64,000 nt of DNA from [Mycobacterium] nativiensis (lineage in GTDB: Bacteria > Actinomycetota > Actinomycetes > Mycobacteriales > Mycobacteriaceae). Position numbers and translations under genes: made by a program. The notes under the pieces were generated by a model. That model was not told where the DNA came from, did not search any database, and worked only from the letters and a program-made list of their open reading frames with translations. The stretch's first letter is position 1. Each line of letters begins with the position of its first letter. Location: NCBI RefSeq assembly GCF_020172685.1, contig NZ_CP083986.1, forward strand, positions 4,110,158 through 4,174,157, given 5' to 3'. This document shows positions 1 through 64,000 of the stretch, one piece after another.

Positions 1-19
1 AGATGTGTATAAGAGACAG
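1..19 (+). other. Tn5/Nextera mosaic-end adapter (artefact)
   Basis: The first 19 bases, AGATGTGTATAAGAGACAG, are identical to the Tn5 transposase mosaic end used in Nextera tagmentation libraries. It sits exactly at the sequence end and joins directly to PGRS coding sequence. It is therefore untrimmed library adapter, not mycobacterial DNA, and it marks a contig end. Confidence 0.95.
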
Positions 20-781
20 GCCCTTGCCCCCGTTGCCGCCGTTGCCCCACGCGCCCATACCGAAGAAGTCCTGCGCCTGACCCGAGGACCCGCCATTGCC
101 ACCGTCACCGGCTGCCAGCAGTGCCGTCGCAGCGCCGCCGGCACCACCATCGCCGCCGTGGCCCCACATCTCGCCACCATGACCGCCGTTGCCACCGTCG
201 GCACCCAGACCGCCCGCACCACCATCGCCACCGTTGCCGATACCACCGGCGTGACCACCGTTGCCACCGGTGATGCCATCGAGGGTCGACGACCAGCCGC
301 TGCCGCCGTCACCGAACCACAGACCACCGGCCTGGCCATCTGGATCCAGCGCGGTGCCATCGGCACCGTTGCAGATCAGTCCGCAGAAGTTCTCGGTGAA
401 CGGCGCGAAGATCTGGTTGATCACTCCGTTGACCTGCGACCCGAACTCAGAGTTGATCCAGTCCTGCAGCGTTGCATGCAACGGCGTGTAGAAGAAGGTG
501 TCCCAGAGCTGGGCCATCTCCATCCCGGTCTCATCAGCCGAACCGGGCAGGTCCCAGTCCGAGCCGGTCCACTCGGGCGTGAGCGATTGAGAGTCGGAGC
601 CCAAGCCCAACCAGCTCCAGAAGTCGTCGAACCCGAAGTCCGCATGGGCCTCCGGCGGCGGCGCCGCCATGGGCGCCATCCCGAAGGCTAAGAAGGCGGC
701 TACCGCACTCCCGGCGCCCACGGCGCGGCGAGCGGGACCGCCGCGCCGCACGTTTGAACCCGAACCCGACCGACGACCCAT
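20..781 (-). CDS. Secreted PGRS-repeat protein, 3' end missing
   Basis: From the ATG at 781, 254 codons run leftward into the adapter with no stop, so the C-terminus is missing. The first ~47 residues look like a signal peptide: an Arg-rich start (MGRRSGSGSNVRRGG), a hydrophobic AVAAFLAFGMAPMAA core and a likely cut near EAHA-DFGFDD. Residues ~48-165 form a non-repetitive Trp/Phe-rich domain (FWSWLGLG, FTENFCGLICNG). After that come Gly-Gly-Asn/Asp repeats (GGNGGHAGG, GGDGGAGG) typical of PGRS regions. There is no PE domain, so this is a PGRS-only protein rather than a true PE_PGRS. The function of such proteins is unknown; surface or secreted localisation is inferred from the signal. The repeats probably caused the assembly break. 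Confidence 0.85.
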
Positions 782-833
782 GTTGACCTGCGCCTTCCAC
801 GAAGTACGACCCAGGCGAGTGACATCCGCCACT

Positions 834-875
834 TGTCTCACTGTTTGTTATATAAGCCTGTGAGACACATAGCAA
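834..875 (-). promoter_or_regulatory. Predicted promoter of the PGRS gene inside an inverted repeat
   Basis: Read leftward, TTGCTA (870-875) and TATAAC (847-852) are separated by 17 bases and resemble a SigA promoter. A perfect 8-bp inverted repeat, TGTCTCAC (834-841) and GTGAGACA (860-867), brackets the -10 box with an 18-base spacer, as a repressor operator would. The predicted start lies about 60 bases upstream of the PGRS ATG. All of this is by inspection. Confidence 0.5.
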
Positions 876-927
876 GTATTAATTTTCGCAATCGTCAAAA
901 TGGCGGCCCCGGAATGACCGGAAACGC

Positions 928-962
928 AAAAACCCCCGACACGCAGGGCGTGCGGGGGTCTT
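928..962 (-). terminator. Intrinsic terminator after rplO
   Basis: The arms at 932-944 and 948-959 pair almost perfectly (core CCCCCG/CGGGGG, one bulged base) around an AGG loop. In leftward transcripts a T-run (TTTTTGCG) follows. It lies 18 bases beyond the rplO stop and ends the spc-type operon. On the other strand it is followed by CTTTGTC, so weak bidirectional activity is possible. Confidence 0.85.
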
Positions 963-979
963 TGTCTGGGAAGCGAAAC

Positions 980-1420
980 TTACAGCTCGGTGGCGGAGCC
1001 TCCGGCTGCGGCGATCTTGTCGCGAGCGCTGCCACTGAACTTGTGCGCGGTGACGTCGGCCTTGACGGTCAGCTTGCCATCGCCGAGCACCTTGACCAGC
1101 GTGTTCTTGCGGACAGCACCCTTGGCGACCAGCTCGTCGACACCGATGGTGCCGCCTTCCGGGAACAACCGGTTGATGTCGCCGACGTTGACGACCTCGT
1201 ACTCGGTGCGGAACCGGTTGCGGAAGCCCTTCAGCTTGGGCAGCCGCATGTGGATCGGCATCTGCCCACCCTCGAACCGGACCGGCACGTTCTTCCGTGC
1301 CTTGGTGCCCTTGGTGCCGCGGCCCGCGGTCTTACCCTTGGAACCCTCACCACGGCCGACGCGGGTCTTCTTGGTGTTCGACCCGGGCGCGGGGCGCAGG
1401 TCGTGCAGCTTGATGGTCAT
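980..1420 (-). CDS. rplO: 50S ribosomal protein L15
   Basis: L15 (146 residues, full length) binds 23S rRNA late in 50S assembly. The start [14 protein letters not shown] and the Gly/Arg/Lys-rich tract [17 protein letters not shown] are characteristic. It is the last gene of the leftward rplN-rplO operon. Its ATG overlaps the rpmD stop as ATGA, implying translational coupling, and a terminator follows 18 bases downstream. Confidence 0.98.
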
Positions 1421-1599
1421 TCTGCTTCCTCCACTTCCACCAGGTGGTGGACAACCCGGATCAGCCCACGGGTCTGGGGGTTGTCCTCACGCACCACCGA
1501 CTGGCGGATCTTGCGCAGGCCCAGGGTACGCAGGCTCTCGCGCTGCTTCCACCGGGCACCGATGGTGCCGCGGACCTGGGTGATCTTCAGGTTTGCCAT
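1417..1599 (-). CDS. rpmD: 50S ribosomal protein L30
   Basis: L30, 60 residues, begins [14 protein letters not shown] and contains the usual LGLRKI segment followed by [12 protein letters not shown]. The ATG at 1597-1599 lies two bases after the rpsE stop, and its own stop overlaps the rplO start. Longer upstream frames are readthrough of rpsE sequence and are not part of this protein. Confidence 0.97.
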
Positions 1600-1601
1600 G
1601 G

Positions 1602-2300
1602 TTACGCCGTGCCTTCCCGCGCCGCGGTGGCAGCCAGCGCTTCGCTCTCGCGACGGGCCTTGAGCATCGCGGCCGGCGCCACATCCTCGATCGGCAGGCC
1701 ACGCCGGGCCGCCACCTCTTCGGGACGCTGCAGCATCTTCAGCGCGGCAACGGTGGCGTGCACCACGTTGATCGCGTTGTCGCTGCCCAGCGACTTCGAC
1801 AGAATGTCGTGCACGCCGGCGCATTCCAGCACGGCACGCACCGCGCCACCGGCGATCACACCGGTACCCGGGCTGGCCGGACGCAGGAACACCACGCCGG
1901 CGGCGGCCTCGCCCTGCACCGGGTGAGTGATGGTGCCACCGATCAGCGGCACCCGGAAGAAGCCCTTGCGGGCCTCCTCGACACCCTTGGCGATCGCGGC
2001 CGGCACTTCCTTGGCCTTGCCGTAACCGACGCCGACCATGCCGTTGCCGTCGCCGACGATCACCAGCGCGGTGAAGCTGAACCGGCGACCACCCTTGACC
2101 ACCTTGGACACCCGGTTGATCGCGACGACGCGCTCCAGGTAGTTGCTCTTTTCGCTATCGCGGCCACCACGACCGCCGTCCCGGCCACCACGGCCGCCAC
2201 GGTTGTCCCGGTTGTCGCGGTTGTCGCGCCCGTCGGTACGGGGGGCGCTGCCCGTGTCGGGACCTGTCGAGGAGGCCCCTGTCGGCTGCTCCGCCATCAT
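1602..2300 (-). CDS. rpsE: 30S ribosomal protein S5, with Arg/Asp/Asn/Gly-rich N-terminal extension
   Basis: S5 contributes to decoding fidelity and mRNA helicase function at the 30S entry channel. The conserved double-stranded-RNA-binding fold begins near residue 55 ([20 protein letters not shown]) and is followed by [16 protein letters not shown]. The first ~50 residues are a low-complexity extension with DNR repeats then GGRGGRDGG, probably disordered. Two adjacent ATGs (2300, 2297) are possible starts. The protein has 232 residues, longer than the E. coli form because of the extension. Confidence 0.97.
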
Positions 2301-2334
2301 GCGGTCCTTCCAGTCATCTTCGAGAAGTCAGTCA

Positions 2335-2742
2335 TCAGAACTTCAACCCGCCCTCGCGCGCCGCATCTGCCAGCGCCGCGATCCGTCCACCGTAGGTGTA
2401 ACCACCCCGGTCGAACACCACGTCCTGGACGCCGGCGGCCTTGGCCCGCTCGGCGATCAGCTGGCCGACCCGCACGCTGTGGGCCTTCTTGTCGCCGTCC
2501 ACACCCCGCACGTCGGCCTCGATCGACGACGCCGCCGCCACCGTGTGGCCGGCCAGGTCGTCGACCAGCTGGACGTGGATGTGCCGCGAGGAGCGGTGCA
2601 CCACCAGACGGGGACGCTCGGCGGTGCCGGAGACCTTCTTGCGCAGCCGCGCGTGCCGACGAATCCGGTGAGTGCGCCGAACCTCGGAGATGTTCTGCCC
2701 GACGGGTTTGCGGTCCGCGGTGCCTGTTTGTGATTGCGCCAT
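2335..2742 (-). CDS. rplR: 50S ribosomal protein L18
   Basis: L18 (135 residues) binds 5S rRNA in the central protuberance. Recognisable segments are [20 protein letters not shown] near the N-terminus and [20 protein letters not shown] at the C-terminus. It lies two bases from rplF and 34 bases before rpsE in the leftward operon. Confidence 0.98.
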
Positions 2743-2744
2743 GA

Positions 2745-3284
2745 CTACTTACCTGTCTTTCCGACCTTGCGGCGAACCTGCTCACCCTCGTAGCGGACGC
2801 CCTTGCCCTTGTAGGGGTCGGGGCGGCGCAGGCGACGGATGTTCGCCGAGATCTGGCCGACCTTCTGCTTGTCGATGCCCGAGACCGAGAACTTGGTGGG
2901 CGTCTCCACCGCGAAGGTGATGCCCTCCGGGGCCTTGATCACCACCGGGTGGCTGAAGCCCAGGGCGAACTCCAGGTCGCTGCCCTTGAGCACCACGCGG
3001 TAACCCACGCCGAAGATCTCCATCTTGCGGACGTAGCCCTCGGCGACACCGGTGACCAGGTTGGCCAACAGGGTGCGGCTCAGGCCGTGCAGTGCCCGGT
3101 TGCGCCGGTCGTCGTCCGGACGGGTCACCACCAGGGCGCCGTCATCGTTGCGGGCAACGTTGATCGGCTCGGCAACGGTGAGCTCCAGGGTTCCCTTGGG
3201 CCCCTTGGCCGATACGTTCTGACCATCGATGGTCACGTCGACCCCGGTGGGAACCGGGACCGGCTGCTTACCAATACGCGACAT
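2745..3284 (-). CDS. rplF: 50S ribosomal protein L6
   Basis: L6 (179 residues, normal length) has two tandem alpha/beta domains and sits near the sarcin-ricin loop. It starts [17 protein letters not shown]. The C-terminal rRNA-binding segment [16 protein letters not shown] is intact. It lies between rpsH and rplR in the usual bacterial order. Confidence 0.98.
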
Positions 3285-3297
3285 GTCTGCTACTCCC

Positions 3298-3696
3298 TCA
3301 CCACACGTACGCGAGGACTTCGCCGCCCACGCCCTGTCTGGCCGCCTGACGGTCGGTGAGCAGACCCGAAGACGTGGAGATGATCGCCACGCCCAGGCCG
3401 CCGAGCACCCGCGGCAGGTTGGTCGACTTCGCGTAGACCCGCAGTCCGGGCTTGGACACCCGGCGCAGACCGGCGAGACTGCGCTCCCGGTTCGGGCCGT
3501 ACTTGAGATTCACTACCAGCGCCTTGCCCACCCGGGCGTCTTCGACGTGGTAGTCGGTGATGTAACCCTCGCGCTTGAGGATCTCGGCGATGTTGGCCTT
3601 GATCTTCGAGTGCGGCAGAGTCACCTCGTCGTGATACGCCGAGTTGGCGTTACGCAGACGCGTCAAGAAGTCCGCGATCGGGTCCGTCATAGTCAT
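3298..3696 (-). CDS. rpsH: 30S ribosomal protein S8
   Basis: S8 (132 residues) binds helix 21 of 16S rRNA. It begins [18 protein letters not shown], and its C-terminus has the conserved [26 protein letters not shown]. In E. coli, S8 is the translational repressor of the spc operon; whether that holds here cannot be told from sequence. Confidence 0.98.
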
Positions 3697-3716
3697 TTAG
3701 CGCTGCTCCTCCGCCG

Positions 3717-3902
3717 TCACCAGCTGCTCTTCTGCACGCCGGGCAGTTCGCCCGCGTGCGCCATCTCGCGAAGGCAGATCCGGCACAGGCCGAATTTGCG
3801 CAGCACCGCACGGGGACGGCCGCACTTGTTGCAGCGGGTGTAGGCGCGCACCGCGAACTTGGGCTTGCGGGCCGCCTTGTTAACCAACGCCTTCTTCGCC
3901 AT
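3717..3902 (-). CDS. rpsZ: 30S ribosomal protein S14, zinc-binding (C+) form
   Basis: The 61-residue short S14 starts [16 protein letters not shown] and has two CxxC pairs (CNKCGRP and CRICLRE), so it is the zinc-ribbon form. Mycobacteria commonly also carry a zinc-free paralogue in a Zur-regulated operon, not in this window. The start at 3902 is chosen by homology and because rplE ends just upstream; the frame could be extended but without support. Confidence 0.97.
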
Positions 3903-3906
3903 CAGG

Positions 3907-4470
3907 TCACTTCTCCTTGAACGGAAAGCCGAGTGCCCGCAGCAGCGCTCGTCCTTCATCGTCGTTCGTCGCCGAGGTGACGACGGTGATGTTCATGCCG
4001 CGCGGGCGGTCAATGGAGTCCACGTCGATCTCGTGGAACATCGACTGCTCGGCCAGCCCGAAGGTGTAGTTGCCGGAGCCGTCGAACTGCTTGGGCGACA
4101 GTCCGCGGAAGTCGCGGATACGCGGTAGCGCAATCGAGGTGAGCCGGTCCAGGAACTCCCACATCCGGTCACCGCGCAGCGTCACGCGGGCGCCGATCGG
4201 CATGCCCTCACGCAGCTTGAACTGGGCGATGGACAGCCGGGCCTTGCGGATCTCCGGTCGCTGACCGGTGATCAGCGCCAGGTCGTTGACCGCGTTGTTG
4301 ATCAGCTTGGCGTCCCGGGCGGCTTCGCCGACACCCATGTTCACCACAACCTTCACCACGCCCGGGATCTGCATCACGTTGGCGTAGCTGAACTCTTTGT
4401 TGAGCGCATCGCGAATCTCTTCGCGGTATTTCACCTTCAGCCGAGGCTGAGTCTTCTCTGCAGTAGTCAT
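3907..4470 (-). CDS. rplE: 50S ribosomal protein L5
   Basis: L5 (187 residues) binds 5S rRNA and contacts the P-site tRNA. Typical stretches are [39 protein letters not shown] and the C-terminal [20 protein letters not shown]. It starts two bases after rplX and ends four bases before rpsZ. Confidence 0.98.
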
Positions 4471-4472
4471 CC

Positions 4473-4790
4473 CTAGATGTCCTTGCCGTTGCGCTTGGAG
4501 ACGCGAACCTTCTTGCCGGACTCGGCGTCCACCCGGTAACTGATCCGGGTGGGATTGCCATCGGAGTCGACGACCATCACGTTCGAGACGTGGATGGGGG
4601 CCTCCTGCGTGACGATTCCGCCCGAGGAGGCGCCGGCCTCGTTGGCCGAGTTCGCGACGTGCTTCTTGATCCGGTTCACGCCCTGGACCAGAACCCGGTT
4701 ACGGGTCGGGAAGGCCTTGAGGACTTTGCCCTTGGCACCCTTGTCCTTGCCGGCGATGACCAGCACCGTGTCGCCCTTGTGGACCTTCAT
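4473..4790 (-). CDS. rplX: 50S ribosomal protein L24
   Basis: L24 (105 residues) is an early 50S assembly initiator. It begins [20 protein letters not shown], the canonical KOW motif. It follows rplN with no gap between stop and start, consistent with coupled translation. Confidence 0.98.
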
Positions 4791-5159
4791 TTACAGCACC
4801 TCCGGGGCCAGCGAGACGATCTTCATGAACTTCTTCTCGCGCAGCTCACGACCGACCGGCCCGAAGATGCGGGTCCCGCGCGGGTCGTTGTCGGCCTTGA
4901 TGATCACCGCGGCGTTCTCATCGAACTTGATGTAGCTGCCGTCGGCGCGGCGACGCTCCTTGGCGGTGCGCACCACGACGGCCTTGACGACATCACCCCG
5001 CTTGACGTTGCCGCCCGGGATGGCGTCTTTGACGGTCGCGACGATGACATCACCGATGCCTGCGTATCGCCGCGACGAGCCGCCGAGCACCCGGATGCAC
5101 AAGATCTCCTTGGCGCCGGTGTTATCGGCGACCTTCAACCGCGATTCCTGCTGAATCAC
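4791..5159 (-). CDS. rplN: 50S ribosomal protein L14
   Basis: L14 (122 residues) is near identical in length to other bacterial L14. It starts at GTG 5159 with [20 protein letters not shown], and a good ribosome-binding site (TTAGGAGATCTG) precedes that GTG. It is the first gene of the spc-type operon, here cut off from the S10 operon by FGE, atsA and the eccE-like gene, so it needs its own promoter (see 5303-5331). Confidence 0.97.
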
Positions 5160-5302
5160 CAGATCTCCTAAATAATCGAGTCGACGCCCGGCACGCCAAG
5201 TGGCATGCCGGATTCTCCCCGGTCGTGCATGGTCTTCTTCATTGCCGAAGTGCACGCAGGGCCAACTTGCGCTGGCCGAGGTCTGCTGACGGCAACCCCT
5301 GA

Positions 5303-5331
5303 AGTCTAGGCGACGGGGCGTCCAGCACCAA
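5303..5331 (-). promoter_or_regulatory. Predicted promoter of the rplN-rplO operon; 137-nt leader follows
   Basis: Leftward, TTGGTG (5326-5331) and TAGACT (5303-5308) are 17 bases apart. A start near 5296 would give a ~137-nt untranslated leader. That leader contains an imperfect dyad (CCGGCA 5188-5193, TGCCGG 5206-5211) about 30 nt before the rplN start. The rest of the 270-base gap 5160-5429 holds no convincing gene. A leader of this length could carry feedback control, but that is conjecture. Confidence 0.5.
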
Positions 5332-5429
5332 ATCGGCGCTGTTCGGGCCCCCAACCCTCCGCGAGCGTGCAGGTTTGTCCGCAAAAACGCCTGGTCGGGG
5401 CGTACAACTGTGCACGCTCGCGCCGGGGA

Positions 5430-6302
5430 TCAGCCCACCACGCAGCGGAACCCGATATGGCTGGTGGCGGTGTCCTGCGACTGCGGCGAACGGGCCGTGG
5501 CCCGGTACCGGTGGCAGTACTCCGGTGCGCACAGATGCGATCCGCCCTTGAGTGTCTGGCTGACAGCCGGATCGGCCGGGCCGGCGGGCGCGCAACAGGA
5601 CTTCGGCGGTGCTGCACCTTCCTGGAGTCGGTGATGGCCGCCGAACTCGGTGGCGGTCCACTCCCACACGTTGCCGATCATGTCGAGCAGGCCCCATCGG
5701 TCCGGCGGGAACGTTCCGATCGGTGAGGTCCCGGCCCAGCCCAGTGCGCTGTCGTTGCGGTAGGGAAAGGCACCCTGCCAGGTGTTGGCCATCAGGGCGC
5801 CACCCGGCTTCTCCTCCTCCCCCCAGGGATAGGTACTGCTGGCCCCAGCGCGCGCCGCGTACTCCCACTCGGCTTCGGTCGGTAGGCGCCGCCCGGCCCA
5901 CCGGGCGTAAGCCGCGGCGTCGGGGTAGGCGACCTGCACCACCGGGTGATCACGGCGCCCCGTCAGATCGCTGTCCGGGCCGAGGGGATGCCGCCAGTTC
6001 GCGCCGGGAACCCATCGCCACCACTGCCGCCAGTCACGCAGGTCGACCGGCCCGGTTGTCGGGGTGAAGACCAGCGCGCCCGGTTCATGCGGCTCGACGT
6101 CGACCAGCTCAACTTCCTGTTCGGCGACCGTCACATAGCCGGTGGCAGTGACGAATTCAGCGAACTGATCATTGGTGACAGGGTGCCGTTCGATCGCGAA
6201 CGACGCCACCGTCACGCTGTGAATCGGGGCCTCTTCGGGATAGAAGCTCGTCGACCCCATCCGGTAGGTGCCGCCGGAGATCTCGACGAGTTCGGTCAGC
6301 AT
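5430..6302 (-). CDS. Formylglycine-generating enzyme (sulfatase-modifying factor)
   Basis: FGE oxidises the active-site cysteine of type I sulfatases to formylglycine using copper and oxygen. The 290-residue protein has the FGE-sulfatase fold: MVEIP-like start (LVEISGGTYRMGS), LPTEAEWEYAARAG, GNVWEWTATEF and GFRCV at the C-terminus. The two catalytic cysteines are C258 and C263 in SHLCAPEYCHRYR. It lies four bases after the sulfatase stop, so enzyme and activator are co-transcribed. The homologue at this position in M. tuberculosis is Rv0712. Confidence 0.96.
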   Translation of the reverse strand: MLTELVEISGGTYRMGSTSFYPEEAPIHSVTVASFAIERHPVTNDQFAEFVTATGYVTVAEQEVELVDVEPHEPGALVFTPTTGPVDLRDWRQWWRWVPGANWRHPLGPDSDLTGRRDHPVVQVAYPDAAAYARWAGRRLPTEAEWEYAARAGASSTYPWGEEEKPGGALMANTWQGAFPYRNDSALGWAGTSPIGTFPPDRWGLLDMIGNVWEWTATEFGGHHRLQEGAAPPKSCCAPAGPADPAVSQTLKGGSHLCAPEYCHRYRATARSPQSQDTATSHIGFRCVVG

Positions 6303-6306
6303 GGCT

Positions 6307-8673
6307 TCAGTCCCGCGAAAACGCCGCCGCCAGGCTCCTTTTCACATCCAGGTACGGCTCACCGCTGACATCCACGGCGACATCGGCGATGGTGCCCCCG
6401 GTGAAGCCGAACGGCGCCCGGTACGCCGACGAGACCGCCTGCCCGGTATTGCGCCCGACGCTGACCCCGCCGCCGGCCAAGGCGAACGCTCCCGGCTGGA
6501 TGATCATGTCCGCCAATGTGGCGACCACGGTGTCGTCGATGTACAGCGAACCCTCGCCAACCGGCGTGTGAGCACCCTCGACGGTGCCGCTGCGCGCGAA
6601 GCGGACCCCGAACGTGTGCTGCCCCAGCGGAATCGGATCGGGTGAGGACAGCCACTGTTCGCGTTCGCCGAGGAAGTTGTAGACGTAGTGCAGCCGACTG
6701 CCCTGAACGAACAGCACATGCCCGCCATGGCGCGCGCCCTGCTTGAACAGCACGCCCTCGGCGGTGGCGGAGGACACCGTGACGCGCGCCAGGACCGTGA
6801 AGGAGCGGCCGCGCAACTCGACACACGCCCCCAGCGGCACTTCGGAAGTATGCGGGTAGTAGGTGTAGCTGGTGCGGTCGCCGGACAGGTAGGGCCGCTG
6901 CCGGCTGGTCATCTCGAAAATGTTGAGGTCGGCCAGCGGCAGGCCGTTGTACTTCTGGGCCTCGGCGAACCACAGCTCCCGGAGTTCCTCGAGCTTCTCC
7001 GGATGCTCGCCGGCCAGATCCCGGCATTGACTGCGGTCGTCCTCGATGTGGTAGAGCTCCCAACGGTCGGCGTCGAAGTGGCCCCAGCCCGAGGGCGTCG
7101 CCGCGTGGACGGTGTTTGCGAACCAACCCCGGTGCCAGATCCCGCGGGTACCGAGCATGGAATAGAATTGGGTGTGCTTGCCGGTGTCGGCTACCGGATC
7201 CGCAAGCGCAGCTTTGAAACTGACTCCCTCCAGCGGCCGTTGCGGAATGCCGCGCACGGTCTCGGGCGGGTCGATGCCGAGCAGGTCGTAGACCGTCGGA
7301 GTCACGTCGCACACGTTGACGTAGGTGTCGCGCACCTCGCCGCGGGCAGCGATTCCCTCGGGCCAGCTGACGATCGCCGGGTCGGCGATGCCACCCTCGT
7401 GCGAGGCATAGCGCTTGTAGAGCTTGTAGGGCGTGTTGAACGCCATCGCCCAGCCGATCGGGTAGTGGTTGTAGGTCTCCGGGCTGCCCAGCTCGTCGAA
7501 GAGCTTCATCGCCTCCTCGACGGTGTCGATGTAGCCGTTGAAGAACTTGTTCTCGTTGGGAGAGCCGTTGGGGCCGCCCTCGCCGCTGGCGCCGTTGTCG
7601 GAGATCACCACGACGATGGTGTTGTCGAGTTGTCCGGACTCCTCCAGGTAGTCCAGGATCCGGCCGATCTGGGCGTCGGTGTAGCTCTGGAATCCGGCGA
7701 ACACTTCGGCCATCCGGGCGAACAATCGCTTCTCGGTGTCGTCGAGGCTGTCCCACGGCCGCACCGTGTCCAACATCGGCCAGGGCTGACCGTCGGCGCT
7801 GGTCGCATCGAGGTAGGGGTTGATCTCCGAGAGCTCGGTGTCCGGCGGCACCAGGCCCAGCTTCTTCTGGTTGGCCAGCACGATCTCCCGATACTGTTCG
7901 TAGCCCATGTCGAAGCGGCCGGCGTAGCGATCGGCCCACTCGGCGAAGACATGGTGCGGGGCGTGGCCGGCACCGGGGCAGACGTAGCCGAACCAAGGCT
8001 TGCCGGGCGCGATCGTCTGTGCGTCGCGAATGAATTCGATTGTCTTCTCGGCTATGTCCTTGGACAGGTGGTAACCGTCCTCCGGTGTGGCAGGCGGTGC
8101 CACCGGGTGGTTGTCGTAGACCAGGTCCGGATACCACTGGTTGGTCTCGCCGCCCATGAACCCGTAGAACCGTTCGAACCCGCGCTGCGTCGGCCAGTGC
8201 CGCCGAGTGGCGGCCATGTTGGACTCTTCCATCGGGGTCAGGTGCCACTTGCCGACGCAGAACGTGTTCCAGCCGCGCTCGGCGAGCACCTCGGACAGCA
8301 GAGCGGTTTCGAACGGGATGCGCCCACTGCAGTTGGGGAAACCGTCGGTGAACTCTTCGATGGTCGCCATACCGACACTGGTGGCGTTGCGACCGGTGAG
8401 CAGTGCCGCTCGGGTCGGGGAACACAGTGCGGTGGTGTGGAATTGGGACAGCCGAATCCCGCGCTCGGCGATCCGGCTCATGGCCGGCATCTCGACCAGC
8501 CCGCCGAAGCAGTCCCAGGTGGCGATACCGGTGTCATCCCACACCAGGTAGAGCACGTTGGGCGCGCCGTCGGGGGCGCTCGGTGCGGCGAACGGACCCC
8601 AGTCCGGTTCGGAATCCCTGATGTCGAGGTTGATCTTGCCCTGGAAGTTGTTGGAACCCGCGCCACTCACCAT
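6307..8673 (-). CDS. atsA: Type I arylsulfatase AtsA
   Basis: Hydrolyses sulfate esters. The 788-residue size matches M. tuberculosis AtsA (Rv0711), also found here after rpsQ. The formylglycine motif C84-S-P-T-R, followed by AALLTGRN, is intact, and metal ligands D46/D47 lie in LVWDDTG. The C-terminal ~200 residues form an added beta-rich domain (LYIDDTVVATL, SSAYRAPFGFTGG) seen in large mycobacterial sulfatases. No signal peptide is evident. FGE follows four bases downstream and would activate it. Its start is 304 bases from the divergent eccE-like gene. Confidence 0.96.
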   Translation of the reverse strand: MVSGAGSNNFQGKINLDIRDSEPDWGPFAAPSAPDGAPNVLYLVWDDTGIATWDCFGGLVEMPAMSRIAERGIRLSQFHTTALCSPTRAALLTGRNATSVGMATIEEFTDGFPNCSGRIPFETALLSEVLAERGWNTFCVGKWHLTPMEESNMAATRRHWPTQRGFERFYGFMGGETNQWYPDLVYDNHPVAPPATPEDGYHLSKDIAEKTIEFIRDAQTIAPGKPWFGYVCPGAGHAPHHVFAEWADRYAGRFDMGYEQYREIVLANQKKLGLVPPDTELSEINPYLDATSADGQPWPMLDTVRPWDSLDDTEKRLFARMAEVFAGFQSYTDAQIGRILDYLEESGQLDNTIVVVISDNGASGEGGPNGSPNENKFFNGYIDTVEEAMKLFDELGSPETYNHYPIGWAMAFNTPYKLYKRYASHEGGIADPAIVSWPEGIAARGEVRDTYVNVCDVTPTVYDLLGIDPPETVRGIPQRPLEGVSFKAALADPVADTGKHTQFYSMLGTRGIWHRGWFANTVHAATPSGWGHFDADRWELYHIEDDRSQCRDLAGEHPEKLEELRELWFAEAQKYNGLPLADLNIFEMTSRQRPYLSGDRTSYTYYPHTSEVPLGACVELRGRSFTVLARVTVSSATAEGVLFKQGARHGGHVLFVQGSRLHYVYNFLGEREQWLSSPDPIPLGQHTFGVRFARSGTVEGAHTPVGEGSLYIDDTVVATLADMIIQPGAFALAGGGVSVGRNTGQAVSSAYRAPFGFTGGTIADVAVDVSGEPYLDVKRSLAAAFSRD

Positions 8674-8977
8674 TACCCACTTCGCTTTCGGCCCCCGGAT
8701 CGGGTGCGAGACTACCGGCTCACGCGACGTCTACGGGGTCTTTCCGATACCGACGCCGCCGGTGGTGCAGCCGACGCCGCCGGTGGCTTCGGGGACGCCC
8801 TGAGCGGATTCGACCCGTTCGGATTCCCCGGCTTCTGAGGGATCCCTGCGGGGGCAGTGCGAATCAGGGGACGCCGAACATCCCAGGTGACCAATGCCAC
8901 GGGCCTGGGATGTTTGGCGTCCTCCTCGAATGGCAATTCCGGCGGCAGCGCGTACCAGGACGATCATCGGGGGGACC
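8674..8977. other. Gap between atsA and the eccE-like gene
   Basis: This 304-base gap has no supported gene. A 16-base unit, CCGACGCCGCCGGTGG, is repeated at 8750-8765 and 8771-8786 (21-base period). On the + strand that stretch reads as an open DAAGG-rich tail ending at 8838 with no start codon, possibly a gene remnant. A large inverted repeat (8867-8924) precedes the eccE-like gene. It must hold promoters for both flanking genes, but none is obvious. Confidence 0.6.
8867..8924. repeat. 21-bp inverted repeat upstream of the eccE-like gene
   Basis: Arms 8867-8887 and 8904-8924 pair over 21 positions, with G-T wobbles only, around a 16-base loop. The core is GACGCCRAACATCCCAGG. No T-run follows on either strand, so it is not a standard terminator. 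It ends 53 bases before the eccE-like start. It could be a transcript hairpin, an operator or a small mobile-repeat remnant. Confidence 0.8.
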
Positions 8978-10168
8978 ATGAGGGCGCAGCACACGTTTGG
9001 GTTGAATCTGTCCTGGCTGCGTGTCACGACGGTATTCCTCATCGACCTGGCGATCCTGGGGATCGCGAGCCATTGGCCCGACCAGCTCGGATCTGCCCAC
9101 CGCGCCTGGTGGCCCGCGGTCGGGATCGCGGCGCTGCTGACCTTGGCAGCCCTGATCACCCATCGCCGGGTGCCCCTGACCACCGTGGCGGCAGCGCGGG
9201 TATTCGACCGATTCGCCGACCCGGCCGCCTTGTTGACCGAGGGGCGCACGGCCGCTTTCGACCACCGGCGCCGCTACAGCCGCGAAGTGGTCGGGGTGCG
9301 CGAGTACAAGGGCCGGCTGGTGACCGTCATCGCCGTCTCAGCACCGCCCGCGGAAAACTCTGGGCGGCACCGTCGCGGCCCGCAGCCGGTGACGGCACTG
9401 CCGGCCGGCCTCATCGCCGCCAACCTGCGACAGTTCGACGTCCGATTGGACGGTATCGACGTGGTGTCTGTTCGGACCTACGACACCGCCGACGACGACG
9501 CGGGCGACGACGGGGAGGAGAGCCCGCGGGTGCCGGCCGCGCCGAGCCTGCACGAGAACTGGCTGATCTTGCGGATGGATCCGATGCGCAACGCCGACGC
9601 GGTCGCAGTCCGCGATTCGGTGGCCGCCACTCTCGCCGCCGCCACCGAACGGTTGGCCCACGACCTGCAGGAGTGCCACATCGTCACCCGCGTCCTGAGG
9701 GCCGAAGAGTTCGACCAGGTCGACGCGGCGGTGTTGGCCGGCCTACAGCCCACCCGGATCCGCCGTCGACGGCGTCGACTGAAGCAGAAACAGCCCAAGG
9801 GGCCCAAGCACTACGCGGCCACCTTCTGGATGTCGCCGCGCGACATCGACTCGGCGAACCTGGAGCAACTGTGGGAACCGACGGTCGAGGCCACCGCCGT
9901 CACAGTGCGGTTGGCACCACGAAACAGCCGAACAGAGGTATCGGTATTGGTGCGCTACCACAGCGCCAGCCGGCTACGCCGAAAGGCTTGGGCCGGACTC
10001 AATCGCCTCAACGGCCGGCAACTGACCGCCCTGCGCAACAGCCTGCCCACGCCGATGCGTCGGACACTCGCGGTGCCCGCCCGCGTGATGGACAGTCAAG
10101 AGACGTTGCAGGTGCCGCTCGGGCCAACCGAGCAGCAACCGCTGGCACGGGTCAGAGTGCCGGCGTAA
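8978..10168 (+). CDS. Orphan EccE5-like type VII secretion protein
   Basis: The 396-residue protein resembles EccE5 of ESX-5 (Rv1797, about 406 residues) along its whole length. From memory of that family the shared blocks are FGLxLSWxRVT, VGVREYKGRL, LRQFDVRLDGIDVVSV, LRMDPMRNADAVAVRDS, ATFWMSPRDID and AGLNRLNGRQLTALRNSLP. Two membrane segments lie near residues 10-28 and 39-57, then a cytoplasmic EccE domain. EccE forms the outer edge of the ESX inner-membrane complex. Normally it is encoded with eccB-eccC-mycP in an ESX locus. Here it stands alone, facing right between atsA and rpsQ, both leftward. The start at 8978 has a GGGGGA ribosome-binding site. It may be a spare subunit or a relocated copy. 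Confidence 0.85.
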   Translation: MRAQHTFGLNLSWLRVTTVFLIDLAILGIASHWPDQLGSAHRAWWPAVGIAALLTLAALITHRRVPLTTVAAARVFDRFADPAALLTEGRTAAFDHRRRYSREVVGVREYKGRLVTVIAVSAPPAENSGRHRRGPQPVTALPAGLIAANLRQFDVRLDGIDVVSVRTYDTADDDAGDDGEESPRVPAAPSLHENWLILRMDPMRNADAVAVRDSVAATLAAATERLAHDLQECHIVTRVLRAEEFDQVDAAVLAGLQPTRIRRRRRRLKQKQPKGPKHYAATFWMSPRDIDSANLEQLWEPTVEATAVTVRLAPRNSRTEVSVLVRYHSASRLRRKAWAGLNRLNGRQLTALRNSLPTPMRRTLAVPARVMDSQETLQVPLGPTEQQPLARVRVPA

Positions 10169-10205
10169 CCCGAGACCCGACTGATCCAGACACGGCCCCG
10201 CAGAC

Positions 10206-10245
10206 GACAAAGCCCCGCGACGCGCAGGTCGCGGGGCGTGTCGTT
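10206..10245. terminator. Terminator between the eccE-like gene and rpsQ
   Basis: A perfect 10-bp stem, GCCCCGCGAC (10212-10221) and GTCGCGGGGC (10228-10237), has a 6-base loop. It sits between the converging eccE-like and rpsQ stops, 9 bases after the latter. Short T-containing tails occur on both sides (GTGTCGTT rightward, CTTTGTCG leftward), so it probably stops both transcripts and ends the S10 operon at rpsQ. Confidence 0.8.
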
Positions 10246-10246
10246 A

Positions 10247-10570
10247 CTACTTGGCCTTCTCCAGGATTTCCACCAGGCGCCAGCGCTTCGTCGCCGACAA
10301 CGGGCGGGTCTCCATCAGCGACACGCGGTCGCCGATGCCGGCCGTGTTGTTCTCGTCGTGCGCCTTGACCTTCTTGGTGGTCCGGATGATCTTGCCGTAC
10401 AGCGGGTGCTTCATACGGTCTTCGAGCTCCACGACGATGGTCTTCTCCATCTTGTCGCTGACCACGTAGCCGATCTGCGTCTTACGGCGGCCCCGCGGCT
10501 TCTCCGTGCGCGGAGTGTGCTTGGGACCCTTCTCCGCTGCGGCGCCCTTGGTCTTTGCAGCCTCTGCCAT
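10247..10570 (-). CDS. rpsQ: 30S ribosomal protein S17
   Basis: S17 (107 residues) binds 16S rRNA early in assembly. The OB-fold core [20 protein letters not shown] and the C-terminal [25 protein letters not shown] are conserved. An Ala/Lys-rich N-terminal ~25 residues precede the core. It is the last gene of the S10 operon and its ATG overlaps the end of rpmC. Confidence 0.98.
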
Positions 10571-10812
10571 TACGATGCCTCGCCTTCAGAACCATCGGGA
10601 CCGGACGCAAGGCCCAGTTCCCGTTCGCGCAACACGGTGTAGATACGCGCAATCTGGTGGCGCACCGTGCGGAGCCGACGGTTGTTGCTGAGCTGCCCGG
10701 TCGCCATCTGGAAACGCAGGTTGAACAGCTCTTCTTTGGACTCGCGCAGCTGCTCGACGAGCTCGTCGGCGCTAAGCTCGCGCAGTTCGCCGGCGGTAAC
10801 TCCGACTGCCAT
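10570..10812 (-). CDS. rpmC: 50S ribosomal protein L29
   Basis: L29 (80 residues) lies at the polypeptide exit tunnel near the SRP and trigger-factor site. Characteristic residues are [20 protein letters not shown] and [12 protein letters not shown]. It overlaps rplP and rpsQ by one base each, in the order rplP-rpmC-rpsQ standard in bacteria. Confidence 0.98.
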
Positions 10813-11228
10813 CAGAACTGCTCCTCTCGGGTGACGATGCGCGCCTTGATCGGCAGCTTGTGGATCGCCCGGGTCAGTGCGGCGCGGGCGACTTCCTCAT
10901 TCGGGTAGCTCAACTCGAACAGCACCCGGCCGGGCTTGACGTTGGCGACCCACCATTCCGGCGAACCCTTACCGGAACCCATCCGGGTCTCGGCGGGCTT
11001 CTTGGTCAGCGGGCGGTCCGGGAAGATGTTGATCCAGACCTTGCCGCCACGCTTGATGTGCCGGTTGATGGCGATACGAGCGGACTCGATCTGCCGGTTG
11101 GTGACGTAGGCGTGCTCCAGTGCCTGGATGCCGAAGTCACCGAAGGTCACCGCGGTACCGCCACTGGCGAGACCGCGCTGTTTCGGGTGGTGCTGCTTCC
11201 GGTGCTTGACCTTGCGGGGAATCAACAT
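10812..11228 (-). CDS. rplP: 50S ribosomal protein L16
   Basis: L16 (138 residues) helps position A-site tRNA. It begins [19 protein letters not shown], and the [20 protein letters not shown] block is invariant in the family. It starts two bases after the rpsC stop and overlaps rpmC by one base. Confidence 0.98.
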
Positions 11229-11230
11229 GA

Positions 11231-12659
<1,429 letters not shown>

Positions 12660-12663
<4 letters not shown>

Positions 12664-12941
12664 CGGCGCTTAGCCTTCCGGTCGTCTTTGATGTGTCCCT
12701 TGAAGGTGCGCGTCGGAGCAAATTCGCCGAGCTTGTGCCCGACCATCGACTCGGTGACGAATACCGGGACGTGCTTGCGGCCGTCGTGTACGGCGAACGT
12801 GTGCCCGATGAAATCCGGGATGATCGTCGACCGACGCGACCAGGTCTTGATGACCTGCTTGGTGTTCTTCTCGTTCTGAGCGTCGACCTTCTTGAGGACA
12901 TGGTCGTCGACGAACGGGCCCTTCTTGAGGCTGCGTGGCAT
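12660..12941 (-). CDS. rpsS: 30S ribosomal protein S19
   Basis: S19 (93 residues) sits in the 30S head and forms inter-subunit bridges. It begins [20 protein letters not shown] and ends in [20 protein letters not shown], both invariant. It lies 18 bases after rplB and overlaps rplV by four bases. Confidence 0.98.
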
Positions 12942-12959
12942 CGTTTTCCCTCCGCTTCC

Positions 12960-13796
12960 CTAGCGCTTCTTGCCGGTGCGCCGGCGTCGGACGATGAGCT
13001 TGTCGCTGGGCTTGTTCGGCCGGCGGGTGCGACCCTCCGGCTTACCCCACGGGCTGACCGGGTGCCGGCCGCCGGAGGTCTTGCCCTCACCACCACCGTG
13101 CGGGTGGTCCACCGGGTTCATCACCACACCACGGACGGACGGGCGCTTGCCCTTCCACCGCATGCGGCCGGCCTTACCCCAGTTGATGTTGGCCTGCTCG
13201 GCGTTGCCCACCTCGCCGACGGTGGCGCGGCAGCGCACGTCGACACGGCGGATCTCACCGGAAGGCATACGCAGCGAGGCGTAGGCGCCTTCCTTGCCCA
13301 GCAACTGGATGCTGGAGCCGGCCGAGCGAGCCATCTTGGCGCCGCCGCCCGGGCGCAGCTCCACGGCGTGCACCATGGTGCCGGCCGGGATGTTGCGCAG
13401 CGGCAGGCTGTTGCCCGGCTTGATGTCGGCGTTGGGGCCGGACTCCACCACGTCGCCCTGCGACAGACCCTGCGGGGCGATGATGTAACGCTTCTCGCCG
13501 TCCAGGTAGTGCAGCAGCGCGATGCGGGCGGTGCGGTTCGGGTCGTACTCGATGTGCGCGACCTTCGCGTTGACGCCGTCCTTGTCGTGGCGACGGAAGT
13601 CGATCACGCGGAAGGCGCGCTTGTGGCCACCGCCCTTGTGCCGGGTGGTGATCCGGCCGTGGGCGTTACGCCCGCCCTTGCCGTGCAGCGGCCGAACCAG
13701 CGACTTCTCCGGGTGGGAGCGGGTGAGCTCGGCGAAATCGGAGACGCTGGCACCGCGACGACCGGGGGTCGTCGGCTTGTACTTGCGGATTCCCAT
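12960..13796 (-). CDS. rplB: 50S ribosomal protein L2
   Basis: L2 (278 residues) is required for subunit association and peptidyl-transferase activity. The start [15 protein letters not shown] and the C-terminal [19 protein letters not shown] with the essential His are intact. It lies 27 bases downstream of rplW. Confidence 0.98.
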
Positions 13797-13823
13797 GTCA
13801 GTTAGGTCTCTCTCTCACTCCGG

Positions 13824-14126
13824 TCAGGCCGGTGCGGCGAACAGGTCGATCGGCTTGCTGCCGGGCGCCAGGGTCACAATGGCGCGCTTGGTGTCCTTGC
13901 GCTTGCCGTAGCCGGCCCGGGCGCGCTTGCGCTTACCCGGCCGGTTCGCGGTGTTCACCGACGCGACCTTGACGGAGAAGATCTTCTCGATGGCGATCTT
14001 GATCTGCGTCTTGTTCGAGTCGGGCCGCACCACGAAGGTGTACACGTTGTCCTCGATCAGCCCGTAGGACTTCTCGGAGATGACCGGCGCGAGGATGATG
14101 TCGCGGGGATCGGTGATGGTCGCCAT
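13824..14126 (-). CDS. rplW: 50S ribosomal protein L23
   Basis: L23 (100 residues) is the main docking site for trigger factor and SRP at the tunnel exit. Recognised by [27 protein letters not shown] start and [19 protein letters not shown]. It overlaps rplD by one base. Confidence 0.97.
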
Positions 14127-14782
14127 CAGGCCGAAACCTCCTCGGTTTTGGCGGTGTGAGCCTCGATGTAGGCGTTCAGAGCCTCGACGCTGAACACCAC
14201 GTCGTCGGCACGCAGCACATCGTGGGTGTTGAGCTGGTCCGGAGACAGGATGTGTACACCGGGCAGGTTGCGCACGCTCTTGGCGCCGGTCTCATCGGCC
14301 CGGCCGATGACGATCAGCACCTGCTTGCGGTCGGTGATCGAACCCAGGAACGCCTTGGCGCTCTTGGTCGACGGGGTCTGCCCGCTCACCAGTTCGGTGA
14401 TCGCGTGGATACGGCCGTTGCGCGCCCGGTCCGACAGCGCACCGCGCAGGGCGGCGGCGATCATCTTCTTCGGGGTGCGCTGGCTGTAGTCGCGCGGCTT
14501 GGGGCCGTGCACCACGCCACCACCGGTGAACTGCGGGGCGCGGGTCGAGCCCTGACGAGCCCGGCCGGTTCCCTTCTGGCGGTAAGGCTTACGGCCACCG
14601 CCGCTGACCTCACCGCGGGTCTTGGTCGAGTGCGTGCCCTGACGAGCCGCGGCCAGCTGCGCGATGACCACCTGGTGCATCAGCGCGATGTTCGCGGGAG
14701 CGTCGAACAGCTCGGCGGGCAGCTCGACCGAGCCGCTCTTCTTGCCGTCCGGGGTCTTGACGTCAATCTTGATGCCGGCCAT
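14126..14782 (-). CDS. rplD: 50S ribosomal protein L4
   Basis: L4 (218 residues) has the tunnel-lining loop [19 protein letters not shown], where macrolide-resistance changes can occur. The C-terminal [17 protein letters not shown] is typical. In E. coli L4 autoregulates the S10 operon; no mycobacterial equivalent can be inferred from this sequence. It overlaps both rplC and rplW by one base. Confidence 0.98.
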
Positions 14783-15435
14783 TACTTCTCACCCTTTTTG
14801 ATCGCGCTGCGGACCAGGACCAGCCCACCGTTGCGGCCCGGAATGGCGCCCTTGATCAACAGCACACCGTTCTCGGCGTCCACCTTGTGCACCACCAGGT
14901 TCTGGGTGGTGACACGGTCGTTACCCATCCGACCCGACATCCGGGTGCCCTTGAACACCCGGCCGGGGGTCGAGCAGCCACCGATCGAACCGGGACGACG
15001 GTGCACTGCCTGGGCGCCGTGTCCGGCGCCCTGGCCGGCAAAGCCGTGCCGCTTCATGGTGCCGGCGAAGCCCTTGCCCTTCGAGGTGCCGGTGACATCC
15101 ACGAAGGCGCCGTCGGCGAAGATCTCGGCGGTCAGCTCCTGGCCGACCTCGTAGGCGGCTGCGGCGGCCTCATCGGCAAGACGCAGCTCGGCGAGGTGAC
15201 GGCGGGGGTTCACACCAGCGGCGGCGTACTGACCGGTGACCGGCTTGTTCACCTTGCGGGGGCTGATCTCGCCGTAGGCGAGCTGCACGGCGCTGTAGCC
15301 GTCGCGCTCGGGAGTACGGATGCGGGTCACCACGTTGGGCCCGGCCTTGACGACCGTGACCGGCACGACCTTGTTGTTCTCGTCGAACACCTGCGTCATG
15401 CCCAGTTTGGTACCCAAAATACCTTTGCGTGCCAT
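14782..15435 (-). CDS. rplC: 50S ribosomal protein L3
   Basis: L3 (217 residues) initiates 50S assembly and reaches the peptidyl-transferase centre. It starts [19 protein letters not shown], and the [20 protein letters not shown] loop, known as a site of linezolid-resistance mutation, is wild-type-like. It starts 14 bases after the rpsJ stop. Confidence 0.98.
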
Positions 15436-15449
15436 GGTTTTCGGTGCTC

Positions 15450-15755
15450 CTACTGAATGTTGACGTCGACGCTGGCCGGCAGATCGATGCGCATCAGAGC
15501 GTCAACGGTCTTCGGCGTGGGATCGAGGATGTCGATCAGGCGCTTGTGGGTGCGCATCTCGAAGTGCTCCCGCGAGTCCTTGTACTTGTGCGGCGACCGA
15601 ATGACGCAGTAGATGTTCTTCTCGGTCGGCAGCGGCACCGGGCCCACCACGCTGGCACCGGTGCGAGTGACGGTCTCGACGATTTTGCGCGCCGAGGCGT
15701 CAATAGCCTCATGGTCGTAGGCCTTGAGCCTGATGCGGATCTTTTGTCCCGCCAC
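15450..15755 (-). CDS. rpsJ: 30S ribosomal protein S10 (NusE)
   Basis: S10 (101 residues) is a 30S head protein and, as NusE, links NusG-bound RNA polymerase to the ribosome. It starts at GTG 15755 ([15 protein letters not shown]) and ends in [13 protein letters not shown] longer frame to 15917 exists but lies outside the conserved protein. It is the first gene of the leftward S10 operon. Confidence 0.98.
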
Positions 15756-16115
15756 GCTTGTGTTCCTCACTCCTGCAAAGGGGGTCCGTTTCCGAACCCG
15801 GTGCGCCCCCGCGCGCCGGGGCCCGCTCGGGCCCGTATCGACACTGCGTTGGACGCTGCCGCCGCTGTTTACCTGTCGTGGTTCACCGGTCCCCGCGGTC
15901 GGGCGTGTCGCCCGCACACGGCCCCGCGCACGGTGAAAAATCGCCGTTTGCGAGAGTGTGACCGGATGCGCCCGGGTGGACGCTGGTCGTATGCCCAGCC
16001 AGGGGCAAACCCGGCTCAGGCGAACCTGAACAGTATGCCCCAGATCGGGTCATCGGCCAAATCCCAGGTCGTATCGGCATCAGTCCGGCGAACCACTGGC
16101 CGCGGAGCCGCCGCA
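15756..16115 (-). promoter_or_regulatory. S10 operon leader and promoter region
   Basis: About 360 bases without a supported gene separate rpsJ from the palindrome at 16116. Part is very GC-rich with dyads, for example GGGCCCG/CGGGCCC at 15819-15834. The S10 promoter must lie here; weak leftward -10 candidates such as TACTGT (rightward ACAGTA near 16030) occur, but no convincing -35/-10 pair stands out. Confidence 0.45.
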
Positions 16116-16147
16116 CGGTCGATCTTACCGACGAGTAAGATCGACCG
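16116..16147. promoter_or_regulatory. 32-bp palindrome overlapping the DUF4442 promoter
   Basis: Perfect 13-bp arms, CGGTCGATCTTAC (16116-16128) and GTAAGATCGACCG (16135-16147), flank the 6-base centre CGACGA. Each arm includes TAAGAT, a good -10 box, facing opposite ways (16136-16141 rightward; 16122-16127 leftward). The rightward -10 is eight bases before the GTG at 16150. It looks like an operator that covers the core promoter, and the symmetry suggests a dimeric repressor of TetR or GntR type. Confidence 0.8.
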
Positions 16148-16149
16148 AC

Positions 16150-16623
16150 GTGAGCGGATCTACCAGTACATATCAGATGTGGCGACGTCTTTCGGGCGTG
16201 CCCGGCGGCACCCGGCTGTTCTCCGCCGCGGCGATGGCCAAGGTCCCCTACTTCGCATCCGTGCTGCCGCACGTGGTCCGGATGGAGCCCGGACTGGCCG
16301 AAGTGCTGGTGCCCAAGTGGCCGTTCGTCTACAACCACCTGCACACCGTGCATGCGATCGCATCCTGCAACGCCGCCGAGGTGGCGATGGGGATGTTGAT
16401 GGAGGCCACCGTGCCGAGCAGCCACCGTTGGATCCCCAAGTCGATGAACGTGTCCTACCTGGCCAAGGCGACGACGTCACTGCGGGCCACCGCCCGGCTC
16501 CAGGCCCCGGACTTCGGTGCCATCACCGAGGGAACGGACGTTGTGGTTCCGGTCAGCATCACCGACCGCAGCGGCGCCGAAGTGGTGCACGCCGACATCA
16601 CCACCTGGGTGACCCCGGTCTGA
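16150..16623 (+). CDS. DUF4442 hotdog-fold protein
   Basis: The 157-residue protein has the DUF4442 hotdog fold related to acyl-CoA thioesterases: NHLHTVHAIASCNAAEVAMG in the central helix, then PKSMNVSYLAKATTSLRA and ADITTWV. Its substrate is unknown. The GTG start has no ribosome-binding site but follows a TAAGAT -10 by eight bases, so it is probably translated from a leaderless mRNA, which is common in mycobacteria. It converges on the carboxylesterase, 16 bases away, and is divergent from rpsJ. Confidence 0.85.
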   Translation: MSGSTSTYQMWRRLSGVPGGTRLFSAAAMAKVPYFASVLPHVVRMEPGLAEVLVPKWPFVYNHLHTVHAIASCNAAEVAMGMLMEATVPSSHRWIPKSMNVSYLAKATTSLRATARLQAPDFGAITEGTDVVVPVSITDRSGAEVVHADITTWVTPV

Positions 16624-16639
16624 CCCCTCCTCGCCGGGG

Positions 16640-18271
16640 CTACTTAATACCCGCCCAGAACTCGCACTGGTGCTCGGCGGCGTAGTCGGTGGTCATCCGG
16701 TTGCCGTCGGTCCGCAGTGACATCCACCGGCGGTCGGTCCCGGTCCCGGTCACGGGCCAGTCGGGCTGGCCGACCCCGACCGGTGCACCGGTGACGACGA
16801 ACCCGGTCCAATACTCGATCATCTGGTCGGACAATCGGCGCTGCGCCGGATCCAGGGGCGGAGCACCGCCCATGTCGAACAGATAGCGCATCTCCAATGA
16901 ATGGGTGGCGCCGACCGGGAACGGCACGTGTTCGTACAGCTCGGGCGCCGGAGCGTGCGGGTCGTCGAACTCATAGGCGTAAACCGGTGCCCCGCCGGCC
17001 AGCCCGTCGGCCATCCGGTCGGCGACGCAGGCGAAGATACTGTCGGTCGCCGCGGCCGCGTACGCCAACGAGGTGCTGCCGCCGAACCGTGCGAGTTGAT
17101 AGCGGTCTGCCACCGCGGGGCCGTCATCGGATCCGAAGAGGTCCTTGAGCTCGTCGGGATATTCCGCGGGCGTGATCTCCCGGCCGACCCGCAGATAGCG
17201 CAGCGCCACGAACATGGTGAATTCGTCGCGGTTGATACCCAACAGCACCGGCACCGCGGCGGCCTGGCCATCTTGGCCCTCGCCGAACACCCGCATCGGA
17301 TCGGTTGGCAGCGACGGGGTTCCGACCACCGGGCCGCTGAGGTGGTCGGTGCCGAACCGGGCGTACCAGAGCGGCTTGGTCAACCGATCGGCCGGCAGCG
17401 CCCGCAGGCACCTGGCGACATCCGCGTCATCGTGGTCGGCGCAGCCCACCGATTCGGTGTATTCGCGGCTGATCCGCCGGGCCTCGGGCACCTCGACCTG
17501 AGCCTGGCACGGCCCGCTCTGAATGATCGCGGACCGGAACAGTCCTTTCGACTCCGGTGCGGCCAGGTGGTCACAGACCGACATGCCACCGGCCGATTCG
17601 CCGGCGACGGTCACCTTCGCCGGGTCACCGCCGAACTCGGCGATGTTGTCACGCACCCAGCGCAGCGCCGCCTGTTGGTCGGCCAGTCCATAGTTGCCGG
17701 CCTCCCCCAGCGCGGAGTCGGCCAGGAAGCCCAGCGCTCCCAGTCGGTAGTTGATGGTGACGACGATGATGCGGCCGCGGACCGCGAGCCGTTGGGCGTG
17801 ATAGATGTCGCCGGCGCCACGCATGAAGCTGCCGCCGTGGATCCACACCATGACCGGCAGCGGTTCGGCGGCCGACCCGGTCGGCGTCCACACGTTGAGC
17901 GTCAGGCAGTCCTCGCTGATCGGGTCCACCTCGGCGGCATCCGGCTGGACGCACCACGGCCCACGCTTGACGGCCTCGCGCACCCCCGGCCAGGCCGGCA
18001 TCGGCGCCGGCGGCTGCCAGCGCAGCGGCCCGACCGGTGGCGCCGCATAGGGGATCCCCTGGAACAGCCGGTGATCCGGGCCGACCGTGCCGCGCAGCAA
18101 CCCGGCGGCGGTCCGCACCACGTCGGTGTTCAGCGCGACCGCGTGGGCCGGGACACCCGACTGCGACGACGCCCCGTCGGAGCGGGCGCACCCGGCGGCC
18201 AGCACCGCGATCACCGCCAGTGCGGCGGCACCCACCCGCAGTGCACGGCGCGGCCTTGATCCGGTCAACAT
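16640..18271 (-). CDS. Type B carboxylesterase, predicted lipoprotein
   Basis: This alpha/beta-hydrolase of the carboxylesterase B family has 543 residues. The ATG at 18271 is preferred because it opens directly onto a lipoprotein signal: MLTGSRPRRA, a hydrophobic core, then lipobox VLAAGC with Cys28. Catalytic Ser226 lies in GESAGG, the oxyanion hole is HGGSF, and a late His lies in GATHSLEMRY. It would act on ester substrates at the outer membrane face. It is divergent from the P450 at 18388. A longer frame to 18397 would hide the signal and is rejected. Confidence 0.9.
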   Translation of the reverse strand: MLTGSRPRRALRVGAAALAVIAVLAAGCARSDGASSQSGVPAHAVALNTDVVRTAAGLLRGTVGPDHRLFQGIPYAAPPVGPLRWQPPAPMPAWPGVREAVKRGPWCVQPDAAEVDPISEDCLTLNVWTPTGSAAEPLPVMVWIHGGSFMRGAGDIYHAQRLAVRGRIIVVTINYRLGALGFLADSALGEAGNYGLADQQAALRWVRDNIAEFGGDPAKVTVAGESAGGMSVCDHLAAPESKGLFRSAIIQSGPCQAQVEVPEARRISREYTESVGCADHDDADVARCLRALPADRLTKPLWYARFGTDHLSGPVVGTPSLPTDPMRVFGEGQDGQAAAVPVLLGINRDEFTMFVALRYLRVGREITPAEYPDELKDLFGSDDGPAVADRYQLARFGGSTSLAYAAAATDSIFACVADRMADGLAGGAPVYAYEFDDPHAPAPELYEHVPFPVGATHSLEMRYLFDMGGAPPLDPAQRRLSDQMIEYWTGFVVTGAPVGVGQPDWPVTGTGTDRRWMSLRTDGNRMTTDYAAEHQCEFWAGIK

Positions 18272-18319
18272 GACCGATGAGCCTAATCGGCCGGATCGAC
18301 GTAAATCGCCACCACGGCG

Positions 18320-18360
18320 GGTGAATTTCACCGACACTGGAGAAAAGCTGACACCTGTCA
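18320..18360. promoter_or_regulatory. Two small palindromes between esterase and P450
   Basis: GGTGAATTTCACC (18320-18332) and TGACACCTGTCA (18349-18360) are perfect short palindromes in the 116-base divergent gap. Either could be an operator for both genes. No regulator is encoded next to them. Confidence 0.4.
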
Positions 18361-18387
18361 AAAAATCCACGGGGCGAGGAGTCGACG

Positions 18388-19641
18388 TTGAGTACACCGA
18401 TCATTGATGAGGCCGCCCGGGTGTTCGCCGATCCGACCGCCTACGCCGACGAACCGCGGCTGCACGCGGCCCTGACCCATCTGCGAGCCAATGCACCGGT
18501 GTCGCTGGTGGACCACCCGCCCTACCGCCCGTTCTGGGCCATCACCCGGCACGCCGACATCATGGCGATCGAGCACGACAACGCGCTGTGGATCAACGAA
18601 CCGCGGCCGGTGCTGGCAGCCGCCGCAGCCGACGATCTGCAGCGCTCGCTGCTGGACTCCGGTATGGGGCTGCGCACCCTGATCCACATGGACGATCCAC
18701 ACCACCACAAGATGCGCACCATCGTCTCGGACTGGTTCCGCCCCAAGGCAATGCGGGCGATGAAGACCCGGGTCGACGAACTCGCCGCGCGCTATGTCGA
18801 GAAGATGGTGCAGATCGGCCCGGAATGCGATTTCGCCCAGGAGATCGCGGTCAACTACCCGCTGTACGTGATCATGTCGCTGCTGGGGCTACCGGAATCC
18901 GATTTCCCCCGGATGCTCAAGCTCACTCAGGAGCTGTTCGGCGGGGACGACGAGGAATACCGGCGCGGCTTCACCCCCGAGGAGCAGCTGCCGGTGCTGC
19001 TGGACTTCTTCGCCTACTTCGCGGAGTTGACCGCCGCGCGGCGGGCGCAGCCGACCGAGGATCTGGCCTCCACCATCGCCAACGCCACCATCGACGGGGC
19101 GCCGCTGTCCGATATCGACACCGCCTCCTACTACGTCATCATCGCCACCGCCGGCCACGACACCACCAGCGCGGCGATCAGCGGCGGCATGCGCGCACTC
19201 ATCGAACACCCCGATCAGCGGGAGCGGTTGCGCGCGGATCTGAACCTGATGCCGACCGCGGTCGAGGAGATCATCCGGTGGGTGACCCCGGTCAAGGAGT
19301 TCATGCGGACGGCCACCGCCGACACCGAAGTGCGCGGAGTGCCGATCGCCAAGGGGGAATCGGCGTATCTGTCCTACGTTTCGGCCAATCACGACGAGGA
19401 TGTGTTCGACGACCCGTTCACCTTCGACGTGGGGCGCGACCCGAACAAGCACCTGTCGTTCGGCCACGGGGTGCACTTCTGCGTAGCCTCCGCGTTGGCC
19501 CGGATGGAGATCAACAGCTTCTTCACCGCCCTGCTGCCGCGGCTGGAAGCCATCGAGCTGGCCGGTGCGCCGCAGCTGGTCGCCACCACGTTCGTCGGCG
19601 GCACCAAGCACCTGCCCGTCCGCTACCGGCTGCGCTCCTGA
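18388..19641 (+). CDS. Cytochrome P450
   Basis: A soluble bacterial P450 of 417 residues. The I-helix oxygen motif AGHDTT is at 255-260, the ExxR motif lies in EEIIRW near 294, and the heme ligand is Cys365 in FGHGVHFCVAS. The C-terminus FVGGTKHLPVRY resembles CYP families common in mycobacterial lipid or sterol oxidation, but I cannot assign a family. The start is TTG 18388 with AGGAG seven bases before it. Its 3' end overlaps mftG tail to tail by 19 bases. Confidence 0.93.
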   Translation: MSTPIIDEAARVFADPTAYADEPRLHAALTHLRANAPVSLVDHPPYRPFWAITRHADIMAIEHDNALWINEPRPVLAAAAADDLQRSLLDSGMGLRTLIHMDDPHHHKMRTIVSDWFRPKAMRAMKTRVDELAARYVEKMVQIGPECDFAQEIAVNYPLYVIMSLLGLPESDFPRMLKLTQELFGGDDEEYRRGFTPEEQLPVLLDFFAYFAELTAARRAQPTEDLASTIANATIDGAPLSDIDTASYYVIIATAGHDTTSAAISGGMRALIEHPDQRERLRADLNLMPTAVEEIIRWVTPVKEFMRTATADTEVRGVPIAKGESAYLSYVSANHDEDVFDDPFTFDVGRDPNKHLSFGHGVHFCVASALARMEINSFFTALLPRLEAIELAGAPQLVATTFVGGTKHLPVRYRLRS

Positions 19642-21071
19642 TCACGCAGCAGCGACGCGGCCCGATGGGCCAGCATCGCGATCGTCGCGTGTGGTCCGCG
19701 GCTGGGGATCCGGGGTAGCGCCGAGCCGTCGATCACCCACAGCCCCTCGACGCCGCGCACCCGGCAGCGTGCGTCCAGCACCGCGGACTCATCGTCGTCG
19801 GCGCCCATCGGCGCGCTGCCGCACAGGTGCTGGGAGGTCGACCAATGCGGCGGTGCAGCATCGACTTTCATGCCGAGCATCTCCCCCACCAGTTTCAATC
19901 CTCCGCGCAATGCCGCGGCGTCGCCGGGTTCGGTGTCGTAGCGGTGTTCGATCCGCGGCTGCACCCGCGGGTCCGCGGAGACCAGGGTCAACCGCCCCCG
20001 CCCCCGCGGTGTCATCAGCGCCACGCCGATCTGCGGTGGCTCCGCCGGCCCGGATTCACCGAGCAAGGTGGCGAAACCACTGGTATAGGGCCGGATCTCG
20101 ACGTCGCCGTGGTGCAATACCGCCTCGAGCGCCGGCCGGCCCGGCGTCCCATCCCAGTCGGCCGCGACCAGCCACTCCGGGTGATCTGCACACTGGGCCC
20201 CGACCGGCAGCGCGGAACGCACCTCGATGCCCACCTGCTGCAGCATCGCCTCCTCGCCCACCCCGGACAGCATCAGCAGGTGCGCGGATTCGATCGCCCC
20301 GGCGCACAGGATGATTCGATCTGCGGACAGTCGCAGCGGGCCGTCCGGCCCGATCGTATGAACCGCCACGGCCCGTCCGCGTTTGATCTCCACCCGGACC
20401 GCCTGGGTCTCGGTGCGAACCGTCAGGTTCGGCCGGCCCAGGGCGGGCACCAGGAAGGCGGCACCAGGGCCGGTGCGCACACCGGTAGCCGTGATGTTGA
20501 GCGGCACCGCGCCCACCCCAGGTTGCGAGGTAATCGTCGCGTCATTGAGGTCGGCGATCCACTCGCACCCAGACCGAACTGCGGCATCAATGAATCGCGC
20601 AGTCCCATCACACATTTCGCGACTACGACGAACCGGAATCGGACCGGAGTCGCCGTGCTGAGCGCCAGTGAAGTCGAGATCCGTCTCGACGGCCCGAAAG
20701 GATGCCAGCACGTCGGGCCACGACCAGCCCGGCAGTCCGCCGCTGAAGTCCTCCGGGCGCCCCCGGCAGAAGTAGCCGCCATTCACCGCTCCGGAACCAC
20801 CGATGGTCGCGCCGCGTGTCAGCCGCGCCACTTCGTCCGGCCCGCCGGTCAACTCGGACTCATATCGCCGCACCAGCCGGCTGTCGGCTCCGATGGGCAG
20901 CAGGGTGGCGTCTGCGGCCTGCGCCGCCAGTACCGGATCGGCCAGCCCCACCCCGGCTTCCAGCACCGTCACGGTGCAGGCCGGATCGAACGAAAGCCGT
21001 TCGGCCACAATCGACCCTGCACTTCCAGCCCCCACCACCAGGGCATCGCTGTGCAGCTCCGGACCGACCAA
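19623..21071 (-). CDS. mftG: Mycofactocin-associated GMC oxidoreductase MftG
   Basis: A FAD-dependent GMC-family enzyme of 482 residues with N-terminal dinucleotide fold VVGAGSAGSIVAERL and the C-terminal HxCGSAPMG segment (LCGSAPMGADDDES). In mycobacteria MftG is reported to pass electrons from reduced mycofactocin to the respiratory chain. It is the last gene of the leftward mftA-G cluster, six bases after mftF. The M. tuberculosis positional homologue is Rv0697. Confidence 0.93.
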   Translation of the reverse strand: MVGPELHSDALVVGAGSAGSIVAERLSFDPACTVTVLEAGVGLADPVLAAQAADATLLPIGADSRLVRRYESELTGGPDEVARLTRGATIGGSGAVNGGYFCRGRPEDFSGGLPGWSWPDVLASFRAVETDLDFTGAQHGDSGPIPVRRSREMCDGTARFIDAAVRSGCEWIADLNDATITSQPGVGAVPLNITATGVRTGPGAAFLVPALGRPNLTVRTETQAVRVEIKRGRAVAVHTIGPDGPLRLSADRIILCAGAIESAHLLMLSGVGEEAMLQQVGIEVRSALPVGAQCADHPEWLVAADWDGTPGRPALEAVLHHGDVEIRPYTSGFATLLGESGPAEPPQIGVALMTPRGRGRLTLVSADPRVQPRIEHRYDTEPGDAAALRGGLKLVGEMLGMKVDAAPPHWSTSQHLCGSAPMGADDDESAVLDARCRVRGVEGLWVIDGSALPRIPSRGPHATIAMLAHRAASLLRDQERSR

Positions 21072-21077
21072 GGCGAC

Positions 21078-22487
21078 CTAGCTGCGGATCTGCGGCTTGA
21101 GTGCGGCCAGGTTGCCCTCCCGCAGGACGCCGCTCCACAGGCCGGCGCCGTAGGCGAGGTCGTCGACCCGCTTGAGCAGCAGGTAGGCCGGCAACCCCAG
21201 CGGCCGGACGTCATCGCCGTCCAAGCGCGCGTGGCGCAGCCAGTCCACGACTCCATCGCAGATCGCGGCCAACAGGACCACCTGACGGCAGCGCTGCGAC
21301 ACCAACGCCGCCAGCAGTGCGATAGGCCAGTAGTGCCGGCACAGCGCCGAGGCGATCTGCAGCCCGGCGGCAGCCAGGCCGCGCAGCGTGACCGCCAGTA
21401 CGTCCGCGGGGGCGGTCTCCGGGCCGCGCATGGCCTTCGCAACCCGGTGGCCGGTCAGTGCGGCGATCGCCATCGATACCAGGTAGCCCAGCGCCGAACC
21501 GAGCGCCATCAGCGCCCAGCCCGCCAGCGCCCAACCGGAGATCACCATCGGAGCAGTCTTGTCCGGGTGGCGGGCCGACAACGGCGCCGCCGAGCCACCG
21601 TAAAACGCTTTGCGCGCAACCCAATCGCGCGGTGTGACGCGGTGTTCGTGCGCTACCAGCGCGATCGGCTCGTAGCGCAGCCGGCTGCCGGCATCGACCA
21701 ACCGCCAGCACAGGTCGACGTCTTCCCCAGAGCGCAGTTCCTCGTCGAAGCCACCCAGGTCCTGCAGCGCCGAACGGCGGCAGATGATCGCCGCACTCGG
21801 AACGTAGGCGACCTTGCCGTAGGGAACCACCGGTGCCTCACAGGCGCCCAGATCCAGCGACGAACGGATGGCCTCGTACCGCGCGACCAGGTGATCACTG
21901 TCGGCCATGCCGACGATGCGCGGGGCCGCCAGTGCCACGGTCGGGTCGCAGAAGTGCCCCAGCAACGCCTCCAACCAGCCTCGGCGGGGCACCACGTCGG
22001 AGTCCAGGAACGCCACGAAGTCCGTCTTACAGGCCGCCAGCCCGGTGTTACGCGCGGCGGCCGGCCCCCTGTTCGTCGGGTGACGCACCACCTCGACTTC
22101 GCAGCAGTGCGCCGCCGTCAGATCCTCCTGGCAGACCGGGACCTGCGATCCGTCGTCCACCACGATCACCCGCAGGCCACGCAGCGAAGCCAGCAGCCGC
22201 TGAAGACCGGCGACGTTGTCCCGCACCGGAATAACGACCGTCACATCCCGATGCGACGGGCCGCCGGCCGGGCGTGGATGGGCGACCGTGGCGTCCAGCA
22301 GGGTGCGGGCCAGTTGCGCGCTGACCGCGTCACGTACCTCCAGTCGGCCGTCGGACAGCAGCGACTGGGCCGCTGGCGCCAACCGGAGCAGTCGAGTGGG
22401 CGAACCGCCCAGCAATGCCGACCCACGGCCCAGCACCCGAACCCGTCGGTCGACTTGCACGGCGAAGCCGTCGGGCAGCCGGGTCAT
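21078..22487 (-). CDS. mftF: Mycofactocin glycosyltransferase MftF
   Basis: A GT2-family enzyme of 469 residues that adds beta-1,4-glucose units to the mycofactocin precursor. Visible motifs are [20 protein letters not shown], the metal-binding [11 protein letters not shown] and [11 protein letters not shown]. Hydrophobic stretches around residues 320-350 ([20 protein letters not shown]) suggest membrane anchoring. It overlaps mftE by four bases (ATGA). Confidence 0.95.
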
Positions 22488-23218
22488 CGGAGCATTCCGT
22501 TCGGCCCGGGCGCCCAGGTCTCGATCGCCGCGACGCCGCCGCCGACCATCTCGGCAAAGGTCCGCCGCCCCTCTTCGGCGCTGGCGGTGGTCGGATCACC
22601 CAGCACACCGACCGCACTGACCGCCGCGACGCCGCCGCGACGCATGGCCGGCAGCAACTCCGCCAACGGGGCACGATTGCCCGGTCGCGCCTGAGAGATC
22701 CTTACCTCGTCCGGCGAAAGGTACAGCAGCAGTGACGTTTCGGTGTGGCCGGCATGCGCATCCGCATCCTGAGCAGCACACGCCAGCCAGGCCACGTCAC
22801 GGGCCTCGAAGCGCAGCAGGCGTACCGCTTCGGCGAGCGCGGGTATGTTGCCGCCGTGGCCGTTGACGAAGACCACGCGCTGGCACCAGCAGCAGGCCGA
22901 GCGGCCGAACTCCACCAGCAGCCGGGTGAGCGCCTCGGTGCCGATCGAGATGGTTCCGGGGAAGCTCTGGTGCTCGCCGCTGGCGCCGTAGGCCACCGCC
23001 GGCGCCACCGGCCAGTCCTGCCCGGGCCACGAGGCGGCCAGCCGGTCAGACGTCGCCCGGGCAAGGGCCTTCGCGATCCGGGTATCGGTGTCCAGTGGCA
23101 GATGCGGACCGTGCTGTTCTGTCGACCCCACCGGGACCAGCAGCGTCACCGATCGGCCCGGTAGCTGGCTCTGTAGCTCGTTCGATGTCGAACAACCGAG
23201 CTCGCCACGGACCGCCAT
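22484..23218 (-). CDS. mftE: Mycofactocin precursor peptide peptidase MftE
   Basis: A creatininase-family metallopeptidase that releases the modified C-terminal Val-Tyr part from MftA. Metal-binding motifs are [20 protein letters not shown] and GHTETS. The ATG at 23218 gives 244 residues, close to homologues. The frame stays open to 23338, but the extra 40 residues look unlike the family. That leaves a 170-base gap after mftD, unusually long for this cluster, so the true start is somewhat uncertain. Confidence 0.92.
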
Positions 23219-23388
23219 CGGTCGATGGTAAGCGAATTCACCTGTCGTACACCAGTTGTTGACGGTTCTGACAACCAGATATTTTCCCCGGCTGCCCGCG
23301 GACCGATCCCGGGTATTCACGTCCGTCTCGCCCGCCACGGGCGTATCAGGTTTGGGTTCCGACTTCGCAGGTCGGCGCGTCGACCGGG

Positions 23389-24582
23389 CTACCCGGCGGC
23401 GCCGGAAGGCACACCGAGGGTCCGGGTGAAACCGGCCGGAATCAGGATGTCGTCCGGCGACAGGTCGTGCACCGAGGCCCGCCCGAGCCCCATCAGGGCC
23501 GAGTCGATGCCGCCGCGCAGGATGTCCAGAACGTTCTCCACACCGGGCTGGCCGGCCGCGGCCAGACCCCAGAGGTAGGCGCGGCCGATCATCACCGCCC
23601 GGGCGCCCAGCGCAAGCGCCTTGACGACGTCGCTGCCGCGGCGGACGCCGCCGTCCAGCAGCACCTCGATCTGGTCTCCCACCGCTTCGGCGATGGCCGG
23701 CAGTGCGCGGATGCTCGCGGGTGTGCCGTCCAGGTTGTTGCCACCGTGGTTCGACACCGAGATCGCCGAAACACCTGCATCCACAGCCCGTTTCGCGTCA
23801 TCGACGCGCATCACACCCTTGAGCATGAAGGGCCCACCCCACAGCTCCCGCAGCCATGCGATGTCCTCCCAGGTGGGCGGCGGGGTACCCATCCACTCAC
23901 CGTAGGCCTGGAAGAACGGCGGGCCGGGTTCGCCGCGTCGCGCCTGGTTGGGCACCCGCAGGGTCGGCGGGCGCATGGTCTTGGCCCACTGCAGGAACCA
24001 CCGGGGCCGGGTCACGGCCTCCGGCATCATCTTGACCATGGTTTTCAGATCCATCTTTTCCGGGATCGTCGGGCTGCCCCAGTCCCGGCCGTGCGAGAAG
24101 CTCCAGTCGGTGGTCGCGATCATCCCGACCGCGCCGGCCTCGCGGGCCCGCTCCGCCCGCTCGGCGATCGCATCGCGCCCGCCCAGCCAGTAGATCTGGA
24201 AGAACGTCTTGGGGTTGGCGGCGATGACCTCTTCCATCGGCTTGCTGGCGAACGACGACAGTCCCATCGCGGTGCCACGGGCCGCCGCCGCCCGCGCCAC
24301 GGCGACCTCACCGTCGGGGTCAACCGCCTGCACACCCGTCGGGGAGATCATCACCGGTAGTGAGAGCTCTTGTCCCATAACCGTTGTCGACAGTTCACGA
24401 TTGGCATGGGCACCGACCACATGCGGGGCGAATCCCAGTTCGCTGAACGCCGCCACATTGTCACTGACGGTCAGGCCCTTTTCGCTGGCCGAGATCAGGG
24501 ATGAGTATGCCGATTTGGGAAGCCGCTTGCGTGCCCGTTCCTGGGCTATGGCGACGGTTTCGAACCAGATATCACGAGGCAT
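23389..24582 (-). CDS. mftD: Mycofactocin-maturation FMN enzyme MftD
   Basis: An FMN-dependent alpha-hydroxyacid-oxidase fold (397 residues, formerly called LldD1). MftD oxidatively deaminates the 3-amino-5-(p-hydroxybenzyl)-4,4-dimethyl-pyrrolidinone intermediate to give the redox-active premycofactocin. Motifs include ISPTGVQAVDPDGE, the substrate/FMN block SVSNHGGNNLDGTPAS and LLDGGVRRGSDVVKAL. It starts three bases after mftC stops. Confidence 0.96.
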   Translation of the reverse strand: MPRDIWFETVAIAQERARKRLPKSAYSSLISASEKGLTVSDNVAAFSELGFAPHVVGAHANRELSTTVMGQELSLPVMISPTGVQAVDPDGEVAVARAAAARGTAMGLSSFASKPMEEVIAANPKTFFQIYWLGGRDAIAERAERAREAGAVGMIATTDWSFSHGRDWGSPTIPEKMDLKTMVKMMPEAVTRPRWFLQWAKTMRPPTLRVPNQARRGEPGPPFFQAYGEWMGTPPPTWEDIAWLRELWGGPFMLKGVMRVDDAKRAVDAGVSAISVSNHGGNNLDGTPASIRALPAIAEAVGDQIEVLLDGGVRRGSDVVKALALGARAVMIGRAYLWGLAAAGQPGVENVLDILRGGIDSALMGLGRASVHDLSPDDILIPAGFTRTLGVPSGAAG

Positions 24583-24585
24583 GCG

Positions 24586-25773
24586 TCAGAGGGGACTTTC
24601 ATCGCAGAGCCGCTTGGGCGGCTTGGTGGGGGTGATCAGAGTCAGGGATCGCGGTGTGCTGCTGCGCTTTCCGCGCGAGTGGTCGCTGCTCGGGCGGGGC
24701 TTGCTCCGCTCGCCGGCCAGCGCCTCCTCGCCGAACCCGCGAACGCACTCCGGGTCGGGCCCATCCATCGGCAGGCCGGTGAAGAACTTGGCGGCCATGC
24801 AGCCGCCCCGGCAGGTGTCGAACAGCGGGCAGCTGGCGCACGCGCCACCGGCCTTCGGGTTGCGCAACTCCTGGAAGAGTTCGGAGTGCTTCCACACATT
24901 GTCGAAGCCGCCGTCGGTCAAAACGTTTCCGGCCAAGAACTCGTCGTGGATGGCGAACGGGCAGGCATAGACGTCGCCCACCGGGTCGATCAGGCAGACC
25001 ACCCGCCCGGCCCCGCACATGTTCAGCCCGGCCAACGCGCCGGATTCGCCGAGCGGCGCCAGGTGGAAGAACGAGTCACCGGTCAGCACGCCCTCGCCCT
25101 TGGCGACCAGCCAGTTGTAGAGCTGCTTCTGCTGTGCGGCGGTGGGATGCAGGTCGTCCCAGACGTCCACGCCCCGGCCCGACGGCCGCAGCCGCGTGAT
25201 CCGCAGGGTGGCGCCGTATCGCTTTGCCAGCTCGGCGAAGTCGTCGAGCTGGTCGATGTTGTGGCGGGTCGCCACGACGGAGATCTTCGCGTCGGCGAAG
25301 CCGGCCGCGGCCAGGTTCTCCAGCGCCCGGATCGCCATGTCGAAGGAGCCTTTGCCCCGGATCGGGTCGTTGACCTCGGCGGTGGCTCCGTCCAGTGAGA
25401 TCTGCACGTCGACGTAGTCGCTGGCGGCCAGTTTGGCGGCCACCTCCGGGGTGATCCGCAGGCCGTTGGTGGAGAACTTCACCCCGACGTGATGGGCGGT
25501 GGCGTAGTCCACCAGCTCCCAAAAATCGTCTCGGACTGTGGGTTCCCCGCCGCCGATGTTGACGTAGAACACCTGCATGCGTTCCAGCTCGTCGATGATG
25601 TCCTTGCACTGCTGCGTGGACAGCTCACGCGGGTCACGCCGGCCCGAGGCGGACAGGCAGTGCACACACGCCAGGTTGCAGGCGTAGGTGAGCTCCCAGG
25701 TCAGACAGATCGGCGCATCGAGGCCGTGCTCGAAGTGCTCGACCAGGGTCGGTGCGACGGCTGGGGCGCTCAC
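24586..25773 (-). CDS. mftC: Mycofactocin radical SAM maturase MftC
   Basis: A radical-SAM/SPASM protein (395 residues) that decarboxylates the MftA C-terminal Tyr and forms the Val-Tyr cross-link. The SAM-cluster cysteines are C32, C36 and C39 in ACNLACVHCL. The C-terminal SPASM cysteines lie in CGAGRVVC, VYACPF and CASCPLFDTCRGGC. It overlaps mftB by four bases (ATGA). Confidence 0.97.
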   Translation of the reverse strand: MSAPAVAPTLVEHFEHGLDAPICLTWELTYACNLACVHCLSASGRRDPRELSTQQCKDIIDELERMQVFYVNIGGGEPTVRDDFWELVDYATAHHVGVKFSTNGLRITPEVAAKLAASDYVDVQISLDGATAEVNDPIRGKGSFDMAIRALENLAAAGFADAKISVVATRHNIDQLDDFAELAKRYGATLRITRLRPSGRGVDVWDDLHPTAAQQKQLYNWLVAKGEGVLTGDSFFHLAPLGESGALAGLNMCGAGRVVCLIDPVGDVYACPFAIHDEFLAGNVLTDGGFDNVWKHSELFQELRNPKAGGACASCPLFDTCRGGCMAAKFFTGLPMDGPDPECVRGFGEEALAGERSKPRPSSDHSRGKRSSTPRSLTLITPTKPPKRLCDESPL

Positions 25774-26096
25774 GGTGTCTCCTTGGGCTCGGCTGCGATC
25801 AGGATTTGGGACGACGCCAGGACGCCCAGGGCGCGCAGGTAGGCCGGCTCCGCCGCGGCGTCGATCCCGGCGGCGCGGCAGGCCGCCCGGGCGTCGGGGT
25901 GTTCGGCCAGTGAGTTCACCAGCGTGACCATGGTCAGGGTCTTCAGGAACGACAGCTTGCGCGTCCCGAAGTGATACAGCAGCGCGCCGAAAGACTCAGG
26001 CCGGACCGACACCTGCGGATGCAGGCGCCAGGCACGGTCCGGGTCGAAGGTGTCCACGACGTCGGAGGCGCGCGCCGCTTTTGCGGCGGCGGACAC
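25770..26096 (-). CDS. mftB: Mycofactocin precursor-binding chaperone MftB
   Basis: A PqqD-like RiPP recognition element that presents MftA to MftC. The core WRLHPQVSVRPESFGALLYHF followed by KLSFLKT is typical. The GTG start at 26096 lies two bases after the mftA stop and gives 108 residues. An ATG at 26114, inside mftA, is the alternative. Confidence 0.93.
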   Translation of the reverse strand: MSAAAKAARASDVVDTFDPDRAWRLHPQVSVRPESFGALLYHFGTRKLSFLKTLTMVTLVNSLAEHPDARAACRAAGIDAAAEPAYLRALGVLASSQILIAAEPKETP

Positions 26097-26098
26097 GG

Positions 26099-26194
26099 TC
26101 AGTAGACCCCGCACATCCCGTCGATGGACACCTCTTCGACCAGGCTCTCGGTCACGATCTCGGCGTTGGTGTCGTTCTGCTGGTTCTGGTCCAT
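26099..26194 (-). CDS. mftA: Mycofactocin precursor peptide MftA
   Basis: A 31-residue precursor, too short for most gene finders. It begins MDQNQQNDT and ends in the diagnostic IDGMCGVY; the last Val-Tyr pair becomes the mycofactocin core. The GAGAGG ribosome-binding site is about eight bases before the ATG at 26194. It is the first gene of the leftward mftA-G operon and is divergent from mftR. Confidence 0.97.
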
Positions 26195-26221
26195 GACCCG
26201 GGCCTCTCTCACGTTCAAGTT

Positions 26222-26237
26222 CGACAATCAGCTGTCG
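26222..26237. promoter_or_regulatory. Candidate MftR operator
   Basis: CGACA (26222-26226) and TGTCG (26233-26237) form an inverted repeat with a 6-base spacer in the 105-base mftA-mftR divergent gap. TetR proteins usually bind such dyads. Function is inferred from position only. Confidence 0.4.
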
Positions 26238-26299
26238 TGTCGGTCACAATCTCGGACAGAATATGGCATCGAGTGCCGTAAAGGAAGTGGGTCTGTCAG

Positions 26300-26896
26300 A
26301 TGGGCGGTATGCCGGGACCGCGGCCCCGCGCCGGTCGGCGCCGCTCCACCACTCGTCAACACATCTCCGACGTGGCGATCGACCTGTTCGCCACTCGAGG
26401 GTTCGATGAGGTCAGTGTCGACGACGTCGCACGGGCCGCGGGTATCGCCCGCCGCACCCTGTTCCGGTACTACGCCTCGAAGAACGCCATCCCGTGGGGC
26501 GATTTCGACGCGCACCTGCAACAGTTGGCCGAGTTGCTCGACGGTATCGATCCCGCCGCCCCGCTGGGCGACGCGTTGCGCGAAGCGTTGTTGGCGTTCA
26601 ACACCTTCGACGCCAGCGAGACCACCCGGCATCGTCGCCGGATGCGGGTGATCCTGCAGACCGACGAGCTGCAGGCGTATTCCATGACGATGTACGCGGG
26701 CTGGCGCGGCGTCATCGCCGAGTTCGTGTCGCGACGGGTCGGCGTGGACTCGACCGACCTGCGCCCGCAGACGGTGGCGTGGACGATGCTCGGGGTGGCG
26801 CTCAGCGCCTACGAGCGCTGGCTGGGCGACGAGTCGTTGTCGCTGCCGCAGGTTCTCGGCGAGGCGTTCGACGCCATCCGCGGCGGCCTGGACTGA
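26300..26896 (+). CDS. mftR: TetR-family mycofactocin regulator MftR
   Basis: A 198-residue TetR-type repressor. The HTH spans about residues 18-65 ([20 protein letters not shown], then [19 protein letters not shown]). MftR of mycobacteria represses the mft operon and responds to long-chain acyl-CoA. It is divergent from mftA, the conserved arrangement. Starts at 26300 or 26309 ([11 protein letters not shown]) are both possible. Confidence 0.93.
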
Positions 26897-26906
26897 CCAG
26901 GCCCCC

Positions 26907-27965
26907 TCAGCCCGCGATGTCGCGGTAGGCGGTGACGACCGGTTCGAGTTCGTCGGGGGTGGCGCCATGCATGATCACCGCGTCGGCGCCGTAGTCGAAC
27001 TCCCGCCGAACACGCTCCGCGCAGCGGCTCGCGGGCCCGGTCGCGGCCGGCTGGAGCCATTCCTCGGGGATCAACGTCGCGATGTGCTCGATCTGCGCGG
27101 CGGTGGCCTTGTGATCGATGCCTCCCGCGATCGAGGTCACCACCGGATCGGCCCGGAACCGTTGCAGCACCGCGGGATCCCAGTCGTTGGTGCGCACCAG
27201 CAGATCGCCGTAGCCCTGTAGATAGGTGGCCAGCCGAGCCACGGTCTTCTTCAGCCGAAGCTCCTCGGGCAGATGGTCGCCGACCGTGGCGAAACACGAC
27301 CACACCCGCACCGCGTCCGGATCGCGCCCGGCCCGCTCCGCGGCGTCCTTGACGGCTCGCACGCAGCGCCCCAGGGTTTCCGGCGTGAAATAGGTGTGCA
27401 ACACCACGTCGTCGAACAGCCTGCCGCCCAACGCCAGGGTGTTCGGGCCGAAGGCGACCAGCGCCAGCCGGATGTCCTCGTCGAAGTCGGGGTCCAGCGC
27501 CAGCACCGGGTAGCGGCCCATCGGCCCGTCGTGGTTGACGATGACCTCACCGCGCCACAACCGCCGCATCACCTGCGCCCAGTCGGCCATCTGCGCCGTC
27601 GTCACCGCCGGAATGCCGAACCCGGCGTAGATCGGGCCGATCCCGCGTCCGATGCCCAGGGTGAAGCGTCCGCCGGACAGCCGGTGCAGGGTGCTCGCCC
27701 ATGATGCGGTGATCAGCGGATGGCGGGTGTTGTGATTGGTCGCCGCCGTCGCGATGCGCATCCGACCGGTGACCGCGCATGCCGCACCGGCCAGCGACGA
27801 GGCCTCCTTGACGTTCCAGCGCTCGGAGATGAAAGCGGTTCCGAAACCGAGTTCTTCGCCGCGGCGGGCCTCGTCCATCAGCGTGGCCGGTCCTTCACCG
27901 CCGGCCCCGGCCAGCAGGTAGTAGCCCAGCTCGTCGAGCACGCGATCGGATCGTCCCATGACCAC
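26907..27965 (-). CDS. F420-dependent LLM-class oxidoreductase
   Basis: A luciferase-like TIM-barrel protein of 352 residues, resembling the TIGR03857-type F420-dependent oxidoreductases of actinobacteria. Typical segments are EARRGEELGFGTAFISERW, IATAATNHNTRHP and GGRFTLGIGRG. It would use reduced F420 for hydride transfer; the substrate is unknown. It ends 10 bases from the mftR stop (convergent) and is divergent from the Rieske oxygenase. The ATG at 27959 (MGRSDRV) is an alternative start. Confidence 0.88.
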   Translation of the reverse strand: MVMGRSDRVLDELGYYLLAGAGGEGPATLMDEARRGEELGFGTAFISERWNVKEASSLAGAACAVTGRMRIATAATNHNTRHPLITASWASTLHRLSGGRFTLGIGRGIGPIYAGFGIPAVTTAQMADWAQVMRRLWRGEVIVNHDGPMGRYPVLALDPDFDEDIRLALVAFGPNTLALGGRLFDDVVLHTYFTPETLGRCVRAVKDAAERAGRDPDAVRVWSCFATVGDHLPEELRLKKTVARLATYLQGYGDLLVRTNDWDPAVLQRFRADPVVTSIAGGIDHKATAAQIEHIATLIPEEWLQPAATGPASRCAERVRREFDYGADAVIMHGATPDELEPVVTAYRDIAG

Positions 27966-27984
27966 ACTCCCTGTATCGATGGGT

Positions 27985-27997
27985 TTACGGTACGGTA
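27985..27997 (+). promoter_or_regulatory. TTACGGTACGGTA element before the Rieske operon
   Basis: Two overlapping TACGGTA units lie in the 60-base gap between the LLM gene and the rightward Rieske oxygenase. The element belongs to the TAC(A/G)GT(A) set seen at several promoters here. It may be a -10 box (TACGGT) or a regulator site. Confidence 0.4.
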
Positions 27998-28025
27998 TTC
28001 AGTTAGGCTTCGCGAGAGGACACCG

Positions 28026-29036
28026 ATGAAGGTTCCCTTCACTTGGAAGGTCACCGGCTGGTTCATGATCGGCTGGTCACCCGAGTTCGAAACCGGAAAG
28101 ACCCGCGCGTTGCACTACTTCGGTGAGGACATGGTCGCCTACCGGAGCGAATCCGGTGAGCTGCACGTGATGGAGGCGCACTGCAAGCACCTCGGCGCCC
28201 ACCTGGGTCACGGCGGCAAGGTCGTCGAGGATCGCGTCGAGTGCCCGTTCCACGGCTGGCAGTGGGGGCCCGACGGCTGCAACAAGTTCATTCCCTACCA
28301 GCCGGACCGGCCGAACAAGGCGTTGCGCCTTCGGGTGTACCCGGTCATCGAGCAGCACGGCTGCGTGTTCGTCTGGCATCACCCCGACGGCGCAGAACCC
28401 CAGTGGGAGATGCCGGACATCTTCGGCAAGTTCCCCCAGTTCACCGCCGGACCGCAGGACTACTACCGGGCCTATCCGGAGTTCTCCCGGCGCCTGGAGG
28501 ACGAGCCGGTGCATCCGCAGATCGTCGCCGAGAACGCCGCCGACAGTGCGCATTTCCAGTACGTGCACCACGCGACGGTGACCCCGCGGGTGCTGGACTG
28601 GAAGATGGCCGACCGCGAGTGGCACTTCGTGGCCGGCTTTCCGGATGCCAACAGCGACGACCCCGATGCGATGGCGCTGCGCTTCCACTCGCACCTGTTC
28701 GGTCTCGGCGGCGCGATCAGCATCTTCGAAGGCGTGCAGCAGCACCGACTGATCTTCACCTGCACACCCGTCGAGGAGGGCCGCTCCGATCTGTTCTATT
28801 CGATCTGGTGGCCACGGCTTCCCGGCGATGACTCGCAAGCCCCACCGGACGAGATCCGGGCGCGGGTGGAGAAACAGTTCTTGTCCACGGTGGAAGACGA
28901 CCTGGGCATCTGGCGCCACCAGCGCTACATCGAGCATCCGGCCCTGGCCAAGGTGGACGCGAAACCGTTTATGACGCTGCGGAAGTGGGCGACGCAGTTC
29001 TACGATGTGCCGCCGGGCGAAGCCGCCCCGACATGA
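28026..29036 (+). CDS. KshA-like Rieske non-heme iron oxygenase
   Basis: The terminal oxygenase of a two-component monooxygenase, 336 residues. The [2Fe-2S] Rieske ligands are C53/H55 and C73/H76 (CKHLGAH, CPFHGW). The mononuclear-iron histidines lie in NAADSAHFQYVHH, close to NVTDMAHFFYIH of 3-ketosteroid 9-alpha-hydroxylase as I recall it, with a late Asp in VEDDLGIW. A steroid or other polycyclic/terpenoid substrate is plausible but unproven. No reductase gene is adjacent. Its stop overlaps the next ATG (ATGA). Confidence 0.93.
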   Translation: MKVPFTWKVTGWFMIGWSPEFETGKTRALHYFGEDMVAYRSESGELHVMEAHCKHLGAHLGHGGKVVEDRVECPFHGWQWGPDGCNKFIPYQPDRPNKALRLRVYPVIEQHGCVFVWHHPDGAEPQWEMPDIFGKFPQFTAGPQDYYRAYPEFSRRLEDEPVHPQIVAENAADSAHFQYVHHATVTPRVLDWKMADREWHFVAGFPDANSDDPDAMALRFHSHLFGLGGAISIFEGVQQHRLIFTCTPVEEGRSDLFYSIWWPRLPGDDSQAPPDEIRARVEKQFLSTVEDDLGIWRHQRYIEHPALAKVDAKPFMTLRKWATQFYDVPPGEAAPT

Positions 29037-29650
29037 CGGTCACGCTGACCGAACTGGTGTCACCCGAGCACACCGCGGTCGTCACCCAGGAGCTGCAGGG
29101 CGCGGTCGTCGGCCCCGACGCCGGGCTTCGGATGCTCGCCGACGCGGCCCGCATCCAAGCGCTGCCGAACATCCACCGGCTGCTGCCGGCGGCCCGAGTC
29201 GCCGGGGTGCAGGTGGTGCACTGCCTGGTGCACCGGCGGCCCGACGGGTTGGGCTCCAACCACAACGCGCGGCTGTTCGCCGCCGGCCGCCGCGCCGTGG
29301 ACATCACCCCCGGCAGCCCCGGCGCCACCCTGCTGCCCGAGTTCGGACCGGAACCGTCCGACCTGGTGCTCAGCCGATGCCACGGGGTGGGGCCGATGGG
29401 CGGGACCGACCTGGACGCGGTGCTGCGCAACCTCGGCGTGTCCACCATTGTCGCCGTGGGGGTCTCGTTGAACGTGGCGATCCCGAACCTGGTCATGGAT
29501 GCGGTCAATGCCGGCTACCGGGTGGTGCTGCCCCGCAATGCGGTGGCCGGCGTGCCCGCCGAGTACGGCGAGGCGGTCATCGACAACACCCTGTCGCTGC
29601 TGGCGAGCATCACCACCACCGAGGAGCTGGTGCAGACGTGGCGGCCCTGA
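29033..29650 (+). CDS. Isochorismatase-fold protein lacking the catalytic Cys
   Basis: A cysteine-hydrolase-fold protein of 205 residues (VVTQELQGAVVG, GVQVVHCLVHRRPDG, LRNLGVSTIVAVGVSLNVAI). In active members the last segment reads like GVxTDVCV; here Cys is replaced by Ala (GVSLNVAI). The N-terminal catalytic Asp also seems replaced (TQELQ). It is probably not a hydrolase and may bind a ligand or act as a partner protein. It is coupled by overlap to both the Rieske gene and the ligase, so it likely works in their pathway. Confidence 0.8.
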   Translation: MTVTLTELVSPEHTAVVTQELQGAVVGPDAGLRMLADAARIQALPNIHRLLPAARVAGVQVVHCLVHRRPDGLGSNHNARLFAAGRRAVDITPGSPGATLLPEFGPEPSDLVLSRCHGVGPMGGTDLDAVLRNLGVSTIVAVGVSLNVAIPNLVMDAVNAGYRVVLPRNAVAGVPAEYGEAVIDNTLSLLASITTTEELVQTWRP

Positions 29651-31287
29651 CCCAGTTCACCGTTCCGGCCGTCACCGCCGCGGTGGCCGCGGCGATCGGA
29701 GAGCGGGACCTGGTGATTCAGGGCGACAAGCGATTGCGCTACGCCCAGGTCGTCGAACGGTCCAACCGGCTGGCGTCGTATCTGCATTCGCGCGGGCTGG
29801 GCTCCCACACGCCGCGATCGGAGCTGGCCGCCCACCAGACCGGTCAGGATCTGCTGGGGATCTACGCGCACAACGGCAACGAGTTCGTCGAGACGCTGCT
29901 GGGCGCCTTCGCCGCCCGGGTGGCGCCGTTCAACGTCAACTACCGCTATGTCCGCGGTGAATTGGCTTACCTGCTGACCGATTCCGGTGCGACCGCGCTG
30001 GTTTACCACGCCGCGTTCGCCCCGACGCTGGCCGAGGTGCTGCCCAGCCTGCCGCGGCTGAAGGTGCTGATCCAGATCGCCGACGACTCCGGCAACGCGC
30101 TGCTCGACGGCGCCGTGGACTACGAGGCGGCGCTGGCCGCCGGCTCACCACAGCCGCCACCGGTGCAGCCCTGCGGTGACGATCTGTACGTGCTCTACAC
30201 CGGCGGCACCACCGGCATGCCCAAGGGTGTGCTCTGGCGTCAGCAGGACATCTTCATGGCGTCGTTCGGGGGTCGCAACCTCATGACCGGGGAACCGATC
30301 GGTTCGACTGACGAGGTGGTGGCACGCTGTGTGGCCAACCCCGGAACCAAGTTGATGATCCTGCCGCCGCTGATCCACGGCGCCGCCCAGTGGGCGGTGA
30401 TGATGGCGATCAACACCGGGCAGACCCTGGTGTTCCCTTCCGTGGTGGACCATTTCGATGCCGACGATGTGGTGCGCACCATCGAGCGGGAGAAGGTGAT
30501 GATCGCGACGGTGGTCGGCGATGCGATGGCCCGGCCGCTGGTCGACGCGGTCGCCAAAGGCGACGCCGACGTGTCGTCGTTGGCGGTGGTGGCCAACGGC
30601 GGGGCTCTGCTGACTCCGTTCGTCAAGCAGCGGATCGTCGAGGCCTTGCCGGGTGCGGCGGTGATCGACGGGGTGGGGTCATCGGAGACCGGCGCGCAGC
30701 TGCATCACGTGTCGACCGCGGGTGCGGTGTCGACCGGGATGTTCGCCGCCGGGCCGGACACCTGCGTGGCGGCCGACGATCTCGGCTCGGTGCTGCCACC
30801 CGGCCACGACGGCCTGGGCTGGCTCGCGCAGCGAGGCTTCGTCCCGCTGGGCTACCTGGGCGATGCCGCCAAGACCGCGGCGACGTTCCCGGTGATCGAC
30901 GGTGTGCGCTATGCCATTCCGGGCGACCGGGCCCGTCAGCGCGCGGACGGAACCGTTGAGTTGTTGGGCCGCGACTCGGCGACGATCAACACCGGCGGCG
31001 AGAAGGTCTTCGCCGAGGAGGTCGAGACCGCCATCGCTTCGCATCCGGCCGTCGCCGACGTGGTGGTCGCGGGCCGTCCGAGCCAGCGGTGGGGGCAGGA
31101 GGTGGTGGCCGTGGTCGCCCTTTCCGGCGAAACCGGCGCCACCGCCGCCGAACTCATCGAGCACGCCGCCGAATCACTGGCCCGCTACAAGCTGCCCAAG
31201 GAGATCGTGTTCCGGCCGGTGATCGTGCGCAGCCCGGCCGGCAAGGCCGACTACCGTTGGGCCCGCGAACAGGCCGCTTCGGGTTAG
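29638..31287 (+). CDS. Acyl-CoA ligase (FadD-type)
   Basis: An ATP-dependent acyl-CoA ligase of 549 residues. The start is GTG 29638, overlapping the previous gene by 13 bases. The adenylate-forming P-loop is LYTGGTTGMPKG, followed by GVLWRQQDI; A5 is GVGSSETG, and the catalytic Lys is in SPAGKADYRWA. It is closely similar in motif wording to the ligase at 48532-50154, so the two are probably paralogues serving related carboxylic acids. It converges on the ALDH gene with a 4-base overlap. Confidence 0.93.
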   Translation: MAALTQFTVPAVTAAVAAAIGERDLVIQGDKRLRYAQVVERSNRLASYLHSRGLGSHTPRSELAAHQTGQDLLGIYAHNGNEFVETLLGAFAARVAPFNVNYRYVRGELAYLLTDSGATALVYHAAFAPTLAEVLPSLPRLKVLIQIADDSGNALLDGAVDYEAALAAGSPQPPPVQPCGDDLYVLYTGGTTGMPKGVLWRQQDIFMASFGGRNLMTGEPIGSTDEVVARCVANPGTKLMILPPLIHGAAQWAVMMAINTGQTLVFPSVVDHFDADDVVRTIEREKVMIATVVGDAMARPLVDAVAKGDADVSSLAVVANGGALLTPFVKQRIVEALPGAAVIDGVGSSETGAQLHHVSTAGAVSTGMFAAGPDTCVAADDLGSVLPPGHDGLGWLAQRGFVPLGYLGDAAKTAATFPVIDGVRYAIPGDRARQRADGTVELLGRDSATINTGGEKVFAEEVETAIASHPAVADVVVAGRPSQRWGQEVVAVVALSGETGATAAELIEHAAESLARYKLPKEIVFRPVIVRSPAGKADYRWAREQAASG

Positions 31288-32732
31288 TGGTGCTTCGCCA
31301 GCCGTCGGTTGGTCCGGTTGCGCGCCCTGCGCAACATGGTGTCGGCGTAGAACCGCATCCCGGGCCGAAACGGCGGCGCCGCGGTTCCGGTCAGGCTGAA
31401 CGGCAGGTCGGATCCGACCACGGTCCGGTAGTGACTGAAGGCGTCGAAGCCCGCCTTGCCGTGATAGGCGCCCATGCCGCTGCGCCCCACCCCGCCGAAC
31501 GGCGCGCCGGAGGGGATCATCTGCGCGGCGAAGTCGTTGCGGGCAACGCCACCACTTCTGGTGCGCCGCACAAAATCCCGGAACTGCCTGCCGTCCGGCC
31601 CGAACCAGTAGGCGACCAGCGGCGCGGGCCGCGCGTTGATCGCCTCGATCGCCTCGTCGAGGTCGGCGTAGCCCTGCACCATCAACACCGGCCCGAAGAT
31701 CTCCTCCTCGGCGATGCGCATGGAGGCATCCACGTCGCGCACGATGGTCGGTGCGATCTTGCGGGTTCCGCGGTCCGGCAGCACTTCCCCGATCGGTACG
31801 ACGGTCTCCACAGCGGCGCCGCGTTCGACGGCGTCGCCGATCAGGCCCAGCACCCGGTCGTAATTGGCTTCGTTGACGCTCGAGCAGTAGTCGTCGTTGG
31901 CCAGGATGGACGGGAACATCTCCTGCAGCGTGGAGCGGGCGACATCCACGAATGCGTCGATGTCGCGGTCGGGCACGAGTACATAGTCCGGGCAGACGCA
32001 GACCTGGCCGCCGTTGACCATTCGGGCCGAGGCGATCCGTTTCGCCGATCGGCGCAGGTCTGCGTTGGGGGCCACCACGACGGGGTTCTTTCCGCCCAGT
32101 TCCAGGGTCACCGGCACCAGGTTCTCGGCGGCGGCGCGCTGCACCAGGGTGCCCACCGACGGTGAGCCGGTGAAGAACACGTGGTCGAACGGCAGCCCGG
32201 CGAATGCGGCCGCAATGTCGGGGCCGCCGGTGACGACGGCGAGCTCGTCGTCACCGAAGTAGTTCGGCGCGGTCTGTTTCATCAATTCGGCGGTGTGCGA
32301 GGTGATCTCGGACATCTTGATCATCACCCGGTTGCCGGCCGCGAAGGCCGCGGACGCCGGCAACACCACCAGGTTCAGCGGGAAGTTCCAGGGCCCGATG
32401 ATTCCCACCACGCCCAGCGGACTGGGCTGCACCTCGGCGCGCAGCCCCGCCAGCCGCGCCGCGCGCAGCAGTTTGCCGGAGCGCATCCACGCCTTGACGT
32501 GCGCTCGGGTGTGCTCGATGACCGGGATGATGCCGACGACCTCGGTGAACAGCGATGCCGCCCGCGACCGGGTGCCGAAGTCTTCGGCCATCGCCTCGGC
32601 GAAGGCGTCGGCGTTGTCCAGCACCAGGGCCAGCAACCGATCGATGCGGTGGCGCCGAACGGCCAGGCTCGGCGGCCCCTCGGCCAAAAAGGACCGCCGC
32701 TGCCGATCCAAAAGGTTCGCCAGGTCGGTCAC
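31284..32732 (-). CDS. Aldehyde dehydrogenase, ALDH3/coniferyl-aldehyde type
   Basis: An NAD(P)-dependent aldehyde dehydrogenase of 482 residues. The catalytic Glu is in TLELGGKNPVVV and the Cys in NGGQVCVCPDYV; IGPWNFPLNLVV and GVGRSGMGAYHGKAGFDAFS are ALDH3-like. The start is GTG 32732, overlapping the upstream TGA as GTGA. It could oxidise an aldehyde made by P450 or alcohol dehydrogenase activity. Co-transcribed with the reductase-like gene at 32729-33547. Confidence 0.93.
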   Translation of the reverse strand: MTDLANLLDRQRRSFLAEGPPSLAVRRHRIDRLLALVLDNADAFAEAMAEDFGTRSRAASLFTEVVGIIPVIEHTRAHVKAWMRSGKLLRAARLAGLRAEVQPSPLGVVGIIGPWNFPLNLVVLPASAAFAAGNRVMIKMSEITSHTAELMKQTAPNYFGDDELAVVTGGPDIAAAFAGLPFDHVFFTGSPSVGTLVQRAAAENLVPVTLELGGKNPVVVAPNADLRRSAKRIASARMVNGGQVCVCPDYVLVPDRDIDAFVDVARSTLQEMFPSILANDDYCSSVNEANYDRVLGLIGDAVERGAAVETVVPIGEVLPDRGTRKIAPTIVRDVDASMRIAEEEIFGPVLMVQGYADLDEAIEAINARPAPLVAYWFGPDGRQFRDFVRRTRSGGVARNDFAAQMIPSGAPFGGVGRSGMGAYHGKAGFDAFSHYRTVVGSDLPFSLTGTAAPPFRPGMRFYADTMLRRARNRTNRRLAKHH

Positions 32733-33547
32733 GACAGGTCCAGCGGCCCGGTTTCGGCCACTGTGCGCAGCTGGCCCAGCTCGACGCCACGATCGGCGGC
32801 CGCCTCGATGCACGCTGCGACGTCTTTACGCATGAAGGGCGCAACGACTTTGCCGAAGTTCTGCACTCCCCCGGCCGACTGCACGTATGTCGCGGCCCGA
32901 CTGCCGCCGCTGCAGTGTTCCAGCGCCGCGAACAGGCTGGTCTCGGGCACTCCGAGGTTCTTCGCCAGTTCGACCGCGCCGGCGACGAGTTGCGCGTTGG
33001 AGGCGAACAGCACGTTGTTGATCAGTTTGAGGTTGAGTGCGGTGCCGAGGCCGCCGGTGGTGATCACCGGGTCGGCGTAGGCGGCCAGCACCGGCTGGGC
33101 GCGCGCCACCGCGTCGTCGGGCCCGCCGAGCAGTACCGTCAGCTTTCCGGCGGCGATGTCGTGGGCGCCGCCACTGACCGGCGCATCGACCAGCACCGGG
33201 CCGTCGGGAAATTCCGCCATCAGGTTGACCAGCGTGCTCACCGTTCCGGTGGTGTGCGAGACGACGACCGTGCCCGCCTTGGCATTGGCCATCAGCCCGT
33301 CGGGCCCGGTGGCGACCTCGAGCAGTTGGGCGTCGGAGAACAGGCAGCTGATCACGATGTCGGCTTCACCGGCGACCGCGGCGACCGAGTCCACCGGCAC
33401 CGCACCGGCCGCCGCCAACCTTTCGCGCACCTCGGGGCGGCGGGCGTAGACCTGCACGGAAAAGCCGGCGCCGACCAGACGCCCCACCATCGGCTCACCC
33501 ATCTTGCCGGCTCCGACAAACCCGACGACCTGGCCCGTTGCGCTCAT
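32729..33547 (-). CDS. 3-hydroxyisobutyrate-dehydrogenase-family protein
   Basis: A beta-hydroxyacid dehydrogenase of 272 residues: Rossmann motif VGFVGAGKMGEPM, substrate motif VDAPVSGG and catalytic Lys in LNLKLINN. The family oxidises 3-hydroxy acids or reduces semialdehydes with NAD(P). The substrate is unknown. First gene of a two-gene leftward operon with the ALDH, divergent from the P450 pair. Confidence 0.9.
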   Translation of the reverse strand: MSATGQVVGFVGAGKMGEPMVGRLVGAGFSVQVYARRPEVRERLAAAGAVPVDSVAAVAGEADIVISCLFSDAQLLEVATGPDGLMANAKAGTVVVSHTTGTVSTLVNLMAEFPDGPVLVDAPVSGGAHDIAAGKLTVLLGGPDDAVARAQPVLAAYADPVITTGGLGTALNLKLINNVLFASNAQLVAGAVELAKNLGVPETSLFAALEHCSGGSRAATYVQSAGGVQNFGKVVAPFMRKDVAACIEAAADRGVELGQLRTVAETGPLDLS

Positions 33548-33620
33548 TCTCGGCTCCTCGCGGCAGCTTTCGGCTTTCCCGTAACGCCAACCGTAGCATT
33601 GTCCACCGGCGCCGAGTTCG

Positions 33621-33639
33621 TTACAGTCATGCTTACTGT
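33621..33639. promoter_or_regulatory. TTACAGT element and ACAGT/ACTGT dyad before the P450 pair
   Basis: TTACAGTC begins at 33621. ACAGT (33623-33627) and ACTGT (33635-33639) form an inverted repeat with 7-base spacer, 28 bases before the P450 start. It could act on both divergent operons. Confidence 0.4.
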
Positions 33640-33667
33640 CGCCTTTTCGGGTTCATCAGAGGAAGCC

Positions 33668-34939
33668 ATGACCGTAGCCAGCCCATCGACGTCACCGCAC
33701 CCCTACCACCGGATCGACATCTCCGAACCCAGCTTCTGGGGCAACGACTTCCGCAGCCGCGATGACAGCTTCGCCACTTTGCGCGGCGAACCGGGCTTGA
33801 CCTGGCACCGGCCCATGCCGGCCGTCTTCCCGCACGAGGAGACCGGTTACTGGGCGGCGACCCGGCATGCCGACGTCAAGTTCATCAGCCAGCACGAAGA
33901 GCTGTTCTGTTCCAGCGAAGGGGTCAGCGTCGATCCGATGCCCGCCGAGATCCAGCGCAACATGACGTTCTTTCTGGCGATGGATCCGCCCGACCACACC
34001 CGATACCGCAAGCTCATCAGCTCGGGATTCACCCCCCGACAGGTGCGACGCATCGAGGACCAGATCAAAGCCAACGCCCGCAACATCGTCGACGACCTGC
34101 TGGCGCAACTGCACACTGGTGAGCAGATCGATTTCGTCGCAAGCTGTTCCGGGCAGCTGCCGATGCGCACCATCTCCGACATGATCGGTATCGATCCCGC
34201 CGATCAGGAGAAGGTCGCCTACGCCGCCGAATGCCTGTTCAGCGGCAGCGACGACGAGTACGCCTCCCTGGAGGAGCGGGCCGTACACGTGATGACGCAG
34301 CTGGGCGTGCTGTCCAATTCCGGCGTCGAGCTGGCCCGGCGGCGCCGCACCGAGCCGCACGACGACCTGATGACGGAGCTGGTCAACGCCGAGGTCGACG
34401 GCCACCGGCTCACCGACGAAGAACTCGGCTCCTTCATGGTGCTGCTGGGCTCGGCGGGCAACGACACCACCAAGCAGGCCACCACCCACGCGTTCAAGGC
34501 GCTCGTCGATCACCCCGAGCAGCGGGCCTGGCTGCTGGCGGACTTCGACAACCGGATCGGGGCCGCGGTCGAGGAGTTCGTGCGCTGGGCGACACCGGTG
34601 CTCGCTTTCGCCCGCCACGCGGTGGCCGACACAGAGGTCGCCGGGACGCCGATCAAGGCCGGCGAGAAGGTCGCGCTGTTCTACTGTTCGGCCAACCGCG
34701 ACGAGAGGGTCTACGACCGGCCGCACGAGTTCGACATCACCCGTGCCGCCAATCCGCACCTGGGGTTCGGCGGTGGCGGCGCGCACTACTGTCTGGGCAC
34801 CCATGTGGCCCGGATGGAGCTGCGGCACCTGTTCTACGAGTTGCTGACCCGGATGCCGGAGGTGACGCTCGGCGAACCGGAGTACCTGCAGAGCACCTTC
34901 GTACACGGCATCAAGCGGATGCCGATCAGCCTCGCCTGA
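33668..34939 (+). CDS. Cytochrome P450, CYP124/CYP125-like
   Basis: A P450 of 423 residues starting at ATG 33668 after an AGAGGAAG ribosome-binding site. AGNDTT is at 263-268, ExxR in VEEFVRW and heme Cys375 in FGGGGAHYCLG. The heme loop and the ending FVHGIKRMPI resemble CYP124/125-type enzymes, which hydroxylate methyl-branched lipids or sterol side chains. Assignment to a numbered family needs alignment. It is followed 26 bases later by a second P450. Confidence 0.93.
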   Translation: MTVASPSTSPHPYHRIDISEPSFWGNDFRSRDDSFATLRGEPGLTWHRPMPAVFPHEETGYWAATRHADVKFISQHEELFCSSEGVSVDPMPAEIQRNMTFFLAMDPPDHTRYRKLISSGFTPRQVRRIEDQIKANARNIVDDLLAQLHTGEQIDFVASCSGQLPMRTISDMIGIDPADQEKVAYAAECLFSGSDDEYASLEERAVHVMTQLGVLSNSGVELARRRRTEPHDDLMTELVNAEVDGHRLTDEELGSFMVLLGSAGNDTTKQATTHAFKALVDHPEQRAWLLADFDNRIGAAVEEFVRWATPVLAFARHAVADTEVAGTPIKAGEKVALFYCSANRDERVYDRPHEFDITRAANPHLGFGGGGAHYCLGTHVARMELRHLFYELLTRMPEVTLGEPEYLQSTFVHGIKRMPISLA

Positions 34940-34965
34940 CACCGGCGCGCAGACAGGAGAACTCC

Positions 34966-36180
34966 ATGGAAAGCCCGGCTGACGTCGCCGAGGCCGCGCT
35001 GGACAAGCCGGCCGGCTACCTCCGCGACCCCTACCCGTACTTCGAGGGCAAGCGCCGCGAATGCGGCGTCTTTCCCGGCACGGTCATGGACTACTCGAAG
35101 ACCCCGGCATCGCTGCGGCCCGATACGCAGTTCGCCGCCGTCTCCTTCGAGGCGGTGAATCAGGTGTTCCGCGAGTCGGATTCGTTCAACTCGCACATCT
35201 ATGACGTCACGATCGGACTGTTCCTGGGTCCGACCATTCTGGCGATGGAGGGCGAGAAGCACCGCAAACACCGCAACCTGGTGTCCTCGGCGTTCAAGCG
35301 GAAGTCGCTGGCGCACTGGGAACCCGCGGTGGTGCGGCCGGTGTGCACGGCCCTGATCGATGAGTTCGTCGACGCCGGCAGCGCCGATCTGGTGCACGAC
35401 TTCGCCTTCGAGTTCCCCACCCGGGTCATCTCCAAGCTGCTCGGCCTGCCCGAAGAGGATCTGCCGTGGTTCCGGCAGCGTTCCCTGGAGTTGATCAGCT
35501 ACACCGTCGACCATCAGAGCGCATTCAGTTCCTCGGCGGCGCTGAAGGACTACTTCCTGGCCCAGATGGACAAGCGCAAGTCGCATCCGACCGAGGACAT
35601 CATCGGCGACCTGGTCACCGCGGAAGTCGACGGCGAGAAACTCACCGACGAGGCGATCTATTCGTTCCTGCGCCTGCTGCTGCCGGCCGGGTTGGAGACC
35701 ACCTACCGCGCCACCAGCAATCTGCTGTACCTGCTGCTCACCCATCCCGAACAGTTCGCCTCGGTGCGCGCCGATCATGACCTGATCGGCGCCGCCATCG
35801 AGGAGGGGCTGCGCTACGAGACCCCGCTGACCACCGTGCAGCGCACCGCCATTCGCGACACCGAGGTGGTCGGCGTCGCCATTCCGGCCGGCGCGGTGGT
35901 CGACGTGTGCATCGGGTCGGCCAACCGGGACGAAGCCCGGTGGGAGCGCCCGGCGCAGTTCGACATCTTCCGCAAGTGGATTCCGCACATCACCTTTGCC
36001 GCCGGTGAGCACACCTGCATGGGCCTGCATCTGGCCCGGATGGAGATGCGGGTGGCGATGGAATGCCTACTGGACCGGCTCACCGATATCGAACTGGTCA
36101 CCGACGACGACCCGCACATCTACGGCCAGCCGTTCCGCTCGCCGCGCCGGCTGCCCGTGACGTTCGCCGCGAACACCTAG
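34966..36180 (+). CDS. Cytochrome P450 with AGxET I-helix
   Basis: A P450 of 404 residues. The heme ligand is Cys351 in FAAGEHTCMG. The I-helix motif is AGLETT (241-246), with Glu where most bacterial P450s have Asp, which may affect proton delivery. It differs markedly from the preceding P450, so it is not a recent duplicate. Good AGGAG site before ATG 34966. It ends 7 bases before the convergent ALDH. Confidence 0.92.
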   Translation: MESPADVAEAALDKPAGYLRDPYPYFEGKRRECGVFPGTVMDYSKTPASLRPDTQFAAVSFEAVNQVFRESDSFNSHIYDVTIGLFLGPTILAMEGEKHRKHRNLVSSAFKRKSLAHWEPAVVRPVCTALIDEFVDAGSADLVHDFAFEFPTRVISKLLGLPEEDLPWFRQRSLELISYTVDHQSAFSSSAALKDYFLAQMDKRKSHPTEDIIGDLVTAEVDGEKLTDEAIYSFLRLLLPAGLETTYRATSNLLYLLLTHPEQFASVRADHDLIGAAIEEGLRYETPLTTVQRTAIRDTEVVGVAIPAGAVVDVCIGSANRDEARWERPAQFDIFRKWIPHITFAAGEHTCMGLHLARMEMRVAMECLLDRLTDIELVTDDDPHIYGQPFRSPRRLPVTFAANT

Positions 36181-36187
36181 CGGCCCC

Positions 36188-37726
36188 TCACGCCCCGCGC
36201 GGCCGGCGGTATCCGATCGTCTTGGTCTCCAGGTATTGCGAGAACCCCTCGATCCCGCACTGCCTACCCACTCCGCTGCTCTTGTAGCCCCCGAACGGAG
36301 CATCGGCGCCGTAGTACATGCCGCCGTTGACGCCGATCGCCCCGGTACGCACCCGCCGGGCGATCGCCATCGCGCGTTCGGCCGACGCCGACACCACCGC
36401 ACCGGCCAGGCCGAAGGGGCTGTCGTTGGCGATCCGCACCGCGTCGTCGTCATCGGTGAACGGCAGGATCACCAGCACCGGACCGAACACCTCGTGCTGG
36501 GCGATGGCCGCGCTGTTGTCGACGCCGACGATCACCGTGGGCTGCACGTAGTGCCCGCCGGCCAGATGTTCCGGCAGGTCGCCGAATGCATCACCGCCGG
36601 TGGTGATCTCGGCCCCATCGGCGGCGGCCTGCGCGCAGGCGTCCAGCACTCGCCGTTTGGCCTGCGCGCTGATCAGCGGGCCGACCAGGGTCTGCGGCGA
36701 CACCGGGTCACCCACGGTCACCGCCGCAAACGCCGCGGTGACCGTGGCCACCACCTCGTCGTACAGGGAGGCGTGCACCAGCATTCGGGTGGTGGCGGCG
36801 CAGGCCTGCCCGGCGTGGACGCACACCCCGACCGCGCCGGGGATGACCTTGGCCGGGTCGGCGTCGTCCAGCACGATCAGCGCCGATTTGCCGCCCAGCT
36901 CCAAAAACGTGCGCTTCATCGAGTCGGCGCCCTGGCGGGCCAGCAGCTTGCCGACGGCGGTCGACCCGGTGAACGAGACCATGTCGACCCGCGGGTCGGT
37001 GCCCAAACGCCCGGCGACTTCGTTGGATTCGGTGGGCACCACGTTGACCACCCCGGCCGGGATGTCGGTGTGCTCGGCGATCAGCCGCCCCAGCCGGGTG
37101 GCGTTCCACGGGGTGTGCGGGTCGGGCTTGAGCACGACGGTGTTGCCGGCCGCCAGCGCCGGCCCCAGCTTGTTGAGGATCACCTCGATGGGGAAGTTGG
37201 ACGGCGTGATCGCCGCGACCACACCCACCGGCTCTTTGACGACGGTGCGAATGTTGCGGTCGCCGAACAGTCCGCCACCGTTGAGCACCCGCTCCCACTC
37301 GAACTCGTCGATCAGCCGGGCCGGGTATCGGAGCCCATCGGCCAGTGGCCAATCGAGCTGGGCCAGTTGGGTTGTCATCACCGGGCAGCCGACTTCGGCG
37401 ATCAGTTCGGTGCGCAGCTCCTCGCACTCGGCCTCCAACGCCGATTGGAGTTGTTCCAGGCAGCGCTTGCGCAGTTCGCGGTTGGTCGACCAGTCGGTGT
37501 CGTCGAAGGCGTGCCGCGCGGCACCGATCGCCCGGTCCATGTCGGCATCGTCCGCGTTCGCAGTGACACCCAGCACCCGGCCGGTTGCCGGGCTGACGTT
37601 GTCGAACTGGGCACCCGTGGCGGCTCGGACCAGTTCGCCCGCGATCAGCATTCGCGATTCGGCGTTCGCAGCGGCACGTTCACCGATTTCCACGCTGGTG
37701 ATGCCCTGTTGCACGACGTCGCTCAC
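36188..37726 (-). CDS. Aldehyde dehydrogenase
   Basis: An ALDH-superfamily enzyme of 512 residues. The catalytic Glu lies in FLELGGKSALIV, the Cys in HAGQACAATTRML, and the cofactor segment is ITPSNFPIEVILNK. It is unlike the ALDH3-type protein at 31284, so it probably has a different substrate. Monocistronic, divergent from the CoA-transferase. Confidence 0.93.
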   Translation of the reverse strand: MSDVVQQGITSVEIGERAAANAESRMLIAGELVRAATGAQFDNVSPATGRVLGVTANADDADMDRAIGAARHAFDDTDWSTNRELRKRCLEQLQSALEAECEELRTELIAEVGCPVMTTQLAQLDWPLADGLRYPARLIDEFEWERVLNGGGLFGDRNIRTVVKEPVGVVAAITPSNFPIEVILNKLGPALAAGNTVVLKPDPHTPWNATRLGRLIAEHTDIPAGVVNVVPTESNEVAGRLGTDPRVDMVSFTGSTAVGKLLARQGADSMKRTFLELGGKSALIVLDDADPAKVIPGAVGVCVHAGQACAATTRMLVHASLYDEVVATVTAAFAAVTVGDPVSPQTLVGPLISAQAKRRVLDACAQAAADGAEITTGGDAFGDLPEHLAGGHYVQPTVIVGVDNSAAIAQHEVFGPVLVILPFTDDDDAVRIANDSPFGLAGAVVSASAERAMAIARRVRTGAIGVNGGMYYGADAPFGGYKSSGVGRQCGIEGFSQYLETKTIGYRRPRGA

Positions 37727-37763
37727 CTGACCTCCAGCTATTTCGGATGCCCAACCGTAACCA

Positions 37764-37776
37764 TTACAGTAGAATA
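37764..37776 (+). promoter_or_regulatory. TTACAGTAGAAT element before the CoA-transferase operon
   Basis: TTACAGTA (37764-37771) overlaps TAGAAT (37771-37776), either usable as a -10 box for the rightward operon. A nearby CCAACCGTAACCATT resembles CCAACCGTAGCATT in the 33.6-kb gap. Confidence 0.4.
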
Positions 37777-37813
37777 CTTCAATTGGCTCTCACGGCGGCA
37801 GGAGCGCACTGAG

Positions 37814-39040
37814 TTGATCAAGGTCATGGACGGCTTCCGGGTACTGGAGGTCGCGCAGTACACGTTCGTCCCGGCCGCCGGGGCCATCCTGGCCGACTGG
37901 GGCGCCGACGTCATCAAGGTCGAGCACCCGGTCCGCGGTGACACCCAGCGCGGGTTCATCCGGATGGGCGGCTTCGAGCTCAACCCGGACCGCCATCCCC
38001 TGATCGAGCATCCCAACCGCGGCAAGCGCAGCGTCGGTATCGACGTGTCGACATCCGGCGGGCAACAGGTGCTGCACGAGCTGGCCGCGACCGCCGACGT
38101 GTTCTTGACCAACTACCTGCCGGCCGCGCGGCAGAAGAACAGGTTCGACGTGGCCGACATCCGCGCGGTGAATCCGAACATCATCTACGCCCGCGGCAGC
38201 GCGTACGGCGACAAGGGCCCGCAGCGCGAGGTCGGCGGGTTCGACGGCACCGCGTTCTGGACCCGCAGCGGGGTGGGCCACGCCCTGAGCCCCGAAGAGC
38301 TCGGAGCCCCTATCTCCCAGGGCATCCCGGCCTTCGGCGACTCGATCGGCGGGATGAACATCGCCGGGGGGATCGCCGCCGCGCTGCTGCACCGCGAACG
38401 CACCGGGAAGGCACTCGAGGTCGACGTCTCGCTGCTTTCCACCGCGTGGTGGGCGGCCGGCGCCAGCGTGACACAGGGCATGGACACCGGCGAGACCATG
38501 CGGTCCCCGATGCCGCAATCCGGCGGCTCACCGGCGAACCCGTTCCTGGGCAACTACACCACCTCCGACGGCGGCACCATCAACCTGTGCATCGTCAGTC
38601 CGACCGGCTACATCCGGGACACCTTTGAGCACCTGGGTATCGGTGAGGCCGCCGACGACCCCCGTTTCGCCGATGTGCTGCCGCTGATGCAGAACGCCGA
38701 GGCGGCCAGCGACCTGATCGTCGCAGCGATCGGCAGTAGGCCGTTCGCGTACTGGCGCGAGCACCTCAAGACGATGCGGGGCCAGTGGGCACCGTTCCAG
38801 AGCCTGGTCGACCTGGCCTCCGATGAACAGGCCATCGCCAACGACATGATCGCCGAGGTCGACGCCGCCGACGGCGGGGCGCCGTTCAAGGTGGTGCGCG
38901 GCCCGGTGCAGTTCAACGGCGAGCCGCTGGAAACCACCCGTGCCCCGCAGGCATCCGAGCACACCGAGGTGGTGCTGATGGAACTCGGAATGGACTGGGA
39001 CCGTATCGAAAAGCTCAAGGAGTCCGGTGCCATCGCCTAA
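37814..39040 (+). CDS. Class III (CaiB/BaiF) CoA-transferase
   Basis: Transfers CoA between carboxylic acids. 408 residues from TTG 37814, which has AGGAG 10 bases upstream; ATG 37826 is the alternative. The typical start VLEVAQYTFVPAAGAILADW is followed by DVIKVEHP, and the catalytic Asp is D176 in GDSIGG. First gene of a rightward operon with a DUF35 protein, a thiolase-like protein and an amidohydrolase. Confidence 0.92.
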   Translation: MIKVMDGFRVLEVAQYTFVPAAGAILADWGADVIKVEHPVRGDTQRGFIRMGGFELNPDRHPLIEHPNRGKRSVGIDVSTSGGQQVLHELAATADVFLTNYLPAARQKNRFDVADIRAVNPNIIYARGSAYGDKGPQREVGGFDGTAFWTRSGVGHALSPEELGAPISQGIPAFGDSIGGMNIAGGIAAALLHRERTGKALEVDVSLLSTAWWAAGASVTQGMDTGETMRSPMPQSGGSPANPFLGNYTTSDGGTINLCIVSPTGYIRDTFEHLGIGEAADDPRFADVLPLMQNAEAASDLIVAAIGSRPFAYWREHLKTMRGQWAPFQSLVDLASDEQAIANDMIAEVDAADGGAPFKVVRGPVQFNGEPLETTRAPQASEHTEVVLMELGMDWDRIEKLKESGAIA

Positions 39041-39116
39041 ACCGTGTTGAGTCTGCGCCCAGGGCGGTGCCTACTCGAACTTTTCAGCCACCAACGCAGA
39101 GTCAACGGAGGACCCC

Positions 39117-39530
39117 ATGCCCAAAGCCCTCGCCCCCGATATCTCGACCTGGCCGGAGACCAGCCCGCAGTTGATCGCCAGCCGCTGCGCGGCCTGCGAC
39201 GCGACGGTGTTTCCGGCCCAGCCACGCTGCCCGAGGTGCAGCGGCGACCAGATGGCCGAAGAACTGCTTCCCCGCAACGGAACGCTGGTGGCCTGGACCA
39301 CTCAGGGATTCCCGCCCGGCCCGCCGTATCTGGGCCCCGGCGGGAAGGACTTCGTCCCGTTCGGGGTCGGCCTGGTGCAGCTCGGTGACGTCGTCCGAGT
39401 GGAAGGCCGGCTCACCGAGAACGACCCGGAGAAACTGCAGTTCGGCATGCCGGTGGAGCTGACCATGATCCCGTTCGCCGCCGACGCCGACGGCAACGAG
39501 ATCATCACGTTCGCCTTCCGGCCGATCTAG
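39117..39530 (+). CDS. DUF35 OB-fold/zinc-ribbon protein
   Basis: A 137-residue protein with an N-terminal rubredoxin-like zinc ribbon (CAACDATVFPAQPRCPRC) followed by an OB fold. DUF35 proteins pair with thiolase-like subunits; in cholesterol side-chain degradation DUF35 of ChsH2 binds the aldolase Ltp2. The thiolase-like gene starts 9 bases later, so a complex between the two is likely. Confidence 0.9.
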   Translation: MPKALAPDISTWPETSPQLIASRCAACDATVFPAQPRCPRCSGDQMAEELLPRNGTLVAWTTQGFPPGPPYLGPGGKDFVPFGVGLVQLGDVVRVEGRLTENDPEKLQFGMPVELTMIPFAADADGNEIITFAFRPI

Positions 39531-39538
39531 GAGAACTG

Positions 39539-40687
39539 ATGGTTAATGACGTAGCGATCATCGGGGTGGGCCTGCATCCGTTCGGCCGCTTCGACGGCAA
39601 GTCCGCGATGGCGATGGGGGTCGACGCCATCTTCGCCGCGGTGGCCGACGCCGGGGTGGACTGGAAAGACATCGGCGCGGCCACCGGCGGCAGCTGGACC
39701 ATCGCCAACCCGGATGCGATCGTCGGAATGGTCGGGCTCTCGGGAATCCCGTTCACCAACGTGTTCAACGCCTGCGCCACCGCGGCCAGCGCAACCAAGG
39801 TCTGCGCCGACGGCATCCGGCTGGGCGACTACGACATCGGCATCGCGGTCGGCCTGGACAAGCACCCGCGCGGAGCATTCACCGAAGACCCGGCGCTGGT
39901 CGGGATGCCGCGCTGGTACGCCGAGAACGGCCAGTATCTGACCACCCAGTTCTTCGGCATGAAGGCCAACCGCTACCTGCACGATCACGATATCTCCCAA
40001 CGGACGCTGGCCCGGGTCGCGGCGAAGAACTTCCGCAACGGGGCACTGAACCCGAACGCGTTCCGGCGCAAGCCGATCTCCGAAGACGAGATTCTGGGTT
40101 CGACGATGCTCAATTACCCGTTGACCCAGTACATGTTCTGCGCACCCGACGAGGGCGCCGCGGCGGTGGTGATGTGCCGTGCCGACATCGCGCATCGCTA
40201 CACCGACAAGCCGGTGTATCTGAAGGCCACCGAGATCCGCACCCGCCGGTACGGGGCCCACGAGGTGAACACCACCTTCGCCCCGGTCACCGAGGACGTG
40301 GCCCCCACCGTCTACGCCGCACGGGCCGCGTTCGAAAAAGCCGGTGTGGCACCCGAAGACGTGGACGTGATCCAGCTGCAGGACACCGATGCCGGGGCCG
40401 AGATCATCCACATGGCCGAGTGCGGCTTCTGCGCCGACGGCGACCAGGAGAAGCTGCTCGCCGACGGGGCCACCGAGATCACCGGGTCGCTGCCGGTCAA
40501 CACCGACGGCGGACTGATCGCCAATGGCGAACCGATCGGCGCGTCGGGACTACGCCAGATCCACGAGCTGGTGCGTCAGCTCCGCGGCCAGGCCGGCGAG
40601 CGCCAGGTCCCGGGCGAGCCGAAGGTGGGGTTCGCCCAGCTCTACGGCGCACCGGGCACGGCGGCGGCCACCATCCTGACCCGCTAG
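39539..40687 (+). CDS. Thiolase-like protein (possible retro-aldolase or lipid-transfer type)
   Basis: 382 residues of thiolase fold, SCP-x/Ltp2 subgroup. The first-half Cys is kept in NACATAASA. In the second half the usual GHP catalytic block reads NGEPIGASG, with Glu replacing His, so ordinary thiolysis is doubtful. Ltp2-type members instead catalyse retro-aldol cleavage of beta-hydroxyacyl-CoA with a DUF35 partner, and a DUF35 gene lies directly upstream. The aldolase role is an inference. Confidence 0.85.
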   Translation: MVNDVAIIGVGLHPFGRFDGKSAMAMGVDAIFAAVADAGVDWKDIGAATGGSWTIANPDAIVGMVGLSGIPFTNVFNACATAASATKVCADGIRLGDYDIGIAVGLDKHPRGAFTEDPALVGMPRWYAENGQYLTTQFFGMKANRYLHDHDISQRTLARVAAKNFRNGALNPNAFRRKPISEDEILGSTMLNYPLTQYMFCAPDEGAAAVVMCRADIAHRYTDKPVYLKATEIRTRRYGAHEVNTTFAPVTEDVAPTVYAARAAFEKAGVAPEDVDVIQLQDTDAGAEIIHMAECGFCADGDQEKLLADGATEITGSLPVNTDGGLIANGEPIGASGLRQIHELVRQLRGQAGERQVPGEPKVGFAQLYGAPGTAAATILTR

Positions 40688-40702
40688 CGACAAGGACCCC
40701 CG

Positions 40703-41932
40703 ATGGCCCAGTTCCGTGACGCACCGATCTTCGATGCCGACCAGCACATGTACGAGACTCCGGAGGCCCTGACACAGTTCCTTCCGGAGAAGTACTCGCG
40801 GGCAGTCCAATTCGCCCAGATCGGCCGCCAAACCCGGATCATCATCAACAACCACGTCAGCGACTTCATCCCGAACCCGACGTTCGAGCGGGTCGCCGCG
40901 CCGGGCGCACACGAGAAGTTCTTCGCGGGCGAGAACACCGAGGGCCTGACCCTGCGGGAAATGCAGGGGCCGGCCATCGAAGCCCCGGCCGCCGCCCGCA
41001 ACCCCGCAGACCGAGTCGCCGAACTGGACCGCCAAGGGGTGGTAGAGGCGCTGAACTACCCGACGCTGGCCAGCCTGGTCGAACACTCCAGCGCCGATGA
41101 CCCGGAACTCACCCTCGCGATCATTCACGCCCTGAACCAGTGGATGGCGCAGCATTGGACCTACAACTACGACGGGCGGGTGTTCTCCACGCCGATCATC
41201 AACCTCTCCGAGGTCGACGCCGCCCAGCGCGAACTGGAGTACATCCTGGCTCAGGGTGCCGCGGTCGCGCTGATCAAACCCGGCCCGGTCAACGGCATCG
41301 GTGGCTGGCGCTCACCGGCACTGGGCGAGTTCGACCCGTTCTGGCGTGATGTGCAGGCGGCCGGCCTGCCGATCGTGCTGCACGCCAGTTACCCACCGCT
41401 GGACGACTACGTAGGCCGCTGGGAGCCGCCCCACACCCAGAACTTCATGGCACAGAGTGCATTCCGCTGGATGGTGCTGGGACATCGCGAGATCGCCGAT
41501 ATGATCACCAGCCTGATCTGCCACGGCACCCTGACCCGATTCCCCCGGCTGCGGATCGCCAGCGTCGAGAACGGCAGCTCGTGGATCGCACCGCTGTTCA
41601 ACGACTTCGGTGAGCTGTACAAGAAGATGCCGCAGAACTTCCCCGAGCATCCGCATGAGGTGTTCCGGCGCAACATCTGGGTCAGCCCGTTCTGGGAGGG
41701 CGCCGTTTCCGATGTGGTCGATACCGTCGGCTGGGACAAGGTGCTGTTCGGATCGGACTATCCCCACCCCGAGGGACTGGCCGAACCGAAGGGTTTCTGG
41801 CGCTACGCCGAGGGCATGGACCCTCGCCGCACCTACGACTTCATGGGCGACAACGCCCGCCGGTTCATGGGACTGCCCATCGCCAACCCGGATCCGGCGG
41901 CGGTAAATCCCCCGACGCCCGCGACTGTGTGA
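40703..41932 (+). CDS. Amidohydrolase-2 family protein
   Basis: A TIM-barrel metal-dependent hydrolase or decarboxylase of 409 residues. Metal-site motifs are FDADQHMYE at the N-terminus, VLHASYPP in the middle and LFGSDYPHPEG at the C-terminus. The family includes ACMSD and related decarboxylases, and can also open rings or cleave C-C bonds. It starts 15 bases after the thiolase-like gene. It is one of four in this region. Confidence 0.9.
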   Translation: MAQFRDAPIFDADQHMYETPEALTQFLPEKYSRAVQFAQIGRQTRIIINNHVSDFIPNPTFERVAAPGAHEKFFAGENTEGLTLREMQGPAIEAPAAARNPADRVAELDRQGVVEALNYPTLASLVEHSSADDPELTLAIIHALNQWMAQHWTYNYDGRVFSTPIINLSEVDAAQRELEYILAQGAAVALIKPGPVNGIGGWRSPALGEFDPFWRDVQAAGLPIVLHASYPPLDDYVGRWEPPHTQNFMAQSAFRWMVLGHREIADMITSLICHGTLTRFPRLRIASVENGSSWIAPLFNDFGELYKKMPQNFPEHPHEVFRRNIWVSPFWEGAVSDVVDTVGWDKVLFGSDYPHPEGLAEPKGFWRYAEGMDPRRTYDFMGDNARRFMGLPIANPDPAAVNPPTPATV

Positions 41933-41948
41933 GGATTGCCCGCCTCAC

Positions 41949-41993
41949 AGCGACAACTCCGGCCACTCCCCCGCTGCCACCGCCGTTGTCGCT
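41949..41993. terminator. Hairpin between converging operons
   Basis: AGCGACAAC (41949-41957) and GTTGTCGCT (41985-41993) pair perfectly, with a 27-base GC-rich loop. It lies 17 bases after the amidohydrolase stop and between converging operons. No clear T-run is present, so strength is uncertain. Confidence 0.45.
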
Positions 41994-42042
41994 CATAGCC
42001 GGGCACAACACCACATGGTCGAAAGCCGTGGCAGGGTATCCC

Positions 42043-42531
42043 TCAACCCACCACCCGCCGGGCCACCCGCGCCAGCACCGCACGGGCACCCGGTGACAGG
42101 TAGACCGCGAACAACCCGTTGAACACGTCCTCACGCAGCCGGGTCAGGGTCGAGGTCTTGATCTGCCAAGTCCCGTCGACCTTTTCATACGTTTCGGTGT
42201 AATGGCCGTAGCCGCGCAGGTTGACCCCGAAACCGAATCGCACCACGTCCTCCAGCGCCCACACACCGGCCGCGGTGGTCGGCGAGGTCACCTCGATGTC
42301 GGGTGCGTGCACCTGATGGACTGTCGGCTGCGAGCGCAGGCTCTTGCGGGTGAACGCCACGAACTCGTCGGCGCCATGGATGACTTTGCCACCGGCGCGT
42401 GAGGTGTCACTGACGAAGTCGTCGGTGAACAAGGTTCGCCACGTGTCCCAGTCCTTCGTGTCCAGGTACCGGCAGTAGCGGGACTTGAGGCGTTTGATCG
42501 CCTCGATCTCCGCCGCGGCGTCCTCAACCAT
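42043..42531 (-). CDS. SnoaL-like/NTF2-fold protein
   Basis: 162 residues with a SnoaL-like fold: IEAIKRLKSRYCRYLDTKDW, FTDDFVSDTS, VHQVHAPDIEV and GYGHYTETYEKVDGTW. These alpha+beta barrels act as hydratases, isomerases or ligand-binding proteins. The ATG at 42531 overlaps the SDR stop by 8 bases. Last gene of a three-gene leftward operon. Confidence 0.85.
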   Translation of the reverse strand: MVEDAAAEIEAIKRLKSRYCRYLDTKDWDTWRTLFTDDFVSDTSRAGGKVIHGADEFVAFTRKSLRSQPTVHQVHAPDIEVTSPTTAAGVWALEDVVRFGFGVNLRGYGHYTETYEKVDGTWQIKTSTLTRLREDVFNGLFAVYLSPGARAVLARVARRVVG

Positions 42532-43348
42532 GGCTCGCCAGCCGAGCGCGTTCCCGCACCGAGGCCACCACCCCGCCATCGTTGAGGATGTCGGTGCCGG
42601 TCAGGTAGCCCGCCCGGTCACTGACGCAGAACGCCAGCAGATCGGCCATCTCCTCGGGCTCACCCCACCGCGGGACGGCGGCGTCGGCGACCAGCGCTCC
42701 GGCGCCGGCCTCGGCTTCCAACCGGCCCATCTCGGTGTCTATCGACCCCGGCGACACCGACACGATGCGCAGCCCGCGGCCGTTGAACCGCTCGGCCTGC
42801 GAGCTGGAATACCAGCGGACGAACGCTTTACTCACCGCGTAGGCGATGCCCGAGCGCAGCTCCGCCGGCATCGGTTCGCAGACGCCGGCCATCGCGGCCA
42901 GGAACGCGTTGGTGTCCTGCATCGCCTCCGGGAACCGGTCGGCCGGGATCATCTCCTCGGGCAGCAGGTGCGCGGCCATCGACGCCACGTTGACGATCGC
43001 GGCTCCCTGCGCGGCCACTTCGTAGAAGACCTCGTTGACGTTGACGGTGCCGATCGCGTTGGTCCGCATCACGTAGTCGGCGTCGCCCATGCTGGGGCTC
43101 ACCCCCGCGGCGTGGATCACCGAGGTGACCGGCCCGATCCCGGCGGCCTCCTCGAAGAGCTTCACGACGGCGTCACGGTCGGTCACGTCGCAGGTGATCG
43201 CCGTGACATCAAGGTCTTTCAGCACCGTCGCCGCGGCGTCCAGCCGCTCGGCCCGAACATCGCACAACACAACCGGCTGTTCGCGCCCAATAACTTTCGC
43301 CGTAGCCAACCCCATGCCGCCCGCGCCGCCGGTGATGACCGACACCAT
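42524..43348 (-). CDS. SDR oxidoreductase with insertion before YxxxK
   Basis: A short-chain dehydrogenase of 274 residues: cofactor motif TGGAGGMGLA and active-site YAVSK. About 35 extra residues separate the Ser segment (VASMAA) from YxxxK. A similar insertion is known in 3-alpha-hydroxysteroid dehydrogenase/carbonyl reductase, which suggests a bulky hydrophobic substrate. It starts four bases after the amidohydrolase stop. Confidence 0.88.
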   Translation of the reverse strand: MVSVITGGAGGMGLATAKVIGREQPVVLCDVRAERLDAAATVLKDLDVTAITCDVTDRDAVVKLFEEAAGIGPVTSVIHAAGVSPSMGDADYVMRTNAIGTVNVNEVFYEVAAQGAAIVNVASMAAHLLPEEMIPADRFPEAMQDTNAFLAAMAGVCEPMPAELRSGIAYAVSKAFVRWYSSSQAERFNGRGLRIVSVSPGSIDTEMGRLEAEAGAGALVADAAVPRWGEPEEMADLLAFCVSDRAGYLTGTDILNDGGVVASVRERARLASHG

Positions 43349-43352
43349 CGGC

Positions 43353-44621
43353 TTAGGCCTGCCTTTTGGTCAGCTGCGTCTCGGCGTACCGGCGCGCCCA
43401 TTCGGCACGCGGCCGGATCGACACGTCGACATCGGTGGCGGTGGCGCGCAGCGCGCCGACGGTGGCCTGCGCGCGCGGGGTCTGGGCGAACGGATCCCAG
43501 CCGAAGAACCGGCAGGAGTTCTCCCAGGTGATCTTGTTGATGTCGGCGTCGTCGGCGCCGGCGGCCTCCAGCTCGGCGAGCACCTGCTCGGGGGCGTCCG
43601 GCCAGAAGCAGTCCGAGTGCGGGTAGTCGCACTCCCAGGCGATGATGTCGATGCCGATCTCGTGGCGCAGCTTCAGCGACGTCTTGTCGGTGACATAGCA
43701 GGCCAGCGAATGCTCGCGGAACACCTCCGAGGGCAGCTTGTCGCCGAAGTCGCGGCGCAGCCATTTCTGGTTGGTGTAGTGCCGGTCACTGCGGTCCAGA
43801 TAGAACGGGATCCAGCCGATACCGCCCTCGGAGAACGCGAATTTCAGGTCCGGGTAGTTGCGCATCGCCGGACCCCACAACAGGTCTTGGGCGCACATCG
43901 CCGAGATCTGGGTGGCCAGGATGATCAGGTTGTCGATCGGGGCGTTGGGGGCCATGCTGATCGCGCCGAAGCCGGTGCCGATGTGCAGACACATCACCAC
44001 CCCGGTCTCCGACAGCGTGCGGAACACCGGGCCCCAGTACTCGTCGTCGTGGTAGCTGGGCAGTCCCTCCAGGTGTGGCAGCTCGGGCATGGTGACCGCC
44101 CGGCAGCCCTTGGCCGCCACCCGGCGGATCTCGGCGCACATCGCCTCGGGATTCCAGGTCGGCAGGATCGCGATCGGGATGAAGCGGCCCGGATAGGAGC
44201 CGGCCCACTCGTCGATGTGCCAGTCGTTGTAGGCCGACACCATCACCAAGGTGACGTCCTCGCGCGTCATGTTGAGGTGCCGCGCCGAGAATCCGGTGAA
44301 GGTCGGGAAGCACATCGAGGCGAGGATGCCGTTACGGCTCATGTCGCGAACCCGCTCGTGCACGTCGTAGACGCCGGGGCGCATCTCGGCGAAGCCGGCG
44401 GGGTCGCGGCCCCACTCCTCGGCGGGCCATGACACCACCGCGTTCAGGCCGCTGACGCCCTGCGGCCGGCCCTGATACATCCACTGGTCGACGCCTTTTT
44501 CGTCGGTGACGACGATCGGCGCCTCCGCCTTGTACTTGGCCGGGACGTGGCGCAGGAACATGTCGGGCGGCTCCACCACGTGGTCGTCGATGCTGACCAA
44601 GATCAAGTCGTCGATGTTCAT
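43353..44621 (-). CDS. Amidohydrolase-2 family protein
   Basis: 422 residues from ATG 44621 (MNIDDLILVSIDDHVVEPP). Metal-site segments are DDHVVEPP, MCLHIGTGF and WECDYPHSD. It is first in a leftward operon with the SDR and the SnoaL-like protein. It is divergent from the AraC regulator, only 25 bases away, so the latter likely controls it. A frame to 44696 would run into the regulator and is rejected. Confidence 0.88.
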   Translation of the reverse strand: MNIDDLILVSIDDHVVEPPDMFLRHVPAKYKAEAPIVVTDEKGVDQWMYQGRPQGVSGLNAVVSWPAEEWGRDPAGFAEMRPGVYDVHERVRDMSRNGILASMCFPTFTGFSARHLNMTREDVTLVMVSAYNDWHIDEWAGSYPGRFIPIAILPTWNPEAMCAEIRRVAAKGCRAVTMPELPHLEGLPSYHDDEYWGPVFRTLSETGVVMCLHIGTGFGAISMAPNAPIDNLIILATQISAMCAQDLLWGPAMRNYPDLKFAFSEGGIGWIPFYLDRSDRHYTNQKWLRRDFGDKLPSEVFREHSLACYVTDKTSLKLRHEIGIDIIAWECDYPHSDCFWPDAPEQVLAELEAAGADDADINKITWENSCRFFGWDPFAQTPRAQATVGALRATATDVDVSIRPRAEWARRYAETQLTKRQA

Positions 44622-44626
44622 GCCTT

Positions 44627-44634
44627 TACTAGTA
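44627..44634. promoter_or_regulatory. TACTAGTA palindrome in a 25-base divergent promoter
   Basis: A perfect 8-bp palindrome that offers TAxxxT -10 boxes to both strands. The gap is so short that at least one transcript must be leaderless or nearly so, and the two promoters must interfere with each other. Confidence 0.45.
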
Positions 44635-44646
44635 CCCTGGAAAACC

Positions 44647-45462
44647 GTGACCGTCTCCGCGCGATCGGCCATAGAGTTTGCAGAACCGGCCAACATCGAT
44701 CTGCGTCGAGGCGGCCGCGCGCGGGCCGGCAGCTACCTCTACGAGGGCCAGCATCTGATCACCGGCTGGCACTCCCACGACATGCACCAGATCGAGTACG
44801 CGGTCGGCGGCGTGGTCGAAGTCGAGACCGCCGCGGCGCACTATCTGTTGCCGCCGCAGCAGGCGGCCTGGATTCCGGCCGGCTTGGAGCATCAGGCCAC
44901 CATGCGCCCGGAAGTGCGCACCGTGGCGGTGATGTTCGACCCGGAACTGGTTCCGCTCGCCGGCGACCGGGCGCGCATCCTGACCGTCTCACCGCTGATC
45001 CGGGAGATGATGCTGCACTCGCTGCGCTGGCCGATCGAGCGGGCCGACGGCGACACCGTCTCCGACGACTTCTTCCGCACCCTGGGCCATCTGGTCTCCG
45101 AAGCGCTGGATCACGAGGCGCCGCTGAGCCTGCCGATCTCCGATCACCCGATCGTGGGCGCCGCGATGGTCTACACCAAGGAGCACCTGGCATCGGTGAC
45201 CGCGGCCGACGTGTGCCGCGCGGTCGCGGTCTCCGAGCGCACACTGCGCCGCCAGTTCGAAGCGGTGATCGGCATGTCGTGGCGGACCTATCTGCTGAAC
45301 GCCCGGATGCTGCAGGCGATGGCGCTGCTGGCCGCTCCGGATCAGGGAGTTCAGCAGACCGCTTCGGCCGTCGGGTTCGACAGCCTGTCCGCCTTCACCC
45401 GGGCTTTCACCCGATTCGCCGGTGAGGCGCCGTCGAGCTACCACCGCAGAATCACGTCTTGA
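44647..45462 (+). CDS. AraC-family regulator
   Basis: 271 residues from GTG 44647. An N-terminal cupin sensor (ITGWHSHDMHQIEYAVGG, LLPPQQAAWIPAGLEHQ) is followed by a double HTH (ASVTAADVCRAVAVSERTL, VQQTASAVGFDSLSAFTRAF). It probably senses a small ligand and regulates the divergent amidohydrolase-SDR-SnoaL operon. It converges on the acyl-CoA dehydrogenase, 7 bases away. Confidence 0.9.
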   Translation: MTVSARSAIEFAEPANIDLRRGGRARAGSYLYEGQHLITGWHSHDMHQIEYAVGGVVEVETAAAHYLLPPQQAAWIPAGLEHQATMRPEVRTVAVMFDPELVPLAGDRARILTVSPLIREMMLHSLRWPIERADGDTVSDDFFRTLGHLVSEALDHEAPLSLPISDHPIVGAAMVYTKEHLASVTAADVCRAVAVSERTLRRQFEAVIGMSWRTYLLNARMLQAMALLAAPDQGVQQTASAVGFDSLSAFTRAFTRFAGEAPSSYHRRITS

Positions 45463-45469
45463 CCACGGG

Positions 45470-46642
45470 CTACTTCACGACCGGCGCAGAGTAATTCGGC
45501 TTGCCCAGACCCAGTACGTACTGGGCGATCATGTTGCGGAACACCTCCAGGGTGCCGCCGTAGATGCCGACCAGCGGCGCGAACCGGAAGACATAGTCGG
45601 CGGCCCCGTCGTCGACGGCGCCCCCGGTGCCGATCGGCAGCGCCGACGCACTGCCCAGCAGGTCCATCAGATCCGGCGAGACGTCGCGCATCGCCTGCGC
45701 CAGCGCGACCCGCCCGAAGATGGAGGGGGCCGACAGGGAGGCCTCCACCCGGGCCGCGGCCCGGCCGAGCCGGTAGGCCACCGAACGATCCGCGACGCTG
45801 CCCGAGCGCCCGACTATCCCGGCGGCCTTGTCGACGGCCACGGCCATGAAGTTCGCCTGGTGCATCATGATCGAGACGTCGGCCAGCCCATCGGGATCGG
45901 CGTCCACCGCACCGTGTTCGACGTTGAGCGGCTCACGCAGCACCGTCCAGCCGCCGTTGACCTCGCCGAGCCGGTAGCGGTCGTCGACCCGGACGTCGCT
46001 GTAGTACACGATGTTGGTGCGGTCGCCGTCGACGGTGCGCAATCCCTGGATCTCGATCCCCGGCGAGTTCAGGGGTACCAGGAACATGGTGAGGCTCTTG
46101 TGTTTGCGCGCATCGGGATCGGTGTTGGTGATCAGGAAGACGTACTGGCAGTTGTGCGCGCCGGTGGTGAACATCTTGGAGCCATTAATGACCCAGCTGT
46201 CCCCGTCGCGGACGGCGCGGGTCTTACAGGTCGCGACGTCGGAGCCGCCTTCGGGTTCGGTGTAGCCCAGGCAGAGCCGGACGTGCCCGCTGAAGACGCC
46301 GGGCAGCACCTCGTCGCGCAACTCCGGTGAACCGAACGATGCCACCGAGCGGGCCACCATCGCGGTGGTCCCCCAGGTCACCCAGGGCACATGGGCCCGG
46401 CGCTTCTCCAGTTCCCAGATGCGCCGGCGCACCCGGGAAAAGCCGCCGTCGGCCTCGGTTTTCCACTCCGCCTCCAGGTAGCCCGCGGCGCCCAGCGCCA
46501 GGTGCACGCCTTCGTCGAAGTTGTCGCCGGTCTCGCGGTCGCGGCGTTTGACGTCCTCGGTCACGTGGGTGGCCAGGAAGGTGCGTGCCTCGTCGAGGAA
46601 GGCCCGGTCGTCGTCGGTGAGTTGCGGTCGGGAGAAGTCCAT
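45470..46642 (-). CDS. Acyl-CoA dehydrogenase subunit
   Basis: A FAD-dependent acyl-CoA dehydrogenase-family protein of 390 residues: LCLGYTEPEGGSDVATCKT, WVINGSKMFTTGA and the C-terminal YGGTLEVFRNMIAQYVLGL. It lies 9 bases after another such gene, the arrangement of mycobacterial alpha2beta2 FadE pairs used on sterol-derived acyl-CoAs. Last gene of a leftward nine-gene run. Confidence 0.92.
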   Translation of the reverse strand: MDFSRPQLTDDDRAFLDEARTFLATHVTEDVKRRDRETGDNFDEGVHLALGAAGYLEAEWKTEADGGFSRVRRRIWELEKRRAHVPWVTWGTTAMVARSVASFGSPELRDEVLPGVFSGHVRLCLGYTEPEGGSDVATCKTRAVRDGDSWVINGSKMFTTGAHNCQYVFLITNTDPDARKHKSLTMFLVPLNSPGIEIQGLRTVDGDRTNIVYYSDVRVDDRYRLGEVNGGWTVLREPLNVEHGAVDADPDGLADVSIMMHQANFMAVAVDKAAGIVGRSGSVADRSVAYRLGRAAARVEASLSAPSIFGRVALAQAMRDVSPDLMDLLGSASALPIGTGGAVDDGAADYVFRFAPLVGIYGGTLEVFRNMIAQYVLGLGKPNYSAPVVK

Positions 46643-46651
46643 GGTCGTGTC

Positions 46652-47704
46652 CTATTCGGCTGCAAGGGAGGCGGATTCCCGGGCGGCGATGATCTCGCCG
46701 ATCCGGCAGGCACTGGACCCCGGATCGCCGCCGGCCAGCGGCCAACCACGCGCCCGAACCAGGTACGCCGTCGCGGCGGCTTCGGCCGACACCCCCAGGC
46801 CGCCTTGAATGTGGACGGCCATGGTGGCGGCCTTGGCGGCCTCCTCGGCCATGAACACGAAGGCGCAGTCGGCCAGCTCCGGGCGTTCGTCGGGTTCGTT
46901 GTCGGTGAACCATGCCGCGCGGTAGGCCAGGTTGCGCCCGCTCGCGACGGTGATGGCCATGTTGGCCAGCGGGTGCGAGATGGCCTGCAGGGTTCCGATC
47001 GGCACCCCCAGGGTGTAGCGGGTCTTGGCGAACTCGGCGGCGATGGTCATGGTCTGTTCCACCATGCCCACCAGCGCGGCCGCGGTCAGCAGTCGCCATT
47101 CATCCAGTGCCCGCTGGTATTCCGCGAGCGCCGCGCCGCCGCCGGCGACGACGGTGCGGGTGTCGGCGGCCGCCGGGTCGATCCAGGCCATCGGCAGCTT
47201 GCCGATGTTGTCGACCTTGGGTGGCCGGGTGCCGAAGGTCAGGCTCACGATGTCGTCCCCGTCGCGGACCAGGATCGTGTCGGCGATCGAGCCGGTGGGC
47301 ACAAGCCGGGCTCCGGAGACACTGTCGTGCCCGGGGTCCAGCGCCACCAGCTGTCTGCCGCTCAGCAACTCGGAGTCCAATCCGCCGAGCCGGCTCAACA
47401 ACCGGGCCGCACAGACATGGTCGATCCATGGCACCGGGGCCAGTGCCCGGCCGATCTCCTCGGCGACCATCACCAGGTCGACCAGGGTGGCGCCGTCGCC
47501 GCCGACCGACTCCGGCAGGGCCATGGTGGTCGCGCCCATCGCGCACAGGCGTTCCCACAGATTCTTGTCGAAGCCGGATTCCTCTGCGGCGCGAACGGTT
47601 TCGATATCGCAGTGGGTACCGAAGAACTGCTGGTAGGCATCCCGCAACGCGATGTGGTCCTCGCTCAGGCTGTAGTCCAGCCTGCGCAGCTCGAAACGAT
47701 CCAT
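46652..47704 (-). CDS. Acyl-CoA dehydrogenase subunit, partner
   Basis: 350 residues, shorter than usual (about 380-400). Conserved parts are MGATTMALPESVGGDGATL, GRALAPVPW and the C-terminal QGGLGVSAEAAATAYLVRA. It is divergent in sequence from the 390-residue neighbour, so a heteromeric enzyme is likely. Confidence 0.9.
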   Translation of the reverse strand: MDRFELRRLDYSLSEDHIALRDAYQQFFGTHCDIETVRAAEESGFDKNLWERLCAMGATTMALPESVGGDGATLVDLVMVAEEIGRALAPVPWIDHVCAARLLSRLGGLDSELLSGRQLVALDPGHDSVSGARLVPTGSIADTILVRDGDDIVSLTFGTRPPKVDNIGKLPMAWIDPAAADTRTVVAGGGAALAEYQRALDEWRLLTAAALVGMVEQTMTIAAEFAKTRYTLGVPIGTLQAISHPLANMAITVASGRNLAYRAAWFTDNEPDERPELADCAFVFMAEEAAKAATMAVHIQGGLGVSAEAAATAYLVRARGWPLAGGDPGSSACRIGEIIAARESASLAAE

Positions 47705-47707
47705 GGG

Positions 47708-48535
47708 TCATTGCTCCTTGTGGTCACCGAAGAAGAACTCGTGGGCATTGCGGTAGAGGAAGTTGTCCAGCACGTCGGGCGGCAGGTCCAGTGCGAGCGC
47801 CTCGGGCACCACCCGCTCCATCCGCAGCACCGGCCAGTCGGAGGCGAAGATGATCTTGTTGGCCCCGCGGGTGCGCAGGTAGTGCAGCAGAACCTCCGGC
47901 AGCCGCTTCGGTGACCACGCCGAGGTCATCAGCCGCAGGTTGCGGTACTTGATCAGCATTCGGATCGCGACGTCCCACCAGGGGTCCGCGCCGTGGATCA
48001 TGCACAGCCGCAGTTCCGGGAAGCGCACACAGACCCGGTCCAGGTGGATCGGGTGCTGCGCCTCGCCCGGGATCGGCGGGCCGGGGATACCGGTGTTGAC
48101 GCACAGCGGCAGATCCAGCTCGGCACACTTGGCGTAGAGCGGGTAGTACACGGCGTCGCTCGGCGGGTACTGCCCGTCGCCCCAGAAGCTCGGTCCCACC
48201 ACCGCGTAGACCACCGGCAGGTCGCCGACGACGGCGCTGAGCTCGGCCAGCGCGGGCACCGGCCGCAGCAGGTTCATCCCGCCCATCGCCAGCACGAAGC
48301 GATCCGGCCTGGCCTCCACGAACTTTCGCGCGGTCACCGAGGGTTTGGTCAGGTTGTCCATCAGGACCGCCTGCCTCACCCCGTTGGCATCCATCTCGTC
48401 GAGCAGCGCCGACATGTCGGCCGGCGCGAACATCGACGCCGATCCCTTGAAGTAGTCGTCGCGGGTCGCGGTCATCCAGGACGGCTGTTCGCTCTCGCCG
48501 AAGTGCACGTTGACCAGACAGTCGATGGCTCTCAT
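47708..48535 (-). CDS. Amidohydrolase-2 family protein, short form
   Basis: 275 residues with a shorter TIM barrel than the other three. Motifs are CLVNVHFGE, LCVNTGIPG, CMIHGADPWWDV and IFASDWPVLRME. The ATG at 48535 overlaps the ligase stop as ATGA. It lies between the ligase and the two acyl-CoA dehydrogenases. Confidence 0.88.
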   Translation of the reverse strand: MRAIDCLVNVHFGESEQPSWMTATRDDYFKGSASMFAPADMSALLDEMDANGVRQAVLMDNLTKPSVTARKFVEARPDRFVLAMGGMNLLRPVPALAELSAVVGDLPVVYAVVGPSFWGDGQYPPSDAVYYPLYAKCAELDLPLCVNTGIPGPPIPGEAQHPIHLDRVCVRFPELRLCMIHGADPWWDVAIRMLIKYRNLRLMTSAWSPKRLPEVLLHYLRTRGANKIIFASDWPVLRMERVVPEALALDLPPDVLDNFLYRNAHEFFFGDHKEQ

Positions 48536-50154
48536 GATCCTGTGGACACCTCTTCGCTCACTTGATTTTTCGCCCAGCGGTAGTCGGCTTTGCCGTTGCC
48601 CAGACGACGGACCTCGGGCACAACGATGAACTCCTTGGGTACCTTGAACCCGGCCAGCGATGCCCGGCAGTGCGTATCAAGCGCCTCGTCGGTGATACCC
48701 GCTTCCGGGCGCAACACCACCAGCGCGACCAGCTCCTCGCCCCACCGGTCGCTGGGCCGGCCCACCACCAGCGCGTCCCCCACTCCACGGTGGGCCCGCA
48801 GCACTTCCTCGACCTCCTCGACGAACACCTTCTCCCCGCCGGTGTTGACCACCAGGGAGTCGCGTCCGAACAACCGCAGGGTTCCGTCGAGCTCGATCGA
48901 CGCCCGATCCCCGGAGATCACCACCCGCCGTCCGTCGACCTCGCCGAAGGTGCGCCGGGTCGCGTCTTCGTCGCCGAAGTAGCCGAGTGGAATCCGGCCG
49001 GTGCGTACCGCCCAACCGATCTCGGGCTCACCGGGTTTCAGGAATCGGGTGCGATCCCGCGAGATCACGCATCCCCCGTCCCGCAGGTCGAACGTGTCAC
49101 GGCGCACATCGCGCTGACTGCGGCCGAACCCCAGGTTCCCGGTCTCCGAGGAGCCGTAGCCATTGATCAGGGTGAGCTGCGGCAGGTACTCCAGCAGCGC
49201 CGCCTGATACTTCGGGTTCGTGGCGGCGCCGCCGGTGCCGATGGCGTTCAGCGAGGACAGGTCGTAGCCGCCGTCAGCGAGGTCGGCAACCAGCGGTGCC
49301 GCGTAGGCGTCGCCGACCATCGTCATCAACCCGACCCGTTCACGCTCGACGGTCTGCCATGCCGTGCGGGCGTCGAATCCGCTTGCGGTGTCGTAGAGGA
49401 TGACGGTCTGACCACTCAGGATCGCCGAGAACGCGGTCCACAGGCCGGCGGCATGCATCAACGGTGACAGCGCGAACCAGGGCGGGCCGGCATCGCGTAC
49501 CTTCTGATGGATCTCGGCGGCGCAGGCGTGATCGGCGCCGACCATCGACGAGACGTAGATGTCGCTTTGCCGCCACAGCACGGCTTTCGGCCGCCCGGTG
49601 GTCCCACCGGTGCAGATCATCATCAGGTCGTCCGGTGATCCGGCCGCCGCAGTGCCGGCGGGTGCGTCCGCCAGCGCGTCGTGCAGTGGCACCGCCCCGG
49701 CGATCTCGGCCGCGTCGGTGCCGTCGTCAATCGAGATCAACAGTTCGATACCGGCCGCCGCAAGGACGTCGGCGAATTTCGCCCCCAGCGACCGGTGGCA
49801 GATGACGCCGCGGGGGCGCAGGTAGTCGAGCAGTTCGGCCATCTCGGCGGGGGCGTAGTAGTGGTTGACGTTGACCGGAACCGTACGGGCCTTGAGGCAG
49901 CCGATCACCATGTCGGGGTACAGGTCGTTGTGCATGAGCAGGGCGATCCGGTCCTGGCCGCACTCCCAGTCCCGCAGGTCAGCACGCTCACGCTGTACCC
50001 CGAACCCACGTTCGGCCAGATAGTCGGCCAGCCGGCCGGTGCGGTCCGCCGACTGGGCGAAGGTGCTGCGGCGTTGTCCGCAGACCGTCATGACACGGTC
50101 GGGAACGGCCTGGGCGATTTCGTCCAGGACCGCGCCGATGGTCCACTCGACCAT
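48532..50154 (-). CDS. Acyl-CoA ligase (FadD-type)
   Basis: 540 residues from ATG 50154 (MVEWTIGAVLDEIAQ). P-loop CTGGTTGRPKAVLWRQSDI, A5 NGYGSSETG, and catalytic Lys in RLGNGKADYRWAK. Same signature wording as the ligase at 29638, so likely paralogous. It follows the amidohydrolase at 50169 by 14 bases. Confidence 0.93.
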   Translation of the reverse strand: MVEWTIGAVLDEIAQAVPDRVMTVCGQRRSTFAQSADRTGRLADYLAERGFGVQRERADLRDWECGQDRIALLMHNDLYPDMVIGCLKARTVPVNVNHYYAPAEMAELLDYLRPRGVICHRSLGAKFADVLAAAGIELLISIDDGTDAAEIAGAVPLHDALADAPAGTAAAGSPDDLMMICTGGTTGRPKAVLWRQSDIYVSSMVGADHACAAEIHQKVRDAGPPWFALSPLMHAAGLWTAFSAILSGQTVILYDTASGFDARTAWQTVERERVGLMTMVGDAYAAPLVADLADGGYDLSSLNAIGTGGAATNPKYQAALLEYLPQLTLINGYGSSETGNLGFGRSQRDVRRDTFDLRDGGCVISRDRTRFLKPGEPEIGWAVRTGRIPLGYFGDEDATRRTFGEVDGRRVVISGDRASIELDGTLRLFGRDSLVVNTGGEKVFVEEVEEVLRAHRGVGDALVVGRPSDRWGEELVALVVLRPEAGITDEALDTHCRASLAGFKVPKEFIVVPEVRRLGNGKADYRWAKNQVSEEVSTGS

Positions 50155-50168
50155 GAGGTCAGCGCCTC

Positions 50169-51368
50169 TCAGGCCGCCGAGGCCACATTCACCCCGAGCA
50201 GGTCCAAGGCATTGTCCCGCATGATCTTTCGGACATCCGCGGCGTCGAATCCGGCCAGCTCGGTGGCGAACGACAGCGGCGACTCCAGCCCCTCGCCGTG
50301 CGGCCAGTCCGAACCGAACAGAATCTTGTCCACGCCGATGGTCTCGGCCAGCAGCGGCAGATCGTCCTCGTAGTAGGGGGCGATCCAGACGTTGTTGCGC
50401 AACTGCTCGACCGGGTCTTCCGGAAAATGCCGGGGCTGGCTGTTGGCGGCCTTCTTGAGCCGTTTGATCAGCCGATGGACGAAGTACGAGCCGTTCTCGA
50501 TGCTGGCCACCCGCAGCTCGGGGTGCCGGGTGAACACCCCGTGCACGATCATCGACGCCATCGTGTCGTGGATCGCCCGGTCGTCGAGCAGGACGGTGTC
50601 CAGCGGATCCTTCGCACCGAACCCCTCGAACGTCGACTTGCCGCCCCACATCGCCGCGATGTGCAGATATCCGCTGTCGGACAGGTGGAATCCCACCGGA
50701 ACGCCGGCTTCGGCCAGCCGGGCCCACACCGGATCGTGGCTGGGGTCACCGAGTGAACGCGGCTTGACCACCCCGGGTACCGGCGCGGGTCGCACCAGCA
50801 CCATCTTGGCGCCGTGCGCCAACACGAAGTCGACTTCGTCGACCGCCGCGGCCGGGTCCGCCAGCGAGATGATGGGCGCGGCGATGATCCGGTGGTCGGG
50901 CCGGTCGAAACCCCAGTCCTCGTCGAGCCACCGGTTGAACGCATGGATCGACGCCGTCGATGCCTCGATGTCGTCCTTGAGCCCTTCTTCCACACCGCAC
51001 GCGAAAGTGGGCAGCATGAAAACCGTTTGGATGTCCTGGGTGTTCATCACCGCCACCCGGGCGTCGCGGTTCTGGTACTCCGGGTGCTCCGAGAGGCGCT
51101 CGACTTTCATCAGCGAGGCCGGATCGACGCCCTCGGGAATCTCGCCCCGGAACAGCAGGTCCAGGCAGCCGGGCACGATGATCGGGTCGAAGGTGGGGTT
51201 CGGGATGAAGTGGTTGACCCGGTCGCCGATCACCGCCTGAGTGCGCTTGCCGTCGGTGAGCATCTGCACCCCACGGGCTTTGAATTTCTTGTCCAGGTGC
51301 CGGGTGAACGCGTCCAGCGGTTCGTAGTAGTGGTTGTCCACGTCCACAGCCTGATAGCCAAGCGTCAT
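50169..51368 (-). CDS. Amidohydrolase-2 family protein
   Basis: 399 residues. Metal-site segments are AVDVDNHYYEP, VGFHLSDSGY and LFGSDWPHGEG. Similar in size and motif layout to the protein at 40703 (NPTFDPI versus NPTFERV after a shared xHFIPNPTF-like block), so they are probably paralogues on parallel branches. Confidence 0.9.
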   Translation of the reverse strand: MTLGYQAVDVDNHYYEPLDAFTRHLDKKFKARGVQMLTDGKRTQAVIGDRVNHFIPNPTFDPIIVPGCLDLLFRGEIPEGVDPASLMKVERLSEHPEYQNRDARVAVMNTQDIQTVFMLPTFACGVEEGLKDDIEASTASIHAFNRWLDEDWGFDRPDHRIIAAPIISLADPAAAVDEVDFVLAHGAKMVLVRPAPVPGVVKPRSLGDPSHDPVWARLAEAGVPVGFHLSDSGYLHIAAMWGGKSTFEGFGAKDPLDTVLLDDRAIHDTMASMIVHGVFTRHPELRVASIENGSYFVHRLIKRLKKAANSQPRHFPEDPVEQLRNNVWIAPYYEDDLPLLAETIGVDKILFGSDWPHGEGLESPLSFATELAGFDAADVRKIMRDNALDLLGVNVASAA

Positions 51369-51384
51369 CGTGCTCTTTCCTTTC

Positions 51385-52200
51385 TCACTGCAGCGGAGGG
51401 AAGTTCGGCGGCCGTTTCTCCAGGAAGCTGACGATGCCCTCGATGAGGTCGGGCCGGGTCAGGGATTCGTTCATCAGCGCCTCGGCCCGGGCGCTGACCG
51501 CGGCGACGTCGTCGAGGGCGTCGCGGTAGGCCTGCGCTTTGATCACCGCCAGGGACACCGGAGAACAGTTCGCGGCGATGTCCGCGGCGTAGGCCATGGC
51601 GCGGTCCAGCAGTTGCCCGGGTTCGACGACGTGGTTGACCAGGCCCAGTTCGCGGGCTTCCTCGGCGAGGAAGGTCCGCCCGCTCAGCAGTAGATCCATC
51701 GCCGCGCCCCAGCCGGCCAGTCGGGGCAGGATCCAGGAGATTCCGTGTTCGGCGATCAGGCCGCGGCGGGCGAACGAGGTGGCGAATTTGGCTCCGGCGG
51801 CGGCGAACCGGACGTCACACATCAGCGCGTGGGTGAGCCCGATTCCGGCACAGGCCCCGTTGATCGCCGCGATGACGGGTTTGCGTAGCTCGGTCAGGAA
51901 GTAGGGATGGCGCTCCCCGACCAGTTGCGCCACAGCGGTTTCGGAGAGTGTCTCCGAATCGCCCTGCGAGTCCTGCAGACTCTCGCCCGCACGCAGGTTC
52001 GCGCCGGCGCAGAATCCTCGGCCGCTGCCGGTCAGCACGATCACCCGCACCTCGGGATCGGCCTCGGCCCGATCGATCGCGCCGTGCAGGCCGGCCGCGA
52101 TGTCCGCACCCCAGGAGTTGAGCCGTTCCGGGCGGTTGAGGGTGATCAGCGCGACGCCGGCCGATGCGTCATACAGCACGGCATCGTTGGCATCAGTCAT
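51385..52200 (-). CDS. Enoyl-CoA hydratase/isomerase (crotonase)
   Basis: A crotonase of 271 residues: oxyanion segments GRGFCAGANL and NGACAGIGLTHAL, with an acidic residue in RRGLIAEHGISW. It would hydrate or isomerise an enoyl-CoA. Next to the amidohydrolase (16 bases). The promoter gap before it has a TATACC/GGTATA dyad. Confidence 0.9.
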   Translation of the reverse strand: MTDANDAVLYDASAGVALITLNRPERLNSWGADIAAGLHGAIDRAEADPEVRVIVLTGSGRGFCAGANLRAGESLQDSQGDSETLSETAVAQLVGERHPYFLTELRKPVIAAINGACAGIGLTHALMCDVRFAAAGAKFATSFARRGLIAEHGISWILPRLAGWGAAMDLLLSGRTFLAEEARELGLVNHVVEPGQLLDRAMAYAADIAANCSPVSLAVIKAQAYRDALDDVAAVSARAEALMNESLTRPDLIEGIVSFLEKRPPNFPPLQ

Positions 52201-52243
52201 CGAGCCTGCACCTCCTCGCCCCGGAAGCCATCTGAATTACTCA

Positions 52244-52264
52244 TACTGTATACCTTTCGGTATA
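52244..52264 (-). promoter_or_regulatory. ATACAGTA element and TATACC/GGTATA dyad
   Basis: Leftward, ATACAGTA lies at 52244-52251. A dyad, TATACC (52249-52254) and GGTATA (52259-52264), overlaps it in the 79-base gap upstream of the crotonase. It suggests an internal promoter within the nine-gene run. Confidence 0.45.
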
Positions 52265-52279
52265 ACGTTCGGGGCGAGG

Positions 52280-53077
52280 TCAGATGAAATCCGAGCCGCC
52301 GTCGACGTTGACGTTGGCCCCGGTCATGTACCCGTTGCGGCGCGAGGCCAGAAACGCCGCGACCGCCCCGACCTCGTCCGGCAGGCCCGCCCGCGGCAGC
52401 TGCGCGGGATGGCCGAAGTGCTCGGCGATGGCGTCCATCAATCGGTAGGGGTCGGAACCGTCGACCCCTACCGAGCCGGCCCAGCCCACCAGTGCCTCGG
52501 AGGCGACGCTGCCGGGTGAGACCACATTGACCAGAATCTCGTCGGGAGCCAGCAGCAGCGCCAGATTCTTCGAGACGCTGTTGACCATCGCCTTGGCGGC
52601 GGTGTAGGCGGCCAGGACGGTGCTCTGGCGCTGGGTCGAATGCGCCGAGAAGTTCACGATCCGCGCCCATGGCGCCTTGCGCAGCAACGGCAACGCGGCC
52701 CGCACGGTGTGCACCATCCCCATCGCCCCCTGATCGATAGCCCGGCGCCACTGCTCGTCGGTGAGATCGTCGAACGTGCCCTGCACATCCGGCCCGGTCG
52801 CGTTGACCAAGATGTTGAGTTGACCGCCCCAGCGCTGGCCCAGCTCGGCGAACACCTCCTGCACCCGTGGCTCGTCGCAGGCGTCGGCGACCAGTCCGAT
52901 CGCATCGGGGCTGCCGCGCCGGGTCAGATCGTCGGTCGCGCGGTCGAGATCGGCGGCCGTGCGCGCGATGACGGCAACTCGGGCGCCGTCGTCGGCCAGG
53001 CAGCGGGCGGTCGCCAACCCCATCCCGCGGCCGCCGCCGACGACGACGGCCGCCGCGTCGCGCAGACCCAGATCCAC
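52280..53077 (-). CDS. SDR oxidoreductase
   Basis: 265 residues. The N-terminal cofactor motif is VVGGGRGMGLATA, GGGRGMG instead of the usual TGxxxGxG, with active-site YTAAK and NVVSPGSV. Likely an NAD(P)-dependent hydroxyacyl-CoA or alcohol dehydrogenase. It starts four bases after the next SDR. Confidence 0.9.
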   Translation of the reverse strand: MDLGLRDAAAVVVGGGRGMGLATARCLADDGARVAVIARTAADLDRATDDLTRRGSPDAIGLVADACDEPRVQEVFAELGQRWGGQLNILVNATGPDVQGTFDDLTDEQWRRAIDQGAMGMVHTVRAALPLLRKAPWARIVNFSAHSTQRQSTVLAAYTAAKAMVNSVSKNLALLLAPDEILVNVVSPGSVASEALVGWAGSVGVDGSDPYRLMDAIAEHFGHPAQLPRAGLPDEVGAVAAFLASRRNGYMTGANVNVDGGSDFI

Positions 53078-53080
53078 GCG

Positions 53081-53851
53081 TCAGCGCGGCTGGAAGCGTT
53101 GCGCACCGTCGATGCGCACCACTTCGCCGTTGATATAGGTGTTTTCCAGCAGGTGCGCAGCCAGGTTGGCGTACTCGTCGGGGGTGCCGAGCCGCTTGGG
53201 GAACGGCACCGTCTCGGCGAACTTCGCCAGCATCGCGTCGGTGGCCCGTTCCATCGCCGGCGTGCGAATGGTGCCGGGCGCAATGCTGTTGAGCCGGATG
53301 CCCACCGAGCTGAGGTCCCGGGCACCGCACAAGGTCAATCCGATCACTCCGCCCTTGGCCGCCGCGTACGAAGACTGGCCGATCTGCCCTTCGTAACCGG
53401 CGATCGAAGCCGTCATCACGATCGACCCCCGCTCGCCGTTGGCGCCGGGCTCGTTTCGGGCGATCTTGGCCGCGGCCAACCGCAGCACGTTGTAGGTGCC
53501 GGTCAGGTAGAGCCCAATGGTTTTGGTGAAGCCTTCCATCGGCGCCGGGCTGCCGTCCCGTGCGACGATCTTGTCCACCACACCGAAACCACCGTGGGCG
53601 ATCACCGCGTAACGCAGCGTGCCGAGTTCGTCGGCCTTGGCCAGCACGGCCTGCACGTCGTCCTCGTTGAGCACATCGGTGCGTACGTAGACGGCCTTGT
53701 TGCCCAACTCATTTGCCAACTTGGTGGCCTTCTCGTCGGCGAGGTCGGCGATGACGACGGCCGCGCCGGCTTCGTGCAGCCTGCGCACCGTAGCCTCCCC
53801 CAGACCGCCGGCACCACCAGTCACCAGTACCACTTCACCTGCAAAAGACAT
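53081..53851 (-). CDS. SDR, HSD17B10-like 3-hydroxyacyl-CoA dehydrogenase
   Basis: 256 residues. VTGGAGGLGEATVRRL, the long IAHGGFGVVDKIVARDG insertion, YAAAKGGVIGLTL and the terminal VVRIDGAQRF resemble type-2 3-hydroxyacyl-CoA dehydrogenases (HSD17B10). It would oxidise a 3-hydroxyacyl-CoA or hydroxysteroid-CoA after hydratase action. Confidence 0.9.
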   Translation of the reverse strand: MSFAGEVVLVTGGAGGLGEATVRRLHEAGAAVVIADLADEKATKLANELGNKAVYVRTDVLNEDDVQAVLAKADELGTLRYAVIAHGGFGVVDKIVARDGSPAPMEGFTKTIGLYLTGTYNVLRLAAAKIARNEPGANGERGSIVMTASIAGYEGQIGQSSYAAAKGGVIGLTLCGARDLSSVGIRLNSIAPGTIRTPAMERATDAMLAKFAETVPFPKRLGTPDEYANLAAHLLENTYINGEVVRIDGAQRFQPR

Positions 53852-53897
53852 GCCTTCTCCTCACGTTGAGCGACGAATCGGGGGCTCGGGCCTGGTG

Positions 53898-54659
53898 TCA
53901 GGCCCCGGTCCAGTTGGGCGCGCGCTTCTCGGCGAACGCGATGGCGCCTTCCTTGGCGTCATGGGAGGTGAACACCGGCATGATGAGTTCGTTCTGCTTG
54001 TGCCACATCTCGTCCTGCGACCAGTCGACGGAGCGGACCATGATGTCCTTGGTCACCGCGACGGCGAGCGGTCCGTTGGCCGTGATCTGTTCGGCCAGCT
54101 CGAGAGCTCCGGCCAGCGCTTCGCCCGGTTCGGTCAGCACGTTGACGAAGCCCCACGACTCGCCCTGCTCCGCGGTGAAAGTCGCACCGGTGAGCGCCAA
54201 TTCGAGCGCTTTCTGATACGGAATCCGTTGCCGCAACCGCAGCAGGCCCCCGCCGGCGGCCACCAGTCCGCGTTTGACCTCGGGGATGCCGAACGTCGCG
54301 CCCCTGGCGGCCACCACCAGGTCGGTGGCGAGCACCAGTTCGGTGCCGCCGGCCACCGCGAAACCCTCTACGGCAGAGATGATGGGCTTTGTCGGCGGGC
54401 GTTCGGTGAAACCCAGGCCCCGCCCCGGGACATACGCCAGTTCTCCGGCCGCAAACGCCTTCAGGTCCATGCCCGAGCAGAAATTGCCGCCGGCTCCGGT
54501 CAGCACTGCCACCGACAGCTCCGGGGTTTCATCGAGTTCGTCGCAGGCGGCGGCCAGGCCTTCGGCAACCGCCTTGTTGGCGGCATTTCGGGCTTCCGGC
54601 CGGTTGATCGTGATGACCAGGATCCGACCGCGCCGCTCGCGCAGTACCGATTCAGACAC
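53898..54659 (-). CDS. Enoyl-CoA hydratase (crotonase)
   Basis: 253 residues from GTG 54659, preceded by GGGGTGGA. GNFCSGMDLKAF and FGIPEVKRGLVAAGGG are standard hydratase motifs. The terminal AIAFAEKRAPNW is typical of the EchA-type family. First gene of the leftward nine-gene run, divergent from the TetR regulator. Confidence 0.92.
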   Translation of the reverse strand: MSESVLRERRGRILVITINRPEARNAANKAVAEGLAAACDELDETPELSVAVLTGAGGNFCSGMDLKAFAAGELAYVPGRGLGFTERPPTKPIISAVEGFAVAGGTELVLATDLVVAARGATFGIPEVKRGLVAAGGGLLRLRQRIPYQKALELALTGATFTAEQGESWGFVNVLTEPGEALAGALELAEQITANGPLAVAVTKDIMVRSVDWSQDEMWHKQNELIMPVFTSHDAKEGAIAFAEKRAPNWTGA

Positions 54660-54689
54660 AGCTCCACCCCTCAGCTGTTGTGGCAACAT

Positions 54690-54721
54690 ATACCATAATG
54701 CTTACCATATGATTTACGGTA
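54690..54721. promoter_or_regulatory. AT-rich divergent promoter/operator
   Basis: The region has TACCATA twice (in TACCATAATG and TTACCATATG), and TTACC and GGTAA 11 bases apart, ending in TTACGGTA (54714-54721). It is the likely operator of the adjacent TetR protein and contains the TACGGT element seen at 27985. Confidence 0.5.
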
Positions 54722-54810
54722 AAAGAAGATCAATCCACGGCGACGGCGGCGGGTACAGGTAGGTTTAACGGCGAGAACCGGCCGTGCGACCAGAACTGGA
54801 GGTACCCGCA

Positions 54811-55554
54811 GTGGCAAAGCAGCCAGTCGCGGAGAAGCGTCAGCGGCGCGAACGCGGATCCATCAACCCCGACGACATCATCGACGGCGCCTTCGAGCTC
54901 GCCGAACAGATCGGCGTCGACAACCTGAGCATGCCGTTGCTCGGCAAGCATCTGGGTGTCGGCGTGACGAGCATCTACTGGTACTTCCGCAAGAAGGACG
55001 AGCTGCTCAACGCGATGACCACCCGGGCCCTGCGCCAGTACACCTTCGCCACCCCGTATGTGCAGGCCAAGGACTGGCGCCAGACCTTGAGCAACCACGC
55101 CCACACCATGCGGACCACGTTCCTGGGCAATCCGATCCTGTGCGACCTCATCCTGATCCGGGCCGCCCTGAGCCCACGGGCCGCGCAGCTCGGCGTCCAG
55201 GAGGTGGAGCGGGCGATCGCCAGCCTGGTGGAGGCCGGATTGTCGCCACAGGACGCCTTCGACACCTATTCGACGATCTCGGTGCACATCCGCGGATCGG
55301 TCGTGTTGCGAAGGCTCTACGAGAAGAACCGGGCCTCGGACGCCGACAGCCCGTCCGGCTTCGAGGAGGCGCTGGTCATCGATCCCGAGCTCACCCCGCT
55401 GCTGGCGCAGACCAACCGGCAGGGTCACCGGATCGGCGCGGCCGACGACGCCAACTTCGAATACGGACTCAACTGCATCCTCGACCACGCCGAGCGGCTC
55501 ATCGAGGCCAACAGCAAGCCGTCGCGGCGTCGCGCCGGCACCGAACGCCGCTAG
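54811..55554 (+). CDS. TetR-family regulator
   Basis: 247 residues from GTG 54811 (GGAGG nine bases before); GTG 54784 is also open. The HTH covers residues ~20-65 (DDIIDGAFELAEQIGVDNLS, GVGVTSIYWYFRKKDELL). A TetR C-terminal ligand domain follows. It is divergent from the nine-gene operon and converges on the thiolase with a 4-base overlap. An acyl-CoA or substrate-derived inducer is plausible. Confidence 0.92.
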   Translation: MAKQPVAEKRQRRERGSINPDDIIDGAFELAEQIGVDNLSMPLLGKHLGVGVTSIYWYFRKKDELLNAMTTRALRQYTFATPYVQAKDWRQTLSNHAHTMRTTFLGNPILCDLILIRAALSPRAAQLGVQEVERAIASLVEAGLSPQDAFDTYSTISVHIRGSVVLRRLYEKNRASDADSPSGFEEALVIDPELTPLLAQTNRQGHRIGAADDANFEYGLNCILDHAERLIEANSKPSRRRAGTERR

Positions 55555-56726
55555 ACCTCGATCACGACGGCGCCGCCCTGGCCGCCGCCGGCGCACATGG
55601 CCGCCACTCCGATGCCGCCGCCGCGCCGCCCCAGCTCGTAGAGCAGCGTGGTCACCATCCGGGCGCCTGATGCGGCGATCGGGTGGCCCAGGCTGCAGCC
55701 GCTGCCGGAGAAGTTCACCTTCTCCTCGTCGATGCCGTATTCCTTGCACGCGGCGATGGGCACCGAGGCGAAGGCCTCGTTGATCTCCCACAGCGCGACG
55801 TCGCCGACGGACAGCCCTGCCCGCTGCAGCACCTTGCCGATCACCTTGACGCCGCCGAGCCCGGTGTCACGCGGCGCAACGCCGACCGATCCCCAGGCCT
55901 TGACGGTGCCCATCACGGTCAGGCCCTTGTCGCGGGCGTAGTCCGCATCGACGAGCGCGACCGCGGCCGCGGCGTCATTGGTGCCGCTGCTGTTGCCGGC
56001 GGTGATCGAGAATCCCTCGATCTCGGGGTGCAGCACCTTCAGTCCCGCCAGCGTCTCTGCGGTGGTGCCGCGGCGCGGGAACTCGTCGACACTGAACTCG
56101 ATCACCGACCCGTCCGGCAGTTCGACCTTCAGCGGCACGATCTCGTCGACGAACTTGCCGGCGTCGATCGCGGCGATCGCGCGCTGATGCGACCGCGCGG
56201 CCCAGGCGTCCATCTCCTCGCGGGTGATGCCCGCCGCCTGCGCGGTGTTCCAGCCCACCGTGATCGACATGTCGCGGGTGGGCGCATCGACCGTTTCCGG
56301 GTGGGTCGGCGGCATCCAGGGCTCGATGAACTTCAGCTCGGGCCCGGGTACCCGCCACTTCGTCAGCGGTGTCATCGACAGCGACTGCACGCCACCGGCG
56401 ATCAGCACCCGCTCCATGCCGGAACCGATCTGGGCGGACGCGTTACCGATCGCGGTCAGGCTGCCCGCACAGTGCCGGTTGACCGATTGTCCCGGAACGT
56501 CTTCCATGCCGCAGGCCGCGGCCGCGTAGCGCGCCAGATCCCCACCGCCGTAGTGGGATTCGGCGAAGATGATGTCGTCGATCGCGGCCGGGGCGATGCC
56601 GGCCCGCCGCACCACCTCGGGCAGCACCGTGGTGATCAGCGTCTCCGGCGGGGTGTTGACCAGGGTTCCCTTGAACGAGCGTCCGATGGCCGTGCGAACG
56701 GCACCGACGATGACAGGAGTAGGCAT
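55551..56726 (-). CDS. Thiolase (acetyl-CoA acyltransferase)
   Basis: 391 residues with a full catalytic set: Cys in VNRHCAGSLTA, His in SLGHPIAASG and Cys in AAMCAGGGQG. It would cleave a 3-ketoacyl-CoA, the last step of a beta-oxidation round. Third gene of a leftward operon after the thioesterase and a crotonase. Confidence 0.95.
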   Translation of the reverse strand: MPTPVIVGAVRTAIGRSFKGTLVNTPPETLITTVLPEVVRRAGIAPAAIDDIIFAESHYGGGDLARYAAAACGMEDVPGQSVNRHCAGSLTAIGNASAQIGSGMERVLIAGGVQSLSMTPLTKWRVPGPELKFIEPWMPPTHPETVDAPTRDMSITVGWNTAQAAGITREEMDAWAARSHQRAIAAIDAGKFVDEIVPLKVELPDGSVIEFSVDEFPRRGTTAETLAGLKVLHPEIEGFSITAGNSSGTNDAAAAVALVDADYARDKGLTVMGTVKAWGSVGVAPRDTGLGGVKVIGKVLQRAGLSVGDVALWEINEAFASVPIAACKEYGIDEEKVNFSGSGCSLGHPIAASGARMVTTLLYELGRRGGGIGVAAMCAGGGQGGAVVIEV

Positions 56727-56740
56727 GTTCAGACCTTACA

Positions 56741-57637
56741 TTAATCGTTGTTTTTGTAAAGGCTCGGCTCCGGTACGTGAAAGTGCTCGTCACGCAGCCG
56801 AAACGCCTCCCGGGTTCCGTGCTGCGCCCGGGTCTTGACGAAGTTGAACTCCCCCGGCGCGAACTGCAGGTTGGTGCCGTAGGCGTGGAACAGGTAGCTG
56901 GCCACCTCTTCGCCCTGATACGCCTGACTCTGCTCGACGAGCCGGAAGGCCTCCTTGGCGATGACCACCCCGTCGGCCGGCATCTTCGCGGCCTTGCACG
57001 CCCAGTACCGCGCCCGGGCCGAAACCTCAGCGGGATCGCAGGTTTCGGTGAACACCCCCAGATGCTCGACGGCGGCGGCCTCGATGATGTCGCCGGTCAG
57101 CAGCAGTCGCCGCGCCAGCACCGGACCGAGACGATGGAAGAACATGTGCAGGCTGCCCAACGCCGGACCCAGGAACCGGGTCGCGGGCATGCCGATCTGA
57201 GTGTCACGCGCGATCACCGAAATATCGGTCATCAGCGCCATCTCGAAGCCTCCGCCCAGTGCGTAGCCGCTGATCTCTCCCACCGTGACCTTCGGAAAGC
57301 CCATCAGATTGTGGTAGAAGCCGAACGAGCGGCGATCCACGGCGAGGCGGCGGCGCTGACTCGGCCGGCCCTTGCCCGCGGATTTCTCGCCACCCTCGCC
57401 GTACCAGCCGTAGGCGTTGTTCATGTCGGCGCCGGTGGAGAACACCCCTTCGGCGCCGCGCAGCAACACCACGACAACGTCATCGTCGTCGGCGACCCGG
57501 TCCAGGCAGCGGGCGATCGCGTCGCGCATCGCGGCGTCGTAGGAGTTACGCCGGGCGGGGTTGTTCAGGGTGATCGTGGCGATCCGCCCGTCGGGATCGA
57601 TGTCGAAGACCACCCGGTCATCGCCTGCATCACTCAT
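56741..57637 (-). CDS. Enoyl-CoA hydratase-family protein, atypical
   Basis: 298 residues, crotonase fold: GVFSTGADMNNAYG and SGYALGGGFEMALM. The usual Glu-containing segment reads GMPATRFLGPALG, and a Lys/Arg-rich insertion (KSAGKGRPSQRRRL) follows the first motif, so the reaction may differ from simple hydration. Its ATG overlaps the thioesterase stop (ATGA). Confidence 0.88.
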   Translation of the reverse strand: MSDAGDDRVVFDIDPDGRIATITLNNPARRNSYDAAMRDAIARCLDRVADDDDVVVVLLRGAEGVFSTGADMNNAYGWYGEGGEKSAGKGRPSQRRRLAVDRRSFGFYHNLMGFPKVTVGEISGYALGGGFEMALMTDISVIARDTQIGMPATRFLGPALGSLHMFFHRLGPVLARRLLLTGDIIEAAAVEHLGVFTETCDPAEVSARARYWACKAAKMPADGVVIAKEAFRLVEQSQAYQGEEVASYLFHAYGTNLQFAPGEFNFVKTRAQHGTREAFRLRDEHFHVPEPSLYKNND

Positions 57638-58314
57638 CGCTGGGGCTCCTCACGTCTGCGGCCGAATCGATTGGCACTCACCCGCTCCGGCGGCATCGCC
57701 GCGGTGGTCACCTCGCCGGTGCACAGCAACTCGCCGCGATACGACAGCCGCGCGGTGGACGCGAGTCCCCGCTCGACTTCGGCCCGCACAATGTCGAAGT
57801 CCAGTTCGGTGAGCACGGGCGTCGGGCGACGGTAGGTCACCAAAAGCGACCGGGTGCGGCCGGCCAGGCCTGCCGCGCAACTCTGATGCTGGGTCACGCA
57901 GTCGAAGAACACCCCGAGGAATCCACCGTGCACCAATCCCGGCGGCCCTTCGTAGGCCAGGCCGAATGTGACTCGCCCGGACGCCGTCTCGGCGTCCAGG
58001 TGGTCGAACCGGTACTCCGGAAAGCAGGGGTTGAACGACCCGACGTCGAACGCATGGTTGAGGTAGACCCGGCCACCGTCAGCCCCCTCGAGGCGGGGTG
58101 TCGCGTCCACCGGGGCAGCCGCGGCAAGTTCGCGCTCCCAGTCGGCGAATCGCGCCACCATGTCGTCGACCACCGGGTGGGGGTGCTCGAGTGCGAGCAG
58201 CAGCCCGGTCAGCCGCCGCATCGCGCCGGCCGCGGCGACAGTCTGCGCATGCGGCGATTCACCGAAGCGGCCCCCGTCGACTGATACGCCCGTACCGCCC
58301 GAACCGTCCGTCAT
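57634..58314 (-). CDS. PaaI/hotdog-type thioesterase
   Basis: 226 residues from ATG 58314, with GGAGAAGAGG just upstream; ATG 58341 is less likely. The hotdog core is PGLVHGGFLGVFFDCVTQHQ followed by SLLVTYRRPTPVLTELDF. It would hydrolyse acyl-CoA or act as a dehydratase. First gene of a leftward operon, divergent from the crotonase cluster. Confidence 0.85.
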   Translation of the reverse strand: MTDGSGGTGVSVDGGRFGESPHAQTVAAAGAMRRLTGLLLALEHPHPVVDDMVARFADWERELAAAAPVDATPRLEGADGGRVYLNHAFDVGSFNPCFPEYRFDHLDAETASGRVTFGLAYEGPPGLVHGGFLGVFFDCVTQHQSCAAGLAGRTRSLLVTYRRPTPVLTELDFDIVRAEVERGLASTARLSYRGELLCTGEVTTAAMPPERVSANRFGRRREEPQR

Positions 58315-58345
58315 AGGCCTCTTCTCCGCCGAACGCGTCAATCGT

Positions 58346-58363
58346 ATAGCCTACTGTAGCTAT
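58346..58363. promoter_or_regulatory. Near-palindrome with CTACAGTA in the divergent gap
   Basis: ATAGC (58346-58350) and GCTAT (58359-58363) flank CTACTGTAG, itself a palindrome. Read leftward it contains CTACAGTA. Likely an operator or -10 for the thioesterase operon, the crotonase operon or both. Confidence 0.5.
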
Positions 58364-58394
58364 CACGATATAGCTTTGAAGGGTGGATACCACC

Positions 58395-59222
58395 GTGGCC
58401 GATTCCCCCGCTTCCGGATCCGGATCCGCCGCCGAAGGATCGGTGACGGTGCTGCGTGACGGGGCGTTGCTCCGGCTCACGCTGGACCGGCCGGATCGCC
58501 GCAATGCGCTGAGCCCGCCGATGACCGCGACGTTGGTCGAGGCGCTGACCGCGGCGGCCTCCGACGACACCCTGCGCGCCGTCCATATCGGCGGCACCGG
58601 CGACGACTTCTGCGCCGGCGCGGATTGGGTGGCCACCAACGCCGGCGACCGGCGTCCCCGCACCGGTGATCTGGTCCGGCGTATCCCGCAGGCCGCCCAT
58701 CGGGTGATCGAACTGCTGCACACCATCGCGCTGCCGGTCGTGTGCAGCGTGCGGGGCCGGGCAGTCGGCTTGGGCTGCAACCTGGCTCTGGTCGCCGACT
58801 TCACCGTCGCCGCGACCGACGCGGTCTTCTGGGAGCCGTTCCTGGCGCGCGGATTCAGCCCCGACTCGGGATCGACCTGGTTGTTGCCGCGACTGGTCGG
58901 CCTGGCACGGGCCAGACGCATGCTGCTGCTCGGCGAGAAGGTCGACGGCGCCCGCGCCGAACAGTGGGGGCTGATCCATCAGGCGGTGCCACCGTCCGAG
59001 GTGGACTCCGCCACCGAGGAACTGCTGCGGCGGTTGGCCGACGGGCCCACGGTCGCGATCGGTCTGACCAAGCAGGCGCTGCACTACGGGCAGGCGGCGA
59101 CTCTGCCCCAAGCCATGACCCAGGAGCTGTTCAATCTCGAACTGAGCTGCCGGACTGCAGATTTCAAAGAGGGATTGGCCGCATTCGGACAGCGGCGCCC
59201 GCCCGAGTTCACCGGCCGCTGA
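58395..59222 (+). CDS. Crotonase, PaaG-like isomerase type
   Basis: 275 residues from GTG 58395, with AAGGGTGGA about eight bases before; GTG 58383 is also possible. GDDFCAGADW and RGRAVGLGCNLAL are followed by FSPDSGSTWLLPRL, whose PDSG is characteristic of PaaG-type isomerases using Asp rather than hydratase Glu. First of three adjacent crotonase genes. Confidence 0.88.
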   Translation: MADSPASGSGSAAEGSVTVLRDGALLRLTLDRPDRRNALSPPMTATLVEALTAAASDDTLRAVHIGGTGDDFCAGADWVATNAGDRRPRTGDLVRRIPQAAHRVIELLHTIALPVVCSVRGRAVGLGCNLALVADFTVAATDAVFWEPFLARGFSPDSGSTWLLPRLVGLARARRMLLLGEKVDGARAEQWGLIHQAVPPSEVDSATEELLRRLADGPTVAIGLTKQALHYGQAATLPQAMTQELFNLELSCRTADFKEGLAAFGQRRPPEFTGR

Positions 59223-59238
59223 GGAAAAGGGACCGCCG

Positions 59239-60045
59239 ATGCCGACGTTCGACACCATCGACTACGAGCTGGCCGGGCACACCGCCACGATCACGCTGAA
59301 CCGCCCGGAGGCGCTCAACGCCCTGAGCCCACACATGGTCACCGAACTGCGGGCCGCCTACGCCGAGGCCGAGGCCGACGATGCGGTGTGGCTGCTGATC
59401 GTCACCGGAAACGGGCGGGCGTTCTGTACCGGCGCCGACGTGAAGGAGATTCCCGGCGACGGCAAGGTGGTCAACGAGCGGCCGTACCTGTCGACCTACG
59501 AGCAGTGGGAGGCGCCGCAGGAGGGCACCCCACCGTTCCGGACGATGGCCAAGCCGGTCTTGGCGGCGATCAACGGAATATGTTGCGGCGCAGGCTTGGA
59601 CTGGGTGACCACCGGTGACATCGTGATCGCCTCGGACCGGGCCACCTTCTTCGACCCGCACGTTTCGATCGGGTTGGTCGCCGGACGCGAGGTGGTGCGG
59701 TTGGCCCGGGTGCTGCCCCGCTCGGTCGCCCTGCGGATGGCGATCATGGGCCGCCACGAGCGGATGGACGCCCACCGCGCCTATGAACTCGGCATGATCA
59801 GCGAAGTCGTCGACCACGACCGCCTGCTGGAACGCGCCCACCAGATCGCCGACGTGGTGAACTCCAACGCGCCGCTGGCGGTACGCGGAACCCGCCTGGC
59901 GATCCTCAAAGGCCTGGACCTGCCGCTGCACGAGGCGGAGATGCTCGCCGAGGCGTTCCGGGAACGCAACCTGCACACCGCCGATTCCCTGGAAGGGCCG
60001 CAGGCCTTCGTGGAGAAGCGGGCACCGGAGTGGCAGTGCCGATGA
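59239..60045 (+). CDS. Crotonase-family enoyl-CoA hydratase
   Basis: 268 residues: GRAFCTGADVKEI and NGICCGAGLDWVT, then ATFFDPHVSIGLVAGREVVR. It resembles the next gene more than the preceding one (shared ATFFDxHVSxGLV), suggesting local duplication. Stop overlaps the next ATG as ATGA. Confidence 0.9.
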   Translation: MPTFDTIDYELAGHTATITLNRPEALNALSPHMVTELRAAYAEAEADDAVWLLIVTGNGRAFCTGADVKEIPGDGKVVNERPYLSTYEQWEAPQEGTPPFRTMAKPVLAAINGICCGAGLDWVTTGDIVIASDRATFFDPHVSIGLVAGREVVRLARVLPRSVALRMAIMGRHERMDAHRAYELGMISEVVDHDRLLERAHQIADVVNSNAPLAVRGTRLAILKGLDLPLHEAEMLAEAFRERNLHTADSLEGPQAFVEKRAPEWQCR

Positions 60046-60833
60046 AACCGATGACTTTCGAAACGATCCTGCTCGACGTCGATCGCGTCGAGAACGTCGC
60101 CACCATCACCCTGAACCGGCCGGAGCGACTCAACGCCTTCAACCGCACCATGTGCGAGGAGATGATCACGGCCTGGCGACTGGTCAAACAAGACACCGAC
60201 GTCCATGCCGTGGTGCTGCGTGCCGCCGGGGATCGGGCGTTCAGCGCCGGCCTGGACATCAAGGCCCCCTACGGACAGCCCGACAACGTCTGGAATCACG
60301 AGGATCCCGGCGAAGCGCTCAGCCCCAAGTGGCAGAAGATGTTCAAACCGGTCATCTGCGCGGTGCAGGGCATGTGCACGGCCGGCGCGTTCTACTTCCT
60401 CAACGAATCCGACGTGGTGATCTGCTCGACCGACGCGACGTTCTTCGACTCGCACGTCTCGGCCGGGCTGGTCTGCGCATTGGAACCGATCGGGCTGATG
60501 CGCCGGATCGGCCTGGGCGAGACGCTGCGGATCGCACTGATGGGCAACGACGAACGCGTCAGCGCCGACACCGCATTGCGCATCGGGCTGGTGTCGGAAG
60601 TCGTCTCGCGCGAACAACTCTGGGCACGCGCCCATGAGATCGCGGCCGGTATCGCGGCCAAGCCGCCCGCGGCGACGCAGGGCACAGTGAAAGCGATCTG
60701 GGAATCACTGGACAAGCCGTACCGGGCCGCCCTGGACCAGGGCCTGATCTACACCAGGCTGGGTAACCCGCTGGGCAAGGCCGAACTCGACGCGCAGCCA
60801 CCCCGGCCCGCGGCACCGCCACGGATTCGTTGA
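60042..60833 (+). CDS. Crotonase-family enoyl-CoA hydratase
   Basis: 263 residues from ATG 60042: DRAFSAGLDIKAPYG, GMCTAGAFYFLN and ATFFDSHVSAGLVCALEPIG. A divergent paralogue of the preceding gene. The C-terminal Pro/Ala-rich tail overlaps the next ATG by one base. Confidence 0.9.
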   Translation: MKPMTFETILLDVDRVENVATITLNRPERLNAFNRTMCEEMITAWRLVKQDTDVHAVVLRAAGDRAFSAGLDIKAPYGQPDNVWNHEDPGEALSPKWQKMFKPVICAVQGMCTAGAFYFLNESDVVICSTDATFFDSHVSAGLVCALEPIGLMRRIGLGETLRIALMGNDERVSADTALRIGLVSEVVSREQLWARAHEIAAGIAAKPPAATQGTVKAIWESLDKPYRAALDQGLIYTRLGNPLGKAELDAQPPRPAAPPRIR

Positions 60834-62287
60834 TGGTGTACCCGCTGAGCGAGCGCATCGCCGCGGTGCTCGATCTGGCGCCCGAGGAACCGGCGGTCGA
60901 GTACGACGGCCGGTGGTATTCCTGGGCTCAACTGGGCGACATGGCGCGGCAGATCGCCGCAGTCGCTGAACCCGGGTTGGTCGGAATCCTGTTGCGCAAC
61001 CGGCCGGCCCATGCGGCCGCCCTGCTCGGGGTGTTGTTGGCCGGGGGCTGCGTCGTGGTGATCAACCCGTCCCGGGGCGACGAACGCACGCGCGCCGACA
61101 TCGCCGCGCTTGATCTTCCGGTGATCATCGGCGAGCCCGAGGATCTGGCCGCCCTGATCACCTCGACGTCGTCCACGACGGTGGTGGCCATCTCCGACCT
61201 GACCGGGCAGCCGCAGATCAGCCAGGCCGCCCGACCCGGTCCGGCCGCCGGGCGGCCCGGTGTGGCGGTCTGGATGCTGACCAGCGGCACGACCGGTCCC
61301 CCCAAGCGCGTCGACCTGCGCTACGACATGCTGGCGCACAGCGTGATCGGCTCGCCGCAACCGCCGACGCAGCCGCGCCGTGGGGTCGCGATCGTCAACT
61401 CACCGCTGGTGCATATCGGCGGTGTGTACCGGATTCTGCAGTGCGTAGCCGAGGCGAGACCCTTTGCGCTGCTCGATCGATTCGAGCTCGAGCGCTGGGC
61501 GCAGGCGGTACGCGCCCATCAGCCGCGCGCGGTGTCGTTGGTCCCGGCCGCGCTGCGGATGGTGCTGCATTCCGCGCTGACCCGTGAGGATCTGTCCAGC
61601 ATCCGCGCCGTCACTTCGGGAACCGCGCCGCTGTCCGCCGACGACGCCGACGCGTTCACCGCCAAGTTCGGCATCCCGGTGCTCACCTCCTACGCCGCCA
61701 CCGAGTTCGGCGGTGGGGTGGCCGGCTGGACGTTGAGTGACTACCAGCGGTTCTGGAAAGACAAGCGCGGCAGCGTGGGCCGGGCGAGTCTGGGGGCGCA
61801 ACTGCGGGTAGTCAGCGATGACGGCGCCCCGCTCGGCGCCGATCAACCCGGGCTGCTGGAGGTCAAGCCGGGCCAGCTCGGGCCCAACGCGCACTGGATG
61901 CGCACCACCGACCTGGCTCGCATCGACACCGACGGCTTCCTGTGGATCCTGGGGCGGGCCGATCAGGCCATCATCCGCGGCGGTTTCAAGGTGATGCCCG
62001 ACGATGTGCGCGTCGCGCTGGAGGCGCATCCCTCGGTCAGGGGCGCCGCAGTGGTGGGCCGCGCTGACGACCGCCTCGGCCAGATCCCGGTGGCCGCGGT
62101 CGAGTTGCGTTCCGGGGCCCACACCGATGCCGAGACCCTGGTGGAATTCCTGCGCACCCGGCTGGCCCGCTACGAAATCCCCACCGACATCGCGATCGTC
62201 GACACCATCCCGCGAACACCCTCGGGCAAGGCCGACCTCAATGCGGTGCGCGAACTGATCGGTGTGCAGGGTGAGCATGCCCGCTGA
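60833..62287 (+). CDS. Adenylate-forming acyl-CoA ligase, altered P-loop
   Basis: 484 residues, AMP-binding family. The P-loop reads TSGTTGPPKRVDL, with Arg where nearly all members have Gly after Lys. YAATEFGGG, RTTDLARIDTDGFLWILGR and the catalytic Lys in TPSGKADLNAV are intact. It may still be active with altered kinetics. First of three overlapping ligase genes. Confidence 0.9.
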   Translation: MVYPLSERIAAVLDLAPEEPAVEYDGRWYSWAQLGDMARQIAAVAEPGLVGILLRNRPAHAAALLGVLLAGGCVVVINPSRGDERTRADIAALDLPVIIGEPEDLAALITSTSSTTVVAISDLTGQPQISQAARPGPAAGRPGVAVWMLTSGTTGPPKRVDLRYDMLAHSVIGSPQPPTQPRRGVAIVNSPLVHIGGVYRILQCVAEARPFALLDRFELERWAQAVRAHQPRAVSLVPAALRMVLHSALTREDLSSIRAVTSGTAPLSADDADAFTAKFGIPVLTSYAATEFGGGVAGWTLSDYQRFWKDKRGSVGRASLGAQLRVVSDDGAPLGADQPGLLEVKPGQLGPNAHWMRTTDLARIDTDGFLWILGRADQAIIRGGFKVMPDDVRVALEAHPSVRGAAVVGRADDRLGQIPVAAVELRSGAHTDAETLVEFLRTRLARYEIPTDIAIVDTIPRTPSGKADLNAVRELIGVQGEHAR

Positions 62288-63803
62288 CACGCTTCCGCGG
62301 ATCTGGCGCACCCAAGCGCAGTCACGCGGCTCGCACCCGTTGTTGATCTGCGACTCCGAGCGGCTCAGCTACGCGCAGGCCGACCATCGCTCAGCGTTGC
62401 TGGCCCGACGGCTCATCGCTCTCGGAGCGGGCAGGGGTAGCCATGTCGGGTTGCTACATCCCAACGGCGCCGCCTTCGTGGTCGGCATGCTGGCCGCCGC
62501 ACGCATCGGCGCGGTGGTGGTCCCGTTCCCCACCTTCGCCACCGTGCCGGAACTGCGCTTCCAACTGGCGCACAGCGACGTGCGTATCCTGCTGGCCGCC
62601 GAGTCCTACCGGTCTCACGACTATCGACAGCGGCTTTCCGAAGTGCTTTCCGACGTCGATATTGACTGCAGTGAACCGCTTTTCAGCGTCCACGTCCCAC
62701 AGTTACGCCGGGTCATCCTCGACGCCACCGCGCCGAGCTCCGGCCTCGCAGGCAACGACCTGCTGACTGCGCTGGAAGATGATGTCGACAGCAGCGATCC
62801 GCTGGCCATCATCTACACCTCCGGATCATCCGGCACTCCCAAAGGGGTGGTGCACACCCACGCCGGGCTACTCGGCCACCAACGCGACCTCAACGAGATC
62901 TGCGAGGTGACCGCCGCCGACATTCATTTCAGCAATTCGCCGTTCTTCTGGATCGGAGGCTTCGCCTTCGCGCTGCTGTCCAGTGTGCTGGCAGGATCGA
63001 CACTGCTGTGCTCGAATGCCACCGACCCGGGCGCAACTCTGGATCTGCTGGAGGCCGAGAAGCCGACGCTGAGCAATGGTTTCGCCAGCGGGGTCACGGC
63101 GCTGATTCATCACCCCAGCCTCGGCCGGCGGGACCTGTCCAGCCTGCGCCGCGGGAACCTGTACCCGATCATGGCGCCCGAGGCGCGGCCTGCCGACCCC
63201 GAACTGCGGCATGGCAAGCTCGGGATGACCGAGACCGGCGGCCCGGTGTTGCTCAGCGACGACGACACCGACCAGCCCGAACATCGGCGCGGCAGCTACG
63301 GCAAGCCGGCGCCCGGAATCGAGTGCCGAGTCGAGGACGGCGAGCTGTTGGTTCGCGGCCGCGACGTCATGCAGCGCTACTACAGACGCAGCCGCGAGGA
63401 ATGCTTCGACGCCGACGGCTGGTTCCACACCGGGGATCTGGTCCGCACCGATGTCGATGGCTTCTACTACTTCCTCGGGCGGCGCGACGCCATGATCAAG
63501 ACTGCCGGCGCCAATGTTGCACCCGCCGAAGTGGAGCGCGCGATCGCCAAGGTGACGGGTGGGGTCCTCGCCCACGTGATCGGTATACCCGACCCGGACC
63601 GCGGACAGTTGGTGGCCGCCGTCCTGGTGGGCGGCGACACCGATACCGGAGCGCTGCGCGAGCTGCTGGCAGCGGAGCTGTCGTCGTACAAGATCCCCCG
63701 CAGGTTCGCCACCGTGGACCCGGAGCGGATTCCGCTGCTGTCCAGCGGCAAGATCGACCGGCGCCGGTTGGCAGACGTGTTCTCGCAGGGGCCAAATGCC
63801 TGA
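62277..63803 (+). CDS. Acyl-CoA ligase (FadD-type)
   Basis: 508 residues from ATG 62277 (AGGGTGA just upstream; GTG 62271 possible). P-loop IYTSGSSGTPKGV, GMTETGG, HTGDLVRTDVDGF and Lys in LLSSGKIDRRRL are all canonical. It overlaps the previous gene by 11 bases and the next by 7. Confidence 0.93.
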   Translation: MPADTLPRIWRTQAQSRGSHPLLICDSERLSYAQADHRSALLARRLIALGAGRGSHVGLLHPNGAAFVVGMLAAARIGAVVVPFPTFATVPELRFQLAHSDVRILLAAESYRSHDYRQRLSEVLSDVDIDCSEPLFSVHVPQLRRVILDATAPSSGLAGNDLLTALEDDVDSSDPLAIIYTSGSSGTPKGVVHTHAGLLGHQRDLNEICEVTAADIHFSNSPFFWIGGFAFALLSSVLAGSTLLCSNATDPGATLDLLEAEKPTLSNGFASGVTALIHHPSLGRRDLSSLRRGNLYPIMAPEARPADPELRHGKLGMTETGGPVLLSDDDTDQPEHRRGSYGKPAPGIECRVEDGELLVRGRDVMQRYYRRSREECFDADGWFHTGDLVRTDVDGFYYFLGRRDAMIKTAGANVAPAEVERAIAKVTGGVLAHVIGIPDPDRGQLVAAVLVGGDTDTGALRELLAAELSSYKIPRRFATVDPERIPLLSSGKIDRRRLADVFSQGPNA

Positions 63804-64000
63804 CGCCACAACCATGGACGCACTGGTTCGCTCCCGCGCCGCCGCGCACGGGGACAAGCCGGCGGTGATCGATCCTGGCACCCGGATCAGCTACGCCGCC
63901 CTGGAGGCGTCGTCTCGGGAATTGGCCGCGATCCTGGTGCAGGCCGGTGTCGGCAAGGGCACCCGAGTGGGGCTGATCATGCCCAACGGCGTCGACTGGG
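63797..64000 (+). CDS. Acyl-CoA ligase, N-terminal part only
   Basis: The first 68 codons of a third AMP-binding gene, cut by the window end. HGDKPAVIDPGTRISYAALE and GKGTRVGLIMPNGVDW are typical of the N-terminal domain of FadD-type ligases. It begins inside the stop region of the preceding ligase. Confidence 0.85.

What the first reader, a model, noticed from the sequence alone, without database searches (positions are those of the whole stretch)
8674..10245. Orphan EccE5-like gene inserted inside the ribosomal-protein superoperon
A near-full-length EccE5 homologue sits between rpsQ and atsA, opposite in direction, with its own terminator. From what I recall, M. tuberculosis has no gene here, and EccE is otherwise found inside ESX loci. 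EccE forms the periphery of the ESX membrane complex, so a detached copy could swap into ESX-5, alter substrate choice, or mark an ESX locus rearrangement. This is the strongest candidate for something undescribed.
Basis: partly seen in the sequence, partly recalled or inferred. Interest (0 to 1): 0.8.

Follow-up and report, generated by a model that had tools for sequence, protein, structure and literature searches.

The report
Second EccE5 outside the ESX-5 locus
Bacteria of the Mycobacterium terrae group carry, next to their ribosomal-protein genes, a well-preserved second copy of one membrane part (EccE5) of a protein-secretion machine whose normal copy is still in place, which suggests that the machine may be built in two versions.

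Summary
Window 8978-10168 (+) encodes a full-length EccE (396 aa; TIGR03923 E 9.6e-66) between rpsQ and atsA, which are on the other strand. It is not a misjoin: 17 of 396 genus genomes searched carry it at 64% identity or more, 16 of 17 directly beside rpsQ and one separated from it by an IS30-like gene. Named members are Mycolicibacter (M. terrae complex). All 17 also keep eccE5 inside ESX-5. The orphan clade is sister to the in-locus EccE5 of the same group (100/96): one old duplication and relocation, then loss in 4 of 21 terrae-type genomes examined, whose site is empty. Both copies are under purifying selection and each keeps 90 of 117 EccE5-conserved sites. EccD5, the docking partner, is single copy in 20 of 20 genomes. 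Best reading: an alternative EccE5 subunit, expressed apart from the ESX-5 operon and docking on the same EccD5; that step is inferred. Another detached EccE5 clade (G017, G075, G280) and a further copy beside a PPE-like gene in G315 exist. Eight paper searches found no description.

The parts
8978..10168 (+). eccE5 paralogue (396 aa, two predicted N-terminal helices 13-31 and 44-62, cytosolic domain)
   Evidence: TIGR03923 and PF11203; AlphaFold2 mean pLDDT 70.3, low (38-58) over residues 1-70; best Foldseek match EccE5 7b9f_E, TMt 0.88
6307..8673 (-). atsA-like sulfatase, divergent neighbour
   Evidence: PF00884 E 1.3e-63
10247..10570 (-). rpsQ, convergent neighbour
   Evidence: open frame; conserved neighbour in 16 of 17 genomes
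5430..6302 (-). formylglycine-generating-enzyme-like frame next to atsA (named by eye)
   Evidence: open frame; syntenic in relatives
8749..8838 (+). remnant: last 29 codons of a signal-peptide protein gene ('secr') that is whole in 10 relatives
   Evidence: local alignment with 5 relatives scores 115-146 against at most 53 in shuffles
8869..8921 (+). strong hairpin between the secr remnant and the paralogue
   Evidence: folded in 17 genomes; clear where secr is present, decayed in most that lost it (by eye); only itself found in the genome
10212..10237 (-). terminator-like hairpin, T-run on the rpsQ side

Best explanation
The gene is an old duplicate of eccE5 that moved out of the ESX-5 locus into the rpsQ-atsA gap in an ancestor of the M. 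terrae complex and has been kept as a working gene. Shown: family, place, shared ancestry with the in-locus EccE5, purifying selection, and that EccD5 is not duplicated. [quoted passage not shown] Because it stands apart from the mycP5-eccE5-eccA5 order and has its own start site, the ratio of the two EccE subunits can be set independently of ESX-5, giving two or mixed forms of the complex. About 0.93 on duplication and relocation; about 0.6 on the alternative-subunit role, which is the confidence given here.
For: Only EccE5 is matched among own EccE paralogues (373.7 bits; EccE1 and EccE3 not reported by phmmer). Sister to in-locus terrae-complex EccE5 at 100/96 and 100/97. Same site in 17 genomes. 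dN/dS 0.11-0.23 over 12 pairs, like the in-locus copy. 90 of 117 EccE5-conserved sites kept, the same number as the in-locus clade. Aligns over residues 1-383 with the solved EccE5 7b9f_E; fold match TMt 0.88. One EccD5 in 20 of 20 genomes with a detached EccE5, and EccE5 binds EccD5 in the solved complexes (passages).
Against: Nothing shows expression, membrane insertion or assembly. It is absent from 4 of 21 terrae-type genomes. Its crown evolves faster than that of the in-locus copy (0.41 against 0.26). The model is poor in the membrane part. No promoter-like site was found (the scan is not made for mycobacteria). Interface residues were not tested.
Confidence: 0.6

Rival explanations
1. 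The paralogue is the EccE of an ESX system that lacks one, chiefly ESX-4, or the partial ESX cluster at 340-347 kb.
For: In G000 the ESX-4 genes at 4039-4046 kb and the partial cluster have no EccE match near them.
Against: By sequence it is EccE5. The partial cluster was seen in G000 only and holds N runs. Whether ESX-4 of the four genomes without the paralogue has an EccE was not tested.
Confidence: 0.12
2. Plain dosage or backup: it does the same job as in-locus EccE5 and only adds supply.
For: Equal conservation of EccE5 sites and similar dN/dS; loss tolerated in 4 of 21.
Against: The two clades have stayed apart (about 51-55% identity in one genome) with 15 fixed differences and no sign of homogenisation in the trees.
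Confidence: 0.17
3. The block lysR-secr-eccE came in by horizontal transfer from an unsampled relative and is not a duplicate made in this lineage.
For: The four genomes without the paralogue lack lysR and secr too. The orphan is slightly nearer by identity to in-locus EccE5 of G343, G084 and G383 (55-56%) than to its own (51-53%).
Against: The tree groups it with the in-locus terrae-complex clade (100/96; 97/97). No genome outside the group had the block among the nine empty or outgroup sites looked at (5 outgroup). A donor that is an unsampled sister lineage is not excluded; it would leave the functional reading unchanged.
Confidence: 0.1

Closest known systems
[quoted passage not shown] organism recalled as M. 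xenopi)
   Same: Family, full length, order of elements, predicted fold, N-terminal MRAQ/MKAQ start
   Different: Encoded far from ESX-5, between rpsQ and atsA, on its own; a second EccE5 in a genome that keeps the first
Detached EccE5 copies in G017, G075, G280 and a third copy in G315
   Same: EccE5-type, no mycP5 or eccA5 match beside them
   Different: Other places and other branches of the EccE5 tree: G017/G075/G280 one clade at 100/100, G315 third copy unsettled
ESX-5a/b/c partial duplications (recalled, from no call)
   Same: Copies of ESX-5 locus genes elsewhere in the chromosome
   Different: Recalled to copy secreted substrates; here a membrane core subunit is copied alone

Membership tests
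EccE (type VII secretion protein E) | Match to the curated EccE models over their cut-offs | tested here: met
   TIGR03923 222 bits over 108, profile 2-343 of 344; PF11203 66.9 over 23.7
EccE5 | Falls among EccE5 sequences in a tree | tested here: met
   Inside EccE5 with two distant EccE rows as outgroup; sister to in-locus terrae-complex EccE5. EccE1 and EccE3 were compared by phmmer only
EccE5 | Two N-terminal membrane helices and the cytosolic EccE fold | tested here: met
   Helices 13-31 and 44-62, low pLDDT there; fold match to 7b9f_E TMt 0.88
EccE5 | Encoded in the ESX-5 locus (mycP5-eccE5-eccA5) | tested here: not met
   Between atsA and rpsQ; hence called an EccE5 paralogue, not the eccE5 gene
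ESX-5 membrane complex subunit | Physical assembly with EccB5, EccC5 and EccD5 | not testable with these tools
   No complex prediction or experiment available

The most novel reading that the evidence does not exclude
EccE5 is an exchangeable module of the ESX-5 machine: mycobacteria have more than once set a copy of eccE5 free of the operon (M. terrae complex; the G017/G075/G280 clade; G315 beside a PPE-like gene) to build a second form of ESX-5 with different substrate or regulatory behaviour.
Probability: 0.3. Interest if true: 0.8.

Novelty: new variant of a known kind. Interest (0 to 1): 0.5.

Why it matters
ESX-5 is described as built from protomers that each hold one EccE5 (passages). 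A conserved second EccE5 beside a single EccD5 would mean that this peripheral subunit can vary, and it makes the little-understood role of EccE directly testable: some species have both copies, close relatives have lost the second.

Tried and rejected
Misjoin: rejected, the neighbours recur in other genomes. Loss or rearrangement of in-locus eccE5: rejected. Pseudogene: rejected on intact frames and dN/dS. Special acceleration of the in-locus copy after duplication: the terrae-complex stem is long in EccD5 and EccA5 too. Number of losses: the four genomes without the paralogue fall as two pairs, but one clade is not rejected (p-AU 0.284), so one or two losses. The genome-contig scan with a single protein gave 3 loci only. 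'secr' has no Pfam match; of 155 homologues, 120 were listed, mostly without a name or called hypothetical, one called a PE-PGRS family protein. A first EccD5 extraction failed and was redone. The second structure job was not used. Copy number across the 20 genomes was tested for EccD5 only, not for EccB5, EccC5 or MycP5.

Full report
What is there. The window lies at 4,110,158-4,174,157 of a 5.28-Mb one-contig assembly, G000. Window 8978-10168 (+) is a complete EccE gene: TIGR03923 E 9.6e-66, PF11203 66.9 bits. Its neighbours atsA (6307-8673) and rpsQ (10247-10570) are on the minus strand. The hairpin at 10212-10237 has its T-run on the minus strand and so fits rpsQ, not this gene.

Is the normal copy present? 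Yes. The genome has four EccE matches: at 7.7 kb, 290.6 kb, 2392 kb and here. The 2392-kb copy stands in eccD5-mycP5-eccE5-eccA5 order (L006). The ESX-4 genes at 4039-4046 kb have no EccE match near them. The paralogue is 51-53% identical to own EccE5; against own EccE5, EccE1 and EccE3, phmmer reports EccE5 only, while a six-frame search gave the 7.7-kb EccE a weak match of 31.9 bits.

Who else has it? Of 396 genus genomes (drawn evenly from a larger group) 150 have a match at E 1e-70 or better; 17 hold a copy at 64% identity or more, and the next best is 56%. All 17 also have in-locus eccE5. 16 of 17 lie beside rpsQ; in G093 an IS30-like transposase gene stands between. Three named records match the group, also by coordinates: Mycolicibacter sp. 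MYC098 (G371), M. sinensis (G386), M. kumamotonensis (G344). Source names of close proteins (70-74% identity) include M. terrae, M. senuensis, M. longobardus and M. nonchromogenicus, labelled EccE or EccE5 by the sources, so the gene is annotated in databases.

Older layout. In 10 of 16 genomes with enough flank, a signal-peptide protein gene ('secr', no Pfam match) precedes the paralogue on the same strand. In the 5 of these where the fetched stretch reaches further, a lysR-type gene lies between secr and atsA. 6 of 16 lack secr: G000, G371, G315, G374, G197, G016. In G110 the contig ends too soon to tell. The window keeps the last 29 codons of secr at 8749-8838 and the hairpin after it. So this lineage lost lysR and most of secr but kept the paralogue.

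Origin. The tree of 62 EccE5 sequences joins the 17 orphans (100/100) with 21 in-locus terrae-complex sequences (100/100) at 100/96; with two distant EccE as outgroup the value is 100/97, and 97/97 with the other detached copies added. Four genomes with terrae-type in-locus EccE5 (71-73% to own; G395, G097, G249, G102) have atsA next to rpsQ and no match to the paralogue, secr or lysR. They nest inside the in-locus clade, so the gene was lost there, once or twice (p-AU 0.284 against two trees). I compared 20 further in-locus EccE5 with own EccE5: 0 of 20 were terrae-type (at most 50.3%). Not all of the 150 were checked, so 17 of 21 is a count of those examined.

Function. dN/dS is 0.11-0.23 over 12 orphan pairs and 0.05-0.36 over the 11 of 12 in-locus pairs that could be computed; the pairs are not independent. 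Of 117 sites conserved in 24 other EccE5, the orphan clade keeps 90 and the in-locus clade 90, not the same ones throughout. The only solved-structure sequence match is EccE5 7b9f, which is also the best fold match (TMt 0.88; model mean pLDDT 70.3, weak in the first 70 residues). EccD5 gives one match in 19 of 20 genomes with a detached EccE5 and two pieces on one contig in G154. In the ESX-5 structures EccE5 sits at the periphery, bound to EccD5, six per complex (passages of PMC8131196 and PMC8232910). eccE5 is classed as essential in M. kansasii and as growth-defect in M. tuberculosis (passage of PMC10470612). From this I infer an alternative peripheral subunit. Against: dispensable in four genomes, faster crown evolution than the in-locus copy (0.41 against 0.26), no expression data, no interface test.

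Wider pattern. EccE5-type copies with no mycP5 or eccA5 match beside them also occur in G017, G075 and G280 (one clade, 100/100) and as a third copy in G315. G280 is listed with 5% contamination, so its second copy needs care. In G315 a PPE-like gene lies upstream on the same strand (recognised by eye). The place of the G315 copy in the tree is unsettled (85/32).

Literature. Eight searches gave no paper that I recognised as describing a detached EccE5; the library holds open-licence papers only. I saw passages of PMC8131196, PMC8232910, PMC10470612, PMC5349653 and PMC4418733 and listings with abstract starts of the rest.

Noticed in passing
L167 (G280), L169/L055 (G017), L170 (G075), L112 (G315 third copy): Further EccE5-type genes with no mycP5 or eccA5 match beside them; the first three form one clade at 100/100, and the G315 copy follows a PPE-like gene on the same strand.
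   Followed up: partly
window 1-19; L075 (G000 335-354.9 kb): The window begins with a transposase-adapter sequence (recalled as Nextera), and L075 holds the adapter and ten N runs, so the one-contig assembly is scaffolded with adapter remains.
   Followed up: partly
L075, G000 about 340-347 kb: A further, partial ESX cluster with eccA-like, eccB (interrupted by an N run) and eccC frames and no eccD, mycP or eccE match.
   Followed up: partly
directly upstream of the paralogue in 13 of 17 genomes, e.g. L050 before 8985: A 6-codon open frame with a G-rich ribosome-binding-like stretch whose stop overlaps the EccE start (ATGA/GTGA); absent in G000, G371, G315 and G374 (read by eye).
   Followed up: partly
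window 8869-8921 and relatives: Strong hairpin CATCCCAGG...CCTGGGATG between secr and the paralogue, kept where secr is kept and decayed in most genomes that lost it; perhaps the terminator of secr.
   Followed up: partly
L079 8818-9843 and 7450-8493: An unnamed signal-peptide protein gene and a divergent lysR-type gene next to the paralogue in relatives of the window.
   Followed up: partly
G022 C1:2875514, G097 C1:1954190, G197 C29:3393, G093 C1:2776160, G395 C1:77045, G102 C98:28810: A further EccE family match of another kind (open frames 369-471 aa) in several relatives, without a counterpart among the four matches of G000.
   Followed up: no
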